Both the position numbers and the translations under genes were made by a program. A model generated the notes under the pieces. That model was given only the letters and a program-made list of their open reading frames with translations. It made no database searches and was not told the DNA's origin. From Paramesorhizobium salinisoli (GTDB lineage Bacteria; Pseudomonadota; Alphaproteobacteria; Rhizobiales; Rhizobiaceae), in the NCBI RefSeq assembly GCF_003335045.1, contig NZ_QOZG01000001.1, positions 62,001 to 126,000 on the forward strand: a DNA stretch of 64,000 nt, in the 5' to 3' direction. The number at the start of each line of letters is the position of its first letter. The stretch's first letter is position 1. Below are positions 1-64,000 of the stretch, piece by piece.

Positions 1-564
1 GAAAGCGACCTGCCTTCCGTGCTCGACCAGGTAAAACGTGAAACGGCGCTGATCCGCGGCGCATTCCACGGCACCATGCTCCGCAACGAGATTTTCAACT
101 TTGCCCGGACAGGCACGTTCATCGAGCGCGCTGACAATACGGCCCGCATCCTTGACGTCAAATATTACGTACTCTTGCCCGCCATCTCCTATGTCGGGAC
201 GATGCTGGACAATTATCAGTGGGAATCGATCCTGCGCTCGGTTTCCGCCCACCGCTCCTATCGTTGGGTCTATGACGGCGACTACAAGCCCGCGCACATC
301 GCCGACTATCTCATCCTCAACGGGCGCATGCCGCGATCGCTGCATTTCTGCTATCGCAACATCGTCGACAATCTCGGCTTCCTTTCCGCCGATTACGGTG
401 CCCGCCATGCTGCCCAGGAAACGGCGGAAAGAAGCCATGCGACACTGAGGGACAACGATATAAACGGAATTTTCGAGACGGGGCTGCACGAATTCCTCTC
501 GGATTTCATCGTCAAGAACAACCGTCTCGGCGCGGAAATCGCCGACGCCTACAATTTCGACTGA
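1..564 (+). CDS. Alpha-E domain protein (3' part only)
   Basis: The reading frame is open from the first base, so the gene begins before the window and only about the last 187 residues are here. The sequence is helical and basic/acidic rich, with the pattern IERADNTARILDVKYY and a C-terminal DFIVKNNRLGAEIADAYNFD typical of the bacterial alpha-E family. Alpha-E proteins have no firmly established biochemical role. They are encoded beside circularly permuted ATP-grasp enzymes, a transglutaminase-like protease and the Anbu peptidase, and the last two follow here at once. That context suggests a peptide-ligation/proteolysis module. An ATP-grasp gene is expected just upstream, outside the window. 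The assignment is firm at family level; function is unknown. Confidence 0.85.
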   Translation, partial: ESDLPSVLDQVKRETALIRGAFHGTMLRNEIFNFARTGTFIERADNTARILDVKYYVLLPAISYVGTMLDNYQWESILRSVSAHRSYRWVYDGDYKPAHIADYLILNGRMPRSLHFCYRNIVDNLGFLSADYGARHAAQETAERSHATLRDNDINGIFETGLHEFLSDFIVKNNRLGAEIADAYNFD

Positions 565-622
565 GCATGAATCAGAAAAGTTGCAGGTTTTTTCTGGTCA
601 TGTGTGAAAAAAAGAGCCGCCC

Positions 623-1420
623 ATGCTGCTGACGATCCGCCATACCTCGCATTATCGCTACGATGTTCCCGTCGCCTACGCCGTGCAGCGGCTGCGACTG
701 CGCCCGCAGACTACGACCGGCCAGAAAATGCTCCAATGGCAGGTAACGGTGGACGGTGCGGACCCGGAAGTTTCCTATACGGACGGCTATGGAAACAAGG
801 TCGATCTCGTCCGCCACGGCCGCAACGTGCGTGAAATCACCATCACGGCTACAGGCCAGGTCGAGACCGAAGACCGGGCAGGCGTGATGGGCGAAACCGG
901 CGGCTTCGCTCCGCTTTGGCTGTTTTTGCGCAGGACCATGCTGACCCAGCCCGGCGAGGCTCTCAGGGAAATGGCGGTCGGCATCCCGACGGAAGGCGAC
1001 AGGCTTGCCGTCCTGCACGCGCTGATGAACGCCGTCCACCAGCGTGTTGCCTATGTCCCCGGCACAACCGACGTGACAACCGACGCCGAAAACGCCCTGA
1101 AGAACGGCAAGGGCGTTTGCCAGGATCACGCCCATATCTTCATTTCCGTCGCCCGCCTTCTCGGCATCCCCGCACGCTACGTCTCGGGTTATCTGATGAT
1201 GGAAGGTGTCGTGGACCAGACGGCGAGCCATGCCTGGGCCGAGGCTCATGTGGCCGATCTGGGTTGGATCGGGTTCGATGCCGCCAACAATATATGCCCG
1301 AACGAGCGCTATGTACGCATCGCCTGCGGCCTCGATTATCGCGACGCGGCGCCGATTTCCGGCATGCGCTTCGGCAGTGCGGTCGAGAGGCTTGCGGTCG
1401 AAATCAATGTAGAGCAGTAA
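623..1420 (+). CDS. Transglutaminase-like cysteine protease of the Anbu cluster
   Basis: A 265-residue protein with an N-terminal beta domain (residues 1-about 100, starting MLLTIRHTSHYRYDVPV) followed by a transglutaminase-like fold. The catalytic triad is visible: Cys166 in GVCQDHAH, His203 in SHAWAE and Asp219 in GFDAAN. No signal peptide is seen, so it is likely cytoplasmic. Members of this family are probably peptidases or peptide-bond-rearranging enzymes rather than true transglutaminases. It lies 58 bases after the alpha-E gene and 41 bases before the Anbu peptidase, in one orientation, so the three are probably cotranscribed. The ATG at 623 gives the usual N-terminus of the family. 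Confidence 0.85.
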   Translation: MLLTIRHTSHYRYDVPVAYAVQRLRLRPQTTTGQKMLQWQVTVDGADPEVSYTDGYGNKVDLVRHGRNVREITITATGQVETEDRAGVMGETGGFAPLWLFLRRTMLTQPGEALREMAVGIPTEGDRLAVLHALMNAVHQRVAYVPGTTDVTTDAENALKNGKGVCQDHAHIFISVARLLGIPARYVSGYLMMEGVVDQTASHAWAEAHVADLGWIGFDAANNICPNERYVRIACGLDYRDAAPISGMRFGSAVERLAVEINVEQ

Positions 1421-1461
1421 TATCGCCGCTTTGGGCTCGGATAGGATTCGGAATAGCTGAT

Positions 1462-2190
1462 ATGACGTATTGCGTCGGACTGAAGATGGATCGCGGCCTG
1501 GTTTTCATGTCCGATACAAGGACCAATGCCGGTCTCGACAACATCTCGACCTTCACCAAGATGCACACATGGTCGAAGACCGGTGATCGGGTCATCGTGC
1601 TCCTGTCGGCGGGAAATCTGGCCACCACGCAAGGCGTCGTAAGCCTGATCGAGGAACGGTCAAAAGCGCCCGACGAGCGCCACCCCTCGGTTTTCGGAAC
1701 GCCCTCGATGTTCCAGACGGCAAGGCTGATCGGTGAGACCGTCAAGGAAGTCATACGGGAGGCGGCGCCCAGCGGCCAGAATGCCGATTCCTTTTCCGCG
1801 TCGTTTATCCTGGGCGGCCAGATCAAGGGTGGCGAACCGCGCCTGTTCTACATCTATCCCGAAGGCAATTTCATTGAATCCTCCGTGGATACGCCCTTCT
1901 TCCAGATCGGCGAGCACAAATACGGCAAGCCGATCCTGGTCCGCGCCTACGACCCGGCGATGACCTTCGAGGACGCTGTGAAGCTATTGTTCGTGTCTTT
2001 TGATTCGACTCTGAAATCCAATCTTTCCGTGGGCCTGCCGCTCGACATGCTCCTCTACGAGGCAGACTCGCTCAAGATGGGTCTCCACAAGCGCATCGAC
2101 CGCACCGACCCCTATTATACGGCGATCTCCGACGGCTGGTCCGAGGCCCTGAAGCTCGCCTTCCAGAGCCTCCCGCCTTTCGAGCCGTAG
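1462..2190 (+). CDS. Anbu-type proteasome-like peptidase (COG3484)
   Basis: A 242-residue Ntn-hydrolase of the proteasome beta-subunit superfamily. The ATG at 1462 is chosen over upstream in-frame sequence because it puts Thr directly after the initiator Met, giving the nucleophilic Thr1 needed after Met removal. Proteasome-like active-site positions follow: Asp17 and Arg19 in MSDTRTNAG and a Lys at about 32 in STFTKM. Anbu (ancestral beta subunit) peptidases form open helical rings and are found with alpha-E, transglutaminase-like and ATP-grasp genes, as here. The natural substrate is unknown. It is distinct from HslV: no hslU is present and the length is about 70 residues greater. Confidence 0.88.
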   Translation: MTYCVGLKMDRGLVFMSDTRTNAGLDNISTFTKMHTWSKTGDRVIVLLSAGNLATTQGVVSLIEERSKAPDERHPSVFGTPSMFQTARLIGETVKEVIREAAPSGQNADSFSASFILGGQIKGGEPRLFYIYPEGNFIESSVDTPFFQIGEHKYGKPILVRAYDPAMTFEDAVKLLFVSFDSTLKSNLSVGLPLDMLLYEADSLKMGLHKRIDRTDPYYTAISDGWSEALKLAFQSLPPFEP

Positions 2191-2194
2191 AGGG

Positions 2195-2250
2195 GTTGAG
2201 TTTATGGAAACGTGGGCATGCGTTTGGATACCCAACGTTTCCGCCTCAAC
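2195..2250. terminator. Long interrupted hairpin between convergent genes
   Basis: Nested arms pair across the gap between the Anbu gene and the L,D-transpeptidase gene. GTTGAG (2195-2200) pairs with CTCAAC (2245-2250), GGAAACGT (2206-2213) with ACGTTTCC (2235-2242), and GGG (2214-2216) with CCC (2231-2233). There is no clear T-run on either side. It is placed to end transcription from both strands. Confidence 0.55.
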
Positions 2251-2272
2251 GGCCCGTCGAAGCGCGCCCTGA

Positions 2273-4285
2273 TCAGCTATTCGCCAGACGCGACACCCGC
2301 GTCTTTTCCATTGCCTTCGCCAGTTGCGCATCGCGCTCGTAGACATCGTCATAATAGCGGATCTTGCCGGTCGAAGCGTCGGGCCAGGCGGTGAAATAGC
2401 TGATATAGACCGGAATCTGCTCCGGCACCTTCACGCCGCGCTCGTTCTTGCCGAAATATTTGTTGAGGCTTTCCACCGGCACGTCGAGCACTGCGGCGGC
2501 CATGTCGCGCGGACGCTCCAAGCGAATGCAGCCGTGGCTGAGCGCCCGCATGTCCCGCTTGAAATAGGATTTTGCCGGCGTGTCGTGCATGTAGATGTCA
2601 TGGCTGTTGGGGAACAGTATTTTCAGTTCGCCCAGCGAATTGTCGAGGCTCGGGATCTGGCGAATGCCGACATCCGCCTGCCCCGCAGCGATCCGCGACC
2701 AGTTGACGGAACTGGACGGAACACGCTTGCCATTCTGATAGACCTCATAGCCATTGCGCCCGAGATAGCCCGGATCGCGCAGGATCTTCGGCATCATCTC
2801 GTTGAGGATGATCGAGCGCGGCACGCCCCATGACGGGTTGAACACCACGGTCTGGATCTTGTTGTAGAAGAAATAGGTCTGGTGCCGGGGCGACCCGACC
2901 ACCACGTTCATGGCGACCTTTTCCTGGCCGTCCGCGAAATATTGCGCCCGATAGGCAGGCTGATTGACGAAGACGTAACGGTTGCCGAAATCATGCGGCA
3001 ACCAGCGCAGGCGCTCCATCGCATAGAGGATGCGATCGCGCTTCACCGCCGTGGATTCGCTCTGCAGCGTTGAAATCGTGTTGCGCCCGATCACGCCGTC
3101 GGGCTGGCTGCCCGCCTGCTTCTGGTAATCCTTGATCGCCGCGACCAGCGCCGGATCGTAGACCGTAGCGCTCTCATGCTCGCCGAGGACTGCCTGATGC
3201 TTCTCCAGATAATCTGCGGGAGCCTTTTTGAGGATCAGCGCCACCACATTGGCGACTTCAGGGTTCTCGTCGCCGGGGCGGATCAGCGTGCCGGGCGCGA
3301 TTTGGACCTGCACATCGTTCTCCCGCCCGTCGAGATCGGCGAGGCTCCTCTTCAGCTCCGCATACCATTTGCTCTGCGGGTGAAAGGAGGCGAGATAGGC
3401 CGCCGGATCGTCGGCAACGGCCAGCTTTTCCAGCACATCCCGCGCCTTCACACGGCCGCGCGGCAGGTCGTGCATCTCGCTCAGCCGGTCGGCGGTAATA
3501 CGCCCCTCGCCCGCGTCTATGGCATAGCGCAGCGCCCGCGCCGTCAGGAGAATTTCGAAATCGGCAAGCTTCTTCAGGCGATCCTGCTCGTCCGCCTTGT
3601 CGAAATTGTCAGCCGGGATGACGACAGCATATTCCTCCGGGTCGAGGCCGTCCTCGCCCGCCTTGGCGAAGAGCGCGGCGACCTCCTTCGCGGGAGACGC
3701 GACATCGAGGCCTGTCGACCACAGGAATTTCTGATGCGCGGAATAGAAATCGACGATGGCGTCGGCGATTTGCTTTTCGGCGCGCACATCGGTCGCCTTC
3801 AGATGCTCGATCGCCTCGACGAAAACATTGGTGTCAGCATCAGCGGATGCCTTCGGCGGCAAGGGCGGCATGCCCGAGGTGATCCCATCGATCTGCGGCC
3901 GGTCCGTAATCTCCGTGGCTGCCGTCATCTGCATGTCGAACTTGGAGAAATCGACCCGGACCAGCGCATCCGGCTTGTAGTCATAGATCTGCGGCCCCTT
4001 CACGGTGATCCGCTTGATAGGAGTTGCCGGCTGGCCGGCGCTAGCTCTCGGCTGTGCAGGAGCTTCGACTGCGGCGCGCGGCGTCCGGACGGTGGCGGCG
4101 GGCGGCGTTGGCGGAGCCATTTCGGTCTGCGCCTGCTTCTTCTGGCGGAAAAGTTCCAGAAGCGTGCTGGCCGCCATTGCGTCGGTTGCGGTCAATGCGG
4201 TCGTAACGGCGAGTACGGCGCCGATTGCCGCTGCGGCCAGAGCTTTGTTCCTTGCCACAGCGATGTTTCTGGATGAAAAATTCAT
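2273..4285 (-). CDS. L,D-transpeptidase, YcbB/LdtD-like
   Basis: A 670-residue exported enzyme that forms peptidoglycan cross-links through meso-diaminopimelate. A signal peptide covers roughly residues 1-38 and ends in DAMAAS. A proline-rich linker and a helical scaffold region follow. A peptidoglycan-binding type 1 domain is seen around YQKQAGSQPDGVIGRNTISTLQ, then a YkuD catalytic domain with the signature SHGCIRLERP containing the nucleophilic Cys. Length and domain order match the large YcbB subfamily rather than the short ErfK type. It converges with the Anbu gene and is divergent from fumarase, with about 280 bases between the two starts. Confidence 0.9.
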   Translation of the reverse strand: MNFSSRNIAVARNKALAAAAIGAVLAVTTALTATDAMAASTLLELFRQKKQAQTEMAPPTPPAATVRTPRAAVEAPAQPRASAGQPATPIKRITVKGPQIYDYKPDALVRVDFSKFDMQMTAATEITDRPQIDGITSGMPPLPPKASADADTNVFVEAIEHLKATDVRAEKQIADAIVDFYSAHQKFLWSTGLDVASPAKEVAALFAKAGEDGLDPEEYAVVIPADNFDKADEQDRLKKLADFEILLTARALRYAIDAGEGRITADRLSEMHDLPRGRVKARDVLEKLAVADDPAAYLASFHPQSKWYAELKRSLADLDGRENDVQVQIAPGTLIRPGDENPEVANVVALILKKAPADYLEKHQAVLGEHESATVYDPALVAAIKDYQKQAGSQPDGVIGRNTISTLQSESTAVKRDRILYAMERLRWLPHDFGNRYVFVNQPAYRAQYFADGQEKVAMNVVVGSPRHQTYFFYNKIQTVVFNPSWGVPRSIILNEMMPKILRDPGYLGRNGYEVYQNGKRVPSSSVNWSRIAAGQADVGIRQIPSLDNSLGELKILFPNSHDIYMHDTPAKSYFKRDMRALSHGCIRLERPRDMAAAVLDVPVESLNKYFGKNERGVKVPEQIPVYISYFTAWPDASTGKIRYYDDVYERDAQLAKAMEKTRVSRLANS

Positions 4286-4568
4286 GATATCCGCCCAATA
4301 AATTTTCTATCGCGACTGATGCTGATCGCCGCGTGCGATTCCCTTGGAAAGCTCACATTTGCGGATTCTCGTATAGATTCTTTTAACGACGAAACTTTCT
4401 TTGCAGGCCGCCGCCATATCCCGTTCACATTCGCTTGAAGCGTGACTTTTCTGCATCTCGCTGAAGGCGCACCGCGCGATCTGCCGCAGTGGATTTCCAC
4501 TGATATCGCGATAAAAGCGCCTCATCTCAGCCGCCCTTGGTCGGGTGCTCGAATGATACAAACGGGGT

Positions 4569-6194
4569 ATGCAAATGGCAGACGCGGTCACCGCCGATCT
4601 TTTCCCTCTGGGCCCGGACGAAACGCCCTACCGCAAGCTTTCGGCCGATCATGTTTCGGTCGATAGCTTCAAGGGGCAGGAAATCCTCAGCGTCGACACG
4701 GAAGGCCTGCGGCTTCTCGCCGAAGCAGCCTTTGCCGATATCAACCATCTCCTGCGGCCCGGCCATCTGCAGCAATTGGCTAAAATCCTCGAAGACCCGG
4801 AAGCGACCGACAACGACCGCTTCGTCGCCTACGATCTCCTGAAGAATGCCAATATCGCCGCGGGCGGCGTCCTGCCGATGTGCCAGGATACCGGCACGGC
4901 GATTATCATGGGCAAGAAGGGCCGCCGCGTATGGACTGAAGGCGGCGATGCGGAGGCGCTGGGCGCCGGCGTGCTCGACGCCTATGAGAAGAAGAACCTG
5001 CGCTATTCGCAACTGGCGCCGCTTTCGATGTTCGAGGAGAAGAACACGAAAAACAATCTGCCGGCGCAGATCGATATCTATGAAGAAGGCGAGGACGCCT
5101 ACAAATTCCTGTTCGTCGCCAAAGGCGGCGGTTCGGCCAACAAGACCTTCCTTTACCAGGGCACGCCTTCGCTCCTCAGCCATGACCGGATGCTGGATTT
5201 CCTGAAAGAAAAGATCCTGACGCTCGGCACATCGGCCTGCCCGCCCTATCATCTGGCTGTGGTGATCGGCGGCACGTCGGCCGAGATGAACCTGAAGACG
5301 GTCAAGCTCGCCTCGACACGCTATCTCGATGGTTTGCCCACCAAAGGCTCAGAGAGCGGCCACGCCTTCCGCGATCTCGAAATGGAAGCCGAAATCCACA
5401 GGATGACCCAGTCGCTTGGCATCGGCGCGCAATTCGGCGGCAAATATTTCTGCCACGACGTGCGCGTCATCCGCCTGCCGCGCCACGGCGCGTCGCTGCC
5501 GATCGGTCTCGGCGTCTCCTGCTCCGCTGACCGTCAGGCCAAGGGCAAGATCACCAGGGACGGCATTTTTCTGGAACAGCTCGAAACCAATCCGGCGAAA
5601 TACATGCCCGATGTCGACGAGGAGAAGCTGTCCTCCCATGTGGTGCGGATCGACCTTAACCAGCCGATGAATCAGATTCTGAGCGAGCTCTCGAAACATC
5701 CTGTAAAGACTCGCCTTTCGCTCTCAGGTCCCATCATCGTTGCCCGCGATCTGGCGCATGCAAAGATCCGCGAGCGGCTCGAGCGCGGCGAGCCGATGCC
5801 GGATTATTTCAAGAACCACCCGATCTATTATGCCGGCCCGGCCAAGACGCCAGCCGGCTATGCCTCCGGTTCATTTGGACCGACCACGGCAGGCCGCATG
5901 GATTCCTATGTCGACCAGTTCCAGTCCTTCGGCGGCTCGATGGTGATGCTGGCCAAGGGCAACAGATCGCGCCAGGTGCGCGAGGCCTGTGGGCGGCATG
6001 GAGGCTTCTATCTCGGCTCCATCGGCGGCCCAGCCGCCCGTCTGGCACAGGACTGCATCAAAAAGGTCGAGGTAGTGGAATATCCGGAACTCGGCATGGA
6101 AGCGATCTGGCGCATCGAGGTCGAGGATTTCCCCGCCTTCGTCGTCATCGACGACAAGGGCAACGACTTCTTCAAGGAGCTGAACCTGGGGTGA
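4569..6194 (+). CDS. fumA: Fumarate hydratase class I
   Basis: A 541-residue one-chain class I (Fe-S dependent) fumarase, interconverting fumarate and L-malate in the citric acid cycle. The three conserved cysteines expected to hold the [4Fe-4S] cluster are present: Cys105 in CQDTGTA, Cys224 in ACPPYHL and Cys318 in SCSADRQ. The C-terminal beta domain shows the GPTTAGRMD and KGNRS motifs of the family. Full length. ATG at 4569 is used, but ATG at 4575 is equally possible because no strong ribosome site separates them. It stands alone between a divergent cell-wall gene and a convergent hydrolase. Confidence 0.95.
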
Positions 6195-6280
6195 GGAAGG
6201 TTGCCGAGGGATTGGCTGACACGGCCCTCGGCCTTCATTCCGCAACGTTTGCGATTGATACCGCGCTTGATGAGGGCGTA

Positions 6281-6396
6281 ATCTCCCTCCTTGTGGGGGA
6301 GATGGCCGGCAGGCCAGAGGGGGGGTGCGATGCCCCGCCATCGTTCCAATCCAATGACCCCGAGGTTCGGGGGACCTTCTCCCACAGGAGAGAACG
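6281..6396. repeat. Rhizobial-style GC-rich intergenic palindromic element
   Basis: The 3' gap after fumA holds several short palindromes. CTCCC and GGGAG pair around a TTGT-containing loop at 6283-6301, and GGCCGGCAGGCC follows at about 6305. The end reads CCTTCTCCCACAGGAG, echoing the first arm. This composition (CTCCTTGTGGGGGAGATGGCCG) resembles dispersed intergenic repeats common in Rhizobiales genomes. No second copy is visible in this window, so the repeat status rests on resemblance. Confidence 0.5.
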
Positions 6397-6404
6397 AAAG
6401 CCGC

Positions 6405-7316
6405 TCAGGCCGCTTTCTCCATTGCGCTTCTGCCGGCCACGAACTGCGCCACCCGCGCCGCCACTTGCCCGCTGGCGATGATCCGTCGGTGGCCCAGCCC
6501 GTCAGCCCAATGCAGCGTGACATGCGGCCCCGCCTTGGCCTTTGACTCGGCGGATTTCGCCGACACTTCCTTGTCGTCACGGGCGTGAATCACCAGTGTG
6601 GGAATTTTCAAGCTGCGCAGGACATGGTCCGTGTCGAAGGCGGAGAGCGGGCTGCAGGCGAGTTGCAGCACTTCCCTGTCCATGGCGTCACGCACATCGC
6701 GCCTGAGCCCCACCATCCTGCCGAAACCGTCGAAAACCTCGGTCATCGAGTGCGGCGCGGCGATGGTGACAAGCTTTTCCGGTGTGCGGGCAGGATAGCA
6801 CGGGGCTGTGCCCGCCGCCGCATTGACGATAACGGCGCCACCGAAGGAATGACCGATCATGGCATGGAACGGGCCGAATTGCCGCCAGGCGGCATCTACC
6901 GACGCGATCGCCTGCACCATGTGGAGCGCCCTGCCCGGCGACGCTCCATGTCCCGGTAGGTCGATGGAAACGACCCGCTCACCTGCGTCGAGCAGGGCGT
7001 CAATGATCGCAAGCATATCAGCCGTGCGCGAGCCCCAGCCATGCACCACCAGCGAAATCCGTCCCGATGGCGCAGGCTTGACCGGCTCAAAAAGATGGGA
7101 AACGAACATGCCCCGGTCGATCGCCAGGTCCAGACGCCGCGCCTTGGCCACCTTCGCCTCGGCGCGCGCCAGCTTTTCCGCATGGGATTTGCTTTTCGGC
7201 TTGCGGGCGGGCGTGCGGCAAAAAAGCTTGAACGCGGCGCGGCCTGCGCGCCTGGGCGCAATCCTCCCATAGATATCGAAGCCGAGACGCGTGACCTGGA
7301 AGATGAAGGGTGTCAT
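6405..7316 (-). CDS. Alpha/beta hydrolase
   Basis: A 303-residue protein with the alpha/beta-hydrolase fold. The nucleophile elbow is GHSFGGA; VVHGWGSRTADM carries the oxyanion-hole HG motif; the acid lies in VIHARDDKEV; the catalytic His lies in GLGHRRI near the C-terminus. The first 60 residues are basic and helix-forming, and no signal peptide is evident. The substrate cannot be predicted. Its start faces the start of a MarR regulator only 17 bases away, and two inverted repeats lie in and beside that gap, so the hydrolase is very probably under MarR control and may act on the ligand sensed by it. Confidence 0.82.
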   Translation of the reverse strand: MTPFIFQVTRLGFDIYGRIAPRRAGRAAFKLFCRTPARKPKSKSHAEKLARAEAKVAKARRLDLAIDRGMFVSHLFEPVKPAPSGRISLVVHGWGSRTADMLAIIDALLDAGERVVSIDLPGHGASPGRALHMVQAIASVDAAWRQFGPFHAMIGHSFGGAVIVNAAAGTAPCYPARTPEKLVTIAAPHSMTEVFDGFGRMVGLRRDVRDAMDREVLQLACSPLSAFDTDHVLRSLKIPTLVIHARDDKEVSAKSAESKAKAGPHVTLHWADGLGHRRIIASGQVAARVAQFVAGRSAMEKAA

Positions 7317-7334
7317 AGTCGAAAACCCGTTAAA

Positions 7335-7370
7335 TGTTCAACCATGAACAATATTGTACAAGAATGAACA
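7335..7370. promoter_or_regulatory. Two MarR-type operators in tandem
   Basis: TGTTCA-N4-TGAACA at 7335-7350 is a perfect inverted repeat. TGTACA-N4-TGAACA at 7355-7370 is a near copy with one changed base in the left arm. Their centres are 20 bases apart, about two helical turns. They lie between the hydrolase start and the marR start, overlapping the marR translation start, as expected for autorepression and for control of the divergent hydrolase. Confidence 0.7.
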
Positions 7371-7828
7371 AAAAGCAAGATACTCCGAAGTCGTTTCCCT
7401 GGGACAATCCGCGCTTCAAGAACTGGGTCGCGATGATGCGCGCCGAAAAGGCTGTGGCGCGCGAGCTCACCCGCGCGCTGGCGCCGCTCGATCTCAAGAT
7501 CGCGCAGCTCGACGCCATGATCAATCTCTACCGCCATCCCGGCCAGTCGCAGCATGACCTTGCCCGCAGGCTCCTGGTCGGCCGCTCCAACATGACCATG
7601 CTCCTGCCCCAGCTTGAGGCGCAAGGACTGTTGCGGCGCGAGAGCGACCGCAAGGACAAGCGCGTGTTGCGCCTCTACCTGACCGATGAAGGCGAGAGAC
7701 GGCTGATGCAGGCGCTGGAGGTCTATACCACGCTGATCGACCGCGTCATGAACCAGTCGACGCCGGAGGAATGCGACAGGATGGGCGACATGATGCGCCG
7801 CATCAGCGAGATGCTGAAGGAAGAATAA
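7364..7828 (+). CDS. MarR family transcriptional regulator
   Basis: A 154-residue winged-helix repressor. The helix-turn-helix region reads SQHDLARRLLVGRSNMTMLLPQLEAQGLLRRE and the wing SDRKDKRVLRLYLTDEGE, both characteristic of MarR. Two starts are possible: ATG at 7334 adds MFNHEQYCTR, while ATG at 7364 begins MNKKQDTPKS. I prefer 7364 because the 7334 start would place both putative operators wholly inside the coding region. It probably represses itself and the divergent alpha/beta hydrolase through the two inverted repeats. The ligand is unknown, typically a phenolic compound or other small organic molecule. Confidence 0.85.
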   Translation: MNKKQDTPKSFPWDNPRFKNWVAMMRAEKAVARELTRALAPLDLKIAQLDAMINLYRHPGQSQHDLARRLLVGRSNMTMLLPQLEAQGLLRRESDRKDKRVLRLYLTDEGERRLMQALEVYTTLIDRVMNQSTPEECDRMGDMMRRISEMLKEE

Positions 7829-7846
7829 GGTCTTCTCTGATCCCGC

Positions 7847-8458
7847 CTACCACATGGTGGCCTTGGCCCGGCCGGGCCACGCCGCATCATAAGCCTCGCC
7901 GTCGATACCCGCGCCGCTGGTGCGGGCCAGGATTTGGCCGGGACTCGGCAGGGCCTTCGGATCGACATGCTTTTCTGCATTCCACAGTTCCGAGCGGTGG
8001 ATCGCCCGCGCGCATTGGAAATAGACTGCTTCGACATCGATCACCGTCACCGACCGCGCTGCTTTCCCCTGCACAGCAAAGGAAGCGCAGAGTTCCGGAT
8101 CGACGGAGATCGAGGCGCGGCCATTGACACGCAGCGTGGTTCCCGAGCCGGGCACGAGAAAGAGCAGGCCGATCCTGCCATCGCGGATGATGTTCTTCAG
8201 CGAATCGGCGCGATTGTTGCCGTGCCGGTCCGGCATCATCAAGGTGCGCTCGTCATGGATGCGGATGAAGCCCGCTAGATCGCCGCGCGGCGAGCAATCG
8301 AGCCCTTCCGGGCCGGCAGTTGCCAGCGCAACAAATGGCGAAGCCTCGATGAAGGCCGCATATTCCGGGATGATGTGGTCGATTTCCTTGACGAGCGATG
8401 CTTCGCCCGGCTTGCCGTAGAGCGCTTCGAGTTCCTCGACAGTCCTGATAATGGTCAT
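7847..8458 (-). CDS. PPOX-class FMN-dependent flavoprotein (MSMEG_1061-like)
   Basis: A 203-residue protein of the pyridoxamine 5'-phosphate oxidase-like split-barrel fold. Recognisable segments are FVALATAGPEGLDCSPRGD, MMPDRHGNNRADSLKNI (FMN phosphate-binding region) and GTTLRVNGRASIS. The C-terminal part with YFQCARAIHRSELW places it in the uncharacterised subfamily often annotated as MSMEG_1061 family rather than in true PdxH. It converges on marR with an 18-base gap and is followed, in the same orientation, by the upstream DUF971 gene ending at 8475. It could bind FMN or F420-like cofactors; the reaction is unknown. Confidence 0.8.
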   Translation of the reverse strand: MTIIRTVEELEALYGKPGEASLVKEIDHIIPEYAAFIEASPFVALATAGPEGLDCSPRGDLAGFIRIHDERTLMMPDRHGNNRADSLKNIIRDGRIGLLFLVPGSGTTLRVNGRASISVDPELCASFAVQGKAARSVTVIDVEAVYFQCARAIHRSELWNAEKHVDPKALPSPGQILARTSGAGIDGEAYDAAWPGRAKATMW

Positions 8459-8474
8459 ATCGCCTCCTGATCGC

Positions 8475-8834
8475 TCAGCCCTCGCGGCTGAGCCCCTTCC
8501 CCGCCAGCTCGTCCAGATAAGCCTGCCAGCGGCTTTCCTTCTCTCGTCCGAGTTCTCTCAGGTAGGTCCAGCTGAAAAGCCCGGTATCATGCATGTCGTC
8601 GAAGGTGATGCGCACGGCGTAATTGCCGATCGGCTCGACCTTCAATATGGTCACATTGATCTTGCCGGGGACCGTCACCCGCTGTTCCGGCGAATGCCCC
8701 TGCACTTCCGCCGAGGGCGACAGGACGCGCAGCATCTCGGCGGGAAGTGCATAGACCTCCCCATCGTCGAAGCTGATCGTCAGGGTCTTGCGGTTTGGCG
8801 AGACGCGCAATTCCTTGGGCCAGACACCAGCCAT
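8475..8834 (-). CDS. DUF971 / gamma-butyrobetaine hydroxylase N-terminal-like protein
   Basis: A 119-residue protein consisting only of the DUF971 domain, found also at the N-terminus of gamma-butyrobetaine hydroxylase. Motifs: [32 protein letters not shown] and [19 protein letters not shown]. The start at 8834 is chosen over an in-frame one 27 codons upstream because AGGAGAA precedes it at good spacing and the family normally begins here. Stand-alone DUF971 proteins are linked to Fe-S cluster handling in some bacteria; nothing in this sequence proves that role. It lies 16 bases upstream of the PPOX gene, so the two probably form an operon. Confidence 0.8.
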
Positions 8835-8864
8835 GACGTTCTCCTGTTCCTGCCGCTGCTTGCG

Positions 8865-8897
8865 GATCGTGATAGGCGGCCAGATCGTGATAGGCGG
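8865..8897. repeat. Tandem 18-base duplication
   Basis: GATCGTGATAGGCGG occurs at 8865-8879 and again at 8883-8897, spaced by CCA, giving two copies of an 18-base unit in the divergent gap between the DUF971 gene and moaA. It looks like a recent slippage duplication. A regulatory role is possible but unsupported. Confidence 0.75.
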
Positions 8898-9000
8898 ATT
8901 GGACGCACGCGGCAAGCCGGTTCCCGCCCCTCCCTGTCGTCCTTGTGACTGGACACATCCCCGCCGACATCTTATCTCTGTTTTTCAGGAGGAGTTGTTC

Positions 9001-10050
9001 TTGGACGAGATGCTATTGAACCATCCGGCAGATCAGGGCGCCATTCGCACCGAACCGCCGATGATTGACCCCTTCGGCCGGGCGATCACCTATCTGCGCG
9101 TGTCGGTGACCGACCGCTGCGATTTCCGCTGCACCTATTGCATGGCGGAAAACATGGTTTTCCTGCCGAAGAAGGATCTGCTGTCCCTTGAAGAGCTAGA
9201 CCGCCTCTGCACCGCCTTCATCGAAAAGGGCGTGCGCAAATTGCGGCTTACGGGCGGTGAGCCGTTGGTTCGCAAGAATATCATGCATTTGATCCGCGAG
9301 CTCTCCCGCCATCTCCGCTCGGGCGCGCTCGAAGAATTGACGCTGACCACCAACGGCTCGCAGCTCGCGCGCCATGCGGCTGAACTCGCCGAATGTGGCG
9401 TCAGGCGCATCAATGTCTCGCTCGATACGCTCGATGCGGAAAAATTCCGTACCATTACCCGCTGGGGCGAGATCGGCCGCGTTCTCGAAGGCATAGATGC
9501 GGCACAGGCCGCCGGCATCAAGGTCAAGCTCAACGCCGTCGCGCTGAAGGGTTTCAACGAGCACGAAATCCCTGAGATGATCCGCTGGGCGCATGGCCGC
9601 GGCATGGATATGACGCTGATCGAGACCATGCCGATGGGCGAGATCGACCTTGACCGTACCGACCAGTACCTGCCGCTTTCCATGCTGCGCGCCTCGCTTG
9701 CGCGCGAATTCACCATGACCGACATCCCCTACAAGACCGGCGGCCCTGCCCGCTATGTCGAGTTGCAGGAGACCGGCGGAAGGCTCGGTTTCATAACGCC
9801 GATAACCCATAATTTCTGCGAAAGCTGCAACCGCGTGCGCATTACCTGCACGGGCACGCTCTTCATGTGCCTCGGCCAGGAAGACGCAGCCGACCTGCGC
9901 GCGCCGCTGCGCGCATCGGAAGGCAACGCCCTGCTTTCCCAGGCGATCGACGAGGCCATTGGCCGCAAGCCCAAGGGCCACGATTTCATCATCGACCGCC
10001 GCCACAACCGCCCTGCCGTATCACGCCATATGAGCGTCACCGGCGGCTGA
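9001..10050 (+). CDS. moaA: GTP 3',8-cyclase MoaA
   Basis: A 349-residue radical-SAM enzyme for the first step of molybdenum cofactor synthesis, converting GTP to 3',8-cyclo-7,8-dihydro-GTP. The N-terminal [4Fe-4S]/SAM motif is CDFRCTYC; the second cluster site is [18 protein letters not shown]; the chain ends in GG, the C-terminal pair required in this family. The open frame extends upstream, but a strong AGGAGGAG at 8987-8994 points to the TTG at 9001 (ATG at 9010 is the alternative). mobA and mobB lie downstream beyond a transporter gene; moaC, moaB and moeA are not in the window. Confidence 0.93.
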
Positions 10051-10053
10051 TCC

Positions 10054-10074
10054 GCCGCTGCCTGTTTCAGCGGC
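10054..10074 (+). terminator. Hairpin after moaA
   Basis: GCCGCTG (10054-10060) pairs perfectly with CAGCGGC (10068-10074) around a 7-base loop, four bases after the moaA stop. It is followed by AGAAAAGA rather than T residues, so it may act as an mRNA 3' stabiliser rather than a strong intrinsic terminator. Confidence 0.4.
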
Positions 10075-10080
10075 AGAAAA

Positions 10081-10150
10081 GATCATTCCATATTCTGAAA
10101 TGCCAATATTTCAGTCGCGCGGCCTCACGCGGCGGGATAAATGAATGATC
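10081..10150 (+). other. Possible structured 5' leader (three-way junction)
   Basis: Outer arms GATCATTC (10081-10088) and GAATGATC (10143-10150) are exact reverse complements. Inside them CTGAAAT (10095-10101) pairs with ATTTCAG (10108-10114), and a shorter CGCG (10116-10119) can pair with CGCG (10128-10131). The 70-base unit ends 16 bases before the transporter start codon. The arrangement resembles a three-way junction RNA. I do not recognise a known riboswitch class, and chance or a protein-binding DNA palindrome are real alternatives. Confidence 0.3.
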
Positions 10151-10166
10151 AATCGGAATCATCATC

Positions 10167-11078
10167 TTGGCGCTTTCCCCCAATGTCCGCAGCTGTATTT
10201 TCATGATGCTCGCCATGGCGAGTTTCACCGCCAACGATTCCATCACGAAATTTCTCTCCGAAAGCATGAACACCGGCCAGATCATGCTCTTGCGCGGCGC
10301 GCTCGCCACGGCGGTGATCCTGATCATCGCCATGCAGCGCAAGGCTGTGATTCCACTGCGCAAGACGCTGCACCCCATGATTCTCCTGCGCGCTGTCGGT
10401 GAAATGGGCGCAACCATCACCTACCTCGTCGCGCTGGTGCATCTGTCCCTGGCGTTCACTTCGGCCGTCTTCCAGTCCGTTCCACTTGCTGTCACAATGT
10501 GCGCGGCGATCTTCCTCAAGGAACAGGTCGGTTGGCGTCGCTGGCTGGCGATCACCACGGGTTTTGTCGGCGTGCTGATCATCGTGCGTCCCGGCGCCGA
10601 CGGGATCAATCCTTATGCCGCGATGCTTCTGGTCGGCGTCGCCTTCACGGCCTGTCGCGATCTGGCGACAAGACGGGTGCCGGATACCATACCGACGCTG
10701 ATGATATCGGCCCTCACCTCGTCGGCTATCACCCTGACCGGCGCAGCGCTCATCGTGCCCATGGGCGGCTGGTCGCTGGTCGGCTGGGGCGAAGCTGGCC
10801 TTCTCATGGTCGCTGCCATCCTGCTCCTCATCGGCTATCATTTCATCATCCTGGCGATGCGCGAGGGTGAGATATCCTTCGTTTCTCCCTTCCGCTACAC
10901 AAGCCTTCTCTGGGCAATATTGCTTGGGTTCCTGATTTTCGGCGATATTCCCGATCTGCCGATGATCATCGGCTCGGCGATCGTCGTCCTGAGCGGCATC
11001 TATATGCTGTACCGTGAAAGCGTGGTCAGCCGCCGCAGCCGGGGGGAGCTTACGCAAAGCCATGGCAAAGACGGTTAG
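10167..11078 (+). CDS. DMT-superfamily (EamA) transporter
   Basis: A 303-residue membrane protein with about ten hydrophobic segments and the two-repeat EamA arrangement of drug/metabolite transporters. Examples are MLAMASFTANDSITKFL at the start and YTSLLWAILLGFLIFGDIPDLP in the second half. No in-frame ATG precedes the TTG at 10167 before a stop at 10146, so TTG is taken as start, with CGGAA upstream. The substrate is not predictable. It is immediately followed by mobA (the mobA ATG follows its stop codon directly), so it is cotranscribed with molybdenum cofactor genes. Whether it serves that pathway is unknown. Confidence 0.83.
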   Translation: MALSPNVRSCIFMMLAMASFTANDSITKFLSESMNTGQIMLLRGALATAVILIIAMQRKAVIPLRKTLHPMILLRAVGEMGATITYLVALVHLSLAFTSAVFQSVPLAVTMCAAIFLKEQVGWRRWLAITTGFVGVLIIVRPGADGINPYAAMLLVGVAFTACRDLATRRVPDTIPTLMISALTSSAITLTGAALIVPMGGWSLVGWGEAGLLMVAAILLLIGYHFIILAMREGEISFVSPFRYTSLLWAILLGFLIFGDIPDLPMIIGSAIVVLSGIYMLYRESVVSRRSRGELTQSHGKDG

Positions 11079-11735
11079 ATGATGACGGAAAACGCGTTTC
11101 GCAAACCGCTGGGCGTGATCCTCGCCGGAGGGCGCGCACAGCGCATGGGCGGCGGCGACAAGGGCCTGATGCTGCTCGGCGGCCAACCGCTTGTTGCCCG
11201 TGTCATCGAGAGGCTGCGCCCGCAACTCCAGCATCTGATCATCAATGCCAATGGCGATCCCGCCCGCTTCTATCAATTTGGCCTGCCCGTCGTGGAGGAC
11301 GCCATTGCAGGCCATCAGGGCCCGCTTGCCGGCGTTCAGGCGGCGATGCGCTATGCCAGTCACATGGACGACGCCTCACGGCCCAGCCATATCGTGACCG
11401 TCGCTGCCGATACGCCCTTCTTCCCCACCGACCTCGTAGCGCGCCTGACACGCCAACTCAAAGAACCCGACAACATCGTCCTGGCCGTGTCCGGCGGCAA
11501 CATCCACCCGGTTTTCGGGCTTTGGCCCATCGCGCTCGAAAATGATCTGGCTGCCTTTCTGGTCAGCGGCGAAAAGCCGAAAGTCAGCGTGTGGGCCAAA
11601 CGCCACGGCATTACGGAAGTAGAGTTCGATCCGCTTGAGACGGGGACGGGCCTGGCGGTCGATCCCTTCTTCAACATCAATACCCAAGAGGATCTTGCGC
11701 AAGCCGAGCAATTACTGACAAAAATGCGCTCATGA
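11079..11735 (+). CDS. mobA: Molybdenum cofactor guanylyltransferase MobA
   Basis: A 218-residue nucleotidyltransferase that joins GMP from GTP to molybdopterin cofactor. The N-terminal GTP-binding signature is LAGGRAQRMGGGDKGLMLLGG. Downstream motifs VVEDAIAGHQGPLAGVQAAM and VAADTPFFP match MobA. Its presence indicates use of the guanine-dinucleotide form of the cofactor (DMSO reductase-type enzymes). Its stop overlaps the start of mobB (ATGA), indicating translational coupling. Confidence 0.92.
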   Translation: MMTENAFRKPLGVILAGGRAQRMGGGDKGLMLLGGQPLVARVIERLRPQLQHLIINANGDPARFYQFGLPVVEDAIAGHQGPLAGVQAAMRYASHMDDASRPSHIVTVAADTPFFPTDLVARLTRQLKEPDNIVLAVSGGNIHPVFGLWPIALENDLAAFLVSGEKPKVSVWAKRHGITEVEFDPLETGTGLAVDPFFNINTQEDLAQAEQLLTKMRS

Positions 11736-12247
11736 ACACCATGAAAAAATGCGTTTTCGGCATCACCGGCTGGAAAAACTCCGGCAAGACGACCCTGACG
11801 GCCCGCCTCGTCGAGGAATTGACGCGCCGCGGCTGGCGCGTCTCCACTGTCAAGCACGCGCATCACGATTTCGACATCGACCACGAAGGCACCGACTCCT
11901 TCCGTCACCGCAAGGCCGGCGCCGGCGAAGTCGCCATCATTTCCAATCGTCGCTGGGCGCTAATGCATGAGTTGCAGGGGGAAAGCGAGCCTTCGCTCAA
12001 TGAAATCATCGAGCGGCTCGCCCCTTGCGATCTCATCATCGTCGAAGGTTACAAGCGCGAACCCCACCTCAAGATCGAGACGCGCAGAACCGATGGCCGC
12101 AAGGGCGATCGGCTTTCGGCAACCGACCCGAACATCGTCGCCGTCGCCAGCGACCATCCTGTTGCCGATGAAACCGTACCGGTTTTCAATCTGGATGATG
12201 TCGCGCGAATCGCCGACTTCGTCGAAACGCAAAGCGGCCTGCGCTGA
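11732..12247 (+). CDS. mobB: Molybdopterin-guanine dinucleotide biosynthesis protein MobB
   Basis: A 171-residue P-loop GTPase-like protein that assists MobA. The Walker A motif is GWKNSGKTT near the N-terminus, followed by VSTVKHAHHDFDIDHEGTDSFRHRKAGA, a conserved MobB block, and DLIIVEGYKREPH in the second half. It starts within the mobA stop codon (4-base overlap). The small family is strongly conserved, so the call is secure. The next gene is 230 bases downstream and starts a separate transport cluster. Confidence 0.92.
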   Translation: MNTMKKCVFGITGWKNSGKTTLTARLVEELTRRGWRVSTVKHAHHDFDIDHEGTDSFRHRKAGAGEVAIISNRRWALMHELQGESEPSLNEIIERLAPCDLIIVEGYKREPHLKIETRRTDGRKGDRLSATDPNIVAVASDHPVADETVPVFNLDDVARIADFVETQSGLR

Positions 12248-12477
12248 GCATTTTTTCCTCAAATTGCCGGACGCGCGGATATCACGCAATAATATTGCGA
12301 CGACTGGCCGTTGAATTCACATGACCGACCCCATTCAATTGCTCGCTATTACCTGTTGCTTTTGCAATAGAAATGGTGGGAATATCCGTGCCCAGGCGCG
12401 GGCACCGCGACCTTCGCCCGAAGGCTGAGCCAGAAAAGAAGACGGGGAACAGCCGGGCTTTAACAGAGAGGTATAAA

Positions 12478-13272
12478 ATGCGTATCATGAAGCGTTTCGC
12501 TCTTGCAGCGTCCGCAGCCGCCATTGTTTTGACGATGGGAGCCGCTGCCGGGGCACAGGAGCCTTTGAAGCTCACCATCGCTTCCGAGGGCGCCTATCCG
12601 CCCTTCAACACATTGACGCCAGACGGCAAGCTCGAAGGCTTCGACATCGATATCGCCAAGGCGCTCTGCGATGAGATGAAAGCGGAATGCACCTTCGTCG
12701 CCCAGGATTGGGACGGCGCCATTCCCGCCCTGCAGGCCGGCAAGTTCGACGCCTTCATCGCGTCGATGTCGATCACCGACGAGCGCAAGAAGCAGGTCGC
12801 CTTCTCGGACAAATATTATAACACCCCTCCCGCTATCGCGGCCCCGAAGGATACCGACATCAAGGGCGTGACCAAGGAAGACCTGGCCGGCAAGACCATC
12901 GGCGTACAGGGCTCGACCACCCACGCCAATTATTCGGAGAAGACCTACACCGACAGCACGATCAAGTCTTATCCGACTGCCGATGAATATCGCCTCGACC
13001 TCGTCAACGGCCGTCTCGATGCCGTCAATGACGATAGCGTCACGCTGACGGAATGGCTGAAGACCCCTGATGGGGCCTGCTGCAAGATCGTCGGCCTGAT
13101 AACCCCGGTCGAAGCAATCCACGGCCCTGGCGCGGGCGTCGCCATCAGGAAAGAACGCCCTGAGCTCGTCGCGAAGTTCAACGAGGCGATCAAAGCCATC
13201 CGCGCCAACGGCACATACAAGAAAATCAACGACAAATATTTTGATTTCGACGCCTATGGCAGCGAGAACTGA
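12478..13272 (+). CDS. Polar amino acid ABC transporter, substrate-binding protein
   Basis: A 264-residue periplasmic binding protein of the family 3 (HisJ/ArgT/NocT) type. The signal peptide is residues 1-about 23 (MRIMKRFALAASAAAIVL to GAAAGAQ). The mature chain begins QEPLKLTIASEGAYPPFNT and carries the family signature GFDIDIAKALCDEMKAECTFVAQDWDGAIPALQAGKFDA. The ATG at 12478 is preceded by AGAGAGG; a longer open frame upstream is non-coding. The ligand is probably a basic amino acid or an opine-like compound, judged from similarity to lysine/arginine/ornithine and octopine/nopaline binding proteins. Two permease genes follow after a hairpin. Confidence 0.87.
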   Translation: MRIMKRFALAASAAAIVLTMGAAAGAQEPLKLTIASEGAYPPFNTLTPDGKLEGFDIDIAKALCDEMKAECTFVAQDWDGAIPALQAGKFDAFIASMSITDERKKQVAFSDKYYNTPPAIAAPKDTDIKGVTKEDLAGKTIGVQGSTTHANYSEKTYTDSTIKSYPTADEYRLDLVNGRLDAVNDDSVTLTEWLKTPDGACCKIVGLITPVEAIHGPGAGVAIRKERPELVAKFNEAIKAIRANGTYKKINDKYFDFDAYGSEN

Positions 13273-13300
13273 TCCGACGGCTGCCGATATTTGAATAAAG

Positions 13301-13331
13301 AGAGACGGCGGAATTTGCTTCCGCCGTCTCT
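13301..13331 (+). terminator. Strong hairpin after the binding-protein gene
   Basis: A perfect 13-base stem, AGAGACGGCGGAA (13301-13313) with its complement at 13319-13331, encloses a TTTGC loop. It lies about 29 bases after the binding-protein stop and upstream of the permeases. Lacking a T-run, it probably protects the upstream mRNA and lowers permease expression, as such hairpins do in other binding-protein operons. Confidence 0.7.
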
Positions 13332-13401
13332 CCGGAAAAGGACCGGCGCATCGGCTCGACAGAATCGAGCACTGAAAGCACGGTGCGCAGATTCAATGAT
13401 T

Positions 13402-13443
13402 TACAGCGTTCCCTGCGCGGTCTAAAGGACCCGCGACGCTGTA
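13402..13443. repeat. Intergenic quasi-palindrome
   Basis: TACAGCGT (13402-13409) pairs with ACGCTGTA (13436-13443). Inside, CGCGGTC pairs with GACCCGCG across one bulged base and a TAAAG loop, with an unpaired TCCCTG on the left arm. This bulged palindrome in a non-coding gap resembles mosaic palindromic repeats of Rhizobiales. No second copy is visible in this window. Confidence 0.5.
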
Positions 13444-13491
13444 GGGGTTCCCGTACCAGGTTTTTCAGCGGCCCCGAAAAGGAATAGGCGA

Positions 13492-14217
13492 ATGGAGCAT
13501 TATGCAGCGCTTCTGAGCTTCGGCGAAGGAGGCTGGGGAAGGAGCATAGCCAGTGGCGTGCTCGTCACCATATCGCTCGCACTGGCGACTTTGCCGTTCG
13601 GTCTGCTGATCGGCTTCTTTATCGCAGTGGGGCAGCAATCGAAGGAACCCTCGCTCCGGCTTGCCGCCAGCATCTATACGACCGTCTTTCGCGGACTGCC
13701 GGAACTGCTGACGCTCTTCCTCGTCTATTTCGGCGCTCAGATCGGCCTTCAGAAGGTCGTCGCGATGCTCGGCATTGACGCTACGATCGAGATCAACTCC
13801 TTCGCCGCCGGAATGCTGGCGCTGGGCGTGGTCTTCTCGTCTTATGCGAGCGAGGTTTTCTTGTCCGCTTTCCGCGCCATTCCGGCGGGACAGTATGAGG
13901 CGGGCTATGCCATTGGCCTGTCTAACTGGCTGACCATGCGCAAGATCATCCTGCCGCAACTGGTCCGCATCGCGCTGCCGGGTCTCGCCAATCTCTGGAT
14001 GGTTCTCCTCAAGGACACCTCCCTTATTTCTGTCATCGGTCTTGCCGACATCTTGCGCCAGACCGGCGTTGCGGCGCGCGTGACCAAGGAGGCCTTCCTG
14101 TTCTTCGGCACGGCCTGCCTGCTTTATCTCATCCTCGCCATCATCTCGTCCTTCTTCATCACCCGCATCGAGAACTGGGCATATCAAAGCCAGGACACGG
14201 AGAAGGAGCGCGCATGA
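13492..14217 (+). CDS. Amino acid ABC transporter permease 1 (HisQ-like)
   Basis: A 241-residue inner-membrane permease with about five hydrophobic segments. It carries the family 3 permease signature: TVFRGLPELLTLFLVYFG, then the EAA-type loop QYEAGYAIGLSNWLTMRKIILPQLVRIALPG, which contacts the ATPase. It starts about 220 bases after the binding-protein gene, and its stop overlaps the start of the second permease by four bases (ATGA). It should form a heterodimer with that second permease. Confidence 0.88.
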   Translation: MEHYAALLSFGEGGWGRSIASGVLVTISLALATLPFGLLIGFFIAVGQQSKEPSLRLAASIYTTVFRGLPELLTLFLVYFGAQIGLQKVVAMLGIDATIEINSFAAGMLALGVVFSSYASEVFLSAFRAIPAGQYEAGYAIGLSNWLTMRKIILPQLVRIALPGLANLWMVLLKDTSLISVIGLADILRQTGVAARVTKEAFLFFGTACLLYLILAIISSFFITRIENWAYQSQDTEKERA

Positions 14218-15056
14218 CCATGACCGGAAACACCACGGCGCCCGCTGCCGAGACAGTCCTGCGACCTCCCGCACTTCCCCACCCATGGACCGGCACGCGT
14301 GTCGTGGGCTACGCCCTCGTCGGTCTCTGGCTGGCGCTCTTCATCGGCCTCGCAATTTATCTCTACAATTCCTGGCGCATCGACCTTTTCGAGACCTACG
14401 CCCCGAAATACTGGTCCGGCTTGCAGACCACGCTTATCCTGGTTGCGATCTCCAGCCTGCTCGGAGCGCTTGTTTCCATCCCCATCGCGATCGCAGGCCT
14501 GTCGAAGAACCGCTTCTGGCACGCCATCTCCACAGGCTATGTCTATTTCTTTCGCGGCACTCCCCTTCTCGCCCAGACCTTCCTCATCTATTACGGGCTC
14601 GGTTCGCTCCGCCCGCAAATGCAGGAACTGGGGCTCTGGTTCTTCTTCCGCGACGCGTGGAACTGCGCGATTCTCGCCTTCACGCTGAACACCGCCGCCT
14701 ATCAGGCCGAAATCCTGCGCGGCGCCATCAAGAGCGTTTCCATTGGCCAATGGGAAGGTGCTGCGGCGCTCGGGTTGCCCACGCGGGTCACGTTCTGGAA
14801 AGTGATCCTTCCGCAGGCGCTGATCGTCGCACTTCGCCCCTACGGCAACGAACTCATCCTGCTGCTCAAGGGTTCAGCCATCGTCGCGATCATCACGATC
14901 TATGATCTGATGGGCGAGACGCGGCGCGCCTATGCCCGAACATTCGATTTCCAGACCTATCTCTGGGCAGCGGTGATCTACTTCGTGATGGTGGAGCTGA
15001 TTCGCAATCTATGGAACTGGATAGAACGCCGCCTGACACGCCATCTCGTCCGTTAG
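14214..15056 (+). CDS. Amino acid ABC transporter permease 2 (HisM-like)
   Basis: A 280-residue permease with a longer, proline-rich cytoplasmic N-terminus (about 40 residues) before the first membrane helix. It carries FFRGTPLLAQTFLIYYG and the EAA loop QWEGAAALGLPTRVTFWKVILPQAL. It overlaps the first permease by four bases. No ATP-binding protein gene follows: the next gene, 73 bases on, encodes a glutathione S-transferase. The transporter must therefore use an ATPase encoded elsewhere or shared with another system. Confidence 0.88.
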   Translation: MTMTGNTTAPAAETVLRPPALPHPWTGTRVVGYALVGLWLALFIGLAIYLYNSWRIDLFETYAPKYWSGLQTTLILVAISSLLGALVSIPIAIAGLSKNRFWHAISTGYVYFFRGTPLLAQTFLIYYGLGSLRPQMQELGLWFFFRDAWNCAILAFTLNTAAYQAEILRGAIKSVSIGQWEGAAALGLPTRVTFWKVILPQALIVALRPYGNELILLLKGSAIVAIITIYDLMGETRRAYARTFDFQTYLWAAVIYFVMVELIRNLWNWIERRLTRHLVR

Positions 15057-15129
15057 AGCGCCGCACGCGCGTCCGAGCAAAGGATGCTCTACCACCAAGA
15101 GTGAACAAATCTTATTCGGGAAGCCAAAC

Positions 15130-15750
15130 ATGCTGAAAATCTGGGGCAGAACCAACTCGACCAACGTCAAGAAGGCGCTTTGGACAGCCGACGAACTCGG
15201 CCTCGGCTATGAACATATCACAGCCGGAGGCGCCTATGGCTTGGTCGATACACCAGAGTTCCGCGCGCTCAACCCCAATGGCCTCGTTCCGGTGCTTGAA
15301 GATGATGGCTTCGTTCTCTGGGAATCGAATGTGATCGTCCGCTATCTCGCCGCGAAATACGGAAGCGGCACGCTGTGGATCGATGATGCCGCGAAACGCG
15401 CGGACGCGGAAAAATGGATGGACTGGGCAAGCACAACCCTCGCCGCACCTTTCCGCGACATTATCTGGCACTTGGTCCGGCTGCCCGAGGACAAGCGCGA
15501 CCCGGCCATCCTCGAGCAGGGCATCGCCGCCGTTGCCAAGGCCCTCGAGATTCCTGAAAAACACCTATCCAGCCAGCAATGGTTGTCCGGCGACCAATTC
15601 GGCATCGGCGACATTACGCCCGGTATCTTCATCTATGCCTGGCACGAACTTCCGATCGACCGGCCGCAATTGCCGAACATTGCGGCATGGTACGAGCGGC
15701 TCAAGCAGCGTCCTGCCTATCGCAAAAGCGTGATGACGCCGCTGACGTAA
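15130..15750 (+). CDS. Glutathione S-transferase family protein
   Basis: A 206-residue cytosolic GST. The N-terminal thioredoxin-like domain begins MLKIWGRTNSTNVKKALWTADELGL and contains NPNGLVPVLEDDGFVLWESNVIVRYLA, with the cis-Pro (VP) and the E-S glutathione-contact pair. The all-helical C-terminal domain contains FGIGDITPGIFIYAW. The Asn-Ser-Thr region near residue 10 is the likely catalytic area. The substrate is unknown. It lies downstream of the permease genes and converges with the penicillin acylase-like gene with a 9-base gap. Confidence 0.85.
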   Translation: MLKIWGRTNSTNVKKALWTADELGLGYEHITAGGAYGLVDTPEFRALNPNGLVPVLEDDGFVLWESNVIVRYLAAKYGSGTLWIDDAAKRADAEKWMDWASTTLAAPFRDIIWHLVRLPEDKRDPAILEQGIAAVAKALEIPEKHLSSQQWLSGDQFGIGDITPGIFIYAWHELPIDRPQLPNIAAWYERLKQRPAYRKSVMTPLT

Positions 15751-15759
15751 ACAGCGCCG

Positions 15760-18219
15760 TCATCTCTTCGGCAACAGCTTCCACGTACCGAGCATTCCAT
15801 CCTGATAGCCGGCCTCGGATGCAGGAATGGTGAACGCCTCGATATTGCCCCAGCGTTCCGCCATGTCCCTGTAATGCGTTGACAGCACGTTGCCGGACTG
15901 GCCGGTTGTCTGGATATAGGTCGAGCGGTCGAGATCGCCCAGGTCGAATATTCCGCGATAGCTGGTGCCATGCGTCGCGCGGTAGGGATTGGCCTCGTCG
16001 TTCCAGTTGGGCGTGCCGCGGTCGAGCGTATAGGCGCCGCCCGACGCGGGCTCATTGACGTCGAATATCCGGTCGAGCGGCTTGACCCGCGCAAAAGGCC
16101 GATGCGCGCCATAGGCATAATGCAGTGCGCCCCAGTTCCACGCGCTGCGGTCGGAGCCGAGGCGCGTTTCCAGATCCGACTCCGCGTCCTTCAAAGCCAG
16201 CGCCAATACGTCGCCGCAGCTCTCCCGTTCCGGCGTGCGCCCGTCGTCGCACCAGTCGCGCGCCGCATCGGGCGAAAGCCAGCGCAGCATGGCAGTCGCC
16301 CTCGCCCGCCAGAACCCCGGAAATGCGTCGCCCAAATCGTCCGAGATGATGCGTTTCGTCGCAAACCGCAGCCATGCCTCGAAGATGAGCGGTTCGCTAC
16401 GCGACTTGTCCTCGCGATAATCCCATCGCTTGAGAGCCAGGATATCGTCGGCATTCACGTCGCTGCGTCCTTCGACGAGGCCGAGCATGACGGGGCCGAG
16501 CGCTGCATAGGCCGGCGAATAATCGTCGCCCTGCGCCTGCCGGTTGGTTTCCAGCGTCTGCTTGACATTGCTGTCGAGCATCAATGTGGCGATGCGGTCG
16601 CGCCGCCACGCCTCATCCCAGTCGAAGGTGAGGAAAGGCGCATAGCTGCTATCGACGATCTTGCTGTTGGCGGTGCCAATGGCGCCGCGCGTCGGGTTGT
16701 ATTGGCGAGGCAGATCCTCGTATGGAATATAGCCCTTCCAGTCGTATATCGCGTCCCAGCCGGGCGAAGGCGCCCGACCCATGATCTGGTTGGCCGGATC
16801 GCGCACCGGCACGCGCCCAGGCGCGATCAGGCCGATATTGCCATCGACATCCGCCACCACCATCGACTGCATCGGCGTCACGAAATCATGCATTCCGTCC
16901 AGATACGCCTCGACGGACTGGAAGTCCCACAATCGGAACCCCGCCGATATGGTCGTGTCATCCTGGGCAAGCGCCGTCCATTGCAGCGCCGGAACCGTAC
17001 CTTGGGGCAGATAGCGCTGCAGCCCGCGGTAATTAGCGGGAAGGACGGGACCGTGACGTGTGGCGCGGCGCTCGAACGTCACATCCTGCTCGTCCTTCAC
17101 CCGGATCGTCTCCGTCCGCTTGTCGAAGGGGCGATAGCCCTCAGGCGTCAGATATTCATCCGGATTATCCGGGTTGATCCGCTCCACGAAGATATCCTGC
17201 ACATCCGCCGCGGTATTGGTGAAACCCCAGGCCACGCGGTCGTTGCGCCCGAGAAACACCAGCGGCGTTCCCGGCAGGGTGACACCTATGAGATTGCGCG
17301 TCTCGCCCCCAGGAGCCTTCACCTGAAGATGCGCCAGATACCAGAGCGAAGGCGCGGTGAACTCCAGATGCGGGTCATTCGCCAGCATGGGCTTGCCCGT
17401 CTCGGTCTTCGTACCGGCGAGTACCCAGTTATTGGACGCGCCCTGCCCCATTATGCCGTCGAGCGCGGCAAATTGCTGCTCGTTGGGAAGCGCCGCATTG
17501 ACCGGCCCGCTGGCCAATCCAAGCAGCGTCTTCAGATCCGGCAAGTGCGGCGGCGTATCCTCGCTGAGCGGCGGCAACAGATCGTTCATTTCCGCGTTGC
17601 TCATCCCAAGCCGCGCGAATTTTAGCCGTTCCATCTCCTCGCCGATATTGGCGGCGAGCGTCACGGACATCATCTTGACCGCAGCGACCACATCGGTGGC
17701 CTGCCATGGTTCCGGCTTGCGGTCGAGCAGGACGAATTCGGGAGAAAATTTCGATGCGAAAGGCCGATCGTTGCGGTCGATGAAGGCATTGACGCCGCGC
17801 GCATAGGCTTCGATAACGCCCCGGTCCCGGGCATTCAGCACCTTGAAGGAATCAGCCGCTGCGCCATAGGCATCGATTGTGCGCAGGAACATGTCGGTAG
17901 CGACGGTCGCCTCGCCGAATATCTCGGAAAGCCGGCCCTGTGCCGCCATGCGAGCGACCTCCATCTGCCATAGCCGCTCTTGCGCATGGACGAAGCCAAG
18001 CGCCATGGCGACATCTTCCATCGAGGCGCCTGAAATATGCGGCACGGCATTCCGGTCGCGCGTAACCGTGACGGGCGCACCAAGCCCCGCCAGTTGCGCC
18101 TCGCCGCTTTCCGGAGCGACAGACCGGGCAATCCAGACATAGATGATCACGGCGGCGAGCAATGCGAGGGGAATAAGGGAAAATACGACCCATAAAAGAC
18201 CTTTGATGATCCGCCGCAT
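15760..18219 (-). CDS. Penicillin acylase family protein
   Basis: An 819-residue Ntn hydrolase precursor (peptidase S45). An N-terminal hydrophobic segment at residues 8-30 acts as signal or anchor, placing the enzyme outside the inner membrane. The autoprocessing site is in GQGASNNWV, making Ser262 the N-terminal nucleophile of the large subunit; the residue before it is Ala rather than the usual Gly. The conserved stretch ANDPHLEFTAPSLWYLAHL follows. Relatives act on beta-lactams or acyl-homoserine lactones, so quorum-signal degradation is possible, but the real substrate cannot be read from sequence. Confidence 0.88.
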   Translation of the reverse strand: MRRIIKGLLWVVFSLIPLALLAAVIIYVWIARSVAPESGEAQLAGLGAPVTVTRDRNAVPHISGASMEDVAMALGFVHAQERLWQMEVARMAAQGRLSEIFGEATVATDMFLRTIDAYGAAADSFKVLNARDRGVIEAYARGVNAFIDRNDRPFASKFSPEFVLLDRKPEPWQATDVVAAVKMMSVTLAANIGEEMERLKFARLGMSNAEMNDLLPPLSEDTPPHLPDLKTLLGLASGPVNAALPNEQQFAALDGIMGQGASNNWVLAGTKTETGKPMLANDPHLEFTAPSLWYLAHLQVKAPGGETRNLIGVTLPGTPLVFLGRNDRVAWGFTNTAADVQDIFVERINPDNPDEYLTPEGYRPFDKRTETIRVKDEQDVTFERRATRHGPVLPANYRGLQRYLPQGTVPALQWTALAQDDTTISAGFRLWDFQSVEAYLDGMHDFVTPMQSMVVADVDGNIGLIAPGRVPVRDPANQIMGRAPSPGWDAIYDWKGYIPYEDLPRQYNPTRGAIGTANSKIVDSSYAPFLTFDWDEAWRRDRIATLMLDSNVKQTLETNRQAQGDDYSPAYAALGPVMLGLVEGRSDVNADDILALKRWDYREDKSRSEPLIFEAWLRFATKRIISDDLGDAFPGFWRARATAMLRWLSPDAARDWCDDGRTPERESCGDVLALALKDAESDLETRLGSDRSAWNWGALHYAYGAHRPFARVKPLDRIFDVNEPASGGAYTLDRGTPNWNDEANPYRATHGTSYRGIFDLGDLDRSTYIQTTGQSGNVLSTHYRDMAERWGNIEAFTIPASEAGYQDGMLGTWKLLPKR

Positions 18220-18292
18220 TGTCTTAGTTTCCTCCCCGACGCATTTCGCAAACGTGACAGCGCTCCCACACTATTGAAGAGGAATAGAGATA

Positions 18293-19162
18293 ATGGCAAC
18301 AGTGGCATTCATCGGCCTGGGCATCATGGGATATCCGATGGCCGGCCACCTCAAGACGCGCGGCGGGCACGATGTGACGGTCTATAACCGCACGCCGGCC
18401 AAGGCAGAAAAATGGGCCGAAGAATTCGGCGGCAAGCACGCTCCGACACCCGCAGAAGCCGCCACGGACAAGGATTTCATCTTCTCATGCGTCGGCAATG
18501 ATGACGATTTGCGCTCGGTAACGATCGGCGAGAACGGGGCCTTCTCCACCATGAAGAAGGGCGCCATTTTCATCGACAACACCACGGCGTCTGCCGAAGT
18601 TGCCCGTGAACTGGCGGCGGAGGCTGAAAAGCGCGGCTTCCATTTCCTCGACGCACCCGTATCCGGCGGACAGGCAGGAGCCGAAAACGGCGTGCTGACC
18701 GTCATGGTCGGCGGCGATGAAAAGGTTTTCGAGCGGGCAAACCCGGTGATCGAGGCCTATGCGCGCGCCGTCGGCCTGATGGGACCAGTAGGAGCGGGCC
18801 AGTTGACCAAGATGGTCAACCAGATCTGCATCGCCGGCCTGGTCCAGGGACTGTCCGAGGGCATTCACTTCGGCAAGAAGGCCGGTCTCGATATCGAAAA
18901 GGTGATCGGCGTCATTTCCAAGGGCGCCGCAGGCTCCTGGCAGATGGAAAACCGCTACAAGACGATGAATGCCGGAAAATACGATTTCGGCTTTGCCGTC
19001 GACTGGATGCGCAAGGATCTCGGCATCTGCCTGGAGGAAGCCGACCGCAACGGCGCGTCCCTCCCTGTCACTGCGCTCGTCGATCAGTTCTACAAGGACG
19101 TGCAGAAACTCGGCGGCAACCGCTGGGACACGTCTTCGCTCCTGGCGCGCCTCGAAAAATGA
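18293..19162 (+). CDS. NAD(P)-dependent beta-hydroxyacid dehydrogenase (HIBADH/GarR family)
   Basis: A 289-residue Rossmann-fold reductase of the 3-hydroxyisobutyrate / 2-hydroxy-3-oxopropionate reductase family. Cofactor-binding motif: FIGLGIMGYPMAGHL. Substrate motif: DAPVSGGQAGAENGVLTVMVGG. Catalytic Lys in GQLTKMVNQICIAG. The residue after the second strand (VYNRTP) suggests NADP preference (Asn-Arg rather than Asp). The specific acid substrate cannot be assigned. Its stop overlaps the start of the next gene by four bases. Confidence 0.87.
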   Translation: MATVAFIGLGIMGYPMAGHLKTRGGHDVTVYNRTPAKAEKWAEEFGGKHAPTPAEAATDKDFIFSCVGNDDDLRSVTIGENGAFSTMKKGAIFIDNTTASAEVARELAAEAEKRGFHFLDAPVSGGQAGAENGVLTVMVGGDEKVFERANPVIEAYARAVGLMGPVGAGQLTKMVNQICIAGLVQGLSEGIHFGKKAGLDIEKVIGVISKGAAGSWQMENRYKTMNAGKYDFGFAVDWMRKDLGICLEEADRNGASLPVTALVDQFYKDVQKLGGNRWDTSSLLARLEK

Positions 19163-19860
19163 TCGCGCCTTCATCGAGCGCCGCTGATCTGATCGCCCAT
19201 CTCCAGACGCTCCGCTCGCAGGAGAACATCGCTGGCATGGGGCGCTTCGGCATCGTCACGGACACGGCGCTCGGTATTCCCACCCCGCAAATGCGGAGGA
19301 TCGCGCGGCTGGCGAAACGCCATCACGCGCGGGCGACAGAGCTGTGGCAGAGCGGCATCCGCGAGGCGCGGATACTGGCGCTCTATACCACCGAACCGAA
19401 GCTGCTGACTGTGGGGGAAGCCCGGTCTTGGGCGGCAGGTTTCAACTCCTGGGAAATCGTCGATGCGGCCGCCGACCTATTCGTCAAGGCACGGCTGGAG
19501 CAGGAACTCGTTCCCGCATTCGCTGTCGACGAGCGCGAATTCGTCCGCCGCACCGCCTTCGCCATGATCGCCAGCGCCGCCGTGCATCTCAAGCAGGAGC
19601 CGGACGAGACGATCCTCGCTTGGCTGCCGCTCATCGAATTCCATGCGAAAGATCCGCGCAATTTTGTCAAGAAGGCTGTCAACTGGGCGCTGCGCAATAT
19701 CGGCAAACGCAATCTCGCCTGCCACGAACAGGCGCTCGCGCTGGCCCGACGTCTGGCGGAGGAAAGCGACAGGACTGCACGCTGGATCGGCAAGGATGCG
19801 GTGAGGGAACTGGAAACAGCTGAAGTACTGGAGCGGATTGCCGCCAGAACGAAGATGTAG
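19159..19860 (+). CDS. DNA alkylation repair protein (AlkD-like HEAT protein)
   Basis: A 233-residue all-helical protein of the AlkC/AlkD-type HEAT-like repeat family. Typical blocks are NIAGMGRFGIVTDTALGIPTPQMRRIAR near the N-terminus, SWEIVDAAADLFV in the middle and DPRNFVKKAVNWALRNIGKRN in the C-terminal half. AlkD removes 3- and 7-alkylpurines without flipping the base. This protein belongs to the wider family, and glycosylase activity is inferred only. It is translationally coupled to the upstream reductase gene. Confidence 0.83.
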   Translation: MIAPSSSAADLIAHLQTLRSQENIAGMGRFGIVTDTALGIPTPQMRRIARLAKRHHARATELWQSGIREARILALYTTEPKLLTVGEARSWAAGFNSWEIVDAAADLFVKARLEQELVPAFAVDEREFVRRTAFAMIASAAVHLKQEPDETILAWLPLIEFHAKDPRNFVKKAVNWALRNIGKRNLACHEQALALARRLAEESDRTARWIGKDAVRELETAEVLERIAARTKM

Positions 19861-19890
19861 GAGACGTATCGCCGGTAGACCTGCGCCCGG

Positions 19891-21435
19891 TCAGGCCGCA
19901 CGCGATTGCTTGTTCGTCCGGGATTTCTGCTCGCGGGATTTCGTCTTGACGGCAGGCATCGCTTCCATGACCCGCGAGGCCGGGAAGATCGCTAGCCCTT
20001 CGGTGCCCTCGCGCAGTTTCGAATAGAGCCGGAATTCGCCGCCATGCATGGCCATCAGCGCCTGTACGATGGGCAGGCCAAGGCCGGTGCCCTGCTCCGC
20101 GCTCTTGATGGCGATACTGCCCTGTCCGAAGGCCGACAGCACGATCGGTATTTCCTCCTGCGGAATGCCCGGCCCATTGTCGCGGACCGATATATATTGG
20201 CCACCGCCTGCGGTCCAACCGACCTTGACCTGGATCTCCCCGCCCGAAGGGGTGAATTTCACCGCATTCGAAAGCAGATTGAGGACGATTTGCCTGACGG
20301 AGCGGACATCGACCCATAAGAGCGGCAAATTCTGCTCGAAATGCTCCACCAGCTTGATGTTCTTCTTCTGCAGCTTGATCTGCATCAGGTGAATGCTCTC
20401 GCTGACCGCATCCACCAGCCGCACGGCATCCTCATTGAGCGTATAGCGCCCCGCTTCGACACGGCTCAGATCGAGGATTTCGTTGATCAGGTTGAGAAGG
20501 TGCTGGCCTGATGTGTGGATGTCGCGCGCATAGTCCCGGTAGGTATCATTCCCCATCCCGCCCAGGATTTCCTTCGACATGACTTCGGAAAAACCGAGGA
20601 TCGCGTTGAGCGGCGTGCGCAATTCATGGCTCATCGAAGCCAGAAACCGCGATTTCGCGAGATTGGCTTCCTCGGCTCGACGGCGCGCCTCGTCCGACAT
20701 GGCATTGGCCGTTTCCAGTTCGGCGATCAGTGAATCCTTCTCGCTCTGGAAAGCAAGCGTCATGCGTGCCGATCGGTTGAAGTGGGCCGCGATGTAAGTG
20801 AAGAATATCAGTGCGGTGATCAGCATCACCACCGTCGTGCCGTGAAAGGCGGGGGCGAGTTCCGTCCTGGAGGAAAGACTGTAGGCAGCGATCGGCAAAG
20901 CGAATGCGGCAATCGTCGCGCCGCGCAATGCCGAGCAAATGATCGCGGTTGCCGCCATCGCCACCATAAGGACCAGCGCCTGTGCAAAGGGAAAGAACTC
21001 GACGCCACACGCCCCGCAGCGGATCATGGCGAAATAGGCCCAGCCAATACCGGTGATCGCATGGCCGGCGAGAAAGATATTTTTCCAATGCCTGAGATTG
21101 ATCTGGTCGGGTGGCGTCTGGTTGAACCTGTGCGTCGCCAGCGCCAGAAACCCGGAACAGCCGACCGTCAGAAGCCCCCAGATAAACATTTGCCTGTCGA
21201 AACCGAGCAGGAAGCCTGCAACAGCCACGACCAGCACAAGAATTCCAACGGAAACAGCACTTGCAGCCAATGCGCGCGAATATATCAGTAATATCTCATA
21301 TTCATAATTCGCCTGTCCGGACTTTTCGAGCAGGCGGTCGCGGGTCTTCCGCACCGCTTTCGCGAGCTCGGCATTGCGCGAGACGCGGCGACGATCAACG
21401 ATATTCTTGTCGACAAGCGTGGAGGATGACGCCAT
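19891..21435 (-). CDS. Membrane sensor histidine kinase (PleC/DivJ-like)
   Basis: A 514-residue sensor kinase. The N-terminal 45 residues are cytoplasmic and basic. Roughly six membrane segments lie between residues 57 and 216, then a short coiled coil (about 228-262), then the dimerisation domain with the phospho-acceptor His270 in SMSHELRTPLNAILGFSEV. The ATP-binding domain has N (NLLSNAVKFT), G1 (DNGPGI) and G2 (GTGLGLPI) boxes. The sequence after His270 closely resembles the PleC/DivJ/PdhS group that phosphorylates DivK in cell-cycle control of Alphaproteobacteria. No response regulator is adjacent, which fits that group. Which paralogue this is cannot be decided here. Confidence 0.85.
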   Translation of the reverse strand: MASSSTLVDKNIVDRRRVSRNAELAKAVRKTRDRLLEKSGQANYEYEILLIYSRALAASAVSVGILVLVVAVAGFLLGFDRQMFIWGLLTVGCSGFLALATHRFNQTPPDQINLRHWKNIFLAGHAITGIGWAYFAMIRCGACGVEFFPFAQALVLMVAMAATAIICSALRGATIAAFALPIAAYSLSSRTELAPAFHGTTVVMLITALIFFTYIAAHFNRSARMTLAFQSEKDSLIAELETANAMSDEARRRAEEANLAKSRFLASMSHELRTPLNAILGFSEVMSKEILGGMGNDTYRDYARDIHTSGQHLLNLINEILDLSRVEAGRYTLNEDAVRLVDAVSESIHLMQIKLQKKNIKLVEHFEQNLPLLWVDVRSVRQIVLNLLSNAVKFTPSGGEIQVKVGWTAGGGQYISVRDNGPGIPQEEIPIVLSAFGQGSIAIKSAEQGTGLGLPIVQALMAMHGGEFRLYSKLREGTEGLAIFPASRVMEAMPAVKTKSREQKSRTNKQSRAA

Positions 21436-21478
21436 TTCAGCAGTTCCGCGCTAGGTTCCACAGCCTGGGATTGCAGCC

Positions 21479-21507
21479 AGAATATTACTCATGCGCGAAA
21501 GAATATT
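21479..21507. promoter_or_regulatory. AGAATATT direct repeat upstream of the kinase gene
   Basis: AGAATATT occurs at 21479-21486 and 21500-21507, with starts 21 bases (two helical turns) apart, in the divergent gap between the kinase and the thermonuclease-like gene. Helical phasing suggests a protein-binding site; the regulator is unknown. Confidence 0.3.
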
Positions 21508-21595
21508 GAGCAATGATTAAAAGAACCTCAAGTTTTACGTTAGAATTAGATGGTAAACGCGCAGCGATCTTCCTGCTGCCGGTGGTTAACCCGAA

Positions 21596-22282
21596 ATGAG
21601 AGACGTGCGGAACGCATTCAGGCGCACTTACCGGGGCGGCAGATGGCGGGGACCCCGGCCGCAGCGATCACGCTTTCGCCGGCTGCTGGACTGGCTGCTG
21701 ACGATTGCCTTCTTCGCTCTGGTCGCACTCGTCGTGGCACGGCTGGATATTCCTCCTCGAGAGCGTGAGCCGATCGAGGGATCGGCCTACGCCATCGATG
21801 GAGATACGCTGATCATCGGCGGCCGGCATATACGCCTGCAGGGGATCGACGCGCCGGAAATGAAGCAGATATGCCGCCGCCATCAGGGCGAATACGCCTG
21901 CGGCACAGAAGCCCGCAATCTGCTCAAAACATTGATCGGCGGACGCACGGTGCGCTGCTCTGGCGCGGCCAATGATAAATACAGGAGGCTGCTCGGCGAC
22001 TGCCGGGTGGGTGAGATCGACCTGAACCGCAGCATGGTGGAGAAGGGCTGGGCTGTCGCCTATGGCCGCTATACCGACGAGGAAGCTGCGGCGCGCAGAG
22101 AAAACCGCGGCATCTGGGCCGGAAGCTTCGAGCGCCCGCAGGATTGGCGAAGAGCCCATCAAGGCACGGACGAAACGCCGCACAGCATCCCCTCGCCCCT
22201 CGAAACCTACACGGAAGAACTCTATCTCTGGCTAAAGAACCTGATAACGACTTTATACGACAAGGTGGGAAAAGGAGCTTGA
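21596..22282 (+). CDS. Membrane-anchored thermonuclease-family (SNase-like) protein
   Basis: A 228-residue protein. A basic N-terminus (residues 1-28) is followed by one membrane helix at about 30-50 (LLDWLLTIAFFALVALVVARL), then a staphylococcal nuclease-like OB fold. Active-site landmarks are present: AIDGDTLIIGG (metal-binding Asp), HIRLQGIDAPEM (Arg and Asp) and YRRLLGDC. The expected topology puts the nuclease domain in the periplasm. A C-terminal extension of about 60 residues is not part of the fold. The next gene starts 26 bases downstream in the same direction. Confidence 0.83.
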   Translation: MRDVRNAFRRTYRGGRWRGPRPQRSRFRRLLDWLLTIAFFALVALVVARLDIPPREREPIEGSAYAIDGDTLIIGGRHIRLQGIDAPEMKQICRRHQGEYACGTEARNLLKTLIGGRTVRCSGAANDKYRRLLGDCRVGEIDLNRSMVEKGWAVAYGRYTDEEAAARRENRGIWAGSFERPQDWRRAHQGTDETPHSIPSPLETYTEELYLWLKNLITTLYDKVGKGA

Positions 22283-22308
22283 ACAGACAAGGAATGCACG
22301 GAGAAGAT

Positions 22309-22932
22309 ATGGCTGCGCTTTGGGACGAGATCGCGCAATGCCGTCTCTGCCGCCATTCACCCCTTTACGGTAAACCCCTTCCGCATGAACCGCGTCCGGT
22401 CTGCGTGATGTCACGAACGGCGCGTATTGCCATCTGCGGGCAAGCGCCCGGCGTCCGCGTGCACAACACAGGCCTGCCCTTCAATGACCCGTCAGGCGAC
22501 CGGCTCAGGCAATGGCTGGGCGTGACCCGGGATGAGTTCTACGATCCAGCCCTTTTCGCCATCGTGCCGATGGGCTTCTGCTTTCCGGGTTACGATGCCC
22601 ATGGCAGCGATCTGCCGCCGCGCAGGGAATGCCGGGAGACATGGCATGATCGCGTCTTCGCCGAAATGCCGCAGATCGAACTCGTGATCGCCATCGGGCA
22701 ATATGCGCAGGCCTATCACATGGGCAGCCGGCGCAAGGCCTCGATGACGCAGACTGTCCTCGACTGGCGTTCATCGCTGGAAACTCCTGCAGAGGCAGGC
22801 CGCATCGTTCTCCCCCTGCCGCATCCCTCCTGGCGAAACAGCGGCTGGCTGAAGCGCAATCCGTGGTTCGACCGCGAACTCGTGCCCGAACTCAGGCGCC
22901 ATGTTCGAGAATTGACCAATAACAAAAAATAA
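22309..22932 (+). CDS. Uracil-DNA glycosylase family protein
   Basis: A 207-residue protein of the uracil-DNA glycosylase superfamily (COG1573). The N-terminus has a CRLC pair, followed by RIAICGQAPGVRVHNTGLPFNDPSGDRLRQWLGV (active-site motif 1 region), IVPMGFCFPG and the C-terminal LPLPHPSWRN. The last contains the His-Pro-Ser motif that contacts DNA. Only two of the Fe-S ligand cysteines typical of family 4 are obvious, so a cluster is doubtful. ATG at 22309 is chosen for its GGAGA site; ATG at 22294 is the alternative. It probably forms an operon with the upstream nuclease gene. Confidence 0.8.
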   Translation: MAALWDEIAQCRLCRHSPLYGKPLPHEPRPVCVMSRTARIAICGQAPGVRVHNTGLPFNDPSGDRLRQWLGVTRDEFYDPALFAIVPMGFCFPGYDAHGSDLPPRRECRETWHDRVFAEMPQIELVIAIGQYAQAYHMGSRRKASMTQTVLDWRSSLETPAEAGRIVLPLPHPSWRNSGWLKRNPWFDRELVPELRRHVRELTNNKK

Positions 22933-22951
22933 TTCCCTTTGTACCCTGTAT

Positions 22952-22965
22952 ATGTAGAACTACAT
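22952..22965. promoter_or_regulatory. Palindrome upstream of the Lrp-family gene
   Basis: ATGTAG-AA-CTACAT is a perfect inverted repeat 62 bases before the Lrp-type start codon. The following AT-rich stretch also has GATAC and GTATT arms. Lrp-family regulators commonly bind such short AT-rich palindromes in their own promoters, so autoregulation is likely. Confidence 0.5.
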
Positions 22966-23026
22966 TCTTGGATACTCTATGATTATTGCGGCATAAGGGT
23001 ATTCTATTTTCATAAGAGGCCATGCC

Positions 23027-23506
23027 ATGGACAGACTGGATCGGAAAATTCTGCGGCTGCTGCAGGAAGACGCGACGCTTGCAGTCGCCGACGTCGCCAA
23101 GAAGGTCGGGCTTTCGACGACCCCGTGCTGGCGGCGCATCCAGAAACTGGAGGAAGACGGCGTCATCAAGCGCCGGGTGGCGATCCTCGATCCCATGCGG
23201 ATCAATGCGCGGGTGACGGTTTTCGTCTCCGTTCGCACCAGTTCGCACAGCCATGAATGGCTGAAGCGCTTTTCGGAAGTGGTGACGGAATTCCCCGAAG
23301 TGGTGGAATTCTATCGCATGAGCGGCGATATCGACTATCTCCTGCGCGTCGTCGTCCCCGACATCGCCGCCTACGATTCATTCTACAAGCGCCTGATCGC
23401 CAAGATCGACATCCGCGACGTCTCGTCGTCTTTCGCGATGGAGCAGATCAAATACACCACCGAGCTGCCGCTGGATTACATGTCGCTTGATAAGGAGCCC
23501 GCGTAG
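23027..23506 (+). CDS. Lrp/AsnC family transcriptional regulator
   Basis: A 159-residue regulator. The N-terminal helix-turn-helix is MDRLDRKILRLLQEDATLAVADVAKKVGLSTTPCWRRIQKLEEDGVIKRR. The C-terminal RAM/AsnC ligand domain includes VVEFYRMSGDIDYLLRVVVPDIAAYDSFYKRLI. These proteins form octamers and respond to amino acids. The target genes are not evident; the flanking genes are a UDG-like protein and the convergent cobT. An inverted repeat upstream suggests autoregulation. Confidence 0.9.
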   Translation: MDRLDRKILRLLQEDATLAVADVAKKVGLSTTPCWRRIQKLEEDGVIKRRVAILDPMRINARVTVFVSVRTSSHSHEWLKRFSEVVTEFPEVVEFYRMSGDIDYLLRVVVPDIAAYDSFYKRLIAKIDIRDVSSSFAMEQIKYTTELPLDYMSLDKEPA

Positions 23507-23559
23507 GGGCGCATTCGGATTGACCGGCAGGCGCGTCTCCACTCAAAGCCCCACCCAAC

Positions 23560-24600
23560 TCAGTTCGCCTTCCCGCTGACGCCTGCCTGCTCGAAGGTCG
23601 CCATCCCCGTATGGCAGAGCACCGCCGCCTTGACGATTCCGGCGGCGAGCGCGGCGCCTGTTCCCTCGCCGAGCCGCATGCCGAGATCGAGCAACGGCTT
23701 CTTGCCAAGCTTCTCCAGCACCTTGCGATGACCGGGCTCCGCAGACACATGGCCGAAAAGGCAATGGTCGATCGCCGCGGGATTGGCCGCATGCAGGATG
23801 GCCGCCGCCGATGTCGCGACATAGCCGTCGATGATCACGGGCACTTTTTCCATGCGCGCGGCGAGAATGGCGCCTGCCATCGCAGCAATTTCGCGGCCGC
23901 CGAGACGGCGCATGAGTTCCAGCGGATCCTTCAGATGGCTCCTATGCAGTTCCACCGCCGCCCGCACCGCCGCTGCCTTGCGCTTCAGCCCGTCGCCGTC
24001 CGCACCCGTCCCGGGGCCGATCCATTCCTCGGCCGTTCCGCCATAAAGGCCGCAGCTGATCGCCGCCGCGATGGTCGTGTTTCCGATGCCCATCTCGCCG
24101 ATGCAGAGCAGATCCGTGCCGCCTGCAATTGCCTCCATGCCGAAGGCCATGGTCGCCGCGCAGGTCTTCTCGTCCATCGCCGCTTCTTCGGTAATGTCAC
24201 CGGTCGGATGCTCCAGCGCGAGGTCGAACACCTTCAGGCCCAGATCATTCGCGATGCACATCTGGTTGATCGCGGCGCCACCGGCCGCGAAATTCTCGAC
24301 CATCTGCGCCGTCACGCTGGAAGGATAGGGCGAAACGCCCTTGGCGGTGACGCCGTGATTGCCCGCAAAGACAGCCACGAGCGGCCGCGTCACCTGCGGT
24401 GTTGCCCTGCCCGTCCATGCGGCGAGCCAGACGGCGATCTCCTCGAGCCGCCCGAGCGAACCAGCCGGCTTGGTCAGCACCGCGTCGCGCTGGCGCACGG
24501 CCTGCGCGGCGCGTTCGTCCGGTCCGGGAAGGTTGCGGATCAGTTCGCGGAAATCGTCGAAAGGCAGGCCGGTCGTTGTCACGTCTTTGTATCCTGTCAT
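23560..24600 (-). CDS. cobT: Nicotinate-nucleotide--dimethylbenzimidazole phosphoribosyltransferase
   Basis: A 346-residue enzyme that makes alpha-ribazole 5'-phosphate from dimethylbenzimidazole and nicotinate mononucleotide, for the lower ligand of cobalamin. Characteristic blocks: KPAGSLGRLEEIAVWLAAWTG, VFAGNHGVTAKGVSPYPSSVTAQMVENFAAGGAAINQMC, LCIGEMGIGNTTIAAAI and RLGEGTGAALA near the C-terminus. The start at 24600 (MTGYKDV) gives the usual family length; an 18-codon longer N-terminus is possible. It is divergent from cobS, the next enzyme of the same pathway. No cobalamin riboswitch is seen in the gap. Confidence 0.94.
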   Translation of the reverse strand: MTGYKDVTTTGLPFDDFRELIRNLPGPDERAAQAVRQRDAVLTKPAGSLGRLEEIAVWLAAWTGRATPQVTRPLVAVFAGNHGVTAKGVSPYPSSVTAQMVENFAAGGAAINQMCIANDLGLKVFDLALEHPTGDITEEAAMDEKTCAATMAFGMEAIAGGTDLLCIGEMGIGNTTIAAAISCGLYGGTAEEWIGPGTGADGDGLKRKAAAVRAAVELHRSHLKDPLELMRRLGGREIAAMAGAILAARMEKVPVIIDGYVATSAAAILHAANPAAIDHCLFGHVSAEPGHRKVLEKLGKKPLLDLGMRLGEGTGAALAAGIVKAAVLCHTGMATFEQAGVSGKAN

Positions 24601-24756
24601 GCAAGGTTGATGGCAAAGTTGTTGGCAAGGTTTGATGGCAATTGTCTCGCGCAAGTCCTATAAGCGCCTGCTGCGAAAATTCAAATGACGAAGGCGACAC
24701 ATGCCGTCGCAGCCCCTCGCCCAGTCCAAGATAAAATGGGAATGGAGAACAGCATC

Positions 24757-25539
24757 ATGAGTACAGACGGATTTCTGGCGGAGATAGTGCGTTCGCTCGG
24801 CTTCCTGACGCGGCTGCCTATATCTCAGGCCTGGTTTGCAGGTCAGAACGGCTCGCTTGCGACGAACAGCCGGGTTTTTCCCCTGGCCGGCGCGGTGATC
24901 GCCCTGCCTGCCGCCCTCGCCCTCCTCGTCGCCAGTCTGTTCAACCTGCCCCCCGCTGTCGCCAGCCTCATCGCCATTGCCGTTCTCGCCATCGTGACCG
25001 GCGCCCTGCATGAGGATGGACTGGCCGATGTGGCCGATGGCTTTTTCGGCGGCGCCACGGAAAAGCAGCGTCTCGAAATCATGAAGGATTCGCGTATCGG
25101 CACGTTTGGAACGCTTGCGCTCGTCATCTCGGTCGCCCTGCGCACCCTGCTTCTGGCGGCCATCGTCGAGCATGCAGGCGCGGGCTTCGCTGCCCTCGCC
25201 CTCATCGGCACGGAAGCGGCCAGCCGGGCCGTCCTGGTGCAGTTCTGGCATATGTTGCCTTCGGTAAGGCCAGGCGGCGTGGCCGATGGCGCCGGCATCC
25301 CTGACGATTCCGCCACTTATACCGCGCTTCTCGCGGGTTTCCTTATCCTGATCGTCACCTATATCCCGGTAGGCGGCATCGGCAGCCTGTTGATTGCAGT
25401 CCTTCTTTGCGGCGCGGCCACATTCGGCTTTGCCAATCTCTGCACGTTCAAGATTGGCGGTCAGACCGGCGACACGCTGGGCGCTGCGCAGCAGATCGCC
25501 GCAGTGACGCTTTTGACAGGGCTTGTCATGCTGATGTGA
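24757..25539 (+). CDS. cobS: Adenosylcobinamide-GDP ribazoletransferase (cobalamin synthase)
   Basis: A 260-residue integral membrane enzyme joining adenosylcobinamide-GDP with alpha-ribazole. It has the family blocks FLTRLPI near the N-terminus, [17 protein letters not shown] (the acidic metal-binding motif) and [14 protein letters not shown]. Several membrane helices lie throughout. Three upstream in-frame ATGs exist (24685, 24736, 24742); 24757 is chosen because GGAGAA at 24744 is well spaced. Divergent from cobT, which supplies its phosphorylated co-substrate. Confidence 0.93.
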
Positions 25540-25591
25540 TACGACCACATTGAAGAAGAAAGCCCTGTCGAGAAAAAGGTCGCGCAACCCT

Positions 25592-25837
25592 ATGAGCATG
25601 ATCGAATCGCCCTGCATCCTCGTCTGCTCAATAGACGTAAAGACCGGCTTTTGCTTCGGTTGCGGCCGCACGATCGATGAAATCGGCGCATGGACGGTGA
25701 TGACCCCGGAGTGCCGTCGCGAAATTACCAAAAATCTTGCCGCCCGTCTCGAAACAGTGGAACGCAAGCCGAGACGCGAGACCCGGCGCACGCGCATGGC
25801 GCGCAGCAGCAGGCTGGAACAGGGAAACGAGACATGA
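25592..25837 (+). CDS. DUF1289 domain protein
   Basis: An 81-residue protein with the DUF1289 pattern [30 protein letters not shown]. It has four cysteines in the order C-x3-C-x8-C-x2-C, suggesting a small zinc or Fe-S site. The C-terminal third is highly basic. ATG at 25592 is preferred over an upstream TTG because the domain begins there. Its stop overlaps the start of the aspartic protease gene by four bases. Function unknown. Confidence 0.82.
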
Positions 25838-26538
25838 ACCGTCTTTTCTGGATCATCATCGCGCTCATCGGCGGCGTCACTCTGCTCCTGATGGCCAACA
25901 ATGACAGCGGCACGACCCTTGGCATGGCCAACGACGCCTTCGCCAATGCCGCCTATCTCGGCATATGGGGCATCGTAATCGCTGCGGCGCTGCTTGGTTC
26001 AGGCATGAGGCTCAGCGATTTTGCCCGCAGCATCGCCATCTGGGTGGTTATCATCCTCGCGCTCGTTGCCGGCTACCAGTATCGCTATGAGTTGCAGGAT
26101 GTGGCGAACCGCGTGACGGCCGGCCTCATCCCTGGCAGCGCGATTTCAAACAGGAGCAGCGACGGCAGTCTGACAGTCACGCTCGCCAAGGCCGCCAACG
26201 GACATTTCCAGGTGAATGGCAAAGTCAATGGCGCAGGCGTTTCGTTCCTGGTGGACACCGGCGCCTCGATGGTCATCCTTTCCAGCGGCGATGCAAAGCG
26301 CGCAGGGATAAATACCGCCAGTCTGTCCTATTCCGTCCCGATCATGACCGCAAACGGCACCACGAGCGCTGCCATGGTCAGGCTCGCCACGCTGCAGATT
26401 GGCGACATCGAGCGTCACGACATCCGCGCACTGGTTGCGCAGGACAACCGCATGGACGGGAGCCTGCTCGGCATGAATTTTCTGGAAACCTTGCACGGTT
26501 TCTCCGTTCGCGGCGACGAACTGGTTCTTTCAGACTGA
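25834..26538 (+). CDS. Membrane-anchored clan AA aspartic protease (TIGR02281 family)
   Basis: A 234-residue retropepsin-like protease. Hydrophobic segments lie at about residues 4-20, 40-58 and 68-83. The C-terminal half is a single-lobe aspartic protease domain with the catalytic motif [13 protein letters not shown] and the later [17 protein letters not shown]. Such one-lobe enzymes must dimerise to form an active site. The true start is the ATG at 25834, overlapping the DUF1289 stop. Its stop abuts the dusA stop on the other strand with no spare base. The physiological substrate is unknown. Confidence 0.85.
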
Positions 26539-27546
26539 TTATTCAGCCGCTTCGGCGGCGTTTTCGCCGATTTCCGCAAAAGCCTTGCGGATGACGCCGC
26601 TATCCGCGTCGGACCGCGCCGCATCGGTCGACAGGACCTGCCGCCAGCGCCGGGCGCCCGGCACGCCCTGGAAAAGCCCGATCATATGGCGAGTGACATG
26701 CGAAAGCCTGCCGCCATCGGCGATATGCCGGTCGGCATAGTCGCACATGATGTCGATAAGGATAGCGATCTCGACCGGCGCATGCGTGTCGCCAAAGAGC
26801 CGCCGGTCCACATCGATCAACAGCCCCGGATTATGATAGGCCGCGCGGCCGAGCATGACGCCATCGACATGATCGAGATGGCCCACAACCTCATCAAGTA
26901 TCTGAATACCGCCGTTGATGCCGATGAAATGACTCTGCAATCCCGCTTTCAGGCGGTAGACCCTGGCATAATCGAGCGGCGGAATATCGCGGTTTTCCTT
27001 CGGCGACAGCCCCTGCAGCCAGGCCTTGCGCGCATGCACCCACAGCGCATCCGCCCCCGCATCGATCACACCGCCCGCCAGCGTATCGAGCGCCACTTCC
27101 GGGTCCTGGTCATCGACGCCGATCCGGCATTTGACGGTAACGGGAATATCAACAGCGCCTTTCATCGCCTCTACGCAGGCGGCGACCAGATCAGGCGTCT
27201 TCATCAGGCAGGCCCCGAACGTACCCGATTGCACGCGGTCCGACGGGCAACCGACATTCAGGTTGATCTCCCGATAGCCGAAATCAGCACCAACCCGCGC
27301 CGCTTCAGCCAGTTTCACCGGATCGGAACCACCCAATTGCAGCGCCACGGGATGTTCCCCGGCGGAAAAGCCAAGCAGTCGCTCGCGATTGCCTTGGATG
27401 GCGGCATCGGCCACCACCATCTCGGTGTAAAGAAGCGCGCGCCGCGTCATCTGGCGATGAAAAAAACGGCAATGCCTGTCCGTCCAATCCATCATGGGGG
27501 CGATGGAAAGCTTGAACTCCTCGTATTTATTGCGCTGTTCAGGCAT
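26539..27546 (-). CDS. dusA: tRNA-dihydrouridine(20/20a) synthase
   Basis: A 335-residue FMN-dependent TIM-barrel enzyme reducing uridine 20/20a in the tRNA D-loop. The N-terminus SIAPMMDWTDRHCRFFHRQ and the block NLNVGCPSDRVQSGTFGACLM with the catalytic Cys are diagnostic of the DusA subgroup. TVKCRIGVDDQD and GINGGIQ (flavin phosphate site) follow. Full length. Upstream, 66 bases before the start, is a perfect hairpin. Confidence 0.93.
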   Translation of the reverse strand: MPEQRNKYEEFKLSIAPMMDWTDRHCRFFHRQMTRRALLYTEMVVADAAIQGNRERLLGFSAGEHPVALQLGGSDPVKLAEAARVGADFGYREINLNVGCPSDRVQSGTFGACLMKTPDLVAACVEAMKGAVDIPVTVKCRIGVDDQDPEVALDTLAGGVIDAGADALWVHARKAWLQGLSPKENRDIPPLDYARVYRLKAGLQSHFIGINGGIQILDEVVGHLDHVDGVMLGRAAYHNPGLLIDVDRRLFGDTHAPVEIAILIDIMCDYADRHIADGGRLSHVTRHMIGLFQGVPGARRWRQVLSTDAARSDADSGVIRKAFAEIGENAAEAAE

Positions 27547-27611
27547 TTTCGCTTCAATCTTGTTCAGGCATTTACGGCGGATTTTCCGGTTTCGTATCGT
27601 TTCGTAGCAGA

Positions 27612-27632
27612 CGGCACAACAGGGTTGTGCCG
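27612..27632. promoter_or_regulatory. Perfect palindrome upstream of dusA
   Basis: CGGCACAAC (27612-27620) pairs exactly with GTTGTGCCG (27624-27632) around AGG. It lies between the divergent dusA and DUF2934 genes and could be an operator or the hairpin of a short leader transcript. No known regulator matches. Confidence 0.4.
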
Positions 27633-27820
27633 ACCGGCCTGGAAAACGATGGGCACGGTCACCTCACGTCTGCGTAAAGATGGGTCTTTTGCCTCTCTAG
27701 CGCAATCGCCATAACGCGCGATGGCGCGACTGGGGCGACAGAGCACCAGCCGGGGTGCATGGAACTTTCTGACACCGAAAATATTATTAGCGAAATGGGA
27801 GAACTTGGGAGGAGGCTGGA

Positions 27821-28135
27821 ATGGAATCCGGAAGAGAAGAGCAGATCAAGGCGCGAGCCTATGAGATTTGGGAACAGGAAGGTCGTCCAACGGGCCGCGA
27901 GCATCTCCATTGGGAGCAGGCGCGCCGCGAACTCAACGATCTGACTGAGGAAGAGGCATTGCCGCCGCCCGACGGGCCCGGAGAAAATGTCGAAATATCG
28001 GCTGCGGATGCCAACGACAATTTTTCCGCGGCTGTGCCGGAATTGGCCTCCGACATCGGCGGTGCGGGCGCGGGCGGCGCCGAGACAATGATGCCTGTAA
28101 AACGTCCCCGCAAACCGGGAACACGCAGGAAATAG
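27821..28135 (+). CDS. DUF2934 domain protein
   Basis: A 104-residue acidic protein. Residues 5-40 carry the DUF2934 pattern EEQIKARAYEIWEQEGRPTGREHLHWEQARREL. The rest is low-complexity (Ala/Gly/Asp/Pro rich) with a basic tail RPRKPGTRRK. GGGAGGAGG precedes the ATG. The family is common in Rhizobiales and lacks known function. It stands just outside the glucan/trehalose operon and converges with treY. Confidence 0.75.
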   Translation: MESGREEQIKARAYEIWEQEGRPTGREHLHWEQARRELNDLTEEEALPPPDGPGENVEISAADANDNFSAAVPELASDIGGAGAGGAETMMPVKRPRKPGTRRK

Positions 28136-28155
28136 CAGACAACACAGACGGAATG

Positions 28156-28191
28156 ATGCGGCGGTTCGGCTTTACGGTTGGACCGCCGCAT
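28156..28191. terminator. Bidirectional hairpin between DUF2934 gene and treY
   Basis: ATGCGGCGGT (28156-28165) is an exact complement of ACCGCCGCAT (28182-28191), separated by 16 bases. It lies between two convergent stop codons, the right place to end both the seven-gene glucan operon and the small plus-strand gene. Confidence 0.6.
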
Positions 28192-28238
28192 GTTGGCGAT
28201 GGCGCCATGCGGACGAGGCGAGTACCTCGCGGTCCCAC

Positions 28239-30767
28239 TCACGCCGATATCAGCACCGCGACCGGAAAACGTCTCCAGAGATCGGAGAGATCAACCTTTT
28301 CTTTCCCGACGGTTCCGCCCGTCAAGGTTTTGAATTCCCCGGGCAGATGCAGTCTGGTCCGGGCAAAGGCGTCGTTGATCCAGGAAAGTTTCTCGGGCTC
28401 ACAATATCGCAAAATGAGGCGGGGGACGGCAACGATGATCCGACGATCGTCCAGCATGCGCTCATAAGCGACCACATGCGCCGTCGCGTCACCTCTTACC
28501 GTTACCGGCTCATATCCGCCGCGGTCGAAGAGATCGGCATGGCTGCGTCTCAAGCCCAACAATCGTTCAAGCAACCATAGTTTCGGCAGCCCTTCCCGCC
28601 AGCGCCCCATCGCCTCCTCCGGCGTCGCCCGCCGGACATCCTCCAGAAGCTTTCGGCGCAGGGCGAAATCGACTGGACGGCGATTGTCGGGATCGACCAT
28701 GCTGAAATCGAAAAGCTCGCAGCCCTGATAGATATCGGGTATCCCCGGCAAGGTAAGCTTCAGCGCAAGCTGCGCCAGCGAGTTGACGATGCCGGCGGGC
28801 TCGATGGCTGCGACCATTGCGTGGACGTCGCGCAGCAATTCCCTATTCTCAGGGGCGAATACGCCGCGGACATAGCTTTCCACCGCCGCTTCGTAGGGTT
28901 CGTTCCGATGGGTCCAACTCGTGTGAAGCTTGGCCTCGCGCAAGGCCTTGATCATGAAGGCAGCGAGCCGCCCGGCGAGTGCCCGCAACCCGTCCTCATC
29001 CTCCAGCGACAGATCCGGCGGCCAGGCGCCGACCAGCGCCTGGTAAAAGAGCCATTCCTCATCCGCGCCCGGCAACCCGTTCCGCAAACTGCCAGCCATA
29101 TCGTGCCAGCGGGAAACGGCTGCCGTCCATTCCTGCGGCATCTCGCTCAAGACCGCGAGCCGCGCCCGCGCATCCTCGCCGCGCTTGGTGTCGTGCGTGG
29201 CCGTGGTCGACATCGCGCGCGGCCAGTCCTTGGCCCGTTTTTGCATCGAGTTATGGAAAGCTTTGGGTTCAAGCCCGAACGCATCCGGCTCCGCACCGAC
29301 CTCGTTCAGCGCGATCAGCCTGTTGTAGCGGTAGAAGACCGTATCCTCGACCGCCTTGGCCGTCAGTGGTCCGGTGGTCTGCTGAAAGCGGGAAACAAAG
29401 GCCGTGCGGCGTTCGGACTTCCCAACCTGGTCCAGCAGGAGCGAGACGAGGAAGGAGACAACGCCGACATCCTCGACCATGCGGCCCTGCCCGACCCGAT
29501 CCGCTGCCTTGATCAACAAGACCCGGTCCTCTGCGGTAGCATCTTCCTGGTCGATATAGGTGCGATAAACCGGCAGGGCCGCCGCGAGTTCCACGATCGC
29601 GCGGCGCAGCGCATCCCGCCCATAGTCGCGGGTGGCGATATCTTCAATCGCGATCCCGTGGGCGAGGCTTACCAGCGCGTCAAGCTCGCTGGCGAGATTG
29701 ACCGTCAGGATGCGGCGCTTGGCTTCAAGCACCTCGCGGCTGAATTTCAAGGCGTCTCCGGTGAAGCGGCCCCACGCCTCGGTCATAGCCTCACCATGGC
29801 GGGGATCGACCTGCAGCGCCGTTATAAACCGCGCCACCTCATAGCCGGTGGTACCGGCGCACTGCCAATCGGACCGCAAATCCTCCTCGGTTCCGAGGAT
29901 TTTTTCGACCACCACATAATCGAGTCCCGATGCCTCACGAAGTTCGCTCAGATAGGCCTTGGGATCAACCAGACCGTCGATATGATCGATGCGCAGCCCG
30001 TCCACGATACCATCACGGACGAGTTGCAGCGGCAATTGGTGAACATCGGCGAACACTTTGGGATCTTCCACTCTGACGCCAATCAGATCGGAGATTTCGA
30101 AGAAGCGACGATAGGTGAGCGCTTCGCGCGCCAATCGCCAATAGGCAAGCCGCCAGACCTGCGCCTCATGAATGCGGTGAAGGAGTTCCTTGTCGGCATT
30201 CACCTTCGCCAGTTCTGACGGTGAAATCCCTTCCTTGCCGGGAAAGAGAGAAACCGAGGAGGGTGCAAGCGGCAGCGCAAGATCGTAATAGCAAAAGACC
30301 AACTCGCCGGTCTGCTCGGTGAATTTGAGCTCAAGCTTGCCTTGCGCAAGCGCCTCGCCATAGGGTTCGCCCAGCACCGGGAGAAGCAGTTTGGGCGCAT
30401 CCCAGTCGATATCGAAATGTCTGGCATAGCGGCTCTCGCGACCATGCTTCAGGACGTCACGCCACCAGGGATTCGTGGTGGAAACCGCCATGTGATTGGG
30501 AACGATATCTAGAATGAGGCCCAAACCCTGTTCTTTAAGGGACTTTGCCAGAAGGGCGAATCCTTCTTCGCCGCCGAGTGCGGGGTCCAGTTCCTGGTGG
30601 TCGGCCACATCGTAGCCATGGGTGGAACCCGGCGCCGCGGTGAATATGGGCGAGGCATAGAGATGGCTGATGCCGAGATCCGCGAGATAAGGCACGATCT
30701 CCGCGGCGCGGGGAAACGTCATCCCTTCGCGGAACTGCAACCGATATGTGGCGCGCGGGATGCTCAT
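28239..30767 (-). CDS. treY: Malto-oligosyltrehalose synthase
   Basis: An 842-residue GH13 enzyme that isomerises the reducing-end alpha-1,4 bond of malto-oligosaccharides to the alpha,alpha-1,1 bond of trehalose. The start at 30767 gives MSIPRATYRLQFREGMTFPRAAEIVPYLADLGISHLYASPIF, the standard TreY N-terminus; the open frame continues upstream but is malQ sequence in another frame. Catalytic blocks: GLRIDHIDGLVDP (nucleophile Asp) and VVVEKILG (acid Glu). Last gene of the operon; its start overlaps the malQ stop by four bases. TreZ, encoded two genes upstream, finishes the reaction. Confidence 0.93.
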   Translation of the reverse strand: MSIPRATYRLQFREGMTFPRAAEIVPYLADLGISHLYASPIFTAAPGSTHGYDVADHQELDPALGGEEGFALLAKSLKEQGLGLILDIVPNHMAVSTTNPWWRDVLKHGRESRYARHFDIDWDAPKLLLPVLGEPYGEALAQGKLELKFTEQTGELVFCYYDLALPLAPSSVSLFPGKEGISPSELAKVNADKELLHRIHEAQVWRLAYWRLAREALTYRRFFEISDLIGVRVEDPKVFADVHQLPLQLVRDGIVDGLRIDHIDGLVDPKAYLSELREASGLDYVVVEKILGTEEDLRSDWQCAGTTGYEVARFITALQVDPRHGEAMTEAWGRFTGDALKFSREVLEAKRRILTVNLASELDALVSLAHGIAIEDIATRDYGRDALRRAIVELAAALPVYRTYIDQEDATAEDRVLLIKAADRVGQGRMVEDVGVVSFLVSLLLDQVGKSERRTAFVSRFQQTTGPLTAKAVEDTVFYRYNRLIALNEVGAEPDAFGLEPKAFHNSMQKRAKDWPRAMSTTATHDTKRGEDARARLAVLSEMPQEWTAAVSRWHDMAGSLRNGLPGADEEWLFYQALVGAWPPDLSLEDEDGLRALAGRLAAFMIKALREAKLHTSWTHRNEPYEAAVESYVRGVFAPENRELLRDVHAMVAAIEPAGIVNSLAQLALKLTLPGIPDIYQGCELFDFSMVDPDNRRPVDFALRRKLLEDVRRATPEEAMGRWREGLPKLWLLERLLGLRRSHADLFDRGGYEPVTVRGDATAHVVAYERMLDDRRIIVAVPRLILRYCEPEKLSWINDAFARTRLHLPGEFKTLTGGTVGKEKVDLSDLWRRFPVAVLISA

Positions 30768-32581
30768 GGCGTATGGGGCCTTTCCCTGGAGATGGCGGTG
30801 ATGACGGCACTCAGCGTGGTGGACTGCTCCAGTTCTTCGATCGGGACGGGAAGCTTGCGTTGCCAGTTGGGATGTTGCTCGACAGTGCCGGGGATGTTCG
30901 GCTGATCGGTTAGGCCAAGCAGATCTTCCATCTGCGCCGCGAACAAACAGGAAGGCGTGCTTGCTATTAGCTGGTGAATGCCGGCTGCAACAGTTTCGTC
31001 GAAAAGATCGCGGGCGCTGGTCAGGCCGAGGCGATGAAGCGCAGCGATCGCCTCTCGCTTCTCCTTCTTCCTCCGGCGGCGCTCCTTGCGCGCGACATCG
31101 GCATCGAACAAGCCGATCTCCTTGCGCAGGTCGATGTCGCTGCCGGTCCACCATCCCGCCAGCGTATTCGTGTCATGGCTGCCGACGCAGGCGAGCACAG
31201 ACCGCGGCCAGTCGCGGGGCGGCACGAAGCCTCTTTTGTCGCGCTCGAAATAGAAGATGCGATAGCCGAACAGGTTGGCGTCCTGCATCGCATCGCGAAA
31301 ACCCTCGGGCACCACACCCAGATCCTCGCCAATGATCAGCGCCGCCGTCTCCCGCGAGACCTCCGCCAGCACCCGCACCATATCAGCCATGGGATAGAGC
31401 ACATAGGCCCCGTCGCCTGCGGGAAAGCCTGCCGGGATCCAGAACAGTCGGTAGAGACTCATCGCGTGGTCGATGCGCAGCGCGCCGGCATGGCGAAGTA
31501 TCGCCTCATAAAAACTGCGCACAGGCCGAAAATCCCGCTTCGCTATCTCGGACGGAGATATCGGTGCGAGTCCCCAGCTCTGGCCGTCGGGATTGAACAT
31601 GTCGGGCGGGGCCCCGATCTCGGCCCCGACGACGGTAAGCGTGCGGTCGCTCCAGGTGGCCGCGCCATCGGGTGCCGTGCCGACAGCCAGATCGAGATAG
31701 AGGCCGATGCGCATGCCCGCATCGCGGAGCCGCTGCGCTGCCGCGCCAAGCTGCCGGTCCGCAATCCACTGAAGCCGGATATGGAACTCGACTTCATCCG
31801 CTTGCTCGCGTGCAAATGTCGCCACAGCCTCGCTTTTCGGATCCTGTAACTCCTCCGGCCAGCCATGCCAGCCGGAGCCGAAATCACGATCGGCCATGTG
31901 AAAGCTGATCGCCTCGAACAAAGCGTAATGCCGCAGTGCTTCGCCCCGTTGCGTCTTGAATGCTTCCAGCCGGTCATCGACCTTGGCTAGCTCCCGCTCA
32001 TGGATACGGCGCAGCGCGGAGAGTTTGTGTCCGGCCACGGCCTTATAGTCGACCAGTTCGCTATCGCGCAGAGTCGACAGAGCGGTTAGGTCCATATCAC
32101 GGTCCGGATCGAAGCCCTCCACCTGATCGACGGCGATATAGAGCGGGTTGAGGAAATTGCGGTCGCTGGGGGAAAAGGGGCTCGCCCGCTCCGGATCGGC
32201 TGAAAACAGCGCGTGCAGCGGGTTGATCCCCAGGAAATCAGCACCCCACCGCGCCGCCATTTCGCCCAACCGGGCCAGATCCTCGAAATCGCCGATGCCC
32301 CAGTTCCGTTGCGAGCGCAGGCCATAGAGCTGGCAGGTGATGCCCCATGCCCTGCCTTTCCCAAGGAAATCCGGCATATAGCAAGCCGCCTCCGGCGGCG
32401 TGCTGGGTAATGGAGGCCATGGATCGGGCAATTCCGGCGCTTTGCCGGCCTTATCCGCTCCGAGGATATTCAGGATTTCCCTCACCGCCTCCTCGGAGAC
32501 CTCAGCCACCGATCCGTCGAGCGCTTGGTAGGAGCGAAGGATGCCATGGGCGGCGGCCAGCCGGTCGATGTCAGCCGTCAT
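30764..32581 (-). CDS. malQ: 4-alpha-glucanotransferase (amylomaltase)
   Basis: A 605-residue GH77 disproportionating enzyme, transferring alpha-1,4-glucan segments between malto-oligosaccharides. Family blocks: GITCQLYGLRSQRNWGIGDFEDLARLGEMAARWGADFLGINPLHALF, LRIDHAMSLYRLFWIP (nucleophile), IIGEDLGVVPEGFRDAM (acid) and VGSHDTNTLAGWW. Overlaps treZ upstream and treY downstream by four bases each, so it is translationally coupled. It would rebuild long chains from the short malto-oligosaccharides left by GlgX and TreYZ. Confidence 0.92.
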   Translation of the reverse strand: MTADIDRLAAAHGILRSYQALDGSVAEVSEEAVREILNILGADKAGKAPELPDPWPPLPSTPPEAACYMPDFLGKGRAWGITCQLYGLRSQRNWGIGDFEDLARLGEMAARWGADFLGINPLHALFSADPERASPFSPSDRNFLNPLYIAVDQVEGFDPDRDMDLTALSTLRDSELVDYKAVAGHKLSALRRIHERELAKVDDRLEAFKTQRGEALRHYALFEAISFHMADRDFGSGWHGWPEELQDPKSEAVATFAREQADEVEFHIRLQWIADRQLGAAAQRLRDAGMRIGLYLDLAVGTAPDGAATWSDRTLTVVGAEIGAPPDMFNPDGQSWGLAPISPSEIAKRDFRPVRSFYEAILRHAGALRIDHAMSLYRLFWIPAGFPAGDGAYVLYPMADMVRVLAEVSRETAALIIGEDLGVVPEGFRDAMQDANLFGYRIFYFERDKRGFVPPRDWPRSVLACVGSHDTNTLAGWWTGSDIDLRKEIGLFDADVARKERRRRKKEKREAIAALHRLGLTSARDLFDETVAAGIHQLIASTPSCLFAAQMEDLLGLTDQPNIPGTVEQHPNWQRKLPVPIEELEQSTTLSAVITAISRERPHTP

Positions 32582-34395
32582 TCCACCGCCTCCGCCAGCA
32601 GCACCGTCACGCTTTTGGCGGGAAGTCTCCCCTGCTGAAGGGCTGCGAGCATATCGCCGCGGCTCTCATAGATGACATCGAACCCGGCAAGGTCTTTGGC
32701 GAGGGAAACGTCGGTGGTTCCGAAATTCGCGACCATGCGGAGCGCACGGCCTGCCATGGGCCACCGCACGCAAAACGCCTTTTCGCCGAGGTGCTCCGCC
32801 CGCCCCTGCATTGATTGCATGGCACGCACATGCGGCACGAGATGCGTGCGGCGCAGTTCCAGCAAGCGGCGGTAGAGATCGAGACGTCGGCGGCCGGGAC
32901 CAGCTTCCATGCGATCCCAGTCAAGCATCGACGCCTGAAAGGTCGAAAGCGCGTTGGGATCGGGAATGCGCTCTGCCTCATTGCCGCTGGAATGACCGAA
33001 ATCGGCAAATTCGCGCCGCCGCCCCTCCCGCACCGCCTTTGCCAGATCGCCATGGAAATCGGTGAAGAACAGAAAGGGGTTCGTCTCGCCATATTCCTCG
33101 CCCATGAAGACCAGCGGCACCTGGGGATTGAGGAGAAGCACGGCTGTCAGCAGTTCGACCGTTTCCGGTTCAGCCAATTCCGTCAGCCGCTCGCCGAAGG
33201 CGCGGTTGCCAATCTGGTCATGGTTCTGCAGAAAGTTGACGAAGGCCGTTGGCGGCTGGCCGGTACTCGGCACGCCGCGCGGCTCACCGTCTCGCGGTGC
33301 ATAAGGCTCGCCCTGATAGCAGAAACCTTCCGCCAGCGCGCGGGCGAGGTGGCCGGCGGGATGATCCGCGAAACCGGCATAATAACCCTCATCTTCCCCT
33401 GTTGCGATGCAATGAGCGGCGTGATGGAAATCATCGTTCCATTCGGCCGTGAAGAGGATAGGCCGGTTCTCCCCGTCACGCGGGTGAAGCGCCACGATGT
33501 TGCGCTCGTCTTCCGTGGTGAGATGAATGTGGCGGTCGGCGAAGCGTTCGCGAATCTCCCGTGCCATCTCCTCGAGAACAGGCGTTTCGCTTTCATCGCG
33601 GATCTGGTCGATCGCGTCGAACCGCAGACCGTCGAAGCGGAACTCCTCCAGCCAGTAAAGTGGGTTGTCGAGGAAGAAGGCGCGCACCGCCGGCTCCTCG
33701 AAGCGGATGGCCGGGCCCCAAGGGGTCTGGCGACCGGAATCGAAGAAATCGGGCGCATAGGCATGGAGGTAATTGCCGTCCGGGCCGAAATGATTATAGA
33801 CCACATCCAGCATCATCATCAGCCCCCGTTCATGTGCGGCATCGACGAGCCGCTTCAGCCCCGTGACGCCGCCATAGGCGGAATGCGGGCAATAGGGCAG
33901 CACGCCGTCATAACCCCAGCCACGTTTGCCTGAGAACTGCGCCACCGGCATCAACTCGATCGCGGTAAACCCCAGATCAGCAAGATGGTCGAGCTTGCGG
34001 CGGATGCCGTCAAATCCACCGTCGCGCGAGAACGTGCCTGGATGAAGCTCGTAGATGACTGCTTCCTCCCAGGGACGACCCATCCAGTCCTTCACCTTCC
34101 AGTCGAAGTCGGAGGCGGTCAGCAGGCTCGGACCATGTACATCAGAGGCTTGCGCGCGGGATGCGGGGTCGGGCACGGCCATACCGTCGGGCAGTACGAA
34201 CTGATAGGCTGCCCCTGCGCGAATGTCGTCCGCCTCGAGCTCGAACCAACCATCGCCGCGCGGCTGCATCGCACGTTCGTCGCCGCCAAGCCGCAACCGC
34301 AGATGCTCGACAGCTGGAGCCCAGAGGTGGAAGATGGCCGAGCCGTCATCTCGCAGATGTGCGCCCCAGCGGGTCTGCAATCTTTCCCGGATCAT
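32578..34395 (-). CDS. treZ: Malto-oligosyltrehalose trehalohydrolase
   Basis: A 605-residue GH13 enzyme releasing trehalose from malto-oligosyltrehalose. The start at 34395 (MIRERLQTRWGAHLRDDGSAIFHLWAP) is chosen because it begins at the N-terminal beta domain and overlaps the glgX stop by four bases; the longer open frame is antiparallel-free read-through of glgX sequence. Catalytic blocks: GLRFDAIDQIRDES (nucleophile) and HLTTEDERN (acid). FLQNHDQIGNRAFGERL is the conserved TreZ segment after the barrel. Pairs with TreY. Confidence 0.93.
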   Translation of the reverse strand: MIRERLQTRWGAHLRDDGSAIFHLWAPAVEHLRLRLGGDERAMQPRGDGWFELEADDIRAGAAYQFVLPDGMAVPDPASRAQASDVHGPSLLTASDFDWKVKDWMGRPWEEAVIYELHPGTFSRDGGFDGIRRKLDHLADLGFTAIELMPVAQFSGKRGWGYDGVLPYCPHSAYGGVTGLKRLVDAAHERGLMMMLDVVYNHFGPDGNYLHAYAPDFFDSGRQTPWGPAIRFEEPAVRAFFLDNPLYWLEEFRFDGLRFDAIDQIRDESETPVLEEMAREIRERFADRHIHLTTEDERNIVALHPRDGENRPILFTAEWNDDFHHAAHCIATGEDEGYYAGFADHPAGHLARALAEGFCYQGEPYAPRDGEPRGVPSTGQPPTAFVNFLQNHDQIGNRAFGERLTELAEPETVELLTAVLLLNPQVPLVFMGEEYGETNPFLFFTDFHGDLAKAVREGRRREFADFGHSSGNEAERIPDPNALSTFQASMLDWDRMEAGPGRRRLDLYRRLLELRRTHLVPHVRAMQSMQGRAEHLGEKAFCVRWPMAGRALRMVANFGTTDVSLAKDLAGFDVIYESRGDMLAALQQGRLPAKSVTVLLAEAVE

Positions 34396-36461
34396 TTTAT
34401 CTGACCTTCGAGCACGACCAGCGAGCGGTCCGCTACCTGCAACGTTCCTTGCAAGACATCCTCGTGCGACCATTGTCCGGTATCGGTACGCATCACCATG
34501 GTCCAACCCGCGACATCCAGATCGGGCGGAAGATGAAACTCCACCGGTCCCGGATGGCCATTGATGAGGATGAGCATGCACGAGCCACGCTCGTCGCAAT
34601 GCAACAGCCCGAGGGCCTTCAACCATGGATCCTGCCAATCCTCGTCGCTCATCTCCTCGCCGGTCGGGCGCAACCAGGTGACGTCGCGGAACTTGCCATT
34701 GATGCGGCGGCCATGCAGATAGCGCTTCAGCTTCAGCCGCTGACGCGAGCGGCGATAATCGATGAGTCCGCGCACAAACTGGAGAAAGGCATTCTCCTCG
34801 GGGTCGCCATCCTCCCACGGGAACCAGTTGATCTCGTTGTCCTGGCAATAGGCATTGTTGTTGCCATGCTGCGTGCGGCCGATCTCGTCGCCCATCAGGA
34901 TCATCGGAGTTCCCTGCGAAAGCAGGATAGTGGCCAGCGCATTACGCCGCATCCTGGCCCTGAGCGCGCGGATTTCGGGATCATCGGTCGGCCCTTCCGC
35001 CCCGCAGTTCCAGCTGCGGTTGTCATCATGGCCGTCGCGGTTGTCCTCCATGTTCGCCTCGTTATGGCGCTCATTATAGGAATAGAGGTCGGCAAGGGTG
35101 AAACCGTCATGGGCGGTGACAAAGTTGACGCTCGCCCAGGGACGGCGACCGCGCCGGTCGAACAGGCCGGCCGAGCCAAGAAGCCCGCTTGTCAGATCGC
35201 GCGCCGCATGCTCGTCGCCGCGCCAGAAGGATCGCACCCAGTCCCGGTTGGCGCCGTTCCACTCCGCCCAGCCCGGCGGGAAATTGCCCAACTGATAGCC
35301 GTCCGGCCCGAGATCCCAGGGCTCGGCGATGAGCTTGACCCGGGACAGCACGGGATCCTGGCGCACCGTGTCGAAAAAGACGGAGGACGGCTCGAAATTG
35401 TCGCGCTCACGGCCTAATGCGGTCGCGAGGTCGAAGCGGAAACCGTCGACATGGCACACCTCGACCCAATAGCGCAGCGAATCCATGACCACCTGCAGGA
35501 CGCGCGGATGCTTGAGGTTCAGCGTGTTGCCGCAACCTGTTGTATCGTAATAATAACGTGGGTCATCGCCGAGAATATAATAGCTGGCATTGTCGAGGCC
35601 GCGGAATGACAGCGTCGGCCCCATCTGGTTGCCTTCGGCCGTATGGTTATAGACCACATCGAGGATCACCTCGATCCCCGCCTCGTGCAGCTTGCGCACC
35701 ATGCGCTTGAATTCATGGACGCCGCCGCCCGGCGAAATATAGCGTGGCGCAGGCGCGAAAAAGCCGATGGTGTTATAGCCCCAGTAATTCGTGAGGCGCT
35801 TTTCCACAAGATAGCGATCGTCGAAGAAGGCTTGTACCGGCAGGAGCTCGATGGCCGTAATGCCGAGATTGACGAGATAGTCGATGACGCGGGAATCGGC
35901 CAGGCCGCCGAAGGTGCCCCGCATCTGTTCCGGTATGCCGGGATGCAGCGCGGTCATCCCTTTCACATGCGCCTCGTAGATGATGGTCTCCGCCCAGGGC
36001 GTGCGCGGCAGCACATCGTCACCCCAGGTGGCGGCCGTGTCGGTCACCACGCATTTCGGCATGACGAAGGCGGAATCCCGCCGGTCCATCGTCAGATCCT
36101 GGCGGGATGAACCCACGCGATAGCCGAAGCAGGCGTCGTGCCAGCGCAGATCGCCCAGCAGCATCTTGGCATATGGATCGATCAGGAGCTTGTGAGGATT
36201 GAACCGATGGCCGTTTGCCGGATCGTAGGGACCATAGGCGCGCAGGCCATAAACCTGGCCCGGCCGCATATCAGGAAAATAACCGTGCCAGACTTCGTGG
36301 GTGTATTCCGGCAAGGCGATGCGCTTGATCTCACGTTTGCCCTTGGCGTCAAACAGGCATATCTCGATTTTTTCCGCATGGGCCGAAAAGACAGCTACAT
36401 TCACTCCGGCCCCGTCCCAGGTTACCCCGAGCGGATACGGCAGGCCTACATCTACGCGCAT
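34392..36461 (-). CDS. glgX: Glycogen debranching enzyme (GlgX-type)
   Basis: A 689-residue GH13 isoamylase-type enzyme that cuts alpha-1,6 branches of short outer chains. N-terminal carbohydrate-binding domain (PYPLGVTWDGAGVNVAVFSAHAEKIEICLFD), then the barrel with VVYNHTAEGNQMGPTLSFRGLDNASYY, GFRFDLATALGRE (nucleophile) and LIAEPWDLGPDGYQLGNFP (acid). Full length. It lies 15 bases after glgB and overlaps treZ by four. It would feed linear chains to TreY and MalQ. Confidence 0.93.
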   Translation of the reverse strand: MRVDVGLPYPLGVTWDGAGVNVAVFSAHAEKIEICLFDAKGKREIKRIALPEYTHEVWHGYFPDMRPGQVYGLRAYGPYDPANGHRFNPHKLLIDPYAKMLLGDLRWHDACFGYRVGSSRQDLTMDRRDSAFVMPKCVVTDTAATWGDDVLPRTPWAETIIYEAHVKGMTALHPGIPEQMRGTFGGLADSRVIDYLVNLGITAIELLPVQAFFDDRYLVEKRLTNYWGYNTIGFFAPAPRYISPGGGVHEFKRMVRKLHEAGIEVILDVVYNHTAEGNQMGPTLSFRGLDNASYYILGDDPRYYYDTTGCGNTLNLKHPRVLQVVMDSLRYWVEVCHVDGFRFDLATALGRERDNFEPSSVFFDTVRQDPVLSRVKLIAEPWDLGPDGYQLGNFPPGWAEWNGANRDWVRSFWRGDEHAARDLTSGLLGSAGLFDRRGRRPWASVNFVTAHDGFTLADLYSYNERHNEANMEDNRDGHDDNRSWNCGAEGPTDDPEIRALRARMRRNALATILLSQGTPMILMGDEIGRTQHGNNNAYCQDNEINWFPWEDGDPEENAFLQFVRGLIDYRRSRQRLKLKRYLHGRRINGKFRDVTWLRPTGEEMSDEDWQDPWLKALGLLHCDERGSCMLILINGHPGPVEFHLPPDLDVAGWTMVMRTDTGQWSHEDVLQGTLQVADRSLVVLEGQIK

Positions 36462-36476
36462 GGCAAGTCCCTTCGT

Positions 36477-38689
<2,213 letters not shown>

Positions 38690-38693
<4 letters not shown>

Positions 38694-41600
38694 TCAACCG
38701 CTCCTTCCAAAAGATCCAGAACGCCTTTCACCGGAATGACGACCCAGTCAGGACGATTGGAAAGTTCATAATTGATTTCGTAAAACGCCTTCTGCAGCAG
38801 GAAGAGTTGGAGCAATTGCTGCCACGCTTCCCGATCCTCAGGCCGATCCTCAGCCTCGGGCGCTCTGGCAAAATAACCTTTGAGGAACTCGTCACTCATT
38901 CGGTTGCGCCAATTGCGGGCCAGGACGGTGCTGTCGCGTGGCTGATCGGCCAAACGGCCGGCACTCTGCAGCACCGCCGTCCATGCGGCGTAATCAAAAG
39001 AGCGCAGCATACCCGCCACATCGCGCAGCGGAGATGTTTTCGCCCGGCGTTCCGCCAGGCTGCGCCGCGGTTCTCCCTCGAAATCGATGATGAAGAGATC
39101 CTGTTCGGAAACCAGCACCTGGCCGAGATGATAATCGCCGTGGATGCGTGATTTTCTGCCTGTCGGGACTATATCGGACAGCTTCGCCAATCGCGTATCG
39201 ATTTCCTCGCGGCGCCCTGTCAATTGCTCCACGGCTTCGCGTGAGGCAGCCGAAAGGCGTCCCTGCGCACGAGCGAGGCCTTCAAACGCCAGCGACGCCT
39301 CATTCCGGGCATCTTCCACCCAGGCGGCGATATCGGCGCGAGTGACGGGTTCGCAACGGAAGGCTTCATTTTCGGTAGGTGTCGCGAAAGCCGCATGCAT
39401 TTCAGCGGTTCTCTCGCCAAGGCGGAAAAGAAGATCGAGCGGATAGACAAAATCGGGCAACGCAGTGTCGTCCGGCTGAGCGGGTCTCAACTGCTGGCGC
39501 CGCAATATTCCATCCTCAATCTGGCGCTCGACGGCACGGACGAAGGCGCTCCAGGCATCGCCCTGATTTTCGACGAAAGCGGAAATGCTGGCGAGCACCG
39601 TCCTCTCACCGCTCTCATCCTCGAATTCGGCCATGCCGAGAAAAGCCGGCGTATTTCGAAAACCGGCTTCCTCCGTCAGGAAGCGCGCCACCTCCACCTC
39701 TGGCTGTGCGCCGGGGCGCAGACGCCGGAAAATTTTCAGCAAGGCCTGCCGCCCGAAGGCGACCGAAACGTTGCTTTGCTCCCCGGTCAGCGGAGAGGGA
39801 GGATCGGTAAATGTCATGGCCGCCAGCTTTTCATTACCGTAGAAACGCAGAACCCCTCCGGGGACGGATAGTTCCTGGTTTTCCTGTATCCGGCGCATCA
39901 GTTCGGCGGCGAAGCGGTCGTCATAGGAACCGTCGATCAATGCACCAAGCATCGGCCCCCGGCGTACGCGAGCCAGTGTGGCGGAAAGCTTCGGCGCGCC
40001 GAACTGGACGTTCTCCTCTCCCCACAAAACCGAGAGCGGCAGGAGATAACGCTGCTCCCCCGAAGACGCCATTTCGACATCGACGATGGAGATAAGGCCT
40101 GCCTCGTCGCCAAGCGCGGTCAATTCGCTGATCCTGGCCGAACGCATGGCTTCGCCCTTGGCGCCGAACCAGCGCTGGCGCTGCATGAATTGCGGCAGCA
40201 CATCCTGTTCGAGCTGGCGCCGCTCCCTCCCCTCCAGGGCACGCTGCAGGCGCCCCCCGACAAGCGTGAGGGTGACGAATTCCGGCAGTGGTTCTGGGAT
40301 ATTGGTATGCCAAGCCGGCGCCTGGGTCTCGCTCGCGAGAATGAACCAGAAAGTGCCATAGCTCGAAAGGGTAAGCATATAGGGAAGATCGCCGATCGGC
40401 GGAAACGGCGACTGGCTGGTCAACTCGATCGGCACGCAGGTCCGGAAGCGCGACAGGTCAAGCTCCACCGCCTGGGCTGAGCGCGACAGGTTCACCACGC
40501 ACAGGATGGTCTCGTTGCCGTCGCGGCGCGTGTAGGCAAGGATATGCCTGTTGCTGGGATAGAGCATGGTGAAATCGCCACGCCCGAAGGCATTGTGCTG
40601 CTTGCGCACGGTGATCATGCGCCTGATCCAGTTGAGGAGCGACGAAGGGTCGGCCTCTTGCGCCTCCACGTTGATTGTCTGGTAGCCGTAGACGGGGTCC
40701 ATGATCGGCGGCAGATAAAGCGCTTGCGGATTGGAGCGCGAGAAGCCGCCATTGCGATCCGGCGACCACTGCATCGGCGTGCGCACGCCGTCCCGGTCGC
40801 CCAGATAGATATTGTCGCCCATGCCCAACTCGTCGCCATAATAGACGACCGGCGTGCCGGGCATCGACAGAAGCAACGCGTTCATCAGCTCGATCTTGCG
40901 CCGGTCGTTCTGCATCAGCGGCGCGAGCCGGCGGCGGATACCGAGATTGATACGGGCCCGCGTGTCCTCGGCATAGGTGCGCCAGAGATAGTCCCGCTCG
41001 CGGTCGGTCACCATTTCGAGCGTCAGCTCGTCATGATTGCGCAGGAAGATCGCCCATTGGCATGGCTCCGGAATCTCGGGCGTCTGGCGCATGATGTCGG
41101 AGATTGGATGCCGGTCCTCCTGTGCCAGCGCCATGTAGATGCGAGGCATGAGCGGGAAGTGGAAGGCCATGTGACATTCATCGCCATCGCCGAAATAAAG
41201 ACTGGTGTCCTCCGGCCATTGGTTGGCTTCGGCGAGCAGCATGCGGTCGGGATATTTCTCGTCCATCGCCCGGCGGATCTTTTTCAGGATTTCATGCGTC
41301 TCGGGCAGGTTTTCATTGTTCGTCCCGTCCCGCTCGACGAGATAGGGAATGGCATCGAGCCGGAGGCCGTCCACGCCCATGTCCAGCCAGAAATGCATGA
41401 CCTTGATGACCTCCTCGAGAACCCGCGGGTTGTCGAAATTGAGGTCGGGCTGGTGCGAGTAAAACCGATGCCAGAAGAATTGGCCGGCGACCGGGTCCCA
41501 GGTCCAGTTTGATTTCTCCGTGTCGATGAAGATGATCCGCGTCTCGTTATAGCGCTCGTCATCATCGCTCCAGACATAGAAATCGCGAGCGGCAGAGCCT

Positions 41601-42040
41601 TTTTTGGCCCTTCGGGCGCGTTGGAACCAGGGGTGCTGGTCGGAGGTATGGTTGATGACGAGTTCGGTGATCACCCGGATGCCGCGCCGGTGCGCCTCTG
41701 CGACGAAACGGCGGAAATCACGCATCGTGCCATAGGATGGATTGATCGAGCGGTAGTCCGCGATGTCGTAACCATCGTCCCTGAGGGGGGATGGATAAAA
41801 CGGCAGAAGCCAGATCGCCGTCACGCCCAGCCGCTCGATATAGTCGAGCCTCTGCAGCAGGCCATTGAAATCACCGATCCCGTCGCCGCTGGAATCGTGG
41901 AAGGCTTTGATGTGCAACTGATAGATGATGGCGTCCTTGTACCAGTCGGGCGGGCGCGGACCGGCGGGCGGCGCGGCCAACAGCATTTCCGAGACATCGG
42001 GATCGGTGACGGTCGAAGCCAGTTTTTCCAGAGTGGTCAT
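38690..42040 (-). CDS. treS: Trehalose synthase / maltokinase fusion
   Basis: A 1116-residue two-domain protein. Residues 1-about 570 are trehalose synthase (maltose alpha-D-glucosyltransferase, GH13), with [19 protein letters not shown] (nucleophile) and [38 protein letters not shown] (acid). Residues about 590-1116 are maltokinase (Pep2/Mak), with the kinase-like loop [11 protein letters not shown] near residue 965 and [10 protein letters not shown] (metal-binding Asp). The fusion channels trehalose to maltose to maltose 1-phosphate, the GlgE donor. It overlaps glgE and glgB by four bases each. Confidence 0.94.
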
Positions 42041-44028
42041 CGGCGTCCCTCCGGCGTCACGAGACGCCAGGCCATATAGGGGCGCTGCTGCGGGTCGAGA
42101 TACATATGCTGGATCTTGCCGGTCCAGGCGAAGGGCTGGCCCGTCACCAGATCTTCGGCCTCTACCGTGGCGTCATCGGGCAACCCGAATTCCCATAAGG
42201 GCACTTCGAAATGCGCCGCTTGTGGATGATGCGGATCGAGATTGACGGCAAAGAGCAGGAAATTGGAGAAATCATCGGTGAATTTGCCGTAATATAGAAT
42301 GGCGTCGTTCCAGGCATTGTAGAAATTGAGATTGGTAAACTGCCGGAGCGCCGGGTTCTCCTGCCGTAGCCGGTTCACGAAGGCGATATCCGGTTTGATG
42401 TTGCCGGGCCGATCCCAATCCCATGCGCGGATTTCATATTTCTCGGAGTTGAAATATTCCTCCTTGCCCGGCATGGCCGCTGCTTCGCAAAGCTCGAATC
42501 CGCTATAGACGCCGTAGTTGGTCCCGAGGGTGGCCGCGAGAAAAAGCCTCGCCTGGAAGCCCGGCCTGCCGCTCGTCTGGAGGTAATAGGGATTGATATC
42601 AGGCGTGTTCACGAAGAAGTTCGGCCGCATGATGTGGCGGCACTCCTCGCGTGTAAGCTCCGTCAGATAGTCGGTCAGTTCCTGCTTGGTATTGCGCCAG
42701 GTGAAATAGGAATAGGACTGGTTGAAGCCAACCTTGGCGAGGCGCTTCATCATCTTGGGCCGGGTAAAGGCTTCTGCGAGGAAGATGACCCCGGGATCGA
42801 CCGCCCGCACCTCCTCGATCAGCCATTCCCAGAACGGCAGCGGCTTCGTATGTGGATTGTCGACGCGAAAGATGCGCACGCCGTGCTCCAGCCAGAAAAG
42901 CACGACATCTCGCAGCGCATACCAGAGGCCCGGAATGGCATCGCGGTAGAAATGGAGGTTGACGATATCCTCATATTTCTTCGGTGGGTTCTCGGCGAAT
43001 TTGATGGTGCCGTCCGGCCGCCAGTCAAACCATTCGGGATGCTCCTTGATCCAGGGATGGTCGGGAGAGCACTGGATGGCGAAATCAAGCGCGGTCTCCA
43101 GCCCATGCTGGCGCGCCGCCTCCACCAGGCGGGTAAAATCCTCCAGCGTGCCGAGTTGCGGGTGGATGGCGTCGTGTCCTCCCTCCTCGGAGCCAATGGC
43201 ATAGGGGCTGCCGGGATCATCAGGTCCGGGCGTCAGGCTGTTGTTTCGGCCCTTGCGGTTGGTATGGCCGATCGGGTGGATCGGCGGAAAATACAGCACG
43301 TCGAAACCGAGAGCCTGGACATAGGGGAGCCTTGCAATGACATCATCGAAGGTGCCATGCCTATCCGCGCTACCGGATTGAGAGCGCGGCATCAGCTCAT
43401 ACCAGGCGCTGAAGGCTGCCCGCTCGCGATCGACAAAAACCGGAAAGGCGGTTTCGGCCTCGGTCAGGTTCGTCCGGACGGCGTGACGCGCCATCAGGGC
43501 CGCCATGTCGTCACTCATCAGCACCGCCATCAAATCACCTTCCGAAGAGGCTGAACGCACTTCCTCAAGAAGGCCATCACGCGTGGACCGGCGGCCCTTA
43601 CCACTCACCGCATCAGCCAGCGCCTGCTCGACCAGATTCCTCCCCTCTTCCAATTCAAGCGTGATCTTCTGTCCCGCTTTGTGCTTCTTGGCGATCTCGG
43701 TTCGCCAGGAGGCGAAGAGATCGCGCCAGGCGATGATGCTGAACTCATGATGGCCGGGCTCGGGGAAGACGATGGTCGCGCGCCAGCGGTCGTTCACCAG
43801 TTGGCGCATAGGCGTCTCGCTCCATTGCATCTCGCCCCGGCGGCGATACAAAAGGGCGGCGGCTATGACGTCATGACCGTCGCAGAAGATATCAGCCTCG
43901 ACCCGAAAGGGCACATTGACAACGGCTTTCGCGGCAAAACGCCCGCCGTCGATTGCAGGTTCGACAGCCTCTATGGCGATGCGACTGGCGGCTAGTTTCT
44001 GAAGGAGTGGATAGCTTGGACGGTCCAT
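42037..44028 (-). CDS. glgE: Maltosyltransferase GlgE
   Basis: A 663-residue GH13_3 enzyme transferring maltosyl units from alpha-maltose 1-phosphate to alpha-1,4-glucan. N-terminal domain (residues 1-about 190) with DIFCDGHDVIAAALLYRRR; a long helical insert; barrel with YFPPIHPIGHTNRKGRNNSL, the nucleophile Asp in IFRVDNPHTKPLPFWEW (near residue 390) and the acid Glu in FLAEAFTRPKMM (near 416). First gene of the seven-gene operon. Its promoter region carries an exact EcfG consensus. No glgC, glgA or glgP lies nearby, so this operon can build glucan from trehalose rather than from ADP-glucose. Confidence 0.95.
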   Translation of the reverse strand: MDRPSYPLLQKLAASRIAIEAVEPAIDGGRFAAKAVVNVPFRVEADIFCDGHDVIAAALLYRRRGEMQWSETPMRQLVNDRWRATIVFPEPGHHEFSIIAWRDLFASWRTEIAKKHKAGQKITLELEEGRNLVEQALADAVSGKGRRSTRDGLLEEVRSASSEGDLMAVLMSDDMAALMARHAVRTNLTEAETAFPVFVDRERAAFSAWYELMPRSQSGSADRHGTFDDVIARLPYVQALGFDVLYFPPIHPIGHTNRKGRNNSLTPGPDDPGSPYAIGSEEGGHDAIHPQLGTLEDFTRLVEAARQHGLETALDFAIQCSPDHPWIKEHPEWFDWRPDGTIKFAENPPKKYEDIVNLHFYRDAIPGLWYALRDVVLFWLEHGVRIFRVDNPHTKPLPFWEWLIEEVRAVDPGVIFLAEAFTRPKMMKRLAKVGFNQSYSYFTWRNTKQELTDYLTELTREECRHIMRPNFFVNTPDINPYYLQTSGRPGFQARLFLAATLGTNYGVYSGFELCEAAAMPGKEEYFNSEKYEIRAWDWDRPGNIKPDIAFVNRLRQENPALRQFTNLNFYNAWNDAILYYGKFTDDFSNFLLFAVNLDPHHPQAAHFEVPLWEFGLPDDATVEAEDLVTGQPFAWTGKIQHMYLDPQQRPYMAWRLVTPEGRR

Positions 44029-44066
44029 TTTGGCTCTTCAACCCTAGAAGTTCCCCGATGCGCCCC

Positions 44067-44091
44067 AACGTCCGGCATCGGCCCAAGTTCC
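44067..44091 (-). promoter_or_regulatory. EcfG (general stress sigma) promoter of the glgE operon
   Basis: On the minus strand GGAAC (44091-44087) is followed after exactly 16 bases by CGTT (44070-44067). This matches the established EcfG/SigT consensus GGAAC-N16/17-CGTT without a mismatch. The -10 lies 39 bases upstream of the glgE ATG, leaving a leader of about 30 bases. It would put trehalose and glucan metabolism under the general stress response. Confidence 0.75.
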
Positions 44092-44310
44092 CGTCCTCCC
44101 GCCACAAATTTGCACCCGAGCGCCATCAGCTGCGTGATCGAGCAAGCGCCCGCCTCAAGCCCGCCTGAGCGACGCGTTTATGAGAGCCGTAAGGTGGTGC
44201 AAACTGAAAAATGGCAACCATTCGCGGCAGCATAGGTCTGCGGCGGAACCGGCTGGTGGCACGGGAAAGCGTTCGCTGACGGTCGGTCCGTGAGCGTTGG
44301 GTATAGAACA

Positions 44311-44330
44311 CGGGTCGAGGGATCGACCCG
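44311..44330 (-). terminator. Hairpin downstream of the TRAP operon
   Basis: CGGGTCGA (44311-44318) pairs exactly with TCGACCCG (44323-44330) around a 4-base loop, about 43 bases past the dctM stop on the minus strand. It is followed there by TGTTCTAT, a poor T-run. It probably ends the GntR/AGE/TRAP transcript. The rest of 44092-44310 shows nothing I can name. Confidence 0.5.
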
Positions 44331-44372
44331 ATCCGCAGCGGGCAAAGATTGCCGGACTGGTGGGAACGCCTT

Positions 44373-45659
44373 TTACATCAGCCAGTTCGGTAGGAAGAGG
44401 ACGATCTGTGGGAACAGGATCATCAGGCAGACCAGCAACAGGACAGCGGCGGCGAGCGGGATCATCTCGATCGTGTAATCCTTGTATGAGCAGCGAAGGA
44501 TGCCGCAAACGGTGAACATCGAAACTCCAACCGGTGGCGTCATCCCGCCAAAGGTCACGAGCGTCATCATGACGAGCCCGAAATGCACTGGGTCAATGCC
44601 TGCAGCGGTGATGACCGGAACGAGGATCGGGGTCAAAAGCATCACGAGCACGGTCGCCTCGACCAGCATGCCCAGGACAAGAAGGAAGCCGCAGATCGCG
44701 AACAGCAGAACCGTCGGATTGGTGATGGCGGTAAGAGAGAACTCGGCAATCGATTGCGGCACACGCTCAAAGGTGATGACATAGCCGAAAACACCTGACA
44801 GCAGGATGATCAGCATGATCATTCCGATATCCCTCACGCTGCGCACCAGCGCGTCGATCAATGCCGGAATTGTCAATTCTTTATAGACAACGAAGCCAAT
44901 GAACAGGGCATAGGCCACCGCGAATGCCCCCGCTTCGGACGGAGTGAAAATGCCAAAGCGAATTCCGATCAGCAACCACACCGGAAACAATACCGCCCAG
45001 AAGCTGCGCCTGAAATCCACCCAGACTTCGCTAAGCGTCGGTGGGCGCTTGTTTTCAGGTTGATAGTTGCGGCGCGCGGAAATGCCCCAGGTGGCCGCCA
45101 TCAAAATAACAGTCAATAAAACGCCCGGCACGATGCCTGCGATAAAAAGCCGGCCGATCGAGACTTCTCCGAGATAGCCGTACAGGATGAGGCCCAGGCT
45201 TGGCGGCAAGGTTGCCGTGATAAGCCCGCCGATGGACAGCAAGGCGGCGGTGAAGCCGCGGCTGTAGCCTTTCTGAACCATGGGTTCGCCCAGAATTCGC
45301 GCCTGCATGGCCGCATCCGCCACTGCCGATCCGGAGACGCCGCCCATGAGCGCGCTGAGGATTAGTGTGGATTGAGCAAGACCGCCGCGCATCCATCCGG
45401 CCGCTGTTGTCGCCAGCCCTATTAGCCTGGGGGTAATACCCGAACTGTTCATCAGATTGCCGACAAGAATGAATAGCGGCACCGACAAGAGCGGAAACGA
45501 CTGGCTGGCAGCCACGATACGTTGCACCGCCGTGCTGTCCGGCAGGAAAACCGACGGCAGCAGGAAATAAGCCGAGCCTGCTATGCCGATGGCGAAGGCG
45601 ACGGGCAAGCCCAGAGCGATCAGCGCGAGCGCGCCTACCAGGATCATCGTTGAAATCAC
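44373..45659 (-). CDS. dctM: TRAP transporter large permease (DctM)
   Basis: A 428-residue membrane protein with about twelve hydrophobic segments, the transport channel of a tripartite ATP-independent periplasmic transporter driven by an ion gradient. Family landmarks: ALIALGLPVAFAIGIAG at the N-terminus, FPLLSVPLFILVGNLMNSSGI, GGVSGSAVADAAMQARI and VTFGGMTPPVGVSMF near the end. Its start overlaps the dctQ stop by four bases. It completes a DctP-Q-M set. Confidence 0.92.
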   Translation of the reverse strand: MISTMILVGALALIALGLPVAFAIGIAGSAYFLLPSVFLPDSTAVQRIVAASQSFPLLSVPLFILVGNLMNSSGITPRLIGLATTAAGWMRGGLAQSTLILSALMGGVSGSAVADAAMQARILGEPMVQKGYSRGFTAALLSIGGLITATLPPSLGLILYGYLGEVSIGRLFIAGIVPGVLLTVILMAATWGISARRNYQPENKRPPTLSEVWVDFRRSFWAVLFPVWLLIGIRFGIFTPSEAGAFAVAYALFIGFVVYKELTIPALIDALVRSVRDIGMIMLIILLSGVFGYVITFERVPQSIAEFSLTAITNPTVLLFAICGFLLVLGMLVEATVLVMLLTPILVPVITAAGIDPVHFGLVMMTLVTFGGMTPPVGVSMFTVCGILRCSYKDYTIEMIPLAAAVLLLVCLMILFPQIVLFLPNWLM

Positions 45660-46150
45660 AGGGGATACTCCTCGGCATCGGTGTCAGGTTCGAAAACCCC
45701 GCTCCAGCCTTTCGCGGCCAAGCGCCGAAGCGTCGATATGACCATCAGAACGGCGCCGACAGGCAGTGCCAATGTGACAACGCCGTAGCTGAGGCCGGAT
45801 GCGCCCAATTCGCGGGACCAATTTCCGGCAGCCAGATGGAAACCATGCCAGGCAATCCAGATCAGGAACACCAGGACCAGGATCGTCAAAAATGCCGATA
45901 GCATTTTTCGGACACGCGGCGGGGCGATGTCTATCAGCGCCGATACCCGGATGTGCTCGCCGAGACGCATGCACAGATCGGCGCCGAACATGCATGTCCA
46001 AAGAAGGAACAACTGTGCAAACTGGGGTGCTGACGTCACCGGAGCCCCAAGAGTGCGGCCCATGGCGGCAACCAGCACGGCCGATACCGTTGCCACGAGC
46101 AAGATGAGCGCAAGCGCGAGCTCCACTCTGTCATAGATGCGCCACAGCAT
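45656..46150 (-). CDS. dctQ: TRAP transporter small permease (DctQ)
   Basis: A 164-residue protein with four membrane segments of the DctQ family: MLWRIYDRVELALALILLVATVSAVLVAAMGR, then FLLWTCMFGADLCMRLGEHIRV, the conserved middle block. ATG at 46150 is preferred over an in-frame GTG six codons upstream because AAAGGGA precedes it at suitable spacing. It lies about 100 bases after dctP, with two hairpins between, and overlaps dctM by four bases. Confidence 0.88.
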   Translation of the reverse strand: MLWRIYDRVELALALILLVATVSAVLVAAMGRTLGAPVTSAPQFAQLFLLWTCMFGADLCMRLGEHIRVSALIDIAPPRVRKMLSAFLTILVLVFLIWIAWHGFHLAAGNWSRELGASGLSYGVVTLALPVGAVLMVISTLRRLAAKGWSGVFEPDTDAEEYPL

Positions 46151-46175
46151 CGCTGTCCCTTTCTTCACGGAAGAA

Positions 46176-46217
46176 AATCCTGAACTGAAGGATTCAGGCG
46201 CGGGTCGTCCCCGCGCC
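46176..46217 (-). terminator. Two hairpins between dctP and dctQ
   Basis: GGCGCGGG (46197-46204) pairs with CCCGCGCC (46210-46217). AATCCT (46176-46181) pairs with AGGATT (46189-46194) and on the minus strand is followed by TTCTTCC. Placed directly after the binding-protein gene, they probably allow partial read-through so that DctP is made in excess of the membrane subunits. Confidence 0.55.
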
Positions 46218-46248
46218 GGCTATTGCCGATATCCAGCGTCCAATGGTT

Positions 46249-47229
46249 TTATTGCGCCTTGGGAAGGTAGGGCTTGAGCGCCTCCCGAGCCTCGATCAGC
46301 CCGACTTCCTCATACACCTTTGCGGTCGCCTCACGGAACGGTGCAAGGTCCACGTCGTTGAAGGCAACCCCCGCCTTCTCCATCATGGAGCGCACCTCGG
46401 CCAGTTTTTCCGCTGTCATCCGCGTGGCTTCATTACCGGCTGCCTTCAACTCCTCGTCTATGATGGTCTTAATGTCTTCCGGCAGTGACTTCCACCATTG
46501 CTCGGACGTCGCCAATCCGGTGAATAGCTGGATATGATTGGTCAGCGCGACATTGGTGGTGACTTCCTGCAGCTTGATGCCGGCCGCACCGGTCAGCTGT
46601 GCCTCGGCGCCGTCGACCGCACCAAGCTGGAGGGCGGAATACACTTCAGACCACGCCATTGGAGCTGGCGTCGCGCCCATGGCGGAGATGGTGGCGATCC
46701 AGCTGGGAGCGTTGATTGTGCGAACGCGAACTCCGTTGAGATCGGCGGGCTTCTCGATCAGCTTCTTCGTGAACATCTGGCGGGTGCCCTGGAACCAATT
46801 GTAGTTCAAAAGGCGCAAGCCTGCATCGGCGGCAAGCTTCTCGACCCATTCCTTATAGACCGACGATCCCGTGATGGCTGCGTATTGTGTGTAGTCGTCA
46901 ACCAGATAAGGCGCGGCGAGAATGCCCAGTTCCTGTTTGAACGGAGCAAGACGTCCGGCGTCGACCAGCACCGCAATTGGGGCGCCGCCGCGGATCTGTT
47001 CGAGCACGTCATTGTCTTCGCCGAGCTGGGAGCTTGGATAGATCGTCACAACGACACGGCCCTTCGAGCGCTCCTCGATGCGCTTTTCGGCCCCCTGCAT
47101 AGCGATGACCAGAGGATCGGTAACCGGCTGCGAAGTCGATAGATTGAACTGGAATTCCTGGGCGACGGCAACGCCGCCCAACAGCGAAAATGCGCCTGCA
47201 AGCGCAGCAATACGTGTAGCATGGATCAT
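46249..47229 (-). CDS. dctP: TRAP transporter substrate-binding protein (DctP)
   Basis: A 326-residue periplasmic protein. The signal peptide is residues 1-about 23, ending VAVAQ before EFQFNLSTSQPVTDPLVIAM. Family motifs: YPSSQLGEDNDVLEQIRGG and the substrate carboxylate-binding Arg region LNGVRVRTINAPSWIATISAMGATPAPMAWSEVYSALQLGAVDGAE. The conserved Arg suggests an acidic sugar or other carboxylate. It lies 14 bases after the AGE-family gene, which may act on the imported compound. Confidence 0.92.
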   Translation of the reverse strand: MIHATRIAALAGAFSLLGGVAVAQEFQFNLSTSQPVTDPLVIAMQGAEKRIEERSKGRVVVTIYPSSQLGEDNDVLEQIRGGAPIAVLVDAGRLAPFKQELGILAAPYLVDDYTQYAAITGSSVYKEWVEKLAADAGLRLLNYNWFQGTRQMFTKKLIEKPADLNGVRVRTINAPSWIATISAMGATPAPMAWSEVYSALQLGAVDGAEAQLTGAAGIKLQEVTTNVALTNHIQLFTGLATSEQWWKSLPEDIKTIIDEELKAAGNEATRMTAEKLAEVRSMMEKAGVAFNDVDLAPFREATAKVYEEVGLIEAREALKPYLPKAQ

Positions 47230-47243
47230 CAGTCGGTTCCTCC

Positions 47244-48443
47244 CTATGGTGATGATGATAGCGAAATGCGTAGTTCAGGCTGTATGGACCAGAGCCCTGC
47301 CCGCGCCCCTTCGGTCACGAACAGCGCGACGTGGTAGATCAACCGGCTGAGCGCGTCGGGCCAGATCACGCCGCCGCGGCCATCCAGTTGATTGACCCAT
47401 CGGACCTGATCGGCAGCAAAGAACCGGCTGAAGATCAGCCTCTCCAATTCTTCGGCTCTTGCGGCGGCATGAACATCGCCCCTCAGATGAAGCGCACAGG
47501 CAAGTTTGCCCGCCTCCGTCAACGGCCAGAGAAGATGGGTATTTTCAATGACGCTGCCATCTGCCTTCAATGCATCGAAAAGCGCGCCGTCGAGCGGATC
47601 TCCCGTCCGGCGTATGCCGTGCCCATCGGCAAACGCGGTCATCCGGTCGGCCAGGGACCGGACGTCTTCATGGCCGCTCAGATCGGCATAACGATGCAGC
47701 AGCCACGCCCATTCATACTGATGTCCCGGCTCACGCCGCTGCCCTTCGGCCCCTTCAAGCGACGAGAGATCGTGACTCACGAATTCTCGAACGGAGCCGG
47801 TCGATCGGTCGATAAAATAGTCTTGCAACAATGAGATGTAGCGTGTCGCGCGCTCGAGCCATACGCTTTCGCCGGTCAATTCATAGGCTTGCAGGACCGC
47901 CTCGAGCATATGCATTTGAGGGTTTTGAGCACGGCGCTCGCCAGCCCGCGCACCGCTTCGAGCCATCTGGTCATCTTCGTATAGAGCGCCCGTCACCGGT
48001 TCCGTCAGCTCTTCTATGAAACGCCACAGCCCTTCAATGCGCCCCTCGGGCACAGCCTTGGGATCGGCCTTTTGCAACGTCACCAGAGCCAGAAGCGCAA
48101 AGGACTGGTCATAGGCGCGCCGCGTCCGACTTGCTGCGTCCTCCCGGAGGCTGCCGTCTGGATCAATGGCATAGCGATAGCCGCCCTCGGGATGGCGAAG
48201 ATGCGCATCCATGAAAGCATGAATTCTTCGAGCGGGGCCGAGAAGGGCTGAATTGCCTGTTTCCAGGCACAAATGTGCCAGGGAAAATACCGTCCGCGCA
48301 TGCACCAGTGTCGTCTTCGGCTCGCCGAAGACCGGCCTCCCCTCGCCATCGAGGCGCTCCACCAATCCACCCGCCTGTTGATCGGTGGCGAAGGCAATCC
48401 AGCGGGGCACGAAATCCATGGCGAACGCGGTAGCGGAGGTCAC
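47244..48443 (-). CDS. AGE-family sugar epimerase/isomerase
   Basis: A 399-residue alpha/alpha-barrel protein of the N-acylglucosamine 2-epimerase family, which includes mannose isomerases and cellobiose epimerases. Motifs: LVHARTVFSLAHLCLETGN, YDQSFALLALVTL, NPQMHMLEAVLQAYELTG and EPGHQYEWAWLLHRYAD; the two His residues in the last two blocks are the usual catalytic pair. The start is GTG at 48443, overlapping the gntR stop. Length and motifs favour a mannose/aldose isomerase over a true GlcNAc epimerase. With the TRAP genes downstream it probably processes an imported sugar or sugar acid. Confidence 0.85.
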   Translation of the reverse strand: MTSATAFAMDFVPRWIAFATDQQAGGLVERLDGEGRPVFGEPKTTLVHARTVFSLAHLCLETGNSALLGPARRIHAFMDAHLRHPEGGYRYAIDPDGSLREDAASRTRRAYDQSFALLALVTLQKADPKAVPEGRIEGLWRFIEELTEPVTGALYEDDQMARSGARAGERRAQNPQMHMLEAVLQAYELTGESVWLERATRYISLLQDYFIDRSTGSVREFVSHDLSSLEGAEGQRREPGHQYEWAWLLHRYADLSGHEDVRSLADRMTAFADGHGIRRTGDPLDGALFDALKADGSVIENTHLLWPLTEAGKLACALHLRGDVHAAARAEELERLIFSRFFAADQVRWVNQLDGRGGVIWPDALSRLIYHVALFVTEGARAGLWSIQPELRISLSSSP

Positions 48444-49162
48444 GTTGCAATCCCTCCGCGTGGCTCGAAGAAATCAGGAAGAGCTGCGGCCATGACAGGC
48501 AGATCATCGAGAATCTGGCGCAAATGCCCCCGCATGGCCGCTTCGGCGGCATCGGGATCGCGTTCGCGGATTGCCGAAACCACGTCGGCATGTTGCGTGA
48601 TAAGCCGGTCACGCGGAAAATGCCGCGCATTGAGGTAGCGCATGCGATCCATCTGCGTCTTCAACGGCTGAAGGATCTCCCAGCCGGGTCCCTGCCCGGC
48701 CGCTTCGGCAAGGCGGCGATGGAATTGCTCGTCGAGCGCCAGAAAGCCCTGGGGCTCCGGTCCTTCCGCCACCAGCCTTTGCTCATCGAGAAGACGTTCC
48801 AGATCATGGATCAGTTCATCGCTCGGCTGCGCCGCGACGAGCCGGACAATGTCTGCTTCCACCGCTTCTCGAACAAATCGCGCCGAGGTGACGGCATCGA
48901 TGCGGATACGGCTGACATAGGTTCCCCGCTGCGGCCTGATTTCCAGCAGCGATTCCTCGGCAAGCTTGATGAACGCCTCGCGTACAGGCTGCCTGCTGAC
49001 ACCGAAGACGTTTGCCAGATCTACCTCGGAAAGCCGCGCGCCGGGCAGCAATTCGCCCCGCAATATCCATTCGCGGATCGCATGCCATAGTTGGGGACCC
49101 ACAGCCTTTTCCAGATAGACATGGGGAGGCACGGGAAACGTGGTCGCAGTACGCACATGCAT
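48440..49162 (-). CDS. GntR family regulator, FadR/FCD subfamily
   Basis: A 240-residue repressor-type regulator. Winged helix at about residues 22-80 (WILRGELLPGARLSEVDLANVFGVSRQPVREAFIKLAEESLLEIRPQRGTYV). C-terminal FCD all-helical domain with the likely metal/ligand residues in ALDEQFHRRLAEAA, LITQHADVVSAI and AMRGHLRQI. First gene of the AGE/TRAP operon, whose next gene overlaps its stop, so the whole unit is probably autoregulated through the inverted repeat upstream and released by the transported substrate or a product of it. Confidence 0.9.
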   Translation of the reverse strand: MHVRTATTFPVPPHVYLEKAVGPQLWHAIREWILRGELLPGARLSEVDLANVFGVSRQPVREAFIKLAEESLLEIRPQRGTYVSRIRIDAVTSARFVREAVEADIVRLVAAQPSDELIHDLERLLDEQRLVAEGPEPQGFLALDEQFHRRLAEAAGQGPGWEILQPLKTQMDRMRYLNARHFPRDRLITQHADVVSAIRERDPDAAEAAMRGHLRQILDDLPVMAAALPDFFEPRGGIAT

Positions 49163-49196
49163 GATTTTTAAATCCTCCCCTCAGCTTCAGAATATG

Positions 49197-49215
49197 GACT
49201 ACTACCATACTAGTC
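49197..49215. promoter_or_regulatory. Putative GntR operator
   Basis: GACTA (49197-49201) and TAGTC (49211-49215) form an inverted repeat with a 9-base spacer, 35 bases upstream of the gntR start. Size and symmetry suit FadR/FCD regulators. Confidence 0.5.
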
Positions 49216-49231
49216 AACCCGACCCAAAGAA

Positions 49232-49255
49232 GGGGCGAGCATGTTTGCTCGCCCC
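49232..49255. terminator. GC-rich hairpin in the gntR/kinase gap
   Basis: GGGGCGAGC (49232-49240) pairs exactly with GCTCGCCCC (49247-49255) around ATGTTT. It lies in the divergent gap between the gntR operon and the HWE kinase, so its role as a terminator is uncertain; it may insulate the two promoters. No gene is seen in 49163-49524. Confidence 0.45.
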
Positions 49256-49359
49256 CTGAGGATGCGGCAGCCGAGCTATTGTTGAACTGATGTGAATGCT
49301 TGCGCTATGATTCGAAGGGCTTCGCAGGCTAAAAAATGTTCGATATTTTCGCGCCAGAT

Positions 49360-49384
49360 GGAACAAAACACTTGTTCGAACGTA
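49360..49384 (+). promoter_or_regulatory. EcfG-like promoter candidate of the HWE kinase
   Basis: GGAAC (49360-49364), 16 bases, then CGTA (49381-49384): three of four -10 bases match the EcfG consensus CGTT. It lies 141 bases before the kinase ATG. An overlapping inverted repeat, GAACAA-N5-TTGTTC (49361-49377), is also present and could be an operator instead. Confidence 0.45.
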
Positions 49385-49524
49385 TTATAGGGCTTTGTTT
49401 TGTCAGCGAACAGTGTGCGAAATCAAGGCAGTTGGGCGCAAAGCTGGCGAAAATTCGACGCTTTGTATTCCAGTCGTACAGATCGCCCTGGCCGGCAACA
49501 ACCAGGGCTGATTAGGAATTATAA

Positions 49525-51723
49525 ATGTCGAATGTCGAAGAATTTCCGATATCGGGGCGAAAACTCAGTGAGACCAGTGAATATGAAGCGCTTGTAGCGG
49601 CGGCGCCCAGCGTCCTCGATGCCATTCCGGGCGCTGTATACCTCTGCGATCACGAAGGCTGGCTCGTTCGCTATAACAAGGAAGCTGCGAACTTTTGGGG
49701 TAGAACGCCGCTGCTTGGAGAAAAACCCGAGCGATTCTGCGGGTCCCATGCTCTTTTTCTGCCGGACGGCACGCCCTTGCCGCATGATATCTGCCCAATG
49801 GCCACGGCTGTTTTGTCCGGCGAAGAGACCCGGAACGCCGAGGTCATCATGGAAAGACCCGATAGTTCGCGCATCGTCGCCCTGGTGAATATCCGCGCCC
49901 TCAGAGACCGTGACGGGCGTATCCAGGGTGCAATAAACTGCTTCCAGGACATTTCTGCGCACAAGGCGATGGAAGACGAGGTGCGTCGCAAGAGCGCCGA
50001 CCTTGAAGATTTTTTTGAAAACAGTGCGATCGCCCTTCATATCGTCGGAGGTGACGGCATTATCCAGCGCGCGAACAAGGCTGAACTCGCTCTTCTCGGT
50101 TATACGGCCGAAGAATATGTCGGACGCCATATTGCCGAATTTCATACAGATGCACCGATCATTGGCGACATCCTTCACAAATTGTCGGGTGGGGAAAAGC
50201 TCGACCGCTATCCTGCCCGGCTTCGCGCCAGCGACGGCTCGATCAAACATGTGCTGATCACCTCCAACAGCCGCTTTGAAGACGGAGAGTTCATCAACAC
50301 ACGCTGCTTCACGACGGATGTAACCGAACTTTTCGAATCCGAAAGCGCGCGTCGCGACAGCGAGGAACGTCTGGCGGCGACCTATGAAGCGGCGACCATT
50401 GGAATTGCTGAAACAGACTCGGCTGGCCGCCTGCTGCGTGTAAACGATGCTCTGTGCCAAATGCTGGGCCGCTCTCGCCAGGAACTCCTCAGCATGACCT
50501 TCCTGGACTACACCCACGAGGACGACCGGGAGGAGGACGAAGCTCTCTATACACAGCAGACCCTCGGAGAACATGACAGCTATGTGCTGCGCAAGCGCGC
50601 GAGGAAGCCCGATGGAACGACAATTTATCTCGATATACGCAGTTCTTCCGTAAGGGACAACGCGGGCGGCTTCCGTTATGGGGTACGCGTAATACAGGAT
50701 GTCACCATCGCGAAGCAGATGGAGGATCAGATACGCTCCAGCGAACAGCATATGCGAGATTTGCTGGAAGCGCTGCCGGCAGCGGTTTATACCACGGATG
50801 CGGCAGGCCGGATCACCTTCTACAATAAAGCAGCCGTAGAAATGTCTGGACGGACGCCACAGCCTGGCGACATGTGGTGCGTGACATGGCGTCTGTTCAA
50901 TCCCGACGGCACCTCTCTGCCGCACGACCAATGCCCGATGGCGGTCGCGCTTAAGGAAAACCGCCCGGTTCGGGGCGCCGAGGCCATCGCGGAACGGCCG
51001 GACGGCACCCGCATTCCCTTCGTTCCCTATCCCACTCCGCTTCACGATGCCGGCGGCAATCTCATCGGCGCGATAAATATGCTCGTCGATATCACCGAGC
51101 AGAAGCAGGCCGAGAGCAGACAAAAGATTCTCATCGACGAGCTCAATCACCGGGTCAAGAACACTCTCGCAACCGTGCAATCGCTGGCGGGACAGACTGC
51201 CAGGCACGCTGCCGGTCTGGAGGACTTCCTGCGTAGCTTTGAATCGAGACTCATGGCGCTGGCGCGGGCCCATGATCTCTTGACCAAGCGGCATTGGGAT
51301 GACGCCCCTCTGGATTCGCTTGCCAGGGCGGTGCTGACACCGCTCGCCGCCAGTGAAGCGGTGAAGCGGATCATGATTGACGGACCATCGGTCGGCCTGA
51401 ATCCGCGGGCAGCGCTGAGCTTGACAATGGCTCTCAACGAGCTCGCAACCAACGCGATAAAATATGGATCGCTTTCATCGGAAAAAGGGTCGCTCGGCGT
51501 TGCCTGGCACCTGCAGGAGGAGGGCAACGATCAAGCTATGCTGATCCTTGAATGGCATGAACGTGGCGGTCCACTGGTTCGCCCCCCTACCCGGCGCGGG
51601 GTCGGTACCCGGCTGATGGAACGTTGCATTGAGCGCGATCTCGGGGGCGAGTTTGACCTCGCCTTTGAACCCGAAGGCGTATCCTGCCGCATATCAATCC
51701 CGGTTGGGCAGGTGAAGGCATGA
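49525..51723 (+). CDS. Four-PAS HWE-family sensor histidine kinase
   Basis: A 732-residue soluble kinase without membrane segments. Four PAS domains at about residues 25-145, 157-270, 285-400 and 410-530; the first and fourth are clearly related (both contain a PDGT-LPHD-CPMA core). The HWE dimerisation domain follows, with His542 in ELNHRVKNTLATVQSLAGQ, then the ATPase domain. The HWE hallmark W-x-E is present as Trp677-His-Glu679, but the N-box reads LNELATN with Asn638 where HWE kinases usually have His. HWE kinases often feed general stress or light/redox signalling. It overlaps the response regulator gene by four bases. Confidence 0.9.
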   Translation: MSNVEEFPISGRKLSETSEYEALVAAAPSVLDAIPGAVYLCDHEGWLVRYNKEAANFWGRTPLLGEKPERFCGSHALFLPDGTPLPHDICPMATAVLSGEETRNAEVIMERPDSSRIVALVNIRALRDRDGRIQGAINCFQDISAHKAMEDEVRRKSADLEDFFENSAIALHIVGGDGIIQRANKAELALLGYTAEEYVGRHIAEFHTDAPIIGDILHKLSGGEKLDRYPARLRASDGSIKHVLITSNSRFEDGEFINTRCFTTDVTELFESESARRDSEERLAATYEAATIGIAETDSAGRLLRVNDALCQMLGRSRQELLSMTFLDYTHEDDREEDEALYTQQTLGEHDSYVLRKRARKPDGTTIYLDIRSSSVRDNAGGFRYGVRVIQDVTIAKQMEDQIRSSEQHMRDLLEALPAAVYTTDAAGRITFYNKAAVEMSGRTPQPGDMWCVTWRLFNPDGTSLPHDQCPMAVALKENRPVRGAEAIAERPDGTRIPFVPYPTPLHDAGGNLIGAINMLVDITEQKQAESRQKILIDELNHRVKNTLATVQSLAGQTARHAAGLEDFLRSFESRLMALARAHDLLTKRHWDDAPLDSLARAVLTPLAASEAVKRIMIDGPSVGLNPRAALSLTMALNELATNAIKYGSLSSEKGSLGVAWHLQEEGNDQAMLILEWHERGGPLVRPPTRRGVGTRLMERCIERDLGGEFDLAFEPEGVSCRISIPVGQVKA

Positions 51724-52112
51724 GCGATCTTTCCGGCCTTAAGGTTCTCATCGTGGAGGACGAGGGTTTGGTCGCCCTCATGATAGAGGATATGCTGCAG
51801 GATCTCGGCTGCCAGATCGTAGCTTCGGTGTCCCAGTTGTCGGATGCGAAGGCAATCGCCGACACGATAGAGGTCGATATGGCGGTGCTGGACATCAACC
51901 TGGCTGGCCAGCCTAGTTTTCCTGTCGCGGAAATTCTCCGGGAACGGCAAATCCCTTTCGTATTCAGCACGGGATATGGTGCGAGTGGCCTGCCCACCGA
52001 ATTTGCCGGTAATCAGGTTCTGGGCAAGCCTTTTTCCGCGGAGGAGCTTGAACAGAAAGTCACGCTCACCTTGGCCTCAGGACGAGTTGGACATCGCGCG
52101 GGCACGATTTAA
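51720..52112 (+). CDS. Single-domain response regulator
   Basis: A 130-residue receiver domain without an output domain. KVLIVEDEGLVALMIEDML provides the acidic pair, MAVLDINLAGQ the phospho-acceptor Asp, and the conserved switch Thr/Ser and Lys lie in FSTGYG and LGKPFSAEELEQ. Its start overlaps the kinase stop (ATGA), so the two form a pair. Stand-alone receivers beside HWE kinases commonly act as phosphate sinks or adjust signalling to PhyR-type regulators; here that is inference. Confidence 0.9.
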   Translation: MSDLSGLKVLIVEDEGLVALMIEDMLQDLGCQIVASVSQLSDAKAIADTIEVDMAVLDINLAGQPSFPVAEILRERQIPFVFSTGYGASGLPTEFAGNQVLGKPFSAEELEQKVTLTLASGRVGHRAGTI

Positions 52113-52542
52113 TAAACGGCAAATGCTCCACCGTCTGAGAATAATGGAGCATTCACACAGCGCTTTGCAGGCATCGACATGCCCAGGCATCGTCGGATCG
52201 AAGGCAAGGCACTGTCCCCACGGCTGAACGGCACTATCTGGGTCTTTGGCATTCCGAGCATTGCCGCGGCTTGGCTTTCCTTTTCTTTCCATCGCCAAAA
52301 CCGGGCGCTTCGACAATGATGATCGAGGGTTGCGTTGCGGGTCGGATTGTGCCGGACGCCTTGCTCAGACCGCCAATATTCGGCGCCTGTATCTTCGCCT
52401 TTTGCAACATCCCATATACATAGCTGTCACTTGAATGACCGCTGAGTAGCGATTCCCGGTGGCTACCTAAGGCTGCTGCGGCGGTTTGACTTTTGTCACA
52501 CCCCGTGAATAATGTCTAAAATTGTCTCGACGAGGAACCAGA
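52113..52542. other. Gap without a recognisable gene
   Basis: 430 bases between the response regulator and the SorC-type gene. Only short open frames occur (at most about 80 codons, for example minus strand 52077-52316), none with a recognisable domain or ribosome site. Apart from the promoter near 52486 I see no feature; a decayed gene remnant is possible. Confidence 0.5.
52486..52514 (+). promoter_or_regulatory. Promoter and operator half-site of the SorC-type gene
   Basis: TTGACT (52486-52491) and ATAATG (52509-52514) are spaced 17 bases apart, about 30 bases before the start codon. TTGACTTTTG here matches the half-site TTGACATTTG of the operator at 57320-57346 at 9 of 10 bases, and TGAC-N4-GTCA overlaps it, suggesting autoregulation. 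Confidence 0.45.
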
Positions 52543-53505
52543 ATGCCAGTTCGGTCTACGGATCAGATCCTGCACAAAGCCGCATGGCTTTATTATACTC
52601 ATGGCTTAAGACAGGATGAAGTGGCCAAACAGCTTGGTATTTCTCGCGCATCCGTCGCCATGTATCTGCGCCGCGCCCGCGAGACCGGTATCGTCAGCAT
52701 ATCTACCTCGACACAGTTGTTCGCCGACGATGTGCTGGCGCGCGAACTGGAGGATACGACCGGCCTGGCTTCCGTATGGATCGTGCCCGAAGACCGGCAT
52801 GCGATGGATTCAGCGGCGGAAATGCCGGTCGTTGCGGCTGCGGTATTCCTCGAACTCATCAAGAAGGGCGACCGTATCGGCGTTGCCTGGGGGCGCACGG
52901 TCTATCATCTTGCTGACGTTCTGCCTTATGCGGATCTGCAGGGCGTCACGGTGATGCAGCTCTGTGGCAATCTCGGCGCACCCTACAATTACCGCCCGGA
53001 CCAATGCACCACCGAGATCGCGCGCCGTCTGAATGCGGAGGGGATCAACATCTATGCTCCCCTGGTGCTAGGTTCCGAGCGGCTGGCTGACGAACTGCGG
53101 GGCGAACCCGTCATCCGCGAACAGCTTGCGGCCATTTCAGATTGTCAGCTCGTCCTCTACTCGGTCGGCGGCTGCGAAAGCGACAGCCATCTGGTGCGCT
53201 GCGGCGCGCTGACCGCTGACGAAATGCATGCGCTGGGCAAAGCGGGCGCCGGCGGCGTCATTGCCGGCCAGATCATCGACAGGAATGGCCGCTGGATGGA
53301 CTGCGCCCACAACCGCCGCTGCATTTCGGCGGATCTCGACACCATTCGCACCATTCCCAAGCGCATGATGGTGGTGGAGGAGGATGCCAAATTCGAACCG
53401 CTGGTCGCCGCCATCAAGGGCGGCTTCGTATCGCATCTGGTGGTGACCACCTCAATGGCCCGGCGCCTGCTCTCCCGCTGGAATGAAGTGACCGACGCGG
53501 CCTAG
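52543..53505 (+). CDS. SorC/DeoR-type sugar-binding transcriptional regulator
   Basis: A 320-residue regulator. N-terminal helix-turn-helix (GLRQDEVAKQLGISRASVAMYLRRARETGIVSI, about residues 20-52), then the SorC sugar-phosphate-binding domain with RIGVAWGRTVYHLADVLPYADLQGVTVMQLCGNLGAPYNYRPDQ and GVIAGQIIDRNG. ATG at 52543 follows GAGGAA at correct spacing. SorC regulators respond to phosphorylated sugars. It converges with the ABC importer operon, and the operator between that operon and mtnK is its likely target, so the effector is probably an MtnK or MtnA product. Confidence 0.88.
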   Translation: MPVRSTDQILHKAAWLYYTHGLRQDEVAKQLGISRASVAMYLRRARETGIVSISTSTQLFADDVLARELEDTTGLASVWIVPEDRHAMDSAAEMPVVAAAVFLELIKKGDRIGVAWGRTVYHLADVLPYADLQGVTVMQLCGNLGAPYNYRPDQCTTEIARRLNAEGINIYAPLVLGSERLADELRGEPVIREQLAAISDCQLVLYSVGGCESDSHLVRCGALTADEMHALGKAGAGGVIAGQIIDRNGRWMDCAHNRRCISADLDTIRTIPKRMMVVEEDAKFEPLVAAIKGGFVSHLVVTTSMARRLLSRWNEVTDAA

Positions 53506-53570
53506 ACATGCCAATGTGACAACAGTAGGCGCCGGGAATATAGCAGCGACATTGCGGTCATCAGCATAAG

Positions 53571-53590
53571 GGGCGGCCCTCAGGCCGCCC
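53571..53590. terminator. Hairpin between the regulator and the importer operon
   Basis: GGGCGGCC (53571-53578) pairs exactly with GGCCGCCC (53583-53590) around CTCA, between two convergent stop codons. It is followed by AATTTG on the plus strand. Probably bidirectional. Confidence 0.6.
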
Positions 53591-53607
53591 AATTTGCCGG
53601 GATGCAC

Positions 53608-54660
53608 TCACTTGGCGTTCGGGTTCGGCATCCATGCAGGCATGGCGACGTCTGCATGGGCGAACTGCGGCAGCTTGGCGCCCAGTTCTTCCATGTTCTT
53701 GATGTCGCTGTCCATCAGGTCTTTCTGGGTGATCAGGGTCGGGGGAACGATGACATTGTGGCCCGGATCTTCGCCCGCCAGCAGCATGGCAAGCGTGCGG
53801 ACAGATACCTGGCCGACAACGGTCGGGTTGGTTGCGGCGGTTGCAACCCAGGCACTATCGGGCTCGCGCATGGCGGCGATGTCGGACGTCGATATGTCAG
53901 CGGAATAGATCTTGACGCTGCTCGACATGCCGGCTTCGTCCACGGCGATCTTCACACCCTTCGCGAACTCGTCGTAGGGCGCGAACATGACTGTGATGTC
54001 AGGGTTGGCCGAGATGACCGAACGGGCCTGGTTGGCGACAGAGTTTGCGATCGGGTTATCCATCGTGCCGAACTGGGCGACTTCGTTGATGCCCGGATAC
54101 TTCTTCTTGAATTCCTTCCACGTCTCATCGCGGCGGTCGAGCGGCGCGATACCGGCAACGTAGACATATCCGGCCTTGAAGCTCTCGCCATTGTCCTTGA
54201 TCGCCTGCTCCAGAGCCAGGCGGGCCAGATCACGATCTGACTGCTCGACCTGCGGAATCTGGTCATTCTCGACGTCGACGTCGAAGGCGACGACCTTGAT
54301 GCCCGCGTCGACAGCACGCTGGGCGGCTTCCTTCATGGATTCCTTCAAACCGTGCTGGATGATAATGCCCTGCACACCGAGCGCGATCGCCTGGTCGACC
54401 ATGTCGGCCTGCAGTGCTGCGTCCTGGCGGCTATCAAGTACGCGCAGGTCGACACCAAGGGCCTTCGCCTGGGCTTCGACGCCTGAGAGATAGGACTGGA
54501 AGAAATCGCCGGTCGAGAGATAACGAACCAGGGCGATCTTCACGTCGCCGGGTTTGTCGAACGGGGCCGGCATGTCGGCGGCGAAGGAAACGCCTCCGAA
54601 TGTCGAGGCGCCAATGAGGCCGAGGGTCAGTTTTCCGAGAATTCTACGCGTAATCGCCAT
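53608..54660 (-). CDS. Sugar ABC transporter substrate-binding protein
   Basis: A 350-residue periplasmic binding protein of the RbsB-like group. The signal peptide is residues 1-about 28, ending VSFAAD. The first lobe has KIALVRYLSTGDFFQSYLSGVEAQAKALGVDLRVLDSRQD, and the second has VMFAPYDEFAKGVKIAVDEAG. The pentose-type family fits import of ribose-like sugars; from the neighbouring mtnK and mtnA genes, 5-methylthioribose or 5-deoxyribose is the favoured ligand. Last gene of the importer operon, 55 bases after the permease. Confidence 0.88.
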   Translation of the reverse strand: MAITRRILGKLTLGLIGASTFGGVSFAADMPAPFDKPGDVKIALVRYLSTGDFFQSYLSGVEAQAKALGVDLRVLDSRQDAALQADMVDQAIALGVQGIIIQHGLKESMKEAAQRAVDAGIKVVAFDVDVENDQIPQVEQSDRDLARLALEQAIKDNGESFKAGYVYVAGIAPLDRRDETWKEFKKKYPGINEVAQFGTMDNPIANSVANQARSVISANPDITVMFAPYDEFAKGVKIAVDEAGMSSSVKIYSADISTSDIAAMREPDSAWVATAATNPTVVGQVSVRTLAMLLAGEDPGHNVIVPPTLITQKDLMDSDIKNMEELGAKLPQFAHADVAMPAWMPNPNAK

Positions 54661-54715
54661 TGGGGTTCCTCCATCATGTTGTTGTTTTAATTAGTTTCCT
54701 GCTTGGCCGAAGGTT

Positions 54716-55771
54716 CTATCTCCGCCTTTGCGAGAGGGCGAAGGTAAAGACGAGGGCAATGACCAGAACGCCGCCCTTGACGAAGTCCTGGGTATAATAG
54801 GGTGCGTTCATCATCGTCAGCCCCTGCAACAGGACACCGACGAACAGGGCTCCAATCGCGGTGCCGAAGGCATTCGGTTTGGCAGCGCCAAGAACTGCGA
54901 ACCCGATCAGCGCAGCGGCGACGGAATCGAGCAGCAAATTATTGCCCGAGGCGATGTCGCCGCGACCGAGACGAGCGGCGAGCAGGATGCCTCCGATCGA
55001 GGCAAAAACACCGGAGATGACGTAGGCGCTGATCTTGTAGGCATTGACCGGCGCGCCGGCGAGCTGGGCGGCACGCTCGTTGGAACCGACGGCATACATC
55101 ATCCTGCCGAAGCGGGTGTATTCAAGGAAAAACCAGATGACGATGGCAAGCAGGATCAACACCACGACCGATACCGGCACGAGGTTCGGCAGGACGAAAT
55201 CGAAGCGATGGCGGCCAAGCGCCAGGAAGGCCGGAGAAAAGGTGCCGCTGGCAACCGAACCGTCGGGCATGGTCATGCCTGTCGCGATCGAGCGACCCTC
55301 GGTGGGAATGCGCTGCAGACCAACGAGCAGGAACATCATGCCGAGCGTCGCCAGCAGATCCGGCACGCGCATGTAGACGATCAGGAAGCCGTTGATCAGA
55401 CCGACGACGACGCCGATCAGGATGCAAACCAGCATCGCGGTGAATGCATCGCCGCCCATGACGACCATGACGTAGGACGAAGCCATCATGGCCGTCGTCG
55501 CCACCGAGCCGATCGACAGGTCAAAACCGCCCACAACCAGCGTCGCGGTGACGCCAAGCGCCAGGATTCCGGTGATCGCTACCGACTGAAGGATAAAGAC
55601 GGCACTCTGCGGCGAGGCAAAGCCATTGGTGAAGGCACAGAAAAACAGGATAAGGCCGAGCAACAGCACCAGGAAGCCGTATTTGATCGCCAGTTCGCGG
55701 ATCGTCAGCTTGTGGACCGGATGTGGGGCTCCGGTCGCAGCGTTAAGGGTCTTCGTCTGTTCCAGGTTCAT
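54716..55771 (-). CDS. Sugar ABC transporter permease
   Basis: A 351-residue RbsC-type permease with about eight to ten membrane segments, including SVAITGILALGVTATLVVGGFDLSIGSVATTAMM, the conserved BPD_transp_2 block, and SVAAALIGFAVLGAAKPNAFGTAIGALFVGVLLQGLTMM. One permease gene only, so a homodimer is expected. Its start directly abuts the stop of the ATPase gene. Confidence 0.9.
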   Translation of the reverse strand: MNLEQTKTLNAATGAPHPVHKLTIRELAIKYGFLVLLLGLILFFCAFTNGFASPQSAVFILQSVAITGILALGVTATLVVGGFDLSIGSVATTAMMASSYVMVVMGGDAFTAMLVCILIGVVVGLINGFLIVYMRVPDLLATLGMMFLLVGLQRIPTEGRSIATGMTMPDGSVASGTFSPAFLALGRHRFDFVLPNLVPVSVVVLILLAIVIWFFLEYTRFGRMMYAVGSNERAAQLAGAPVNAYKISAYVISGVFASIGGILLAARLGRGDIASGNNLLLDSVAAALIGFAVLGAAKPNAFGTAIGALFVGVLLQGLTMMNAPYYTQDFVKGGVLVIALVFTFALSQRRR

Positions 55772-57280
55772 TCAACCAACCATTTGATGTTGACCGGCAA
55801 TTTCGGCCAGAAGCTTGTCCACATTGATATCGGCATTGCGATGTTCGCCGACGAGCGTGTGTTCGGACATCACCAGGATACGGTCGGCGATCTCAAATGC
55901 CTCATCGAGTTCGGTCACGAAGACCAGTGTCGCCCTGCCGATCGCCGAGGCGCGCAGCTTGGCCGCAAGATCGCGCCGCGCCGAGATATCGACCCCCTGG
56001 AACGGTTCGTCGAGGATCAGCACGCGCGAGGCCTGCGTCAGCCATCGGCCGACCATGACCTTCTGCTGGTTGCCGCCGGACAGCGTGCTCATCTCGTCGC
56101 GTTCGCTGCGGCAGACGACGCCCAGCGAGGCGATCTGTGTGCGTGCAAGGTCACGCTCGCTGCGGCGGCTGGTAATACCGAAATTCGAAATCCGCTTGAG
56201 AAACGGCAGGCTGATATTCTCGTAGATGTTGAAGCCCGGCACGATGCCGTTCTCGCCGCGATCTTTGGCGACGAGGAAAACACCGCGCTCGATGGCCTGG
56301 CGTGTTGACCTGGGCGCGTAATCCGCGCCATCGAGCGTCATGCCGCCGCTGACGGGCGCGCGGACGCCAAACAGGGTCTCGGCAAGCGCTGTCTTGCCGA
56401 CGCCGACAAGACCTGTGATAGCCACGACTTCCCCACCGCCGAGCGTCAGCGAGAACGGACGCGACGTAGGGGTGAGTTGCAGGTTTGCGGCATGGAGAAC
56501 GGGGGCTGTGGCGGCGCGTACGCTGATGTCGCCGGCGCTGATCTTCTTGCCGAGCATGGCATTGACGGCACCCTCGTAATCCAGGGGCTGGTCTTCGAAG
56601 ATGCCGGAGATGCGACCGTCACGGAGGCTGACGATGGTATCGGCGAGCCGGCGAATGTCCGACATGCGGTGTGATATATAGAGAATGGCAACACCGCGGG
56701 CGCGCAACCGCTCGACGACCTGGAAGAGCCGCTCGGCCTCCGCGCTCGACAGCGAGGACGTCGGCTCGTCGAGGATAAGCACCTTCGGCTCATGCGCCAT
56801 CGCACGGGCGATCGCCACCATCTGGCGGTCGGCGAGCGAAAGATCGCTGATCCGGGCAGTCAGATCGATAGACAGGCCCATGCGGGCGGCGACCGCCGCA
56901 GCTTCGCGGCGAACGCGGCGAGGATTGAAGACCAGCGGCGCGCCCCTGCCGTTCAAGCGGTCGAGCGTCAGATTGGTGGCGACATCGAGATCGGCGACGA
57001 CGCCATCATTGATGTTCTGGTGCACGGTGACAACGCCGGCGCGAATGGCTTCGGCAGGCGAAGACGGCGAAAAGACCTGTCCGGCGAGCGTGATGCGCCC
57101 GGCGTCGCGATCATAGACGCCGCTGACTATGCGAACGAGCGTGGATTTGCCCGCACCATTGGCCCCCATCAGCACAGTGATGACGCCGGCGCGCAATTCC
57201 AGATCGACCCCACCCAGAACCTGGTTCGGCCCGAACGACTTGCGCAAGCCCTCGATACGGAAAACCGCCTCTTGCACCAT
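55772..57280 (-). CDS. Sugar ABC transporter ATP-binding protein
   Basis: A 502-residue RbsA-type ATPase with two fused nucleotide-binding domains. The N-terminal half has Walker A MGANGAGKSTLVRIVSG, signature ISDLSLADRQMVAIARAMAHEP and Walker B VLILDEPTSSL. The C-terminal half has a degenerate Walker A, ITGLVGVGKTALAETLFG, with signature LSGGNQQKVMVGRWL and VLILDEPFQGVD. First gene of the importer operon, divergent from mtnK across the palindromic operator. Confidence 0.92.
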   Translation of the reverse strand: MVQEAVFRIEGLRKSFGPNQVLGGVDLELRAGVITVLMGANGAGKSTLVRIVSGVYDRDAGRITLAGQVFSPSSPAEAIRAGVVTVHQNINDGVVADLDVATNLTLDRLNGRGAPLVFNPRRVRREAAAVAARMGLSIDLTARISDLSLADRQMVAIARAMAHEPKVLILDEPTSSLSSAEAERLFQVVERLRARGVAILYISHRMSDIRRLADTIVSLRDGRISGIFEDQPLDYEGAVNAMLGKKISAGDISVRAATAPVLHAANLQLTPTSRPFSLTLGGGEVVAITGLVGVGKTALAETLFGVRAPVSGGMTLDGADYAPRSTRQAIERGVFLVAKDRGENGIVPGFNIYENISLPFLKRISNFGITSRRSERDLARTQIASLGVVCRSERDEMSTLSGGNQQKVMVGRWLTQASRVLILDEPFQGVDISARRDLAAKLRASAIGRATLVFVTELDEAFEIADRILVMSEHTLVGEHRNADINVDKLLAEIAGQHQMVG

Positions 57281-57319
57281 ATGCTCCTCCCTCGACGATC
57301 ATGCTAGGACGGCGTATCG

Positions 57320-57346
57320 TCAAATGTCAAGTCCATTGACATTTGA
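57320..57346. promoter_or_regulatory. Operator with mirrored divergent promoters
   Basis: TCAAATGTCAA (57320-57330) and TTGACATTTGA (57336-57346) are exact reverse complements around GTCCA. Each arm contains an outward-pointing TTGACA: plus strand at 57336-57341 for mtnK, minus strand at 57330-57325 for the ABC operon. Both are followed after 17 bases by weak -10 hexamers (CTACGA, CTAGCA). Binding by one SorC-type dimer or tetramer would block both promoters at once. Confidence 0.75.
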
Positions 57347-57428
57347 TAGAATGCTGTCCTACGAAAAGGATGAGAGGGGTGGTGGCGATACGAATTGCCA
57401 CCGTTTGGGAAGGGAGGAACTACCAGCC

Positions 57429-58691
57429 ATGACCGTATTCGAGGCATTGAATTCCCAGACGCTTCCTCTGCGCCTTGGCGGCACTGCAGCCATTCTGGAC
57501 CGCGTCGGCGTTGACACGTCCGCCTGGAAAATCCGCGAGGTTGGCGACGGCAATCTCAACCTGGTTTTCATCGTTGACGGGACGAAAGGAAGCGTCGTCG
57601 TCAAGCAGGCGCTGCCTTATGTGAGGCTGGTCGGCGAAAGCTGGCCGCTGCCGCTGAAGCGCTCTTATTTCGAATATCAAGCTCTGGTGCGCCAGCAGGA
57701 GCGTGATCCCGGGATGGTGCCGGAAATCCTGCATTTCGACCGCGAGCAGGCGATCATCGTCATGGAATTCCTGACCCCGCACATCATCCTGCGCAAGGCG
57801 CTGATCGAAGGCCAGCAACTACCGCGTATCGCCCGCGATCTCGGTCTTTTCACCGCCCGCACCCTCTTCCGCGGTTCTGATCTTTCGATGGAGACGCGCA
57901 AGCGCAAGGAAGACCTCGCTTTGTTTTCCGACAATGTCGAGCTCTGCGACATCACCGAAAACCTGGTTTTTTCCGATCCCTATTACGAAGCTACCCTCAA
58001 TCGCCACACGACGCCGCAACTTGACGGCATCGTCAGGGAACTGCGCGCCGACCGCGATTTGAAGGTGGAAGCGCAGCGCCTCAAGCATCTATTCGCCTCC
58101 AATGCCGAAACCTTGCTGCACGGCGATCTTCACACCGGCTCCGTCATGGTCACGCCTGAAGAAACCAGGGTGATCGACCCGGAATTTGCCTTCTACGGGC
58201 CCATGGCTTTCGATGTGGGGATGCTGCTCGCCAATTTCTGGATGAGCTATTTCTCGCAAGCAGGCCATGAGAAGGACGGCGACCGCGCGGATATGCGCGA
58301 TTATCTTCTCGATGTCGTCGTCGGCATCTGGGATACATTCCGAGACGAGTTTTCCCGGCTGTGGCACACCGAACGCAACGGCATTCTCTACCAGAGGACA
58401 CTTTTCGAGGATCGCGGCGATGCGCTGGGATCGACGCAGGCGCTCGACGAGGTGCTGCAGTCGATCTGGACCGACATGCTCGGCTTCGCCGGTGTCGAGA
58501 TGCATCGCCGCATCCTTGGCCTCGCCCACAATGCCGATTTCGAAACCATTGAAGATGCCGATCTGCGCGCCCGCTGCGAAGCCAAGGCGCTCAAGCTCGG
58601 CCGACACCTGGCTGTAAACCGGCGCAAAATCCACAGCATGGCGGAGATCAATGCGCTCGCCGGACGGCTCGAAAAGGAGATAGTTGCTTGA
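57429..58691 (+). CDS. mtnK: 5-methylthioribose kinase
   Basis: A 420-residue kinase with the protein-kinase/APH-like fold that phosphorylates C1 of 5-methylthioribose (and possibly 5-deoxyribose). Start blocks [29 protein letters not shown] and [15 protein letters not shown] are specific to MtnK. Catalytic loop [12 protein letters not shown] with Asp233, then [17 protein letters not shown] with the metal-binding Asp-Pro-Glu. ATG at 57429 is preceded by GGGAGGAA; the longer upstream open frame is only read-through. First gene of the operon; overlaps mtnA by four bases. Confidence 0.92.
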
Positions 58692-59782
58692 AAGTCGGAG
58701 AACGCCACTACCATACGATCTGGCTGAACGAGGACGGACGCTCGATCGACATCATCGACCAGCGATGGCTTCCGCATGAATTCCGCATTGTCACGCTGAA
58801 GACCGTCGACGACGTCGCGGTCGCGATCCGCGACATGTGGGTTCGCGGCGCACCGCTGATCGGCGTCACTGCCGCTTACGGCGTCGCTATCGCCATGACA
58901 TCGGACGCCAGCGACGAAGCGCTCGACAAGGTCTGGGAGGTGCTGCACGAAACACGCCCGACAGCCATCAACCTGCGCTGGGCGCTGGATGCCATGCGGG
59001 GATTTCTGCGCAAGCTTCCGGTTTCCGAGCGCGTTGAAGCGGCTTACGGGAAGGCCGCTGAGATCGCCGAGGAAGACATCGCGCTTAACCGCAGCATCGG
59101 CGCTGCGGGCCTTGAGGTGATCCGCGAGATCGCTTCCCGCAAGAAGCCGGGCGAGCCGGTCAATATCCTCACCCACTGCAATGCCGGGTGGCTTGCGACC
59201 GTCGACTACGGCACGGCGACCGCGCCGATCTATATGGCGGTCGAAGAGGGCATCAAGGTGCATGTCTATGTCGACGAGACCAGACCGCGCAACCAGGGCG
59301 CTCAGCTCACTGCCTGGGAGATGAATGGCCACGGCGTGCCGCATACGCTTATCGTCGACAATGCCGGCGGTCATCTGATGCAGCATGGCGATGTCGATAT
59401 GGTGATCGTGGGCACCGACCGTACGACGGCCAATGGCGACGTCTGCAACAAGATCGGCACCTATCTGAAGGCGCTCGCCGCCAAGGACAATGACGTGCCC
59501 TTCTATGTCGCCCTGCCCTCGCCGACGATCGACTGGACCGTGCATGACGGCATTAAAGAGATCCCCATCGAAGAACGCAACAGTGACGAAGTGACCTTCG
59601 TTCAGGGACGCACTGTCGATGGCTCGATTTCGACCGTGCGTGTTTCGCCGGAAGGAAGCCCTGCCGCCAACCCCGCCTTCGACGTGACGCCGGCGCGGCT
59701 GATCACCGGCCTGATTACCGAGCGCGGCATCGCCACGGCATCGCCCGAAGGCCTCAAAGCCCTGTTTCCAGAACGGACCTGA
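58688..59782 (+). CDS. mtnA: S-methyl-5-thioribose-1-phosphate isomerase
   Basis: A 364-residue aldose-ketose isomerase converting methylthioribose 1-phosphate to methylthioribulose 1-phosphate. Family blocks: [15 protein letters not shown] (phosphate site), [18 protein letters not shown] with catalytic Cys164, [20 protein letters not shown] and [19 protein letters not shown] with catalytic Asp244. It is related to eIF2B subunits, but the active-site pair identifies the metabolic enzyme. Start is TTG, overlapping the mtnK stop (TTGA); no suitable ATG lies nearby. Confidence 0.92.
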
Positions 59783-59787
59783 CAACC

Positions 59788-60723
59788 ATGACCCTTTCCA
59801 ACCAGCAGAAGACGGAGGACGTCGCCGCGGGCATCCGCAAGCGTGTTTTCCTGCACACGATGCGTAACAATGGTGGTTATCTGAGCCAGGCCTGTTCAGC
59901 AGCGGAAAGCCTCGCCTTCCTCTACAACGAAGCATTGAAGCTGGGCGAACCGACGCTGCCGAAAGTGCCGCTGCCCTTTTCCGGGGTGCCATCGGCGAGC
60001 AATCCGGACGCCTTTACCGGAGCCGGATATCACGGGCCATTCGCACCGGAATATGACCGCTTCATCATCTCGCCGGCGCATTACGCACTGGTGATCTATT
60101 CGGCGCTGATCCAGATGGGCCGCATGGACGAGCACGCGCTCGACCACTTCAATCGCGATGGCGGCTCTGTCGAGATGATCGGCGCAGAGCACAGCCCCGG
60201 CATGGAAGTAACCACCGGTTCGCTGGCGCAAGGTCTGTCCATGGCATCGGGCATTGCCTGGGCACGCAAGCGCAAGGATGAACAGGGCCTGGTCTGGGTC
60301 TACATGTCGGACGGCGAATTCCAGGAGGGCCAGACCTGGGAGTGCCTGGCGGCGATGGCCTATCACGGCATCGACAACATCCGCGTCGTGGTCGATGTCA
60401 ATCGCCAGCAATGCGATGGCGCCATGTCGTCCGTTCTCGATCTGGGCGATCTGCCGGCGCGCGTCTCAAGCTTTGGCGTCACCTGCCGCTCTATCGACGG
60501 CCACGACCTCGACGCCTTTCGCAAAGCCGCCGACAGCACGGAAGCTGGCAAGCCGCTGATCATCCTCGCCAACACCTCGCCCTATCAGGGCATGGAATTC
60601 CTGAAAAAGCGCTTCCCGCGTCTGCACTATGTCCGCTTCAAATCCGCCGAGGAGCGCCAGGAAATGCAGAGCGCCATTGCCGCCGAGCTTCGCATCGACG
60701 AAGCCGAAATCGCGAGGATCTAA
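59788..60723 (+). CDS. Transketolase-like protein, N-terminal (thiamine diphosphate-binding) subunit
   Basis: A 311-residue protein equivalent to the PP domain of transketolase. The thiamine diphosphate motif is YMSDGEFQEGQTWECLAAMAYHGIDNIRVVVDVNRQQCDG; SPAHYALVIYSALIQMG and EHSPGMEVTTGSLAQGLSMASGIAWARK match transketolase (substrate His and cofactor contacts). It must pair with the following gene product. Not a normal pentose-phosphate transketolase, which is one chain of about 660 residues. It starts 5 bases after mtnA, so it likely acts on the product of that pathway. Confidence 0.88.
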   Translation: MTLSNQQKTEDVAAGIRKRVFLHTMRNNGGYLSQACSAAESLAFLYNEALKLGEPTLPKVPLPFSGVPSASNPDAFTGAGYHGPFAPEYDRFIISPAHYALVIYSALIQMGRMDEHALDHFNRDGGSVEMIGAEHSPGMEVTTGSLAQGLSMASGIAWARKRKDEQGLVWVYMSDGEFQEGQTWECLAAMAYHGIDNIRVVVDVNRQQCDGAMSSVLDLGDLPARVSSFGVTCRSIDGHDLDAFRKAADSTEAGKPLIILANTSPYQGMEFLKKRFPRLHYVRFKSAEERQEMQSAIAAELRIDEAEIARI

Positions 60724-60724
60724 C

Positions 60725-61726
60725 ATGGTAGAGATCGTCAACCGTCCTTACGCCAAGGCGTTCGAGACCTTTGCCACGGCGCGCCCGGAAGTGCTCTGCC
60801 TTTCGGCCGACCTGACCTCGTCCTGCGAAATTGATGGCTTTCGCGATCGCCACCCCGACCAATTCCTGTCGCTCGGCATGGCGGAGCAGAACATGCTCTC
60901 CTTTGCCGGCGGGCTTGCCATGCAGGGGTTTCGACCGTTCCTGCATACATTCTCGGTCTTCCTCTATCGCCGCCCCTATGACCAGCTCATCAATTCGATT
61001 GCCTATTCCAACCGCAAGGTGCGGCTGATGGGCTTCCTGCCGGGCATCACCACGCCGGGCGGCATCACCCACCAGGCGATCGAGGACATTTCGGTGATGC
61101 GGGCCATTCCGAACATGACGATCCTCGAATGCGGCGACGCGACCGAGGTCGAAACAGTACTCGAAGTCGCCGACAGCATCGACGGCCCGGTTTATGTCCG
61201 TGTGTTGCGCGGCGAGGTCCCGCGGCTGTTTTCGACACCGTTCGAATTCAACAAGCTCCGGACGCTGAGCGAAGGCGATGACGTTCTCGTTGTCACCTCA
61301 GGCGTATGCACGGAAGAAGCGCTGCGCGCCGCGGAGCCTTTGAAAAACCGCGGCATCGGCATCCATCATTTGCATGTCTCGACGCTGAAGCCCTTCGACC
61401 GCGATGGCCTGATCAGGGTGGCGCGCGGCAAGAAAGGCGTCGTGACGCTCGAAAACCATACGATCAATGGCGGCCTCGGTTCGCTTGTCGCGGAAATCCT
61501 TGCCGAAGAGGGTCTCGGCGTGAAACTGCGTCGTCTCGGACTGCAGGACACCTTCGCGCATGGCGCCTCGAAGCCTTACCTCATGAAGAAATATGGGCTC
61601 GACGCCAGCGCACTCGTTGCCGCCATCGGCGACGTGCTCGGCAAGACGCTCGATATCCCGGATGCGGAACTGGAGGCGGTGCGTCTCGACACCGTGCACT
61701 CGGCCCAGAAGGCGGAGGCGCTCTGA
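60725..61726 (+). CDS. Transketolase-like protein, C-terminal (pyrimidine-binding) subunit
   Basis: A 333-residue partner of the previous gene: Pyr domain with the catalytic Glu in LGMAEQNMLSFAGGLAMQGFRPFLHTFSVFLYRR, and the C-terminal transketolase domain (VVTSGVCTEEALRAAEPLKNRGIGIHHLHVSTLKPFD, then VTLENHTINGGLGSLVAEILAEEGLG). The last block resembles the DXP synthase/transketolase C-domain. ATG at 60725 is one base after the previous stop. It overlaps the RLP start by one base (TGATG). Confidence 0.88.
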   Translation: MVEIVNRPYAKAFETFATARPEVLCLSADLTSSCEIDGFRDRHPDQFLSLGMAEQNMLSFAGGLAMQGFRPFLHTFSVFLYRRPYDQLINSIAYSNRKVRLMGFLPGITTPGGITHQAIEDISVMRAIPNMTILECGDATEVETVLEVADSIDGPVYVRVLRGEVPRLFSTPFEFNKLRTLSEGDDVLVVTSGVCTEEALRAAEPLKNRGIGIHHLHVSTLKPFDRDGLIRVARGKKGVVTLENHTINGGLGSLVAEILAEEGLGVKLRRLGLQDTFAHGASKPYLMKKYGLDASALVAAIGDVLGKTLDIPDAELEAVRLDTVHSAQKAEAL

Positions 61727-62850
61727 TGGCCCGGTTTTCGGTCACCTACTGGATCGGTGCCGCCGACGAGCAGGAGGCCCGCGCCCGTGCGCTGGATATC
61801 GCTCTGGAGCAGACGGTTGAAATTCCCCGGGATGCCGTTCCCGCCGGCTATGTCGAGGACGAAATCCTTGGGCATCTGGAAAGGCTCGAGCCGGCCCTCG
61901 ATGGCCGTAGCGGCTTTGTCGCCGAAATTTCCTACAGCGATGACGATATCGGCGGCGATTTCCTGCAGCTGCTGAACATCATTTTCGGCAATTCCTCGAT
62001 CAAAACGAATATTCGCGTTGAGGATATTTCACTGTCGGAAGGGATCCTCAACCTGTGCTCCGGTCCGCGCTTCGGCATGCCGGGCCTGCGCGAGCGCACC
62101 GGCGTCGCCAAGGGACCGATCCTGATGTCGGCGATCAAGCCTGTCGGCCTTTCTGCGCAGGAACTGGGCAGGCTGGCGCATGATTTTGCGCTGGGCGGCA
62201 TGGATCTGGTCAAGGACGATCATGGTCTTGTCGATCAACGCACATCACCCTTCGTCGATCGGCTGAAAGCTTGTGTCGACGGTGTAGGCGAAGCCAATGC
62301 CAAGACCGGCGGCCGGACCGCCTATGTGGCCAACATCACCGGCCCGGCAACACAGATATTCGACCGCGCCTGGATGGCCAAGGAAAAGGGCGCCGGCGGC
62401 GTCATGGTGGCGCCGGCGCTGGCTGGCTATGACGTGACCCGCGCGCTTGCTGCCGATCCGGAATTCAATCTGCCGATCGTGTCGCATCCGACCTTCGCTG
62501 GACCCAACATGATCACGCCGACCACGGGTTTCTCGCATCGCTTCTATTTCGGCCTTCTGCAGCGCCTGATGGGGGTCGATGTGGTGGTGTACCCGAATTT
62601 CGGCGGCCGTTTCGGCTTTACGCTGGCGGAATGCCAGTCGATCGTGCGCGGCGCGCAGATGGAGTTCGGCGGCTACAAACCGGTCGTTCCCGCGCCGGGT
62701 GGCGGCATGACCTTCGAGCGCATACCGGAAATGCAGGCAGCTTACGGCGAGCGTGTCATGTATCTGGTCGGCGGCGCGCTGATCCGGGAGAAGGCCAATC
62801 TCACCAACGCCAGCAAACGGCTCGTAGCGGCGGTCCGCGGAAACGCCTAG
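61726..62850 (+). CDS. RuBisCO-like protein (form IV)
   Basis: A 374-residue RuBisCO large-chain homologue, shorter than true RuBisCO (about 460-480). Conserved are Lys138 in SAIKPVGLS (RuBisCO Lys175), Lys163 in LVKDDHG (carbamylated Lys201) and Asp165 (metal-binding Asp203). His166 replaces metal-binding Glu204, and loop 6 lacks the CO2-polarising Lys (NFGGRFGFT, Arg295). The phosphate site is PAPGGGM. It should not fix CO2. Known RLP reactions include methylthioribulose-1-phosphate isomerisation and reactions on apionate intermediates; the neighbours favour the former. The KDDHG and PAPGGGM pattern recalls the latter group, so substrate remains open. Confidence 0.9.
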   Translation: MARFSVTYWIGAADEQEARARALDIALEQTVEIPRDAVPAGYVEDEILGHLERLEPALDGRSGFVAEISYSDDDIGGDFLQLLNIIFGNSSIKTNIRVEDISLSEGILNLCSGPRFGMPGLRERTGVAKGPILMSAIKPVGLSAQELGRLAHDFALGGMDLVKDDHGLVDQRTSPFVDRLKACVDGVGEANAKTGGRTAYVANITGPATQIFDRAWMAKEKGAGGVMVAPALAGYDVTRALAADPEFNLPIVSHPTFAGPNMITPTTGFSHRFYFGLLQRLMGVDVVVYPNFGGRFGFTLAECQSIVRGAQMEFGGYKPVVPAPGGGMTFERIPEMQAAYGERVMYLVGGALIREKANLTNASKRLVAAVRGNA

Positions 62851-62883
62851 CTTTCTGGTCGCTTTAAGCAACCAAATTATTCA

Positions 62884-62926
62884 CGAAACCTCGATATGGT
62901 CCCGCGGATTTCGAGAAAAGGTTTCG
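62884..62926 (+). terminator. Inverted repeat after the RLP gene
   Basis: CGAAACCT (62884-62891) and AGGTTTCG (62919-62926) are exact complements 27 bases apart, downstream of the operon end and just before the decayed ATP-grasp frame. It could terminate the operon or mask the next ribosome site. Confidence 0.4.
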
Positions 62927-62930
62927 ATGG

Positions 62931-63236
62931 TTGAATAAGTCTGGCGTGGTAATTCTCGGCGGTTCCCAGGGTGCGCTGGCCTTGGCCAGAAGTCTCGGGG
63001 CGCAACAGGTGCCGGTTGTCTCCGTCTCCAATGGCGGAGCCGGTGCGGCCTTCCACCGCCCCGCCAGGCGCGTCATGGATGTATCTGGTTCGCGACGCCT
63101 TCGCGGCGGCAACGCTGATGCCGGCGGCCGCATAGGCATGGCACGTGTCCGGGCCTGGGCGACACTCGCGTGGAACGATCCGCTGCCGGGCTTGCTCGAC
63201 CTGCCCCTCACCGTCTGGCCTGCCATCACGAGATGA
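62931..63236 (+). pseudogene. Decayed ATP-grasp (carboxylate-amine ligase-like) gene
   Basis: The TTG at 62931 opens a frame whose first 38 residues (NKSGVVILGGSQGALALARS, then LGAQQVPVVSVSNGG) look like the N-terminus of an ATP-grasp ligase of about 400 residues. After that the frame loses similarity. WMYLVRDAFAAATLMPAAA follows in the +1 frame (63076-63135), and a plausible C-terminus, WATLAWNDPLPGLLDLPLTVW, returns in the first frame, ending at 63236. I read this as a gene with a large internal deletion and at least one further frameshift. The family assignment is by recognition of the N-terminus only. A real short protein is the alternative. Confidence 0.55.
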
Positions 63237-63276
63237 GTGCTCCGGACAGGCTGGAACAACAAGGGACTTGCCCGAC

Positions 63277-64000
63277 ATGGTATCGTTGCGTTCCATCAAG
63301 CGGCCACTGAAATACGCCTTGATCCGCGCGAGTCTGGAAGCGGTCGCCCTACCCCATCTCGGGAACCTGTTTCCGGCGGCTGGCGGTCGCGGGCTGATCT
63401 TCACACTCCATCACGTTCGCCCGGAGCGTGATGGAGTGGAATTTGATCCGAACGCCCATCTTTCGATCACGCCGGAATTTCTTGAAGAGGCGATCCGGAT
63501 GGTGCTGGAGCGCGATCTCGTTCCCGTTCACCTTCATGATTTGCCTGCCCTGCTCTCCGATCCCACCGACCGGAGAAAATTCGTCGCCTTCACGCTGGAC
63601 GACGGCTATCGCAACAACGCCGAGTTCGCGGCGCCGGTCTTCCGCAAATTCGCCGTGCCCTACACGATCTTCATTACGCGCGGCTTCGTGGAGCGGACGC
63701 GCAGCATGTGGTGGGAAACGGCGGCGGCGATTGCAGGCAGCGGCCCATCTGTCGAATTCGACTTCGGCAGCGGGCCTGAAGCTGTCGCGACCACGACCCT
63801 CAGCCAGAAGTTCGCGGCCTTCGAGCGCCTTGCGGATTTCGTCGGGTCGATCGACGAAGATGAGGCAATCAAGCGGATAGACGCGGTGGCGATGGACCGC
63901 CATCGCATCGACCCGATCGCCATCGTGGATGAGTTGGTGATGAGCAAGGCGGAATTGCGTGACCTCGCGCAGGACCCATTGGTGCATTTCGGAGCGCATA
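63277..64000 (+). CDS. Polysaccharide deacetylase (5' part)
   Basis: The frame opens at ATG 63277, with AAGGGA upstream, and runs off the window after 241 codons, so the C-terminus is missing. The NodB-type catalytic motif is FVAFTLDDGYRNN (the two metal-site Asp residues), preceded by GRGLIFTLHHVRPE and followed by VPYTIFITRGFV and MWWE. It removes acetyl groups from N-acetylated or O-acetylated polysaccharides; no signal peptide is seen. The adjacent decayed ATP-grasp gene suggests an exopolysaccharide or surface glycan locus downstream. Confidence 0.85.
   Translation, partial: MVSLRSIKRPLKYALIRASLEAVALPHLGNLFPAAGGRGLIFTLHHVRPERDGVEFDPNAHLSITPEFLEEAIRMVLERDLVPVHLHDLPALLSDPTDRRKFVAFTLDDGYRNNAEFAAPVFRKFAVPYTIFITRGFVERTRSMWWETAAAIAGSGPSVEFDFGSGPEAVATTTLSQKFAAFERLADFVGSIDEDEAIKRIDAVAMDRHRIDPIAIVDELVMSKAELRDLAQDPLVHFGAH

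Follow-up and report, generated by a model that had tools for sequence, protein, structure and literature searches.

A rhizobial locus that may import and degrade 5-methylthioribose through a RuBisCO-like protein and a split transketolase

Which sugar is taken up, and what becomes of it, at a locus where a RuBisCO-like protein (RLP) and the two halves of a split transketolase (TK) accompany mtnK and mtnA? The window, a stretch of 64,000 nucleotides from Paramesorhizobium salinisoli, carries in one locus a SorC regulator, a sugar ABC importer and the genes mtnK-mtnA-tkN-tkC-RLP, whose ends overlap or nearly touch (Table 1). The sequence-only reading had named these genes, and all of them are present and open where it had placed them. 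We think it probable, rather than certain, that this locus imports and degrades 5-methylthioribose (MTR) through a catabolic RLP-transketolase shunt. The gene set is retained in loci whose RLPs range in identity from 88 down to 40%, with rearranged gene orders, so its association is far beyond chance. The SorC-type regulators share 73-85% identity in the loci of near relatives and 34-74% in distant ones. The mtnA gene starts with TTG and overlaps the mtnK stop, and the importer ATPase scores 386 bits with NF008442, under the cut-off of 689.

Table 1 Genes of the locus, with positions in the window.
Feature	Coordinates	Strand	Evidence
SorC/DeoR-type sugar-responsive transcriptional regulator (sorC)	52522..53505	+	PF04198 160 bits
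Periplasmic sugar-binding protein (SBP), probably 5-methylthioribose-binding	53608..54660	-	PF13407; nearest solved structure 4ry8
ABC importer permease, RbsC/AraH type	54716..55771	-	PF02653 141 bits
ABC importer ATPase, two ATP-binding domains, RbsA/AraG type	55772..57280	-	PF00005, two stretches
mtnK	57429..58691	+	TIGR01767 502 bits, cut-off 275; solved kins 2pyw, 2olc
mtnA, 5-methylthioribose-1-phosphate isomerase	58688..59782	+	TIGR00512 446 bits, cut-off 279; solved kin 1t9k
tkN, N-terminal (diphosphate-binding) half of split transketolase	59788..60723	+	PF00456; nearest solved chain 6yak
tkC, C-terminal half of split transketolase, catalytic Glu retained	60725..61726	+	PF02779, PF02780; nearest solved chain 6yaj
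RuBisCO-like protein (RLP), clade adjoining cupin-linked RLPs	61726..62850	+	PF00016; nearest solved structure 3qfw; tree and active site

The importer would take up MTR, and 5-deoxyribose is probably degraded too. Judging from strong orthology, MtnK would convert MTR to MTR 1-phosphate, and MtnA would convert this to 5-methylthioribulose 1-phosphate. Like its characterised relatives, the RLP would then act as a 1,3-isomerase that shifts the carbonyl along the carbon chain and yields 1-methylthio-D-xylulose 5-phosphate, which tkN and tkC may jointly take at the point where the isoprenoid shunt employs a cupin. A cut between C2 and C3 on thiamine diphosphate would give glyceraldehyde 3-phosphate and a two-carbon unit bearing the methylthio group, which would be released or transferred. 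We found no enzyme for a released two-carbon unit in the locus, which counts against this scheme, and the interpretation of the sequence-only reading is, overall, partly supported.

The first evidence for the substrate comes from the binding protein. Its nearest solved structure by sequence is 4ry8 (227 bits, the second-best reaching 134), which we take as a 5-methylthioribose transporter SBP from its entry title. The same entry is the top Foldseek match (37% identity, TM 0.84/0.91), with 116 identical residues among 318 aligned. MtnK and MtnA are orthodox members of their families, each passing its curated model, and so provide the pair of kinase (or phosphorylase) and MtnA that marks the DHAP shunt. 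This comparison supports the earlier assignment of the substrate to the 5-modified pentoses. The locus shares with the DHAP shunt (MtnK-MtnA-Ald2; DrdK-DrdI-DrdA) MtnK, MtnA, a sugar importer and sometimes a mutarotase, as well as, by prediction, 5-modified pentoses as growth substrates. Canonical methionine salvage was rejected since neither MtnB nor MTA phosphorylase appears above cut-off in the organism's own genome.

Within this class, the main substrate could instead be 5-deoxyribose derived from 5'-deoxyadenosine, in which case the RLP would make DXP and the TK would cleave it in the manner of DXP synthase, giving glyceraldehyde 3-phosphate and an acetaldehyde-level unit. According to PMC6079011, known MtnK-type kinases accept both sugars, and PMC10986504 describes one E. 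coli MtnK with a tenfold preference for 5-deoxyribose. The resemblance of tkC to DXP synthase (178 bits with TIGR00204, cut-off 466) points the same way, as do an amidohydrolase resembling 5'-deoxyadenosine deaminases in 3 of 48 loci (321 bits with the corresponding model, cut-off 522) and a FucU-like mutarotase in 9 of 48. On the other side stand the title of the entry closest to the SBP and several hints of sulfur in related loci: L080 and L094 contain a BisC-like S/N-oxide reductase, the TK of L173 has a taurine/sulfonate-type transporter next to it, and both L173 and L174 carry sulfatases. Weighing these, we regard 5-deoxyribose as a rather unlikely main substrate. The BisC-like enzyme was also considered as a means of deciding between methylthio and deoxy sugars and set aside as a mere hint, occurring in one of the 48 loci plus L094; the enzyme scanned in L111 reaches 821 bits, under the model's cut-off of 1018. 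Among the support for our main reading are the stretches of L080 and L094, which hold a purine nucleoside phosphorylase and in which mtnK was not found; L094 also carries an amidohydrolase resembling MTA/5'-deoxyadenosine deaminases.

The second region of evidence is the RLP itself, whose nearest relative by both sequence and fold is 3qfw, an RLP of R. palustris that we infer to be RLP1. According to PMC5893883, R. palustris RLP1 is a demonstrated methylthioribulose-1-P 1,3-isomerase, and a cupin of the same organism consumes its product, 1-methylthioxylulose 5-phosphate. TK-linked and cupin-linked RLPs form neighbouring clades in the RLP tree, from which L116 (frame broken), L067 (RLP fragment), L004, L006 and L008 were left out. 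Both share the same active-site changes: His occupies the place of Rubisco E204 in 50 of the 51 rows that are TK-linked and in all 15 that are cupin-linked, and Arg is found at the place of K334 in all 66 rows of the two clades. Proximity to 3qfw, the neighbouring clade and these changes probably place the protein in the RLP1 (DeepYkr) group. Tree and active site thus support an isoprenoid-shunt-type isomerase, as had been proposed, at the level of sequence comparison. Nevertheless, no enzyme of the operon is less conserved than the RLP, whose median identity in distant loci is 45% compared to 68% for tkC; this counts against our reading.

RLPs can also act in branched-sugar breakdown. Carter et al. 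2018 are said to have described D-apiose pathways with a split transketolase, AptA/AptB, and an RLP, OiaX, so that split transketolases reportedly serve D-apiose breakdown, and the window resembles these pathways in having both a split transketolase and an RLP as sugar-degrading enzymes. Unlike theirs, its RLP does not pass the NCBIfam model of OiaX (69.4 bits, cut-off 700), and its active site has His and Arg, not Glu and Lys. We therefore rejected an apionate/OiaX identity, the type of RLP which the sequence-only reading had itself named as counting against its proposal. An operon degrading a branched sugar, with the RLP as a decarboxylase or oxygenase of the apionate or hamamelose type, would fit the occurrence of such RLPs in relatives of rhizobia, as PMC6302742 (Agrobacterium radiobacter) and PMC8914248 (Ochrobactrum) indicate. 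Profile models recognised no branched-sugar enzyme among the nine genes, MtnK and MtnA would be unfit for a branched sugar, and we give this explanation almost no credence.

If the RLP makes 1-methylthioxylulose 5-phosphate, the question becomes which enzyme consumes it. The MTA-isoprenoid shunt of Rhodospirillum rubrum and Rhodopseudomonas palustris (MtnP-MtnA-RLP1-cupin) shares with the locus MtnA, the RLP fold, the nearest solved sequence, the diagnostic active-site residues and the expected product. It differs in employing phosphorolysis by MtnP, whereas MtnK in the window would phosphorylate an imported free sugar, and in its cupin. A search of the own draft genome yielded no such cupin (best E 0.23), and its slot is taken by the split transketolase. 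Among 65 genomes with an RLP, 14 have the cupin, 49 the TK, 2 neither and none both. The cupin occurs in 14 of 15 genomes with an RLP of the cupin-linked clade and in none of the 50 others, where none was detected at E 1e-5; the TK clade (at least 58% identity) occurs in 49 of these 50 genomes and in 0 of the 15. Judging from their position beside the RLP, the cupins are probably methylsulfurylases. The exclusion represents about one evolutionary event and not many, because the split falls on the two RLP clades. The occupation of the cupin's slot supports, by comparison, the earlier proposal that the TK acts on the RLP product.

The link between the two enzymes is also seen in their distribution. 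In a survey of 394 genomes of the family, this RLP is present in 46, this TK in 49 and both in 45 (the sets of 394, 385 and 398 genomes are samples from larger groups). Ensifer adhaerens is one example of a soil bacterium that has this operon. The tkC gene abuts the RLP gene in 44 of 48 loci, so that the TK genes are kept where their loss, according to the sequence-only reading, would have spoken against the pathway. These neighbourhood counts leave out L005 and L007, which lie on the same contigs as L039 and L065, and the loci of other RLPs or of the own genome (L084-L091); they refer to stretches of at most ~20-27 kb, in which absences near the edges are undercounts. Four weak matches were obtained in the phylum (G778, G990, G1083 and G1108; E 1.7e-49 to 5.5e-41).

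The TK itself is recognisable as a split transketolase from its adjacent halves, thiamine-diphosphate motif and catalytic Glu. Its nearest solved chains are the N-half 6yak for tkN (100 bits) and the C-half 6yaj for tkC (211 bits), both from the split transketolase of Carboxydothermus hydrogenoformans. The enzyme of the window departs from E. coli TktA at H26, H100, H461 and D469. The changed substrate-recognition residues recur in each of the 19 split TKs that were compared, whether these are linked to an RLP or not. We discarded them as proof of a C1-modified donor because TKs that lie apart from RLPs have them too.

The TK is present without this RLP in 4 of the 49 genomes and therefore need not be tied to the RLP product. 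It might act at another point, for example on imported or internal 7-deoxysedoheptulose or another ketose, and merely share a regulon with the RLP. In the tkC tree, which left out L004, L006, L008 and L116, seven TKs not beside an RLP nest within the TK clade. XylB-like enzymes neighbour five of these seven and AraD-like enzymes three; such neighbours also occur on two named plasmids and would make a D-xylulose 5-phosphate skeleton, which speaks for our main reading as well. Two of the seven (L105, L106) have no helpful neighbours. A promiscuous transketolase joining 5-deoxyribose to a C2 unit is also reported in PMC8102628. The tkN-tkC-RLP adjacency and the presence of the TK in the cupin's slot argue against a separate role, which we judge distinctly improbable.

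The TK could also simply help to make DXP for isoprenoids, in an isoprenoid shunt where a different enzyme removes sulfur and which serves salvage, not growth. The MtnA step and RLP type are indeed those of the MTA-isoprenoid shunt. Nevertheless, the dedicated ABC importer and SorC-type regulator look catabolic, and transketolases are not known to eliminate methanethiol unless a C-C bond is cleaved. Relatives add a further catabolic element, a fused class II aldolase/short-chain dehydrogenase that lies mostly beside sorC, beside the RLP-TK branch, in many of their clusters; counted at >60% identity it occurs in 24 of 48 loci, and a looser clustering gives 32 of 49. We thus consider isoprenoid salvage very unlikely. 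The sequence-only reading had noted that neither partner of the RLP or MtnA products, the cupin or the aldolase, was present here. This stands for the cupin in the own draft genome and for the class II aldolase in the locus of the window, which in this respect differs from the DHAP shunt; the fusion in relatives had been overlooked. Its nearest counterpart in the own genome is a 50% identical copy elsewhere.

Returning to degradation of MTR by the RLP and TK, a bolder and on balance doubtful extension is that the split TK is a new C-S-cleaving thiamine enzyme. Methanethiol would be expelled from the two-carbon unit, as phosphoketolase expels water. The products would be acetyl-thiamine diphosphate, from which acetate or acetyl phosphate would follow, together with glyceraldehyde 3-phosphate and free methanethiol. 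If this is true, soil and marine alphaproteobacteria convert a waste sugar that carries sulfur to central metabolites and volatile sulfur, and methanethiol set free in this way would be a soil source of the latter.

Breakdown of sulfur-bearing sugar waste by a RuBisCO-like isomerase whose product passes to a two-part transketolase is apparently undescribed, and no literature joining RLP, transketolase and mtnK/mtnA was found among the matches listed. Besides methionine salvage and the isoprenoid and DHAP shunts, it would open another fate to 5-methylthioribulose 1-phosphate, and it would provide a second consumer of the isoprenoid-shunt RLP product, the two-clade pattern being that of RLPs of one kind followed by either a cupin or a transketolase. 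A likely function is thereby assigned to this RLP clade in rhizobia and their relatives, with the prediction that waste sugars released by bacteria support growth.

The nine genes of the locus lie at the end of the window (table), and their names are consistent with Pfam and NCBIfam matches, mtnK and mtnA far exceeding the curated NCBIfam cut-offs. The host genome is a 5.05 Mb draft, with Rhizobium and relatives as named kin. Also in the window are a GlcNAc 2-epimerase-family gene (PF07221) with an overlapping adjacent frame for a putative GntR-type regulator (47244-49162), and a large frame that resembles a PAS-type sensor histidine kinase and precedes one resembling a single receiver domain (49525-52112, both putative).

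Genes of the locus, with window coordinates
Gene	Position	Strand
sorC	52522-53505	+
sugar-binding protein (SBP), ABC importer	53608-54660	-
permease, ABC importer	54716-55771	-
ATPase, ABC importer	55772-57280	-
mtnK	57429-58691	+
mtnA	58688-59782	+
tkN, split transketolase (TK)	59788-60723	+
tkC, split transketolase (TK)	60725-61726	+
RuBisCO-like protein (RLP)	61726-62850	+

An RLP of this kind is found in 46 of the 394 sampled genomes of the family, with identities to the window protein of at least 61% in 30, the host included, and 41-49% in 16; a tkC of the window's clade (at least 65% identity) is found in 49. The TK is present in 45 of the 46 RLP genomes, the exception (G273) having only an RLP fragment, and four genomes (G208, G353, G317, G085) have the TK without an RLP. 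In G273, Shinella zoogloeoides NZ_CP086612, the RLP is shortened and no TK, mtnK or mtnA occurs within the fetched 20 kb (L067), suggestive of a locus in decay. We compared 48 loci, namely the surroundings in the 45 RLP genomes other than the host and three of five from named genomes, the remaining two being duplicates. Both TK genes occur in 44, no more than 60 bases from the RLP in every case, mtnA in 44, and mtnK and SBP in 43 each, several absences being due to short contigs, locus edges or the RLP fragment. Real differences are the missing kinase in L080 and the lack of an importer alongside in L077, and in three genomes (G173, G233, G327) the TK pair lies on a different contig from the RLP. 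Loci with RLPs closer to and farther from that of the window are unlike in gene order. The RLP diverges fastest among the locus enzymes, with a median identity to the window in the distant group of 45% (16 loci), compared to 68% for tkC (13) and 76% for SBP (13).

The SBP points to methylthioribose as the predicted import, since its closest solved relative is 4ry8 both by sequence (227 bits; next, 134) and by fold of its AlphaFold2 model (mean pLDDT 86.9; 37% identity, TM 0.84/0.91). By its title, 4ry8 would be the solute-binding protein of a 5-methylthioribose transporter from Thermotoga lettingae. The published MtnK-type kinase DrdK accepts methylthioribose and 5-deoxyribose, not ribose (PMC6079011). 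Among the 48 loci, a FucU-type mutarotase occurs in nine and a purine nucleoside phosphorylase in four, of which one was scanned and exceeds the PRK08202 and TIGR01700 cut-offs. Three loci have an amidohydrolase resembling MTA/5'-deoxyadenosine deaminases, below the cut-offs of those models. The phosphorylase is present and mtnK was not found in the stretches of L080 and the Ponticoccus plasmid (L094), as expected if the entry compound were a 5-modified ribose 1-phosphate. A 336-residue protein encoded directly 3' of the RLP in L094 (14163-15170) matches neither Pfam nor NCBIfam models at E 0.001.

The neighbors of the RLP suggest the step that would follow it. Of 19 RLP loci from other families, 14 have an adjacent cupin, a putative methylsulfurylase by position, four carry tkN-tkC, and in one the contig breaks off at the RLP; on plasmids, the RLP is accompanied by a cupin in Terrarubrum and by a TK in Mariluticola, Ponticoccus and Vibrio. 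No locus examined, these 19 and the four plasmids included, has both. In the 65 RLP genomes searched, the cupin is found in 14 of the 15 with a cupin-linked-clade RLP (in the fifteenth, G620, the contig ends) and in none of the remaining 50. The TK clade (at least 58%) shows the opposite distribution: 49 of the 50 have it and none of the 15, whose best TK matches reach 41%. This exclusion amounts to one split between two RLP clades. In R. palustris, RLP1 (RPA2169) forms 1-methylthioxylulose 5-phosphate and 1-methylthioribulose 5-phosphate, and the cupin with the adjacent number, RPA2170, consumes the RLP1 product (PMC5893883). For a TK in the slot of these positionally assigned cupins, the best explanation is that it consumes 1-methylthioxylulose 5-phosphate in their stead.

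The solved structure nearest to the RLP, by sequence and fold (model pLDDT 93.2), is the R. palustris RLP 3qfw, which is listed separately from R. palustris rlp2 (2qyg) and is presumably RLP1. A tree built from 77 sequences unites the TK-linked RLPs in one clade (54 rows, 51 with the TK alongside; support 97/92), neighbored by the cupin-linked RLPs (16 rows, 15 with the cupin), whose support is weak (82/38). Both keep the Lys/Lys/Asp set, have His in place of RuBisCO E204 (50/51 TK-linked and 15/15 cupin-linked rows) and Arg in place of K334 in every row, and differ at these two places from RuBisCO, MtnW and the host's other RLP. The common residues suggest that both kinds likely use the same proton-transfer chemistry. 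The host genome also encodes a probable true RuBisCO (G000:C3:496565-497488, 459 bits), close to which lies a transketolase ORF (L084), and a second, other RLP (G000:C6:272475-273317, L085). A Vibrio nigripulchritudo plasmid (L096, 7995-12614) has a distant RLP (34% identical) lacking the diagnostic His, with tkN-tkC and with an FGGY kinase and a carbohydrate ABC importer in place of mtnK-mtnA; this set likely has a different substrate.

The catalytic Glu and the diphosphate motif are conserved in all 19 split TKs compared, as are H66, H261, H473 and R520 (E. coli TktA numbering). H26 is replaced by Tyr and D469 by Gly in all 19, H100 by Met in 17 and Leu in two, and H461 by Phe in 18, while the host's ordinary transketolase retains the usual residues. 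In ordinary transketolases, H100 and D469 touch the donor C1 hydroxyl and substrate hydroxyls, so their alteration makes it possible that the split TK accepts a C1-altered donor, but RLP-free TKs have these changes too.

In a tkC tree of 63 sequences, 11 from TKs without an adjacent RLP, seven of the 11 (L105-L111; L105-L107 being from genomes with an RLP elsewhere) are nested within the RLP-linked clade (enclosing group 100/98), L112 and L113 lie next to L096 and L146, both RLP-linked, whereas L114 and L115 fall outside. Near the nested TKs, a BisC-like S/N-oxide reductase and a XylB-like kinase occur in five loci (L107-L111) and an AraD-like 4-epimerase in three (L107, L108, L111); none of these is near the TK in L105 or L106. 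The same set is found on plasmids of Marinovum algicola (L173) and Paracoccus seriniphilus (L174), and no RLP is annotated within either stretch; the former also has a taurine/sulfonate-type transporter plus an arylsulfatase, the latter a sulfatase. Among L108-L111, L173 and L174, four of six have the AraD-like gene. We infer that the XylB-like and AraD-like enzymes would be another supply of the D-xylulose 5-phosphate skeleton, which fits the same TK substrate; these six loci may encode a further route, one that handles pentose compounds containing sulfur.

An aldolase/short-chain dehydrogenase fusion (NF006192, 1143 bits, cut-off 639) lies inside the cluster in 24 of the 48 loci (above 60% identity) and could split the same ketose 1-phosphate into DHAP and an aldehyde; in R. 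palustris, aldolase and RLP branches exist side by side (PMC5893883). No close copy of the fusion is present in the host genome, the best being 50% identical and outside the locus, and this copy may be a further enzyme after MtnA. Within the locus, the only enzymes downstream of MtnA are the RLP and the TK; the cupin was not found in the draft genome, nor were MtnB or MTA phosphorylase over cut-off.

No description of an RLP-TK route for methylthioribose was found in the literature searched, whose coverage is incomplete for key papers. The sequence-only reading had proposed that an imported 5-modified pentose passes through MtnK, MtnA, the RLP and the split TK, and this proposal withstood the comparisons made, which are of sequences and predicted folds. 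The locus is most likely an operon for methylthioribose uptake and degradation, in which a RuBisCO-like isomerase and then a split transketolase would act in series.
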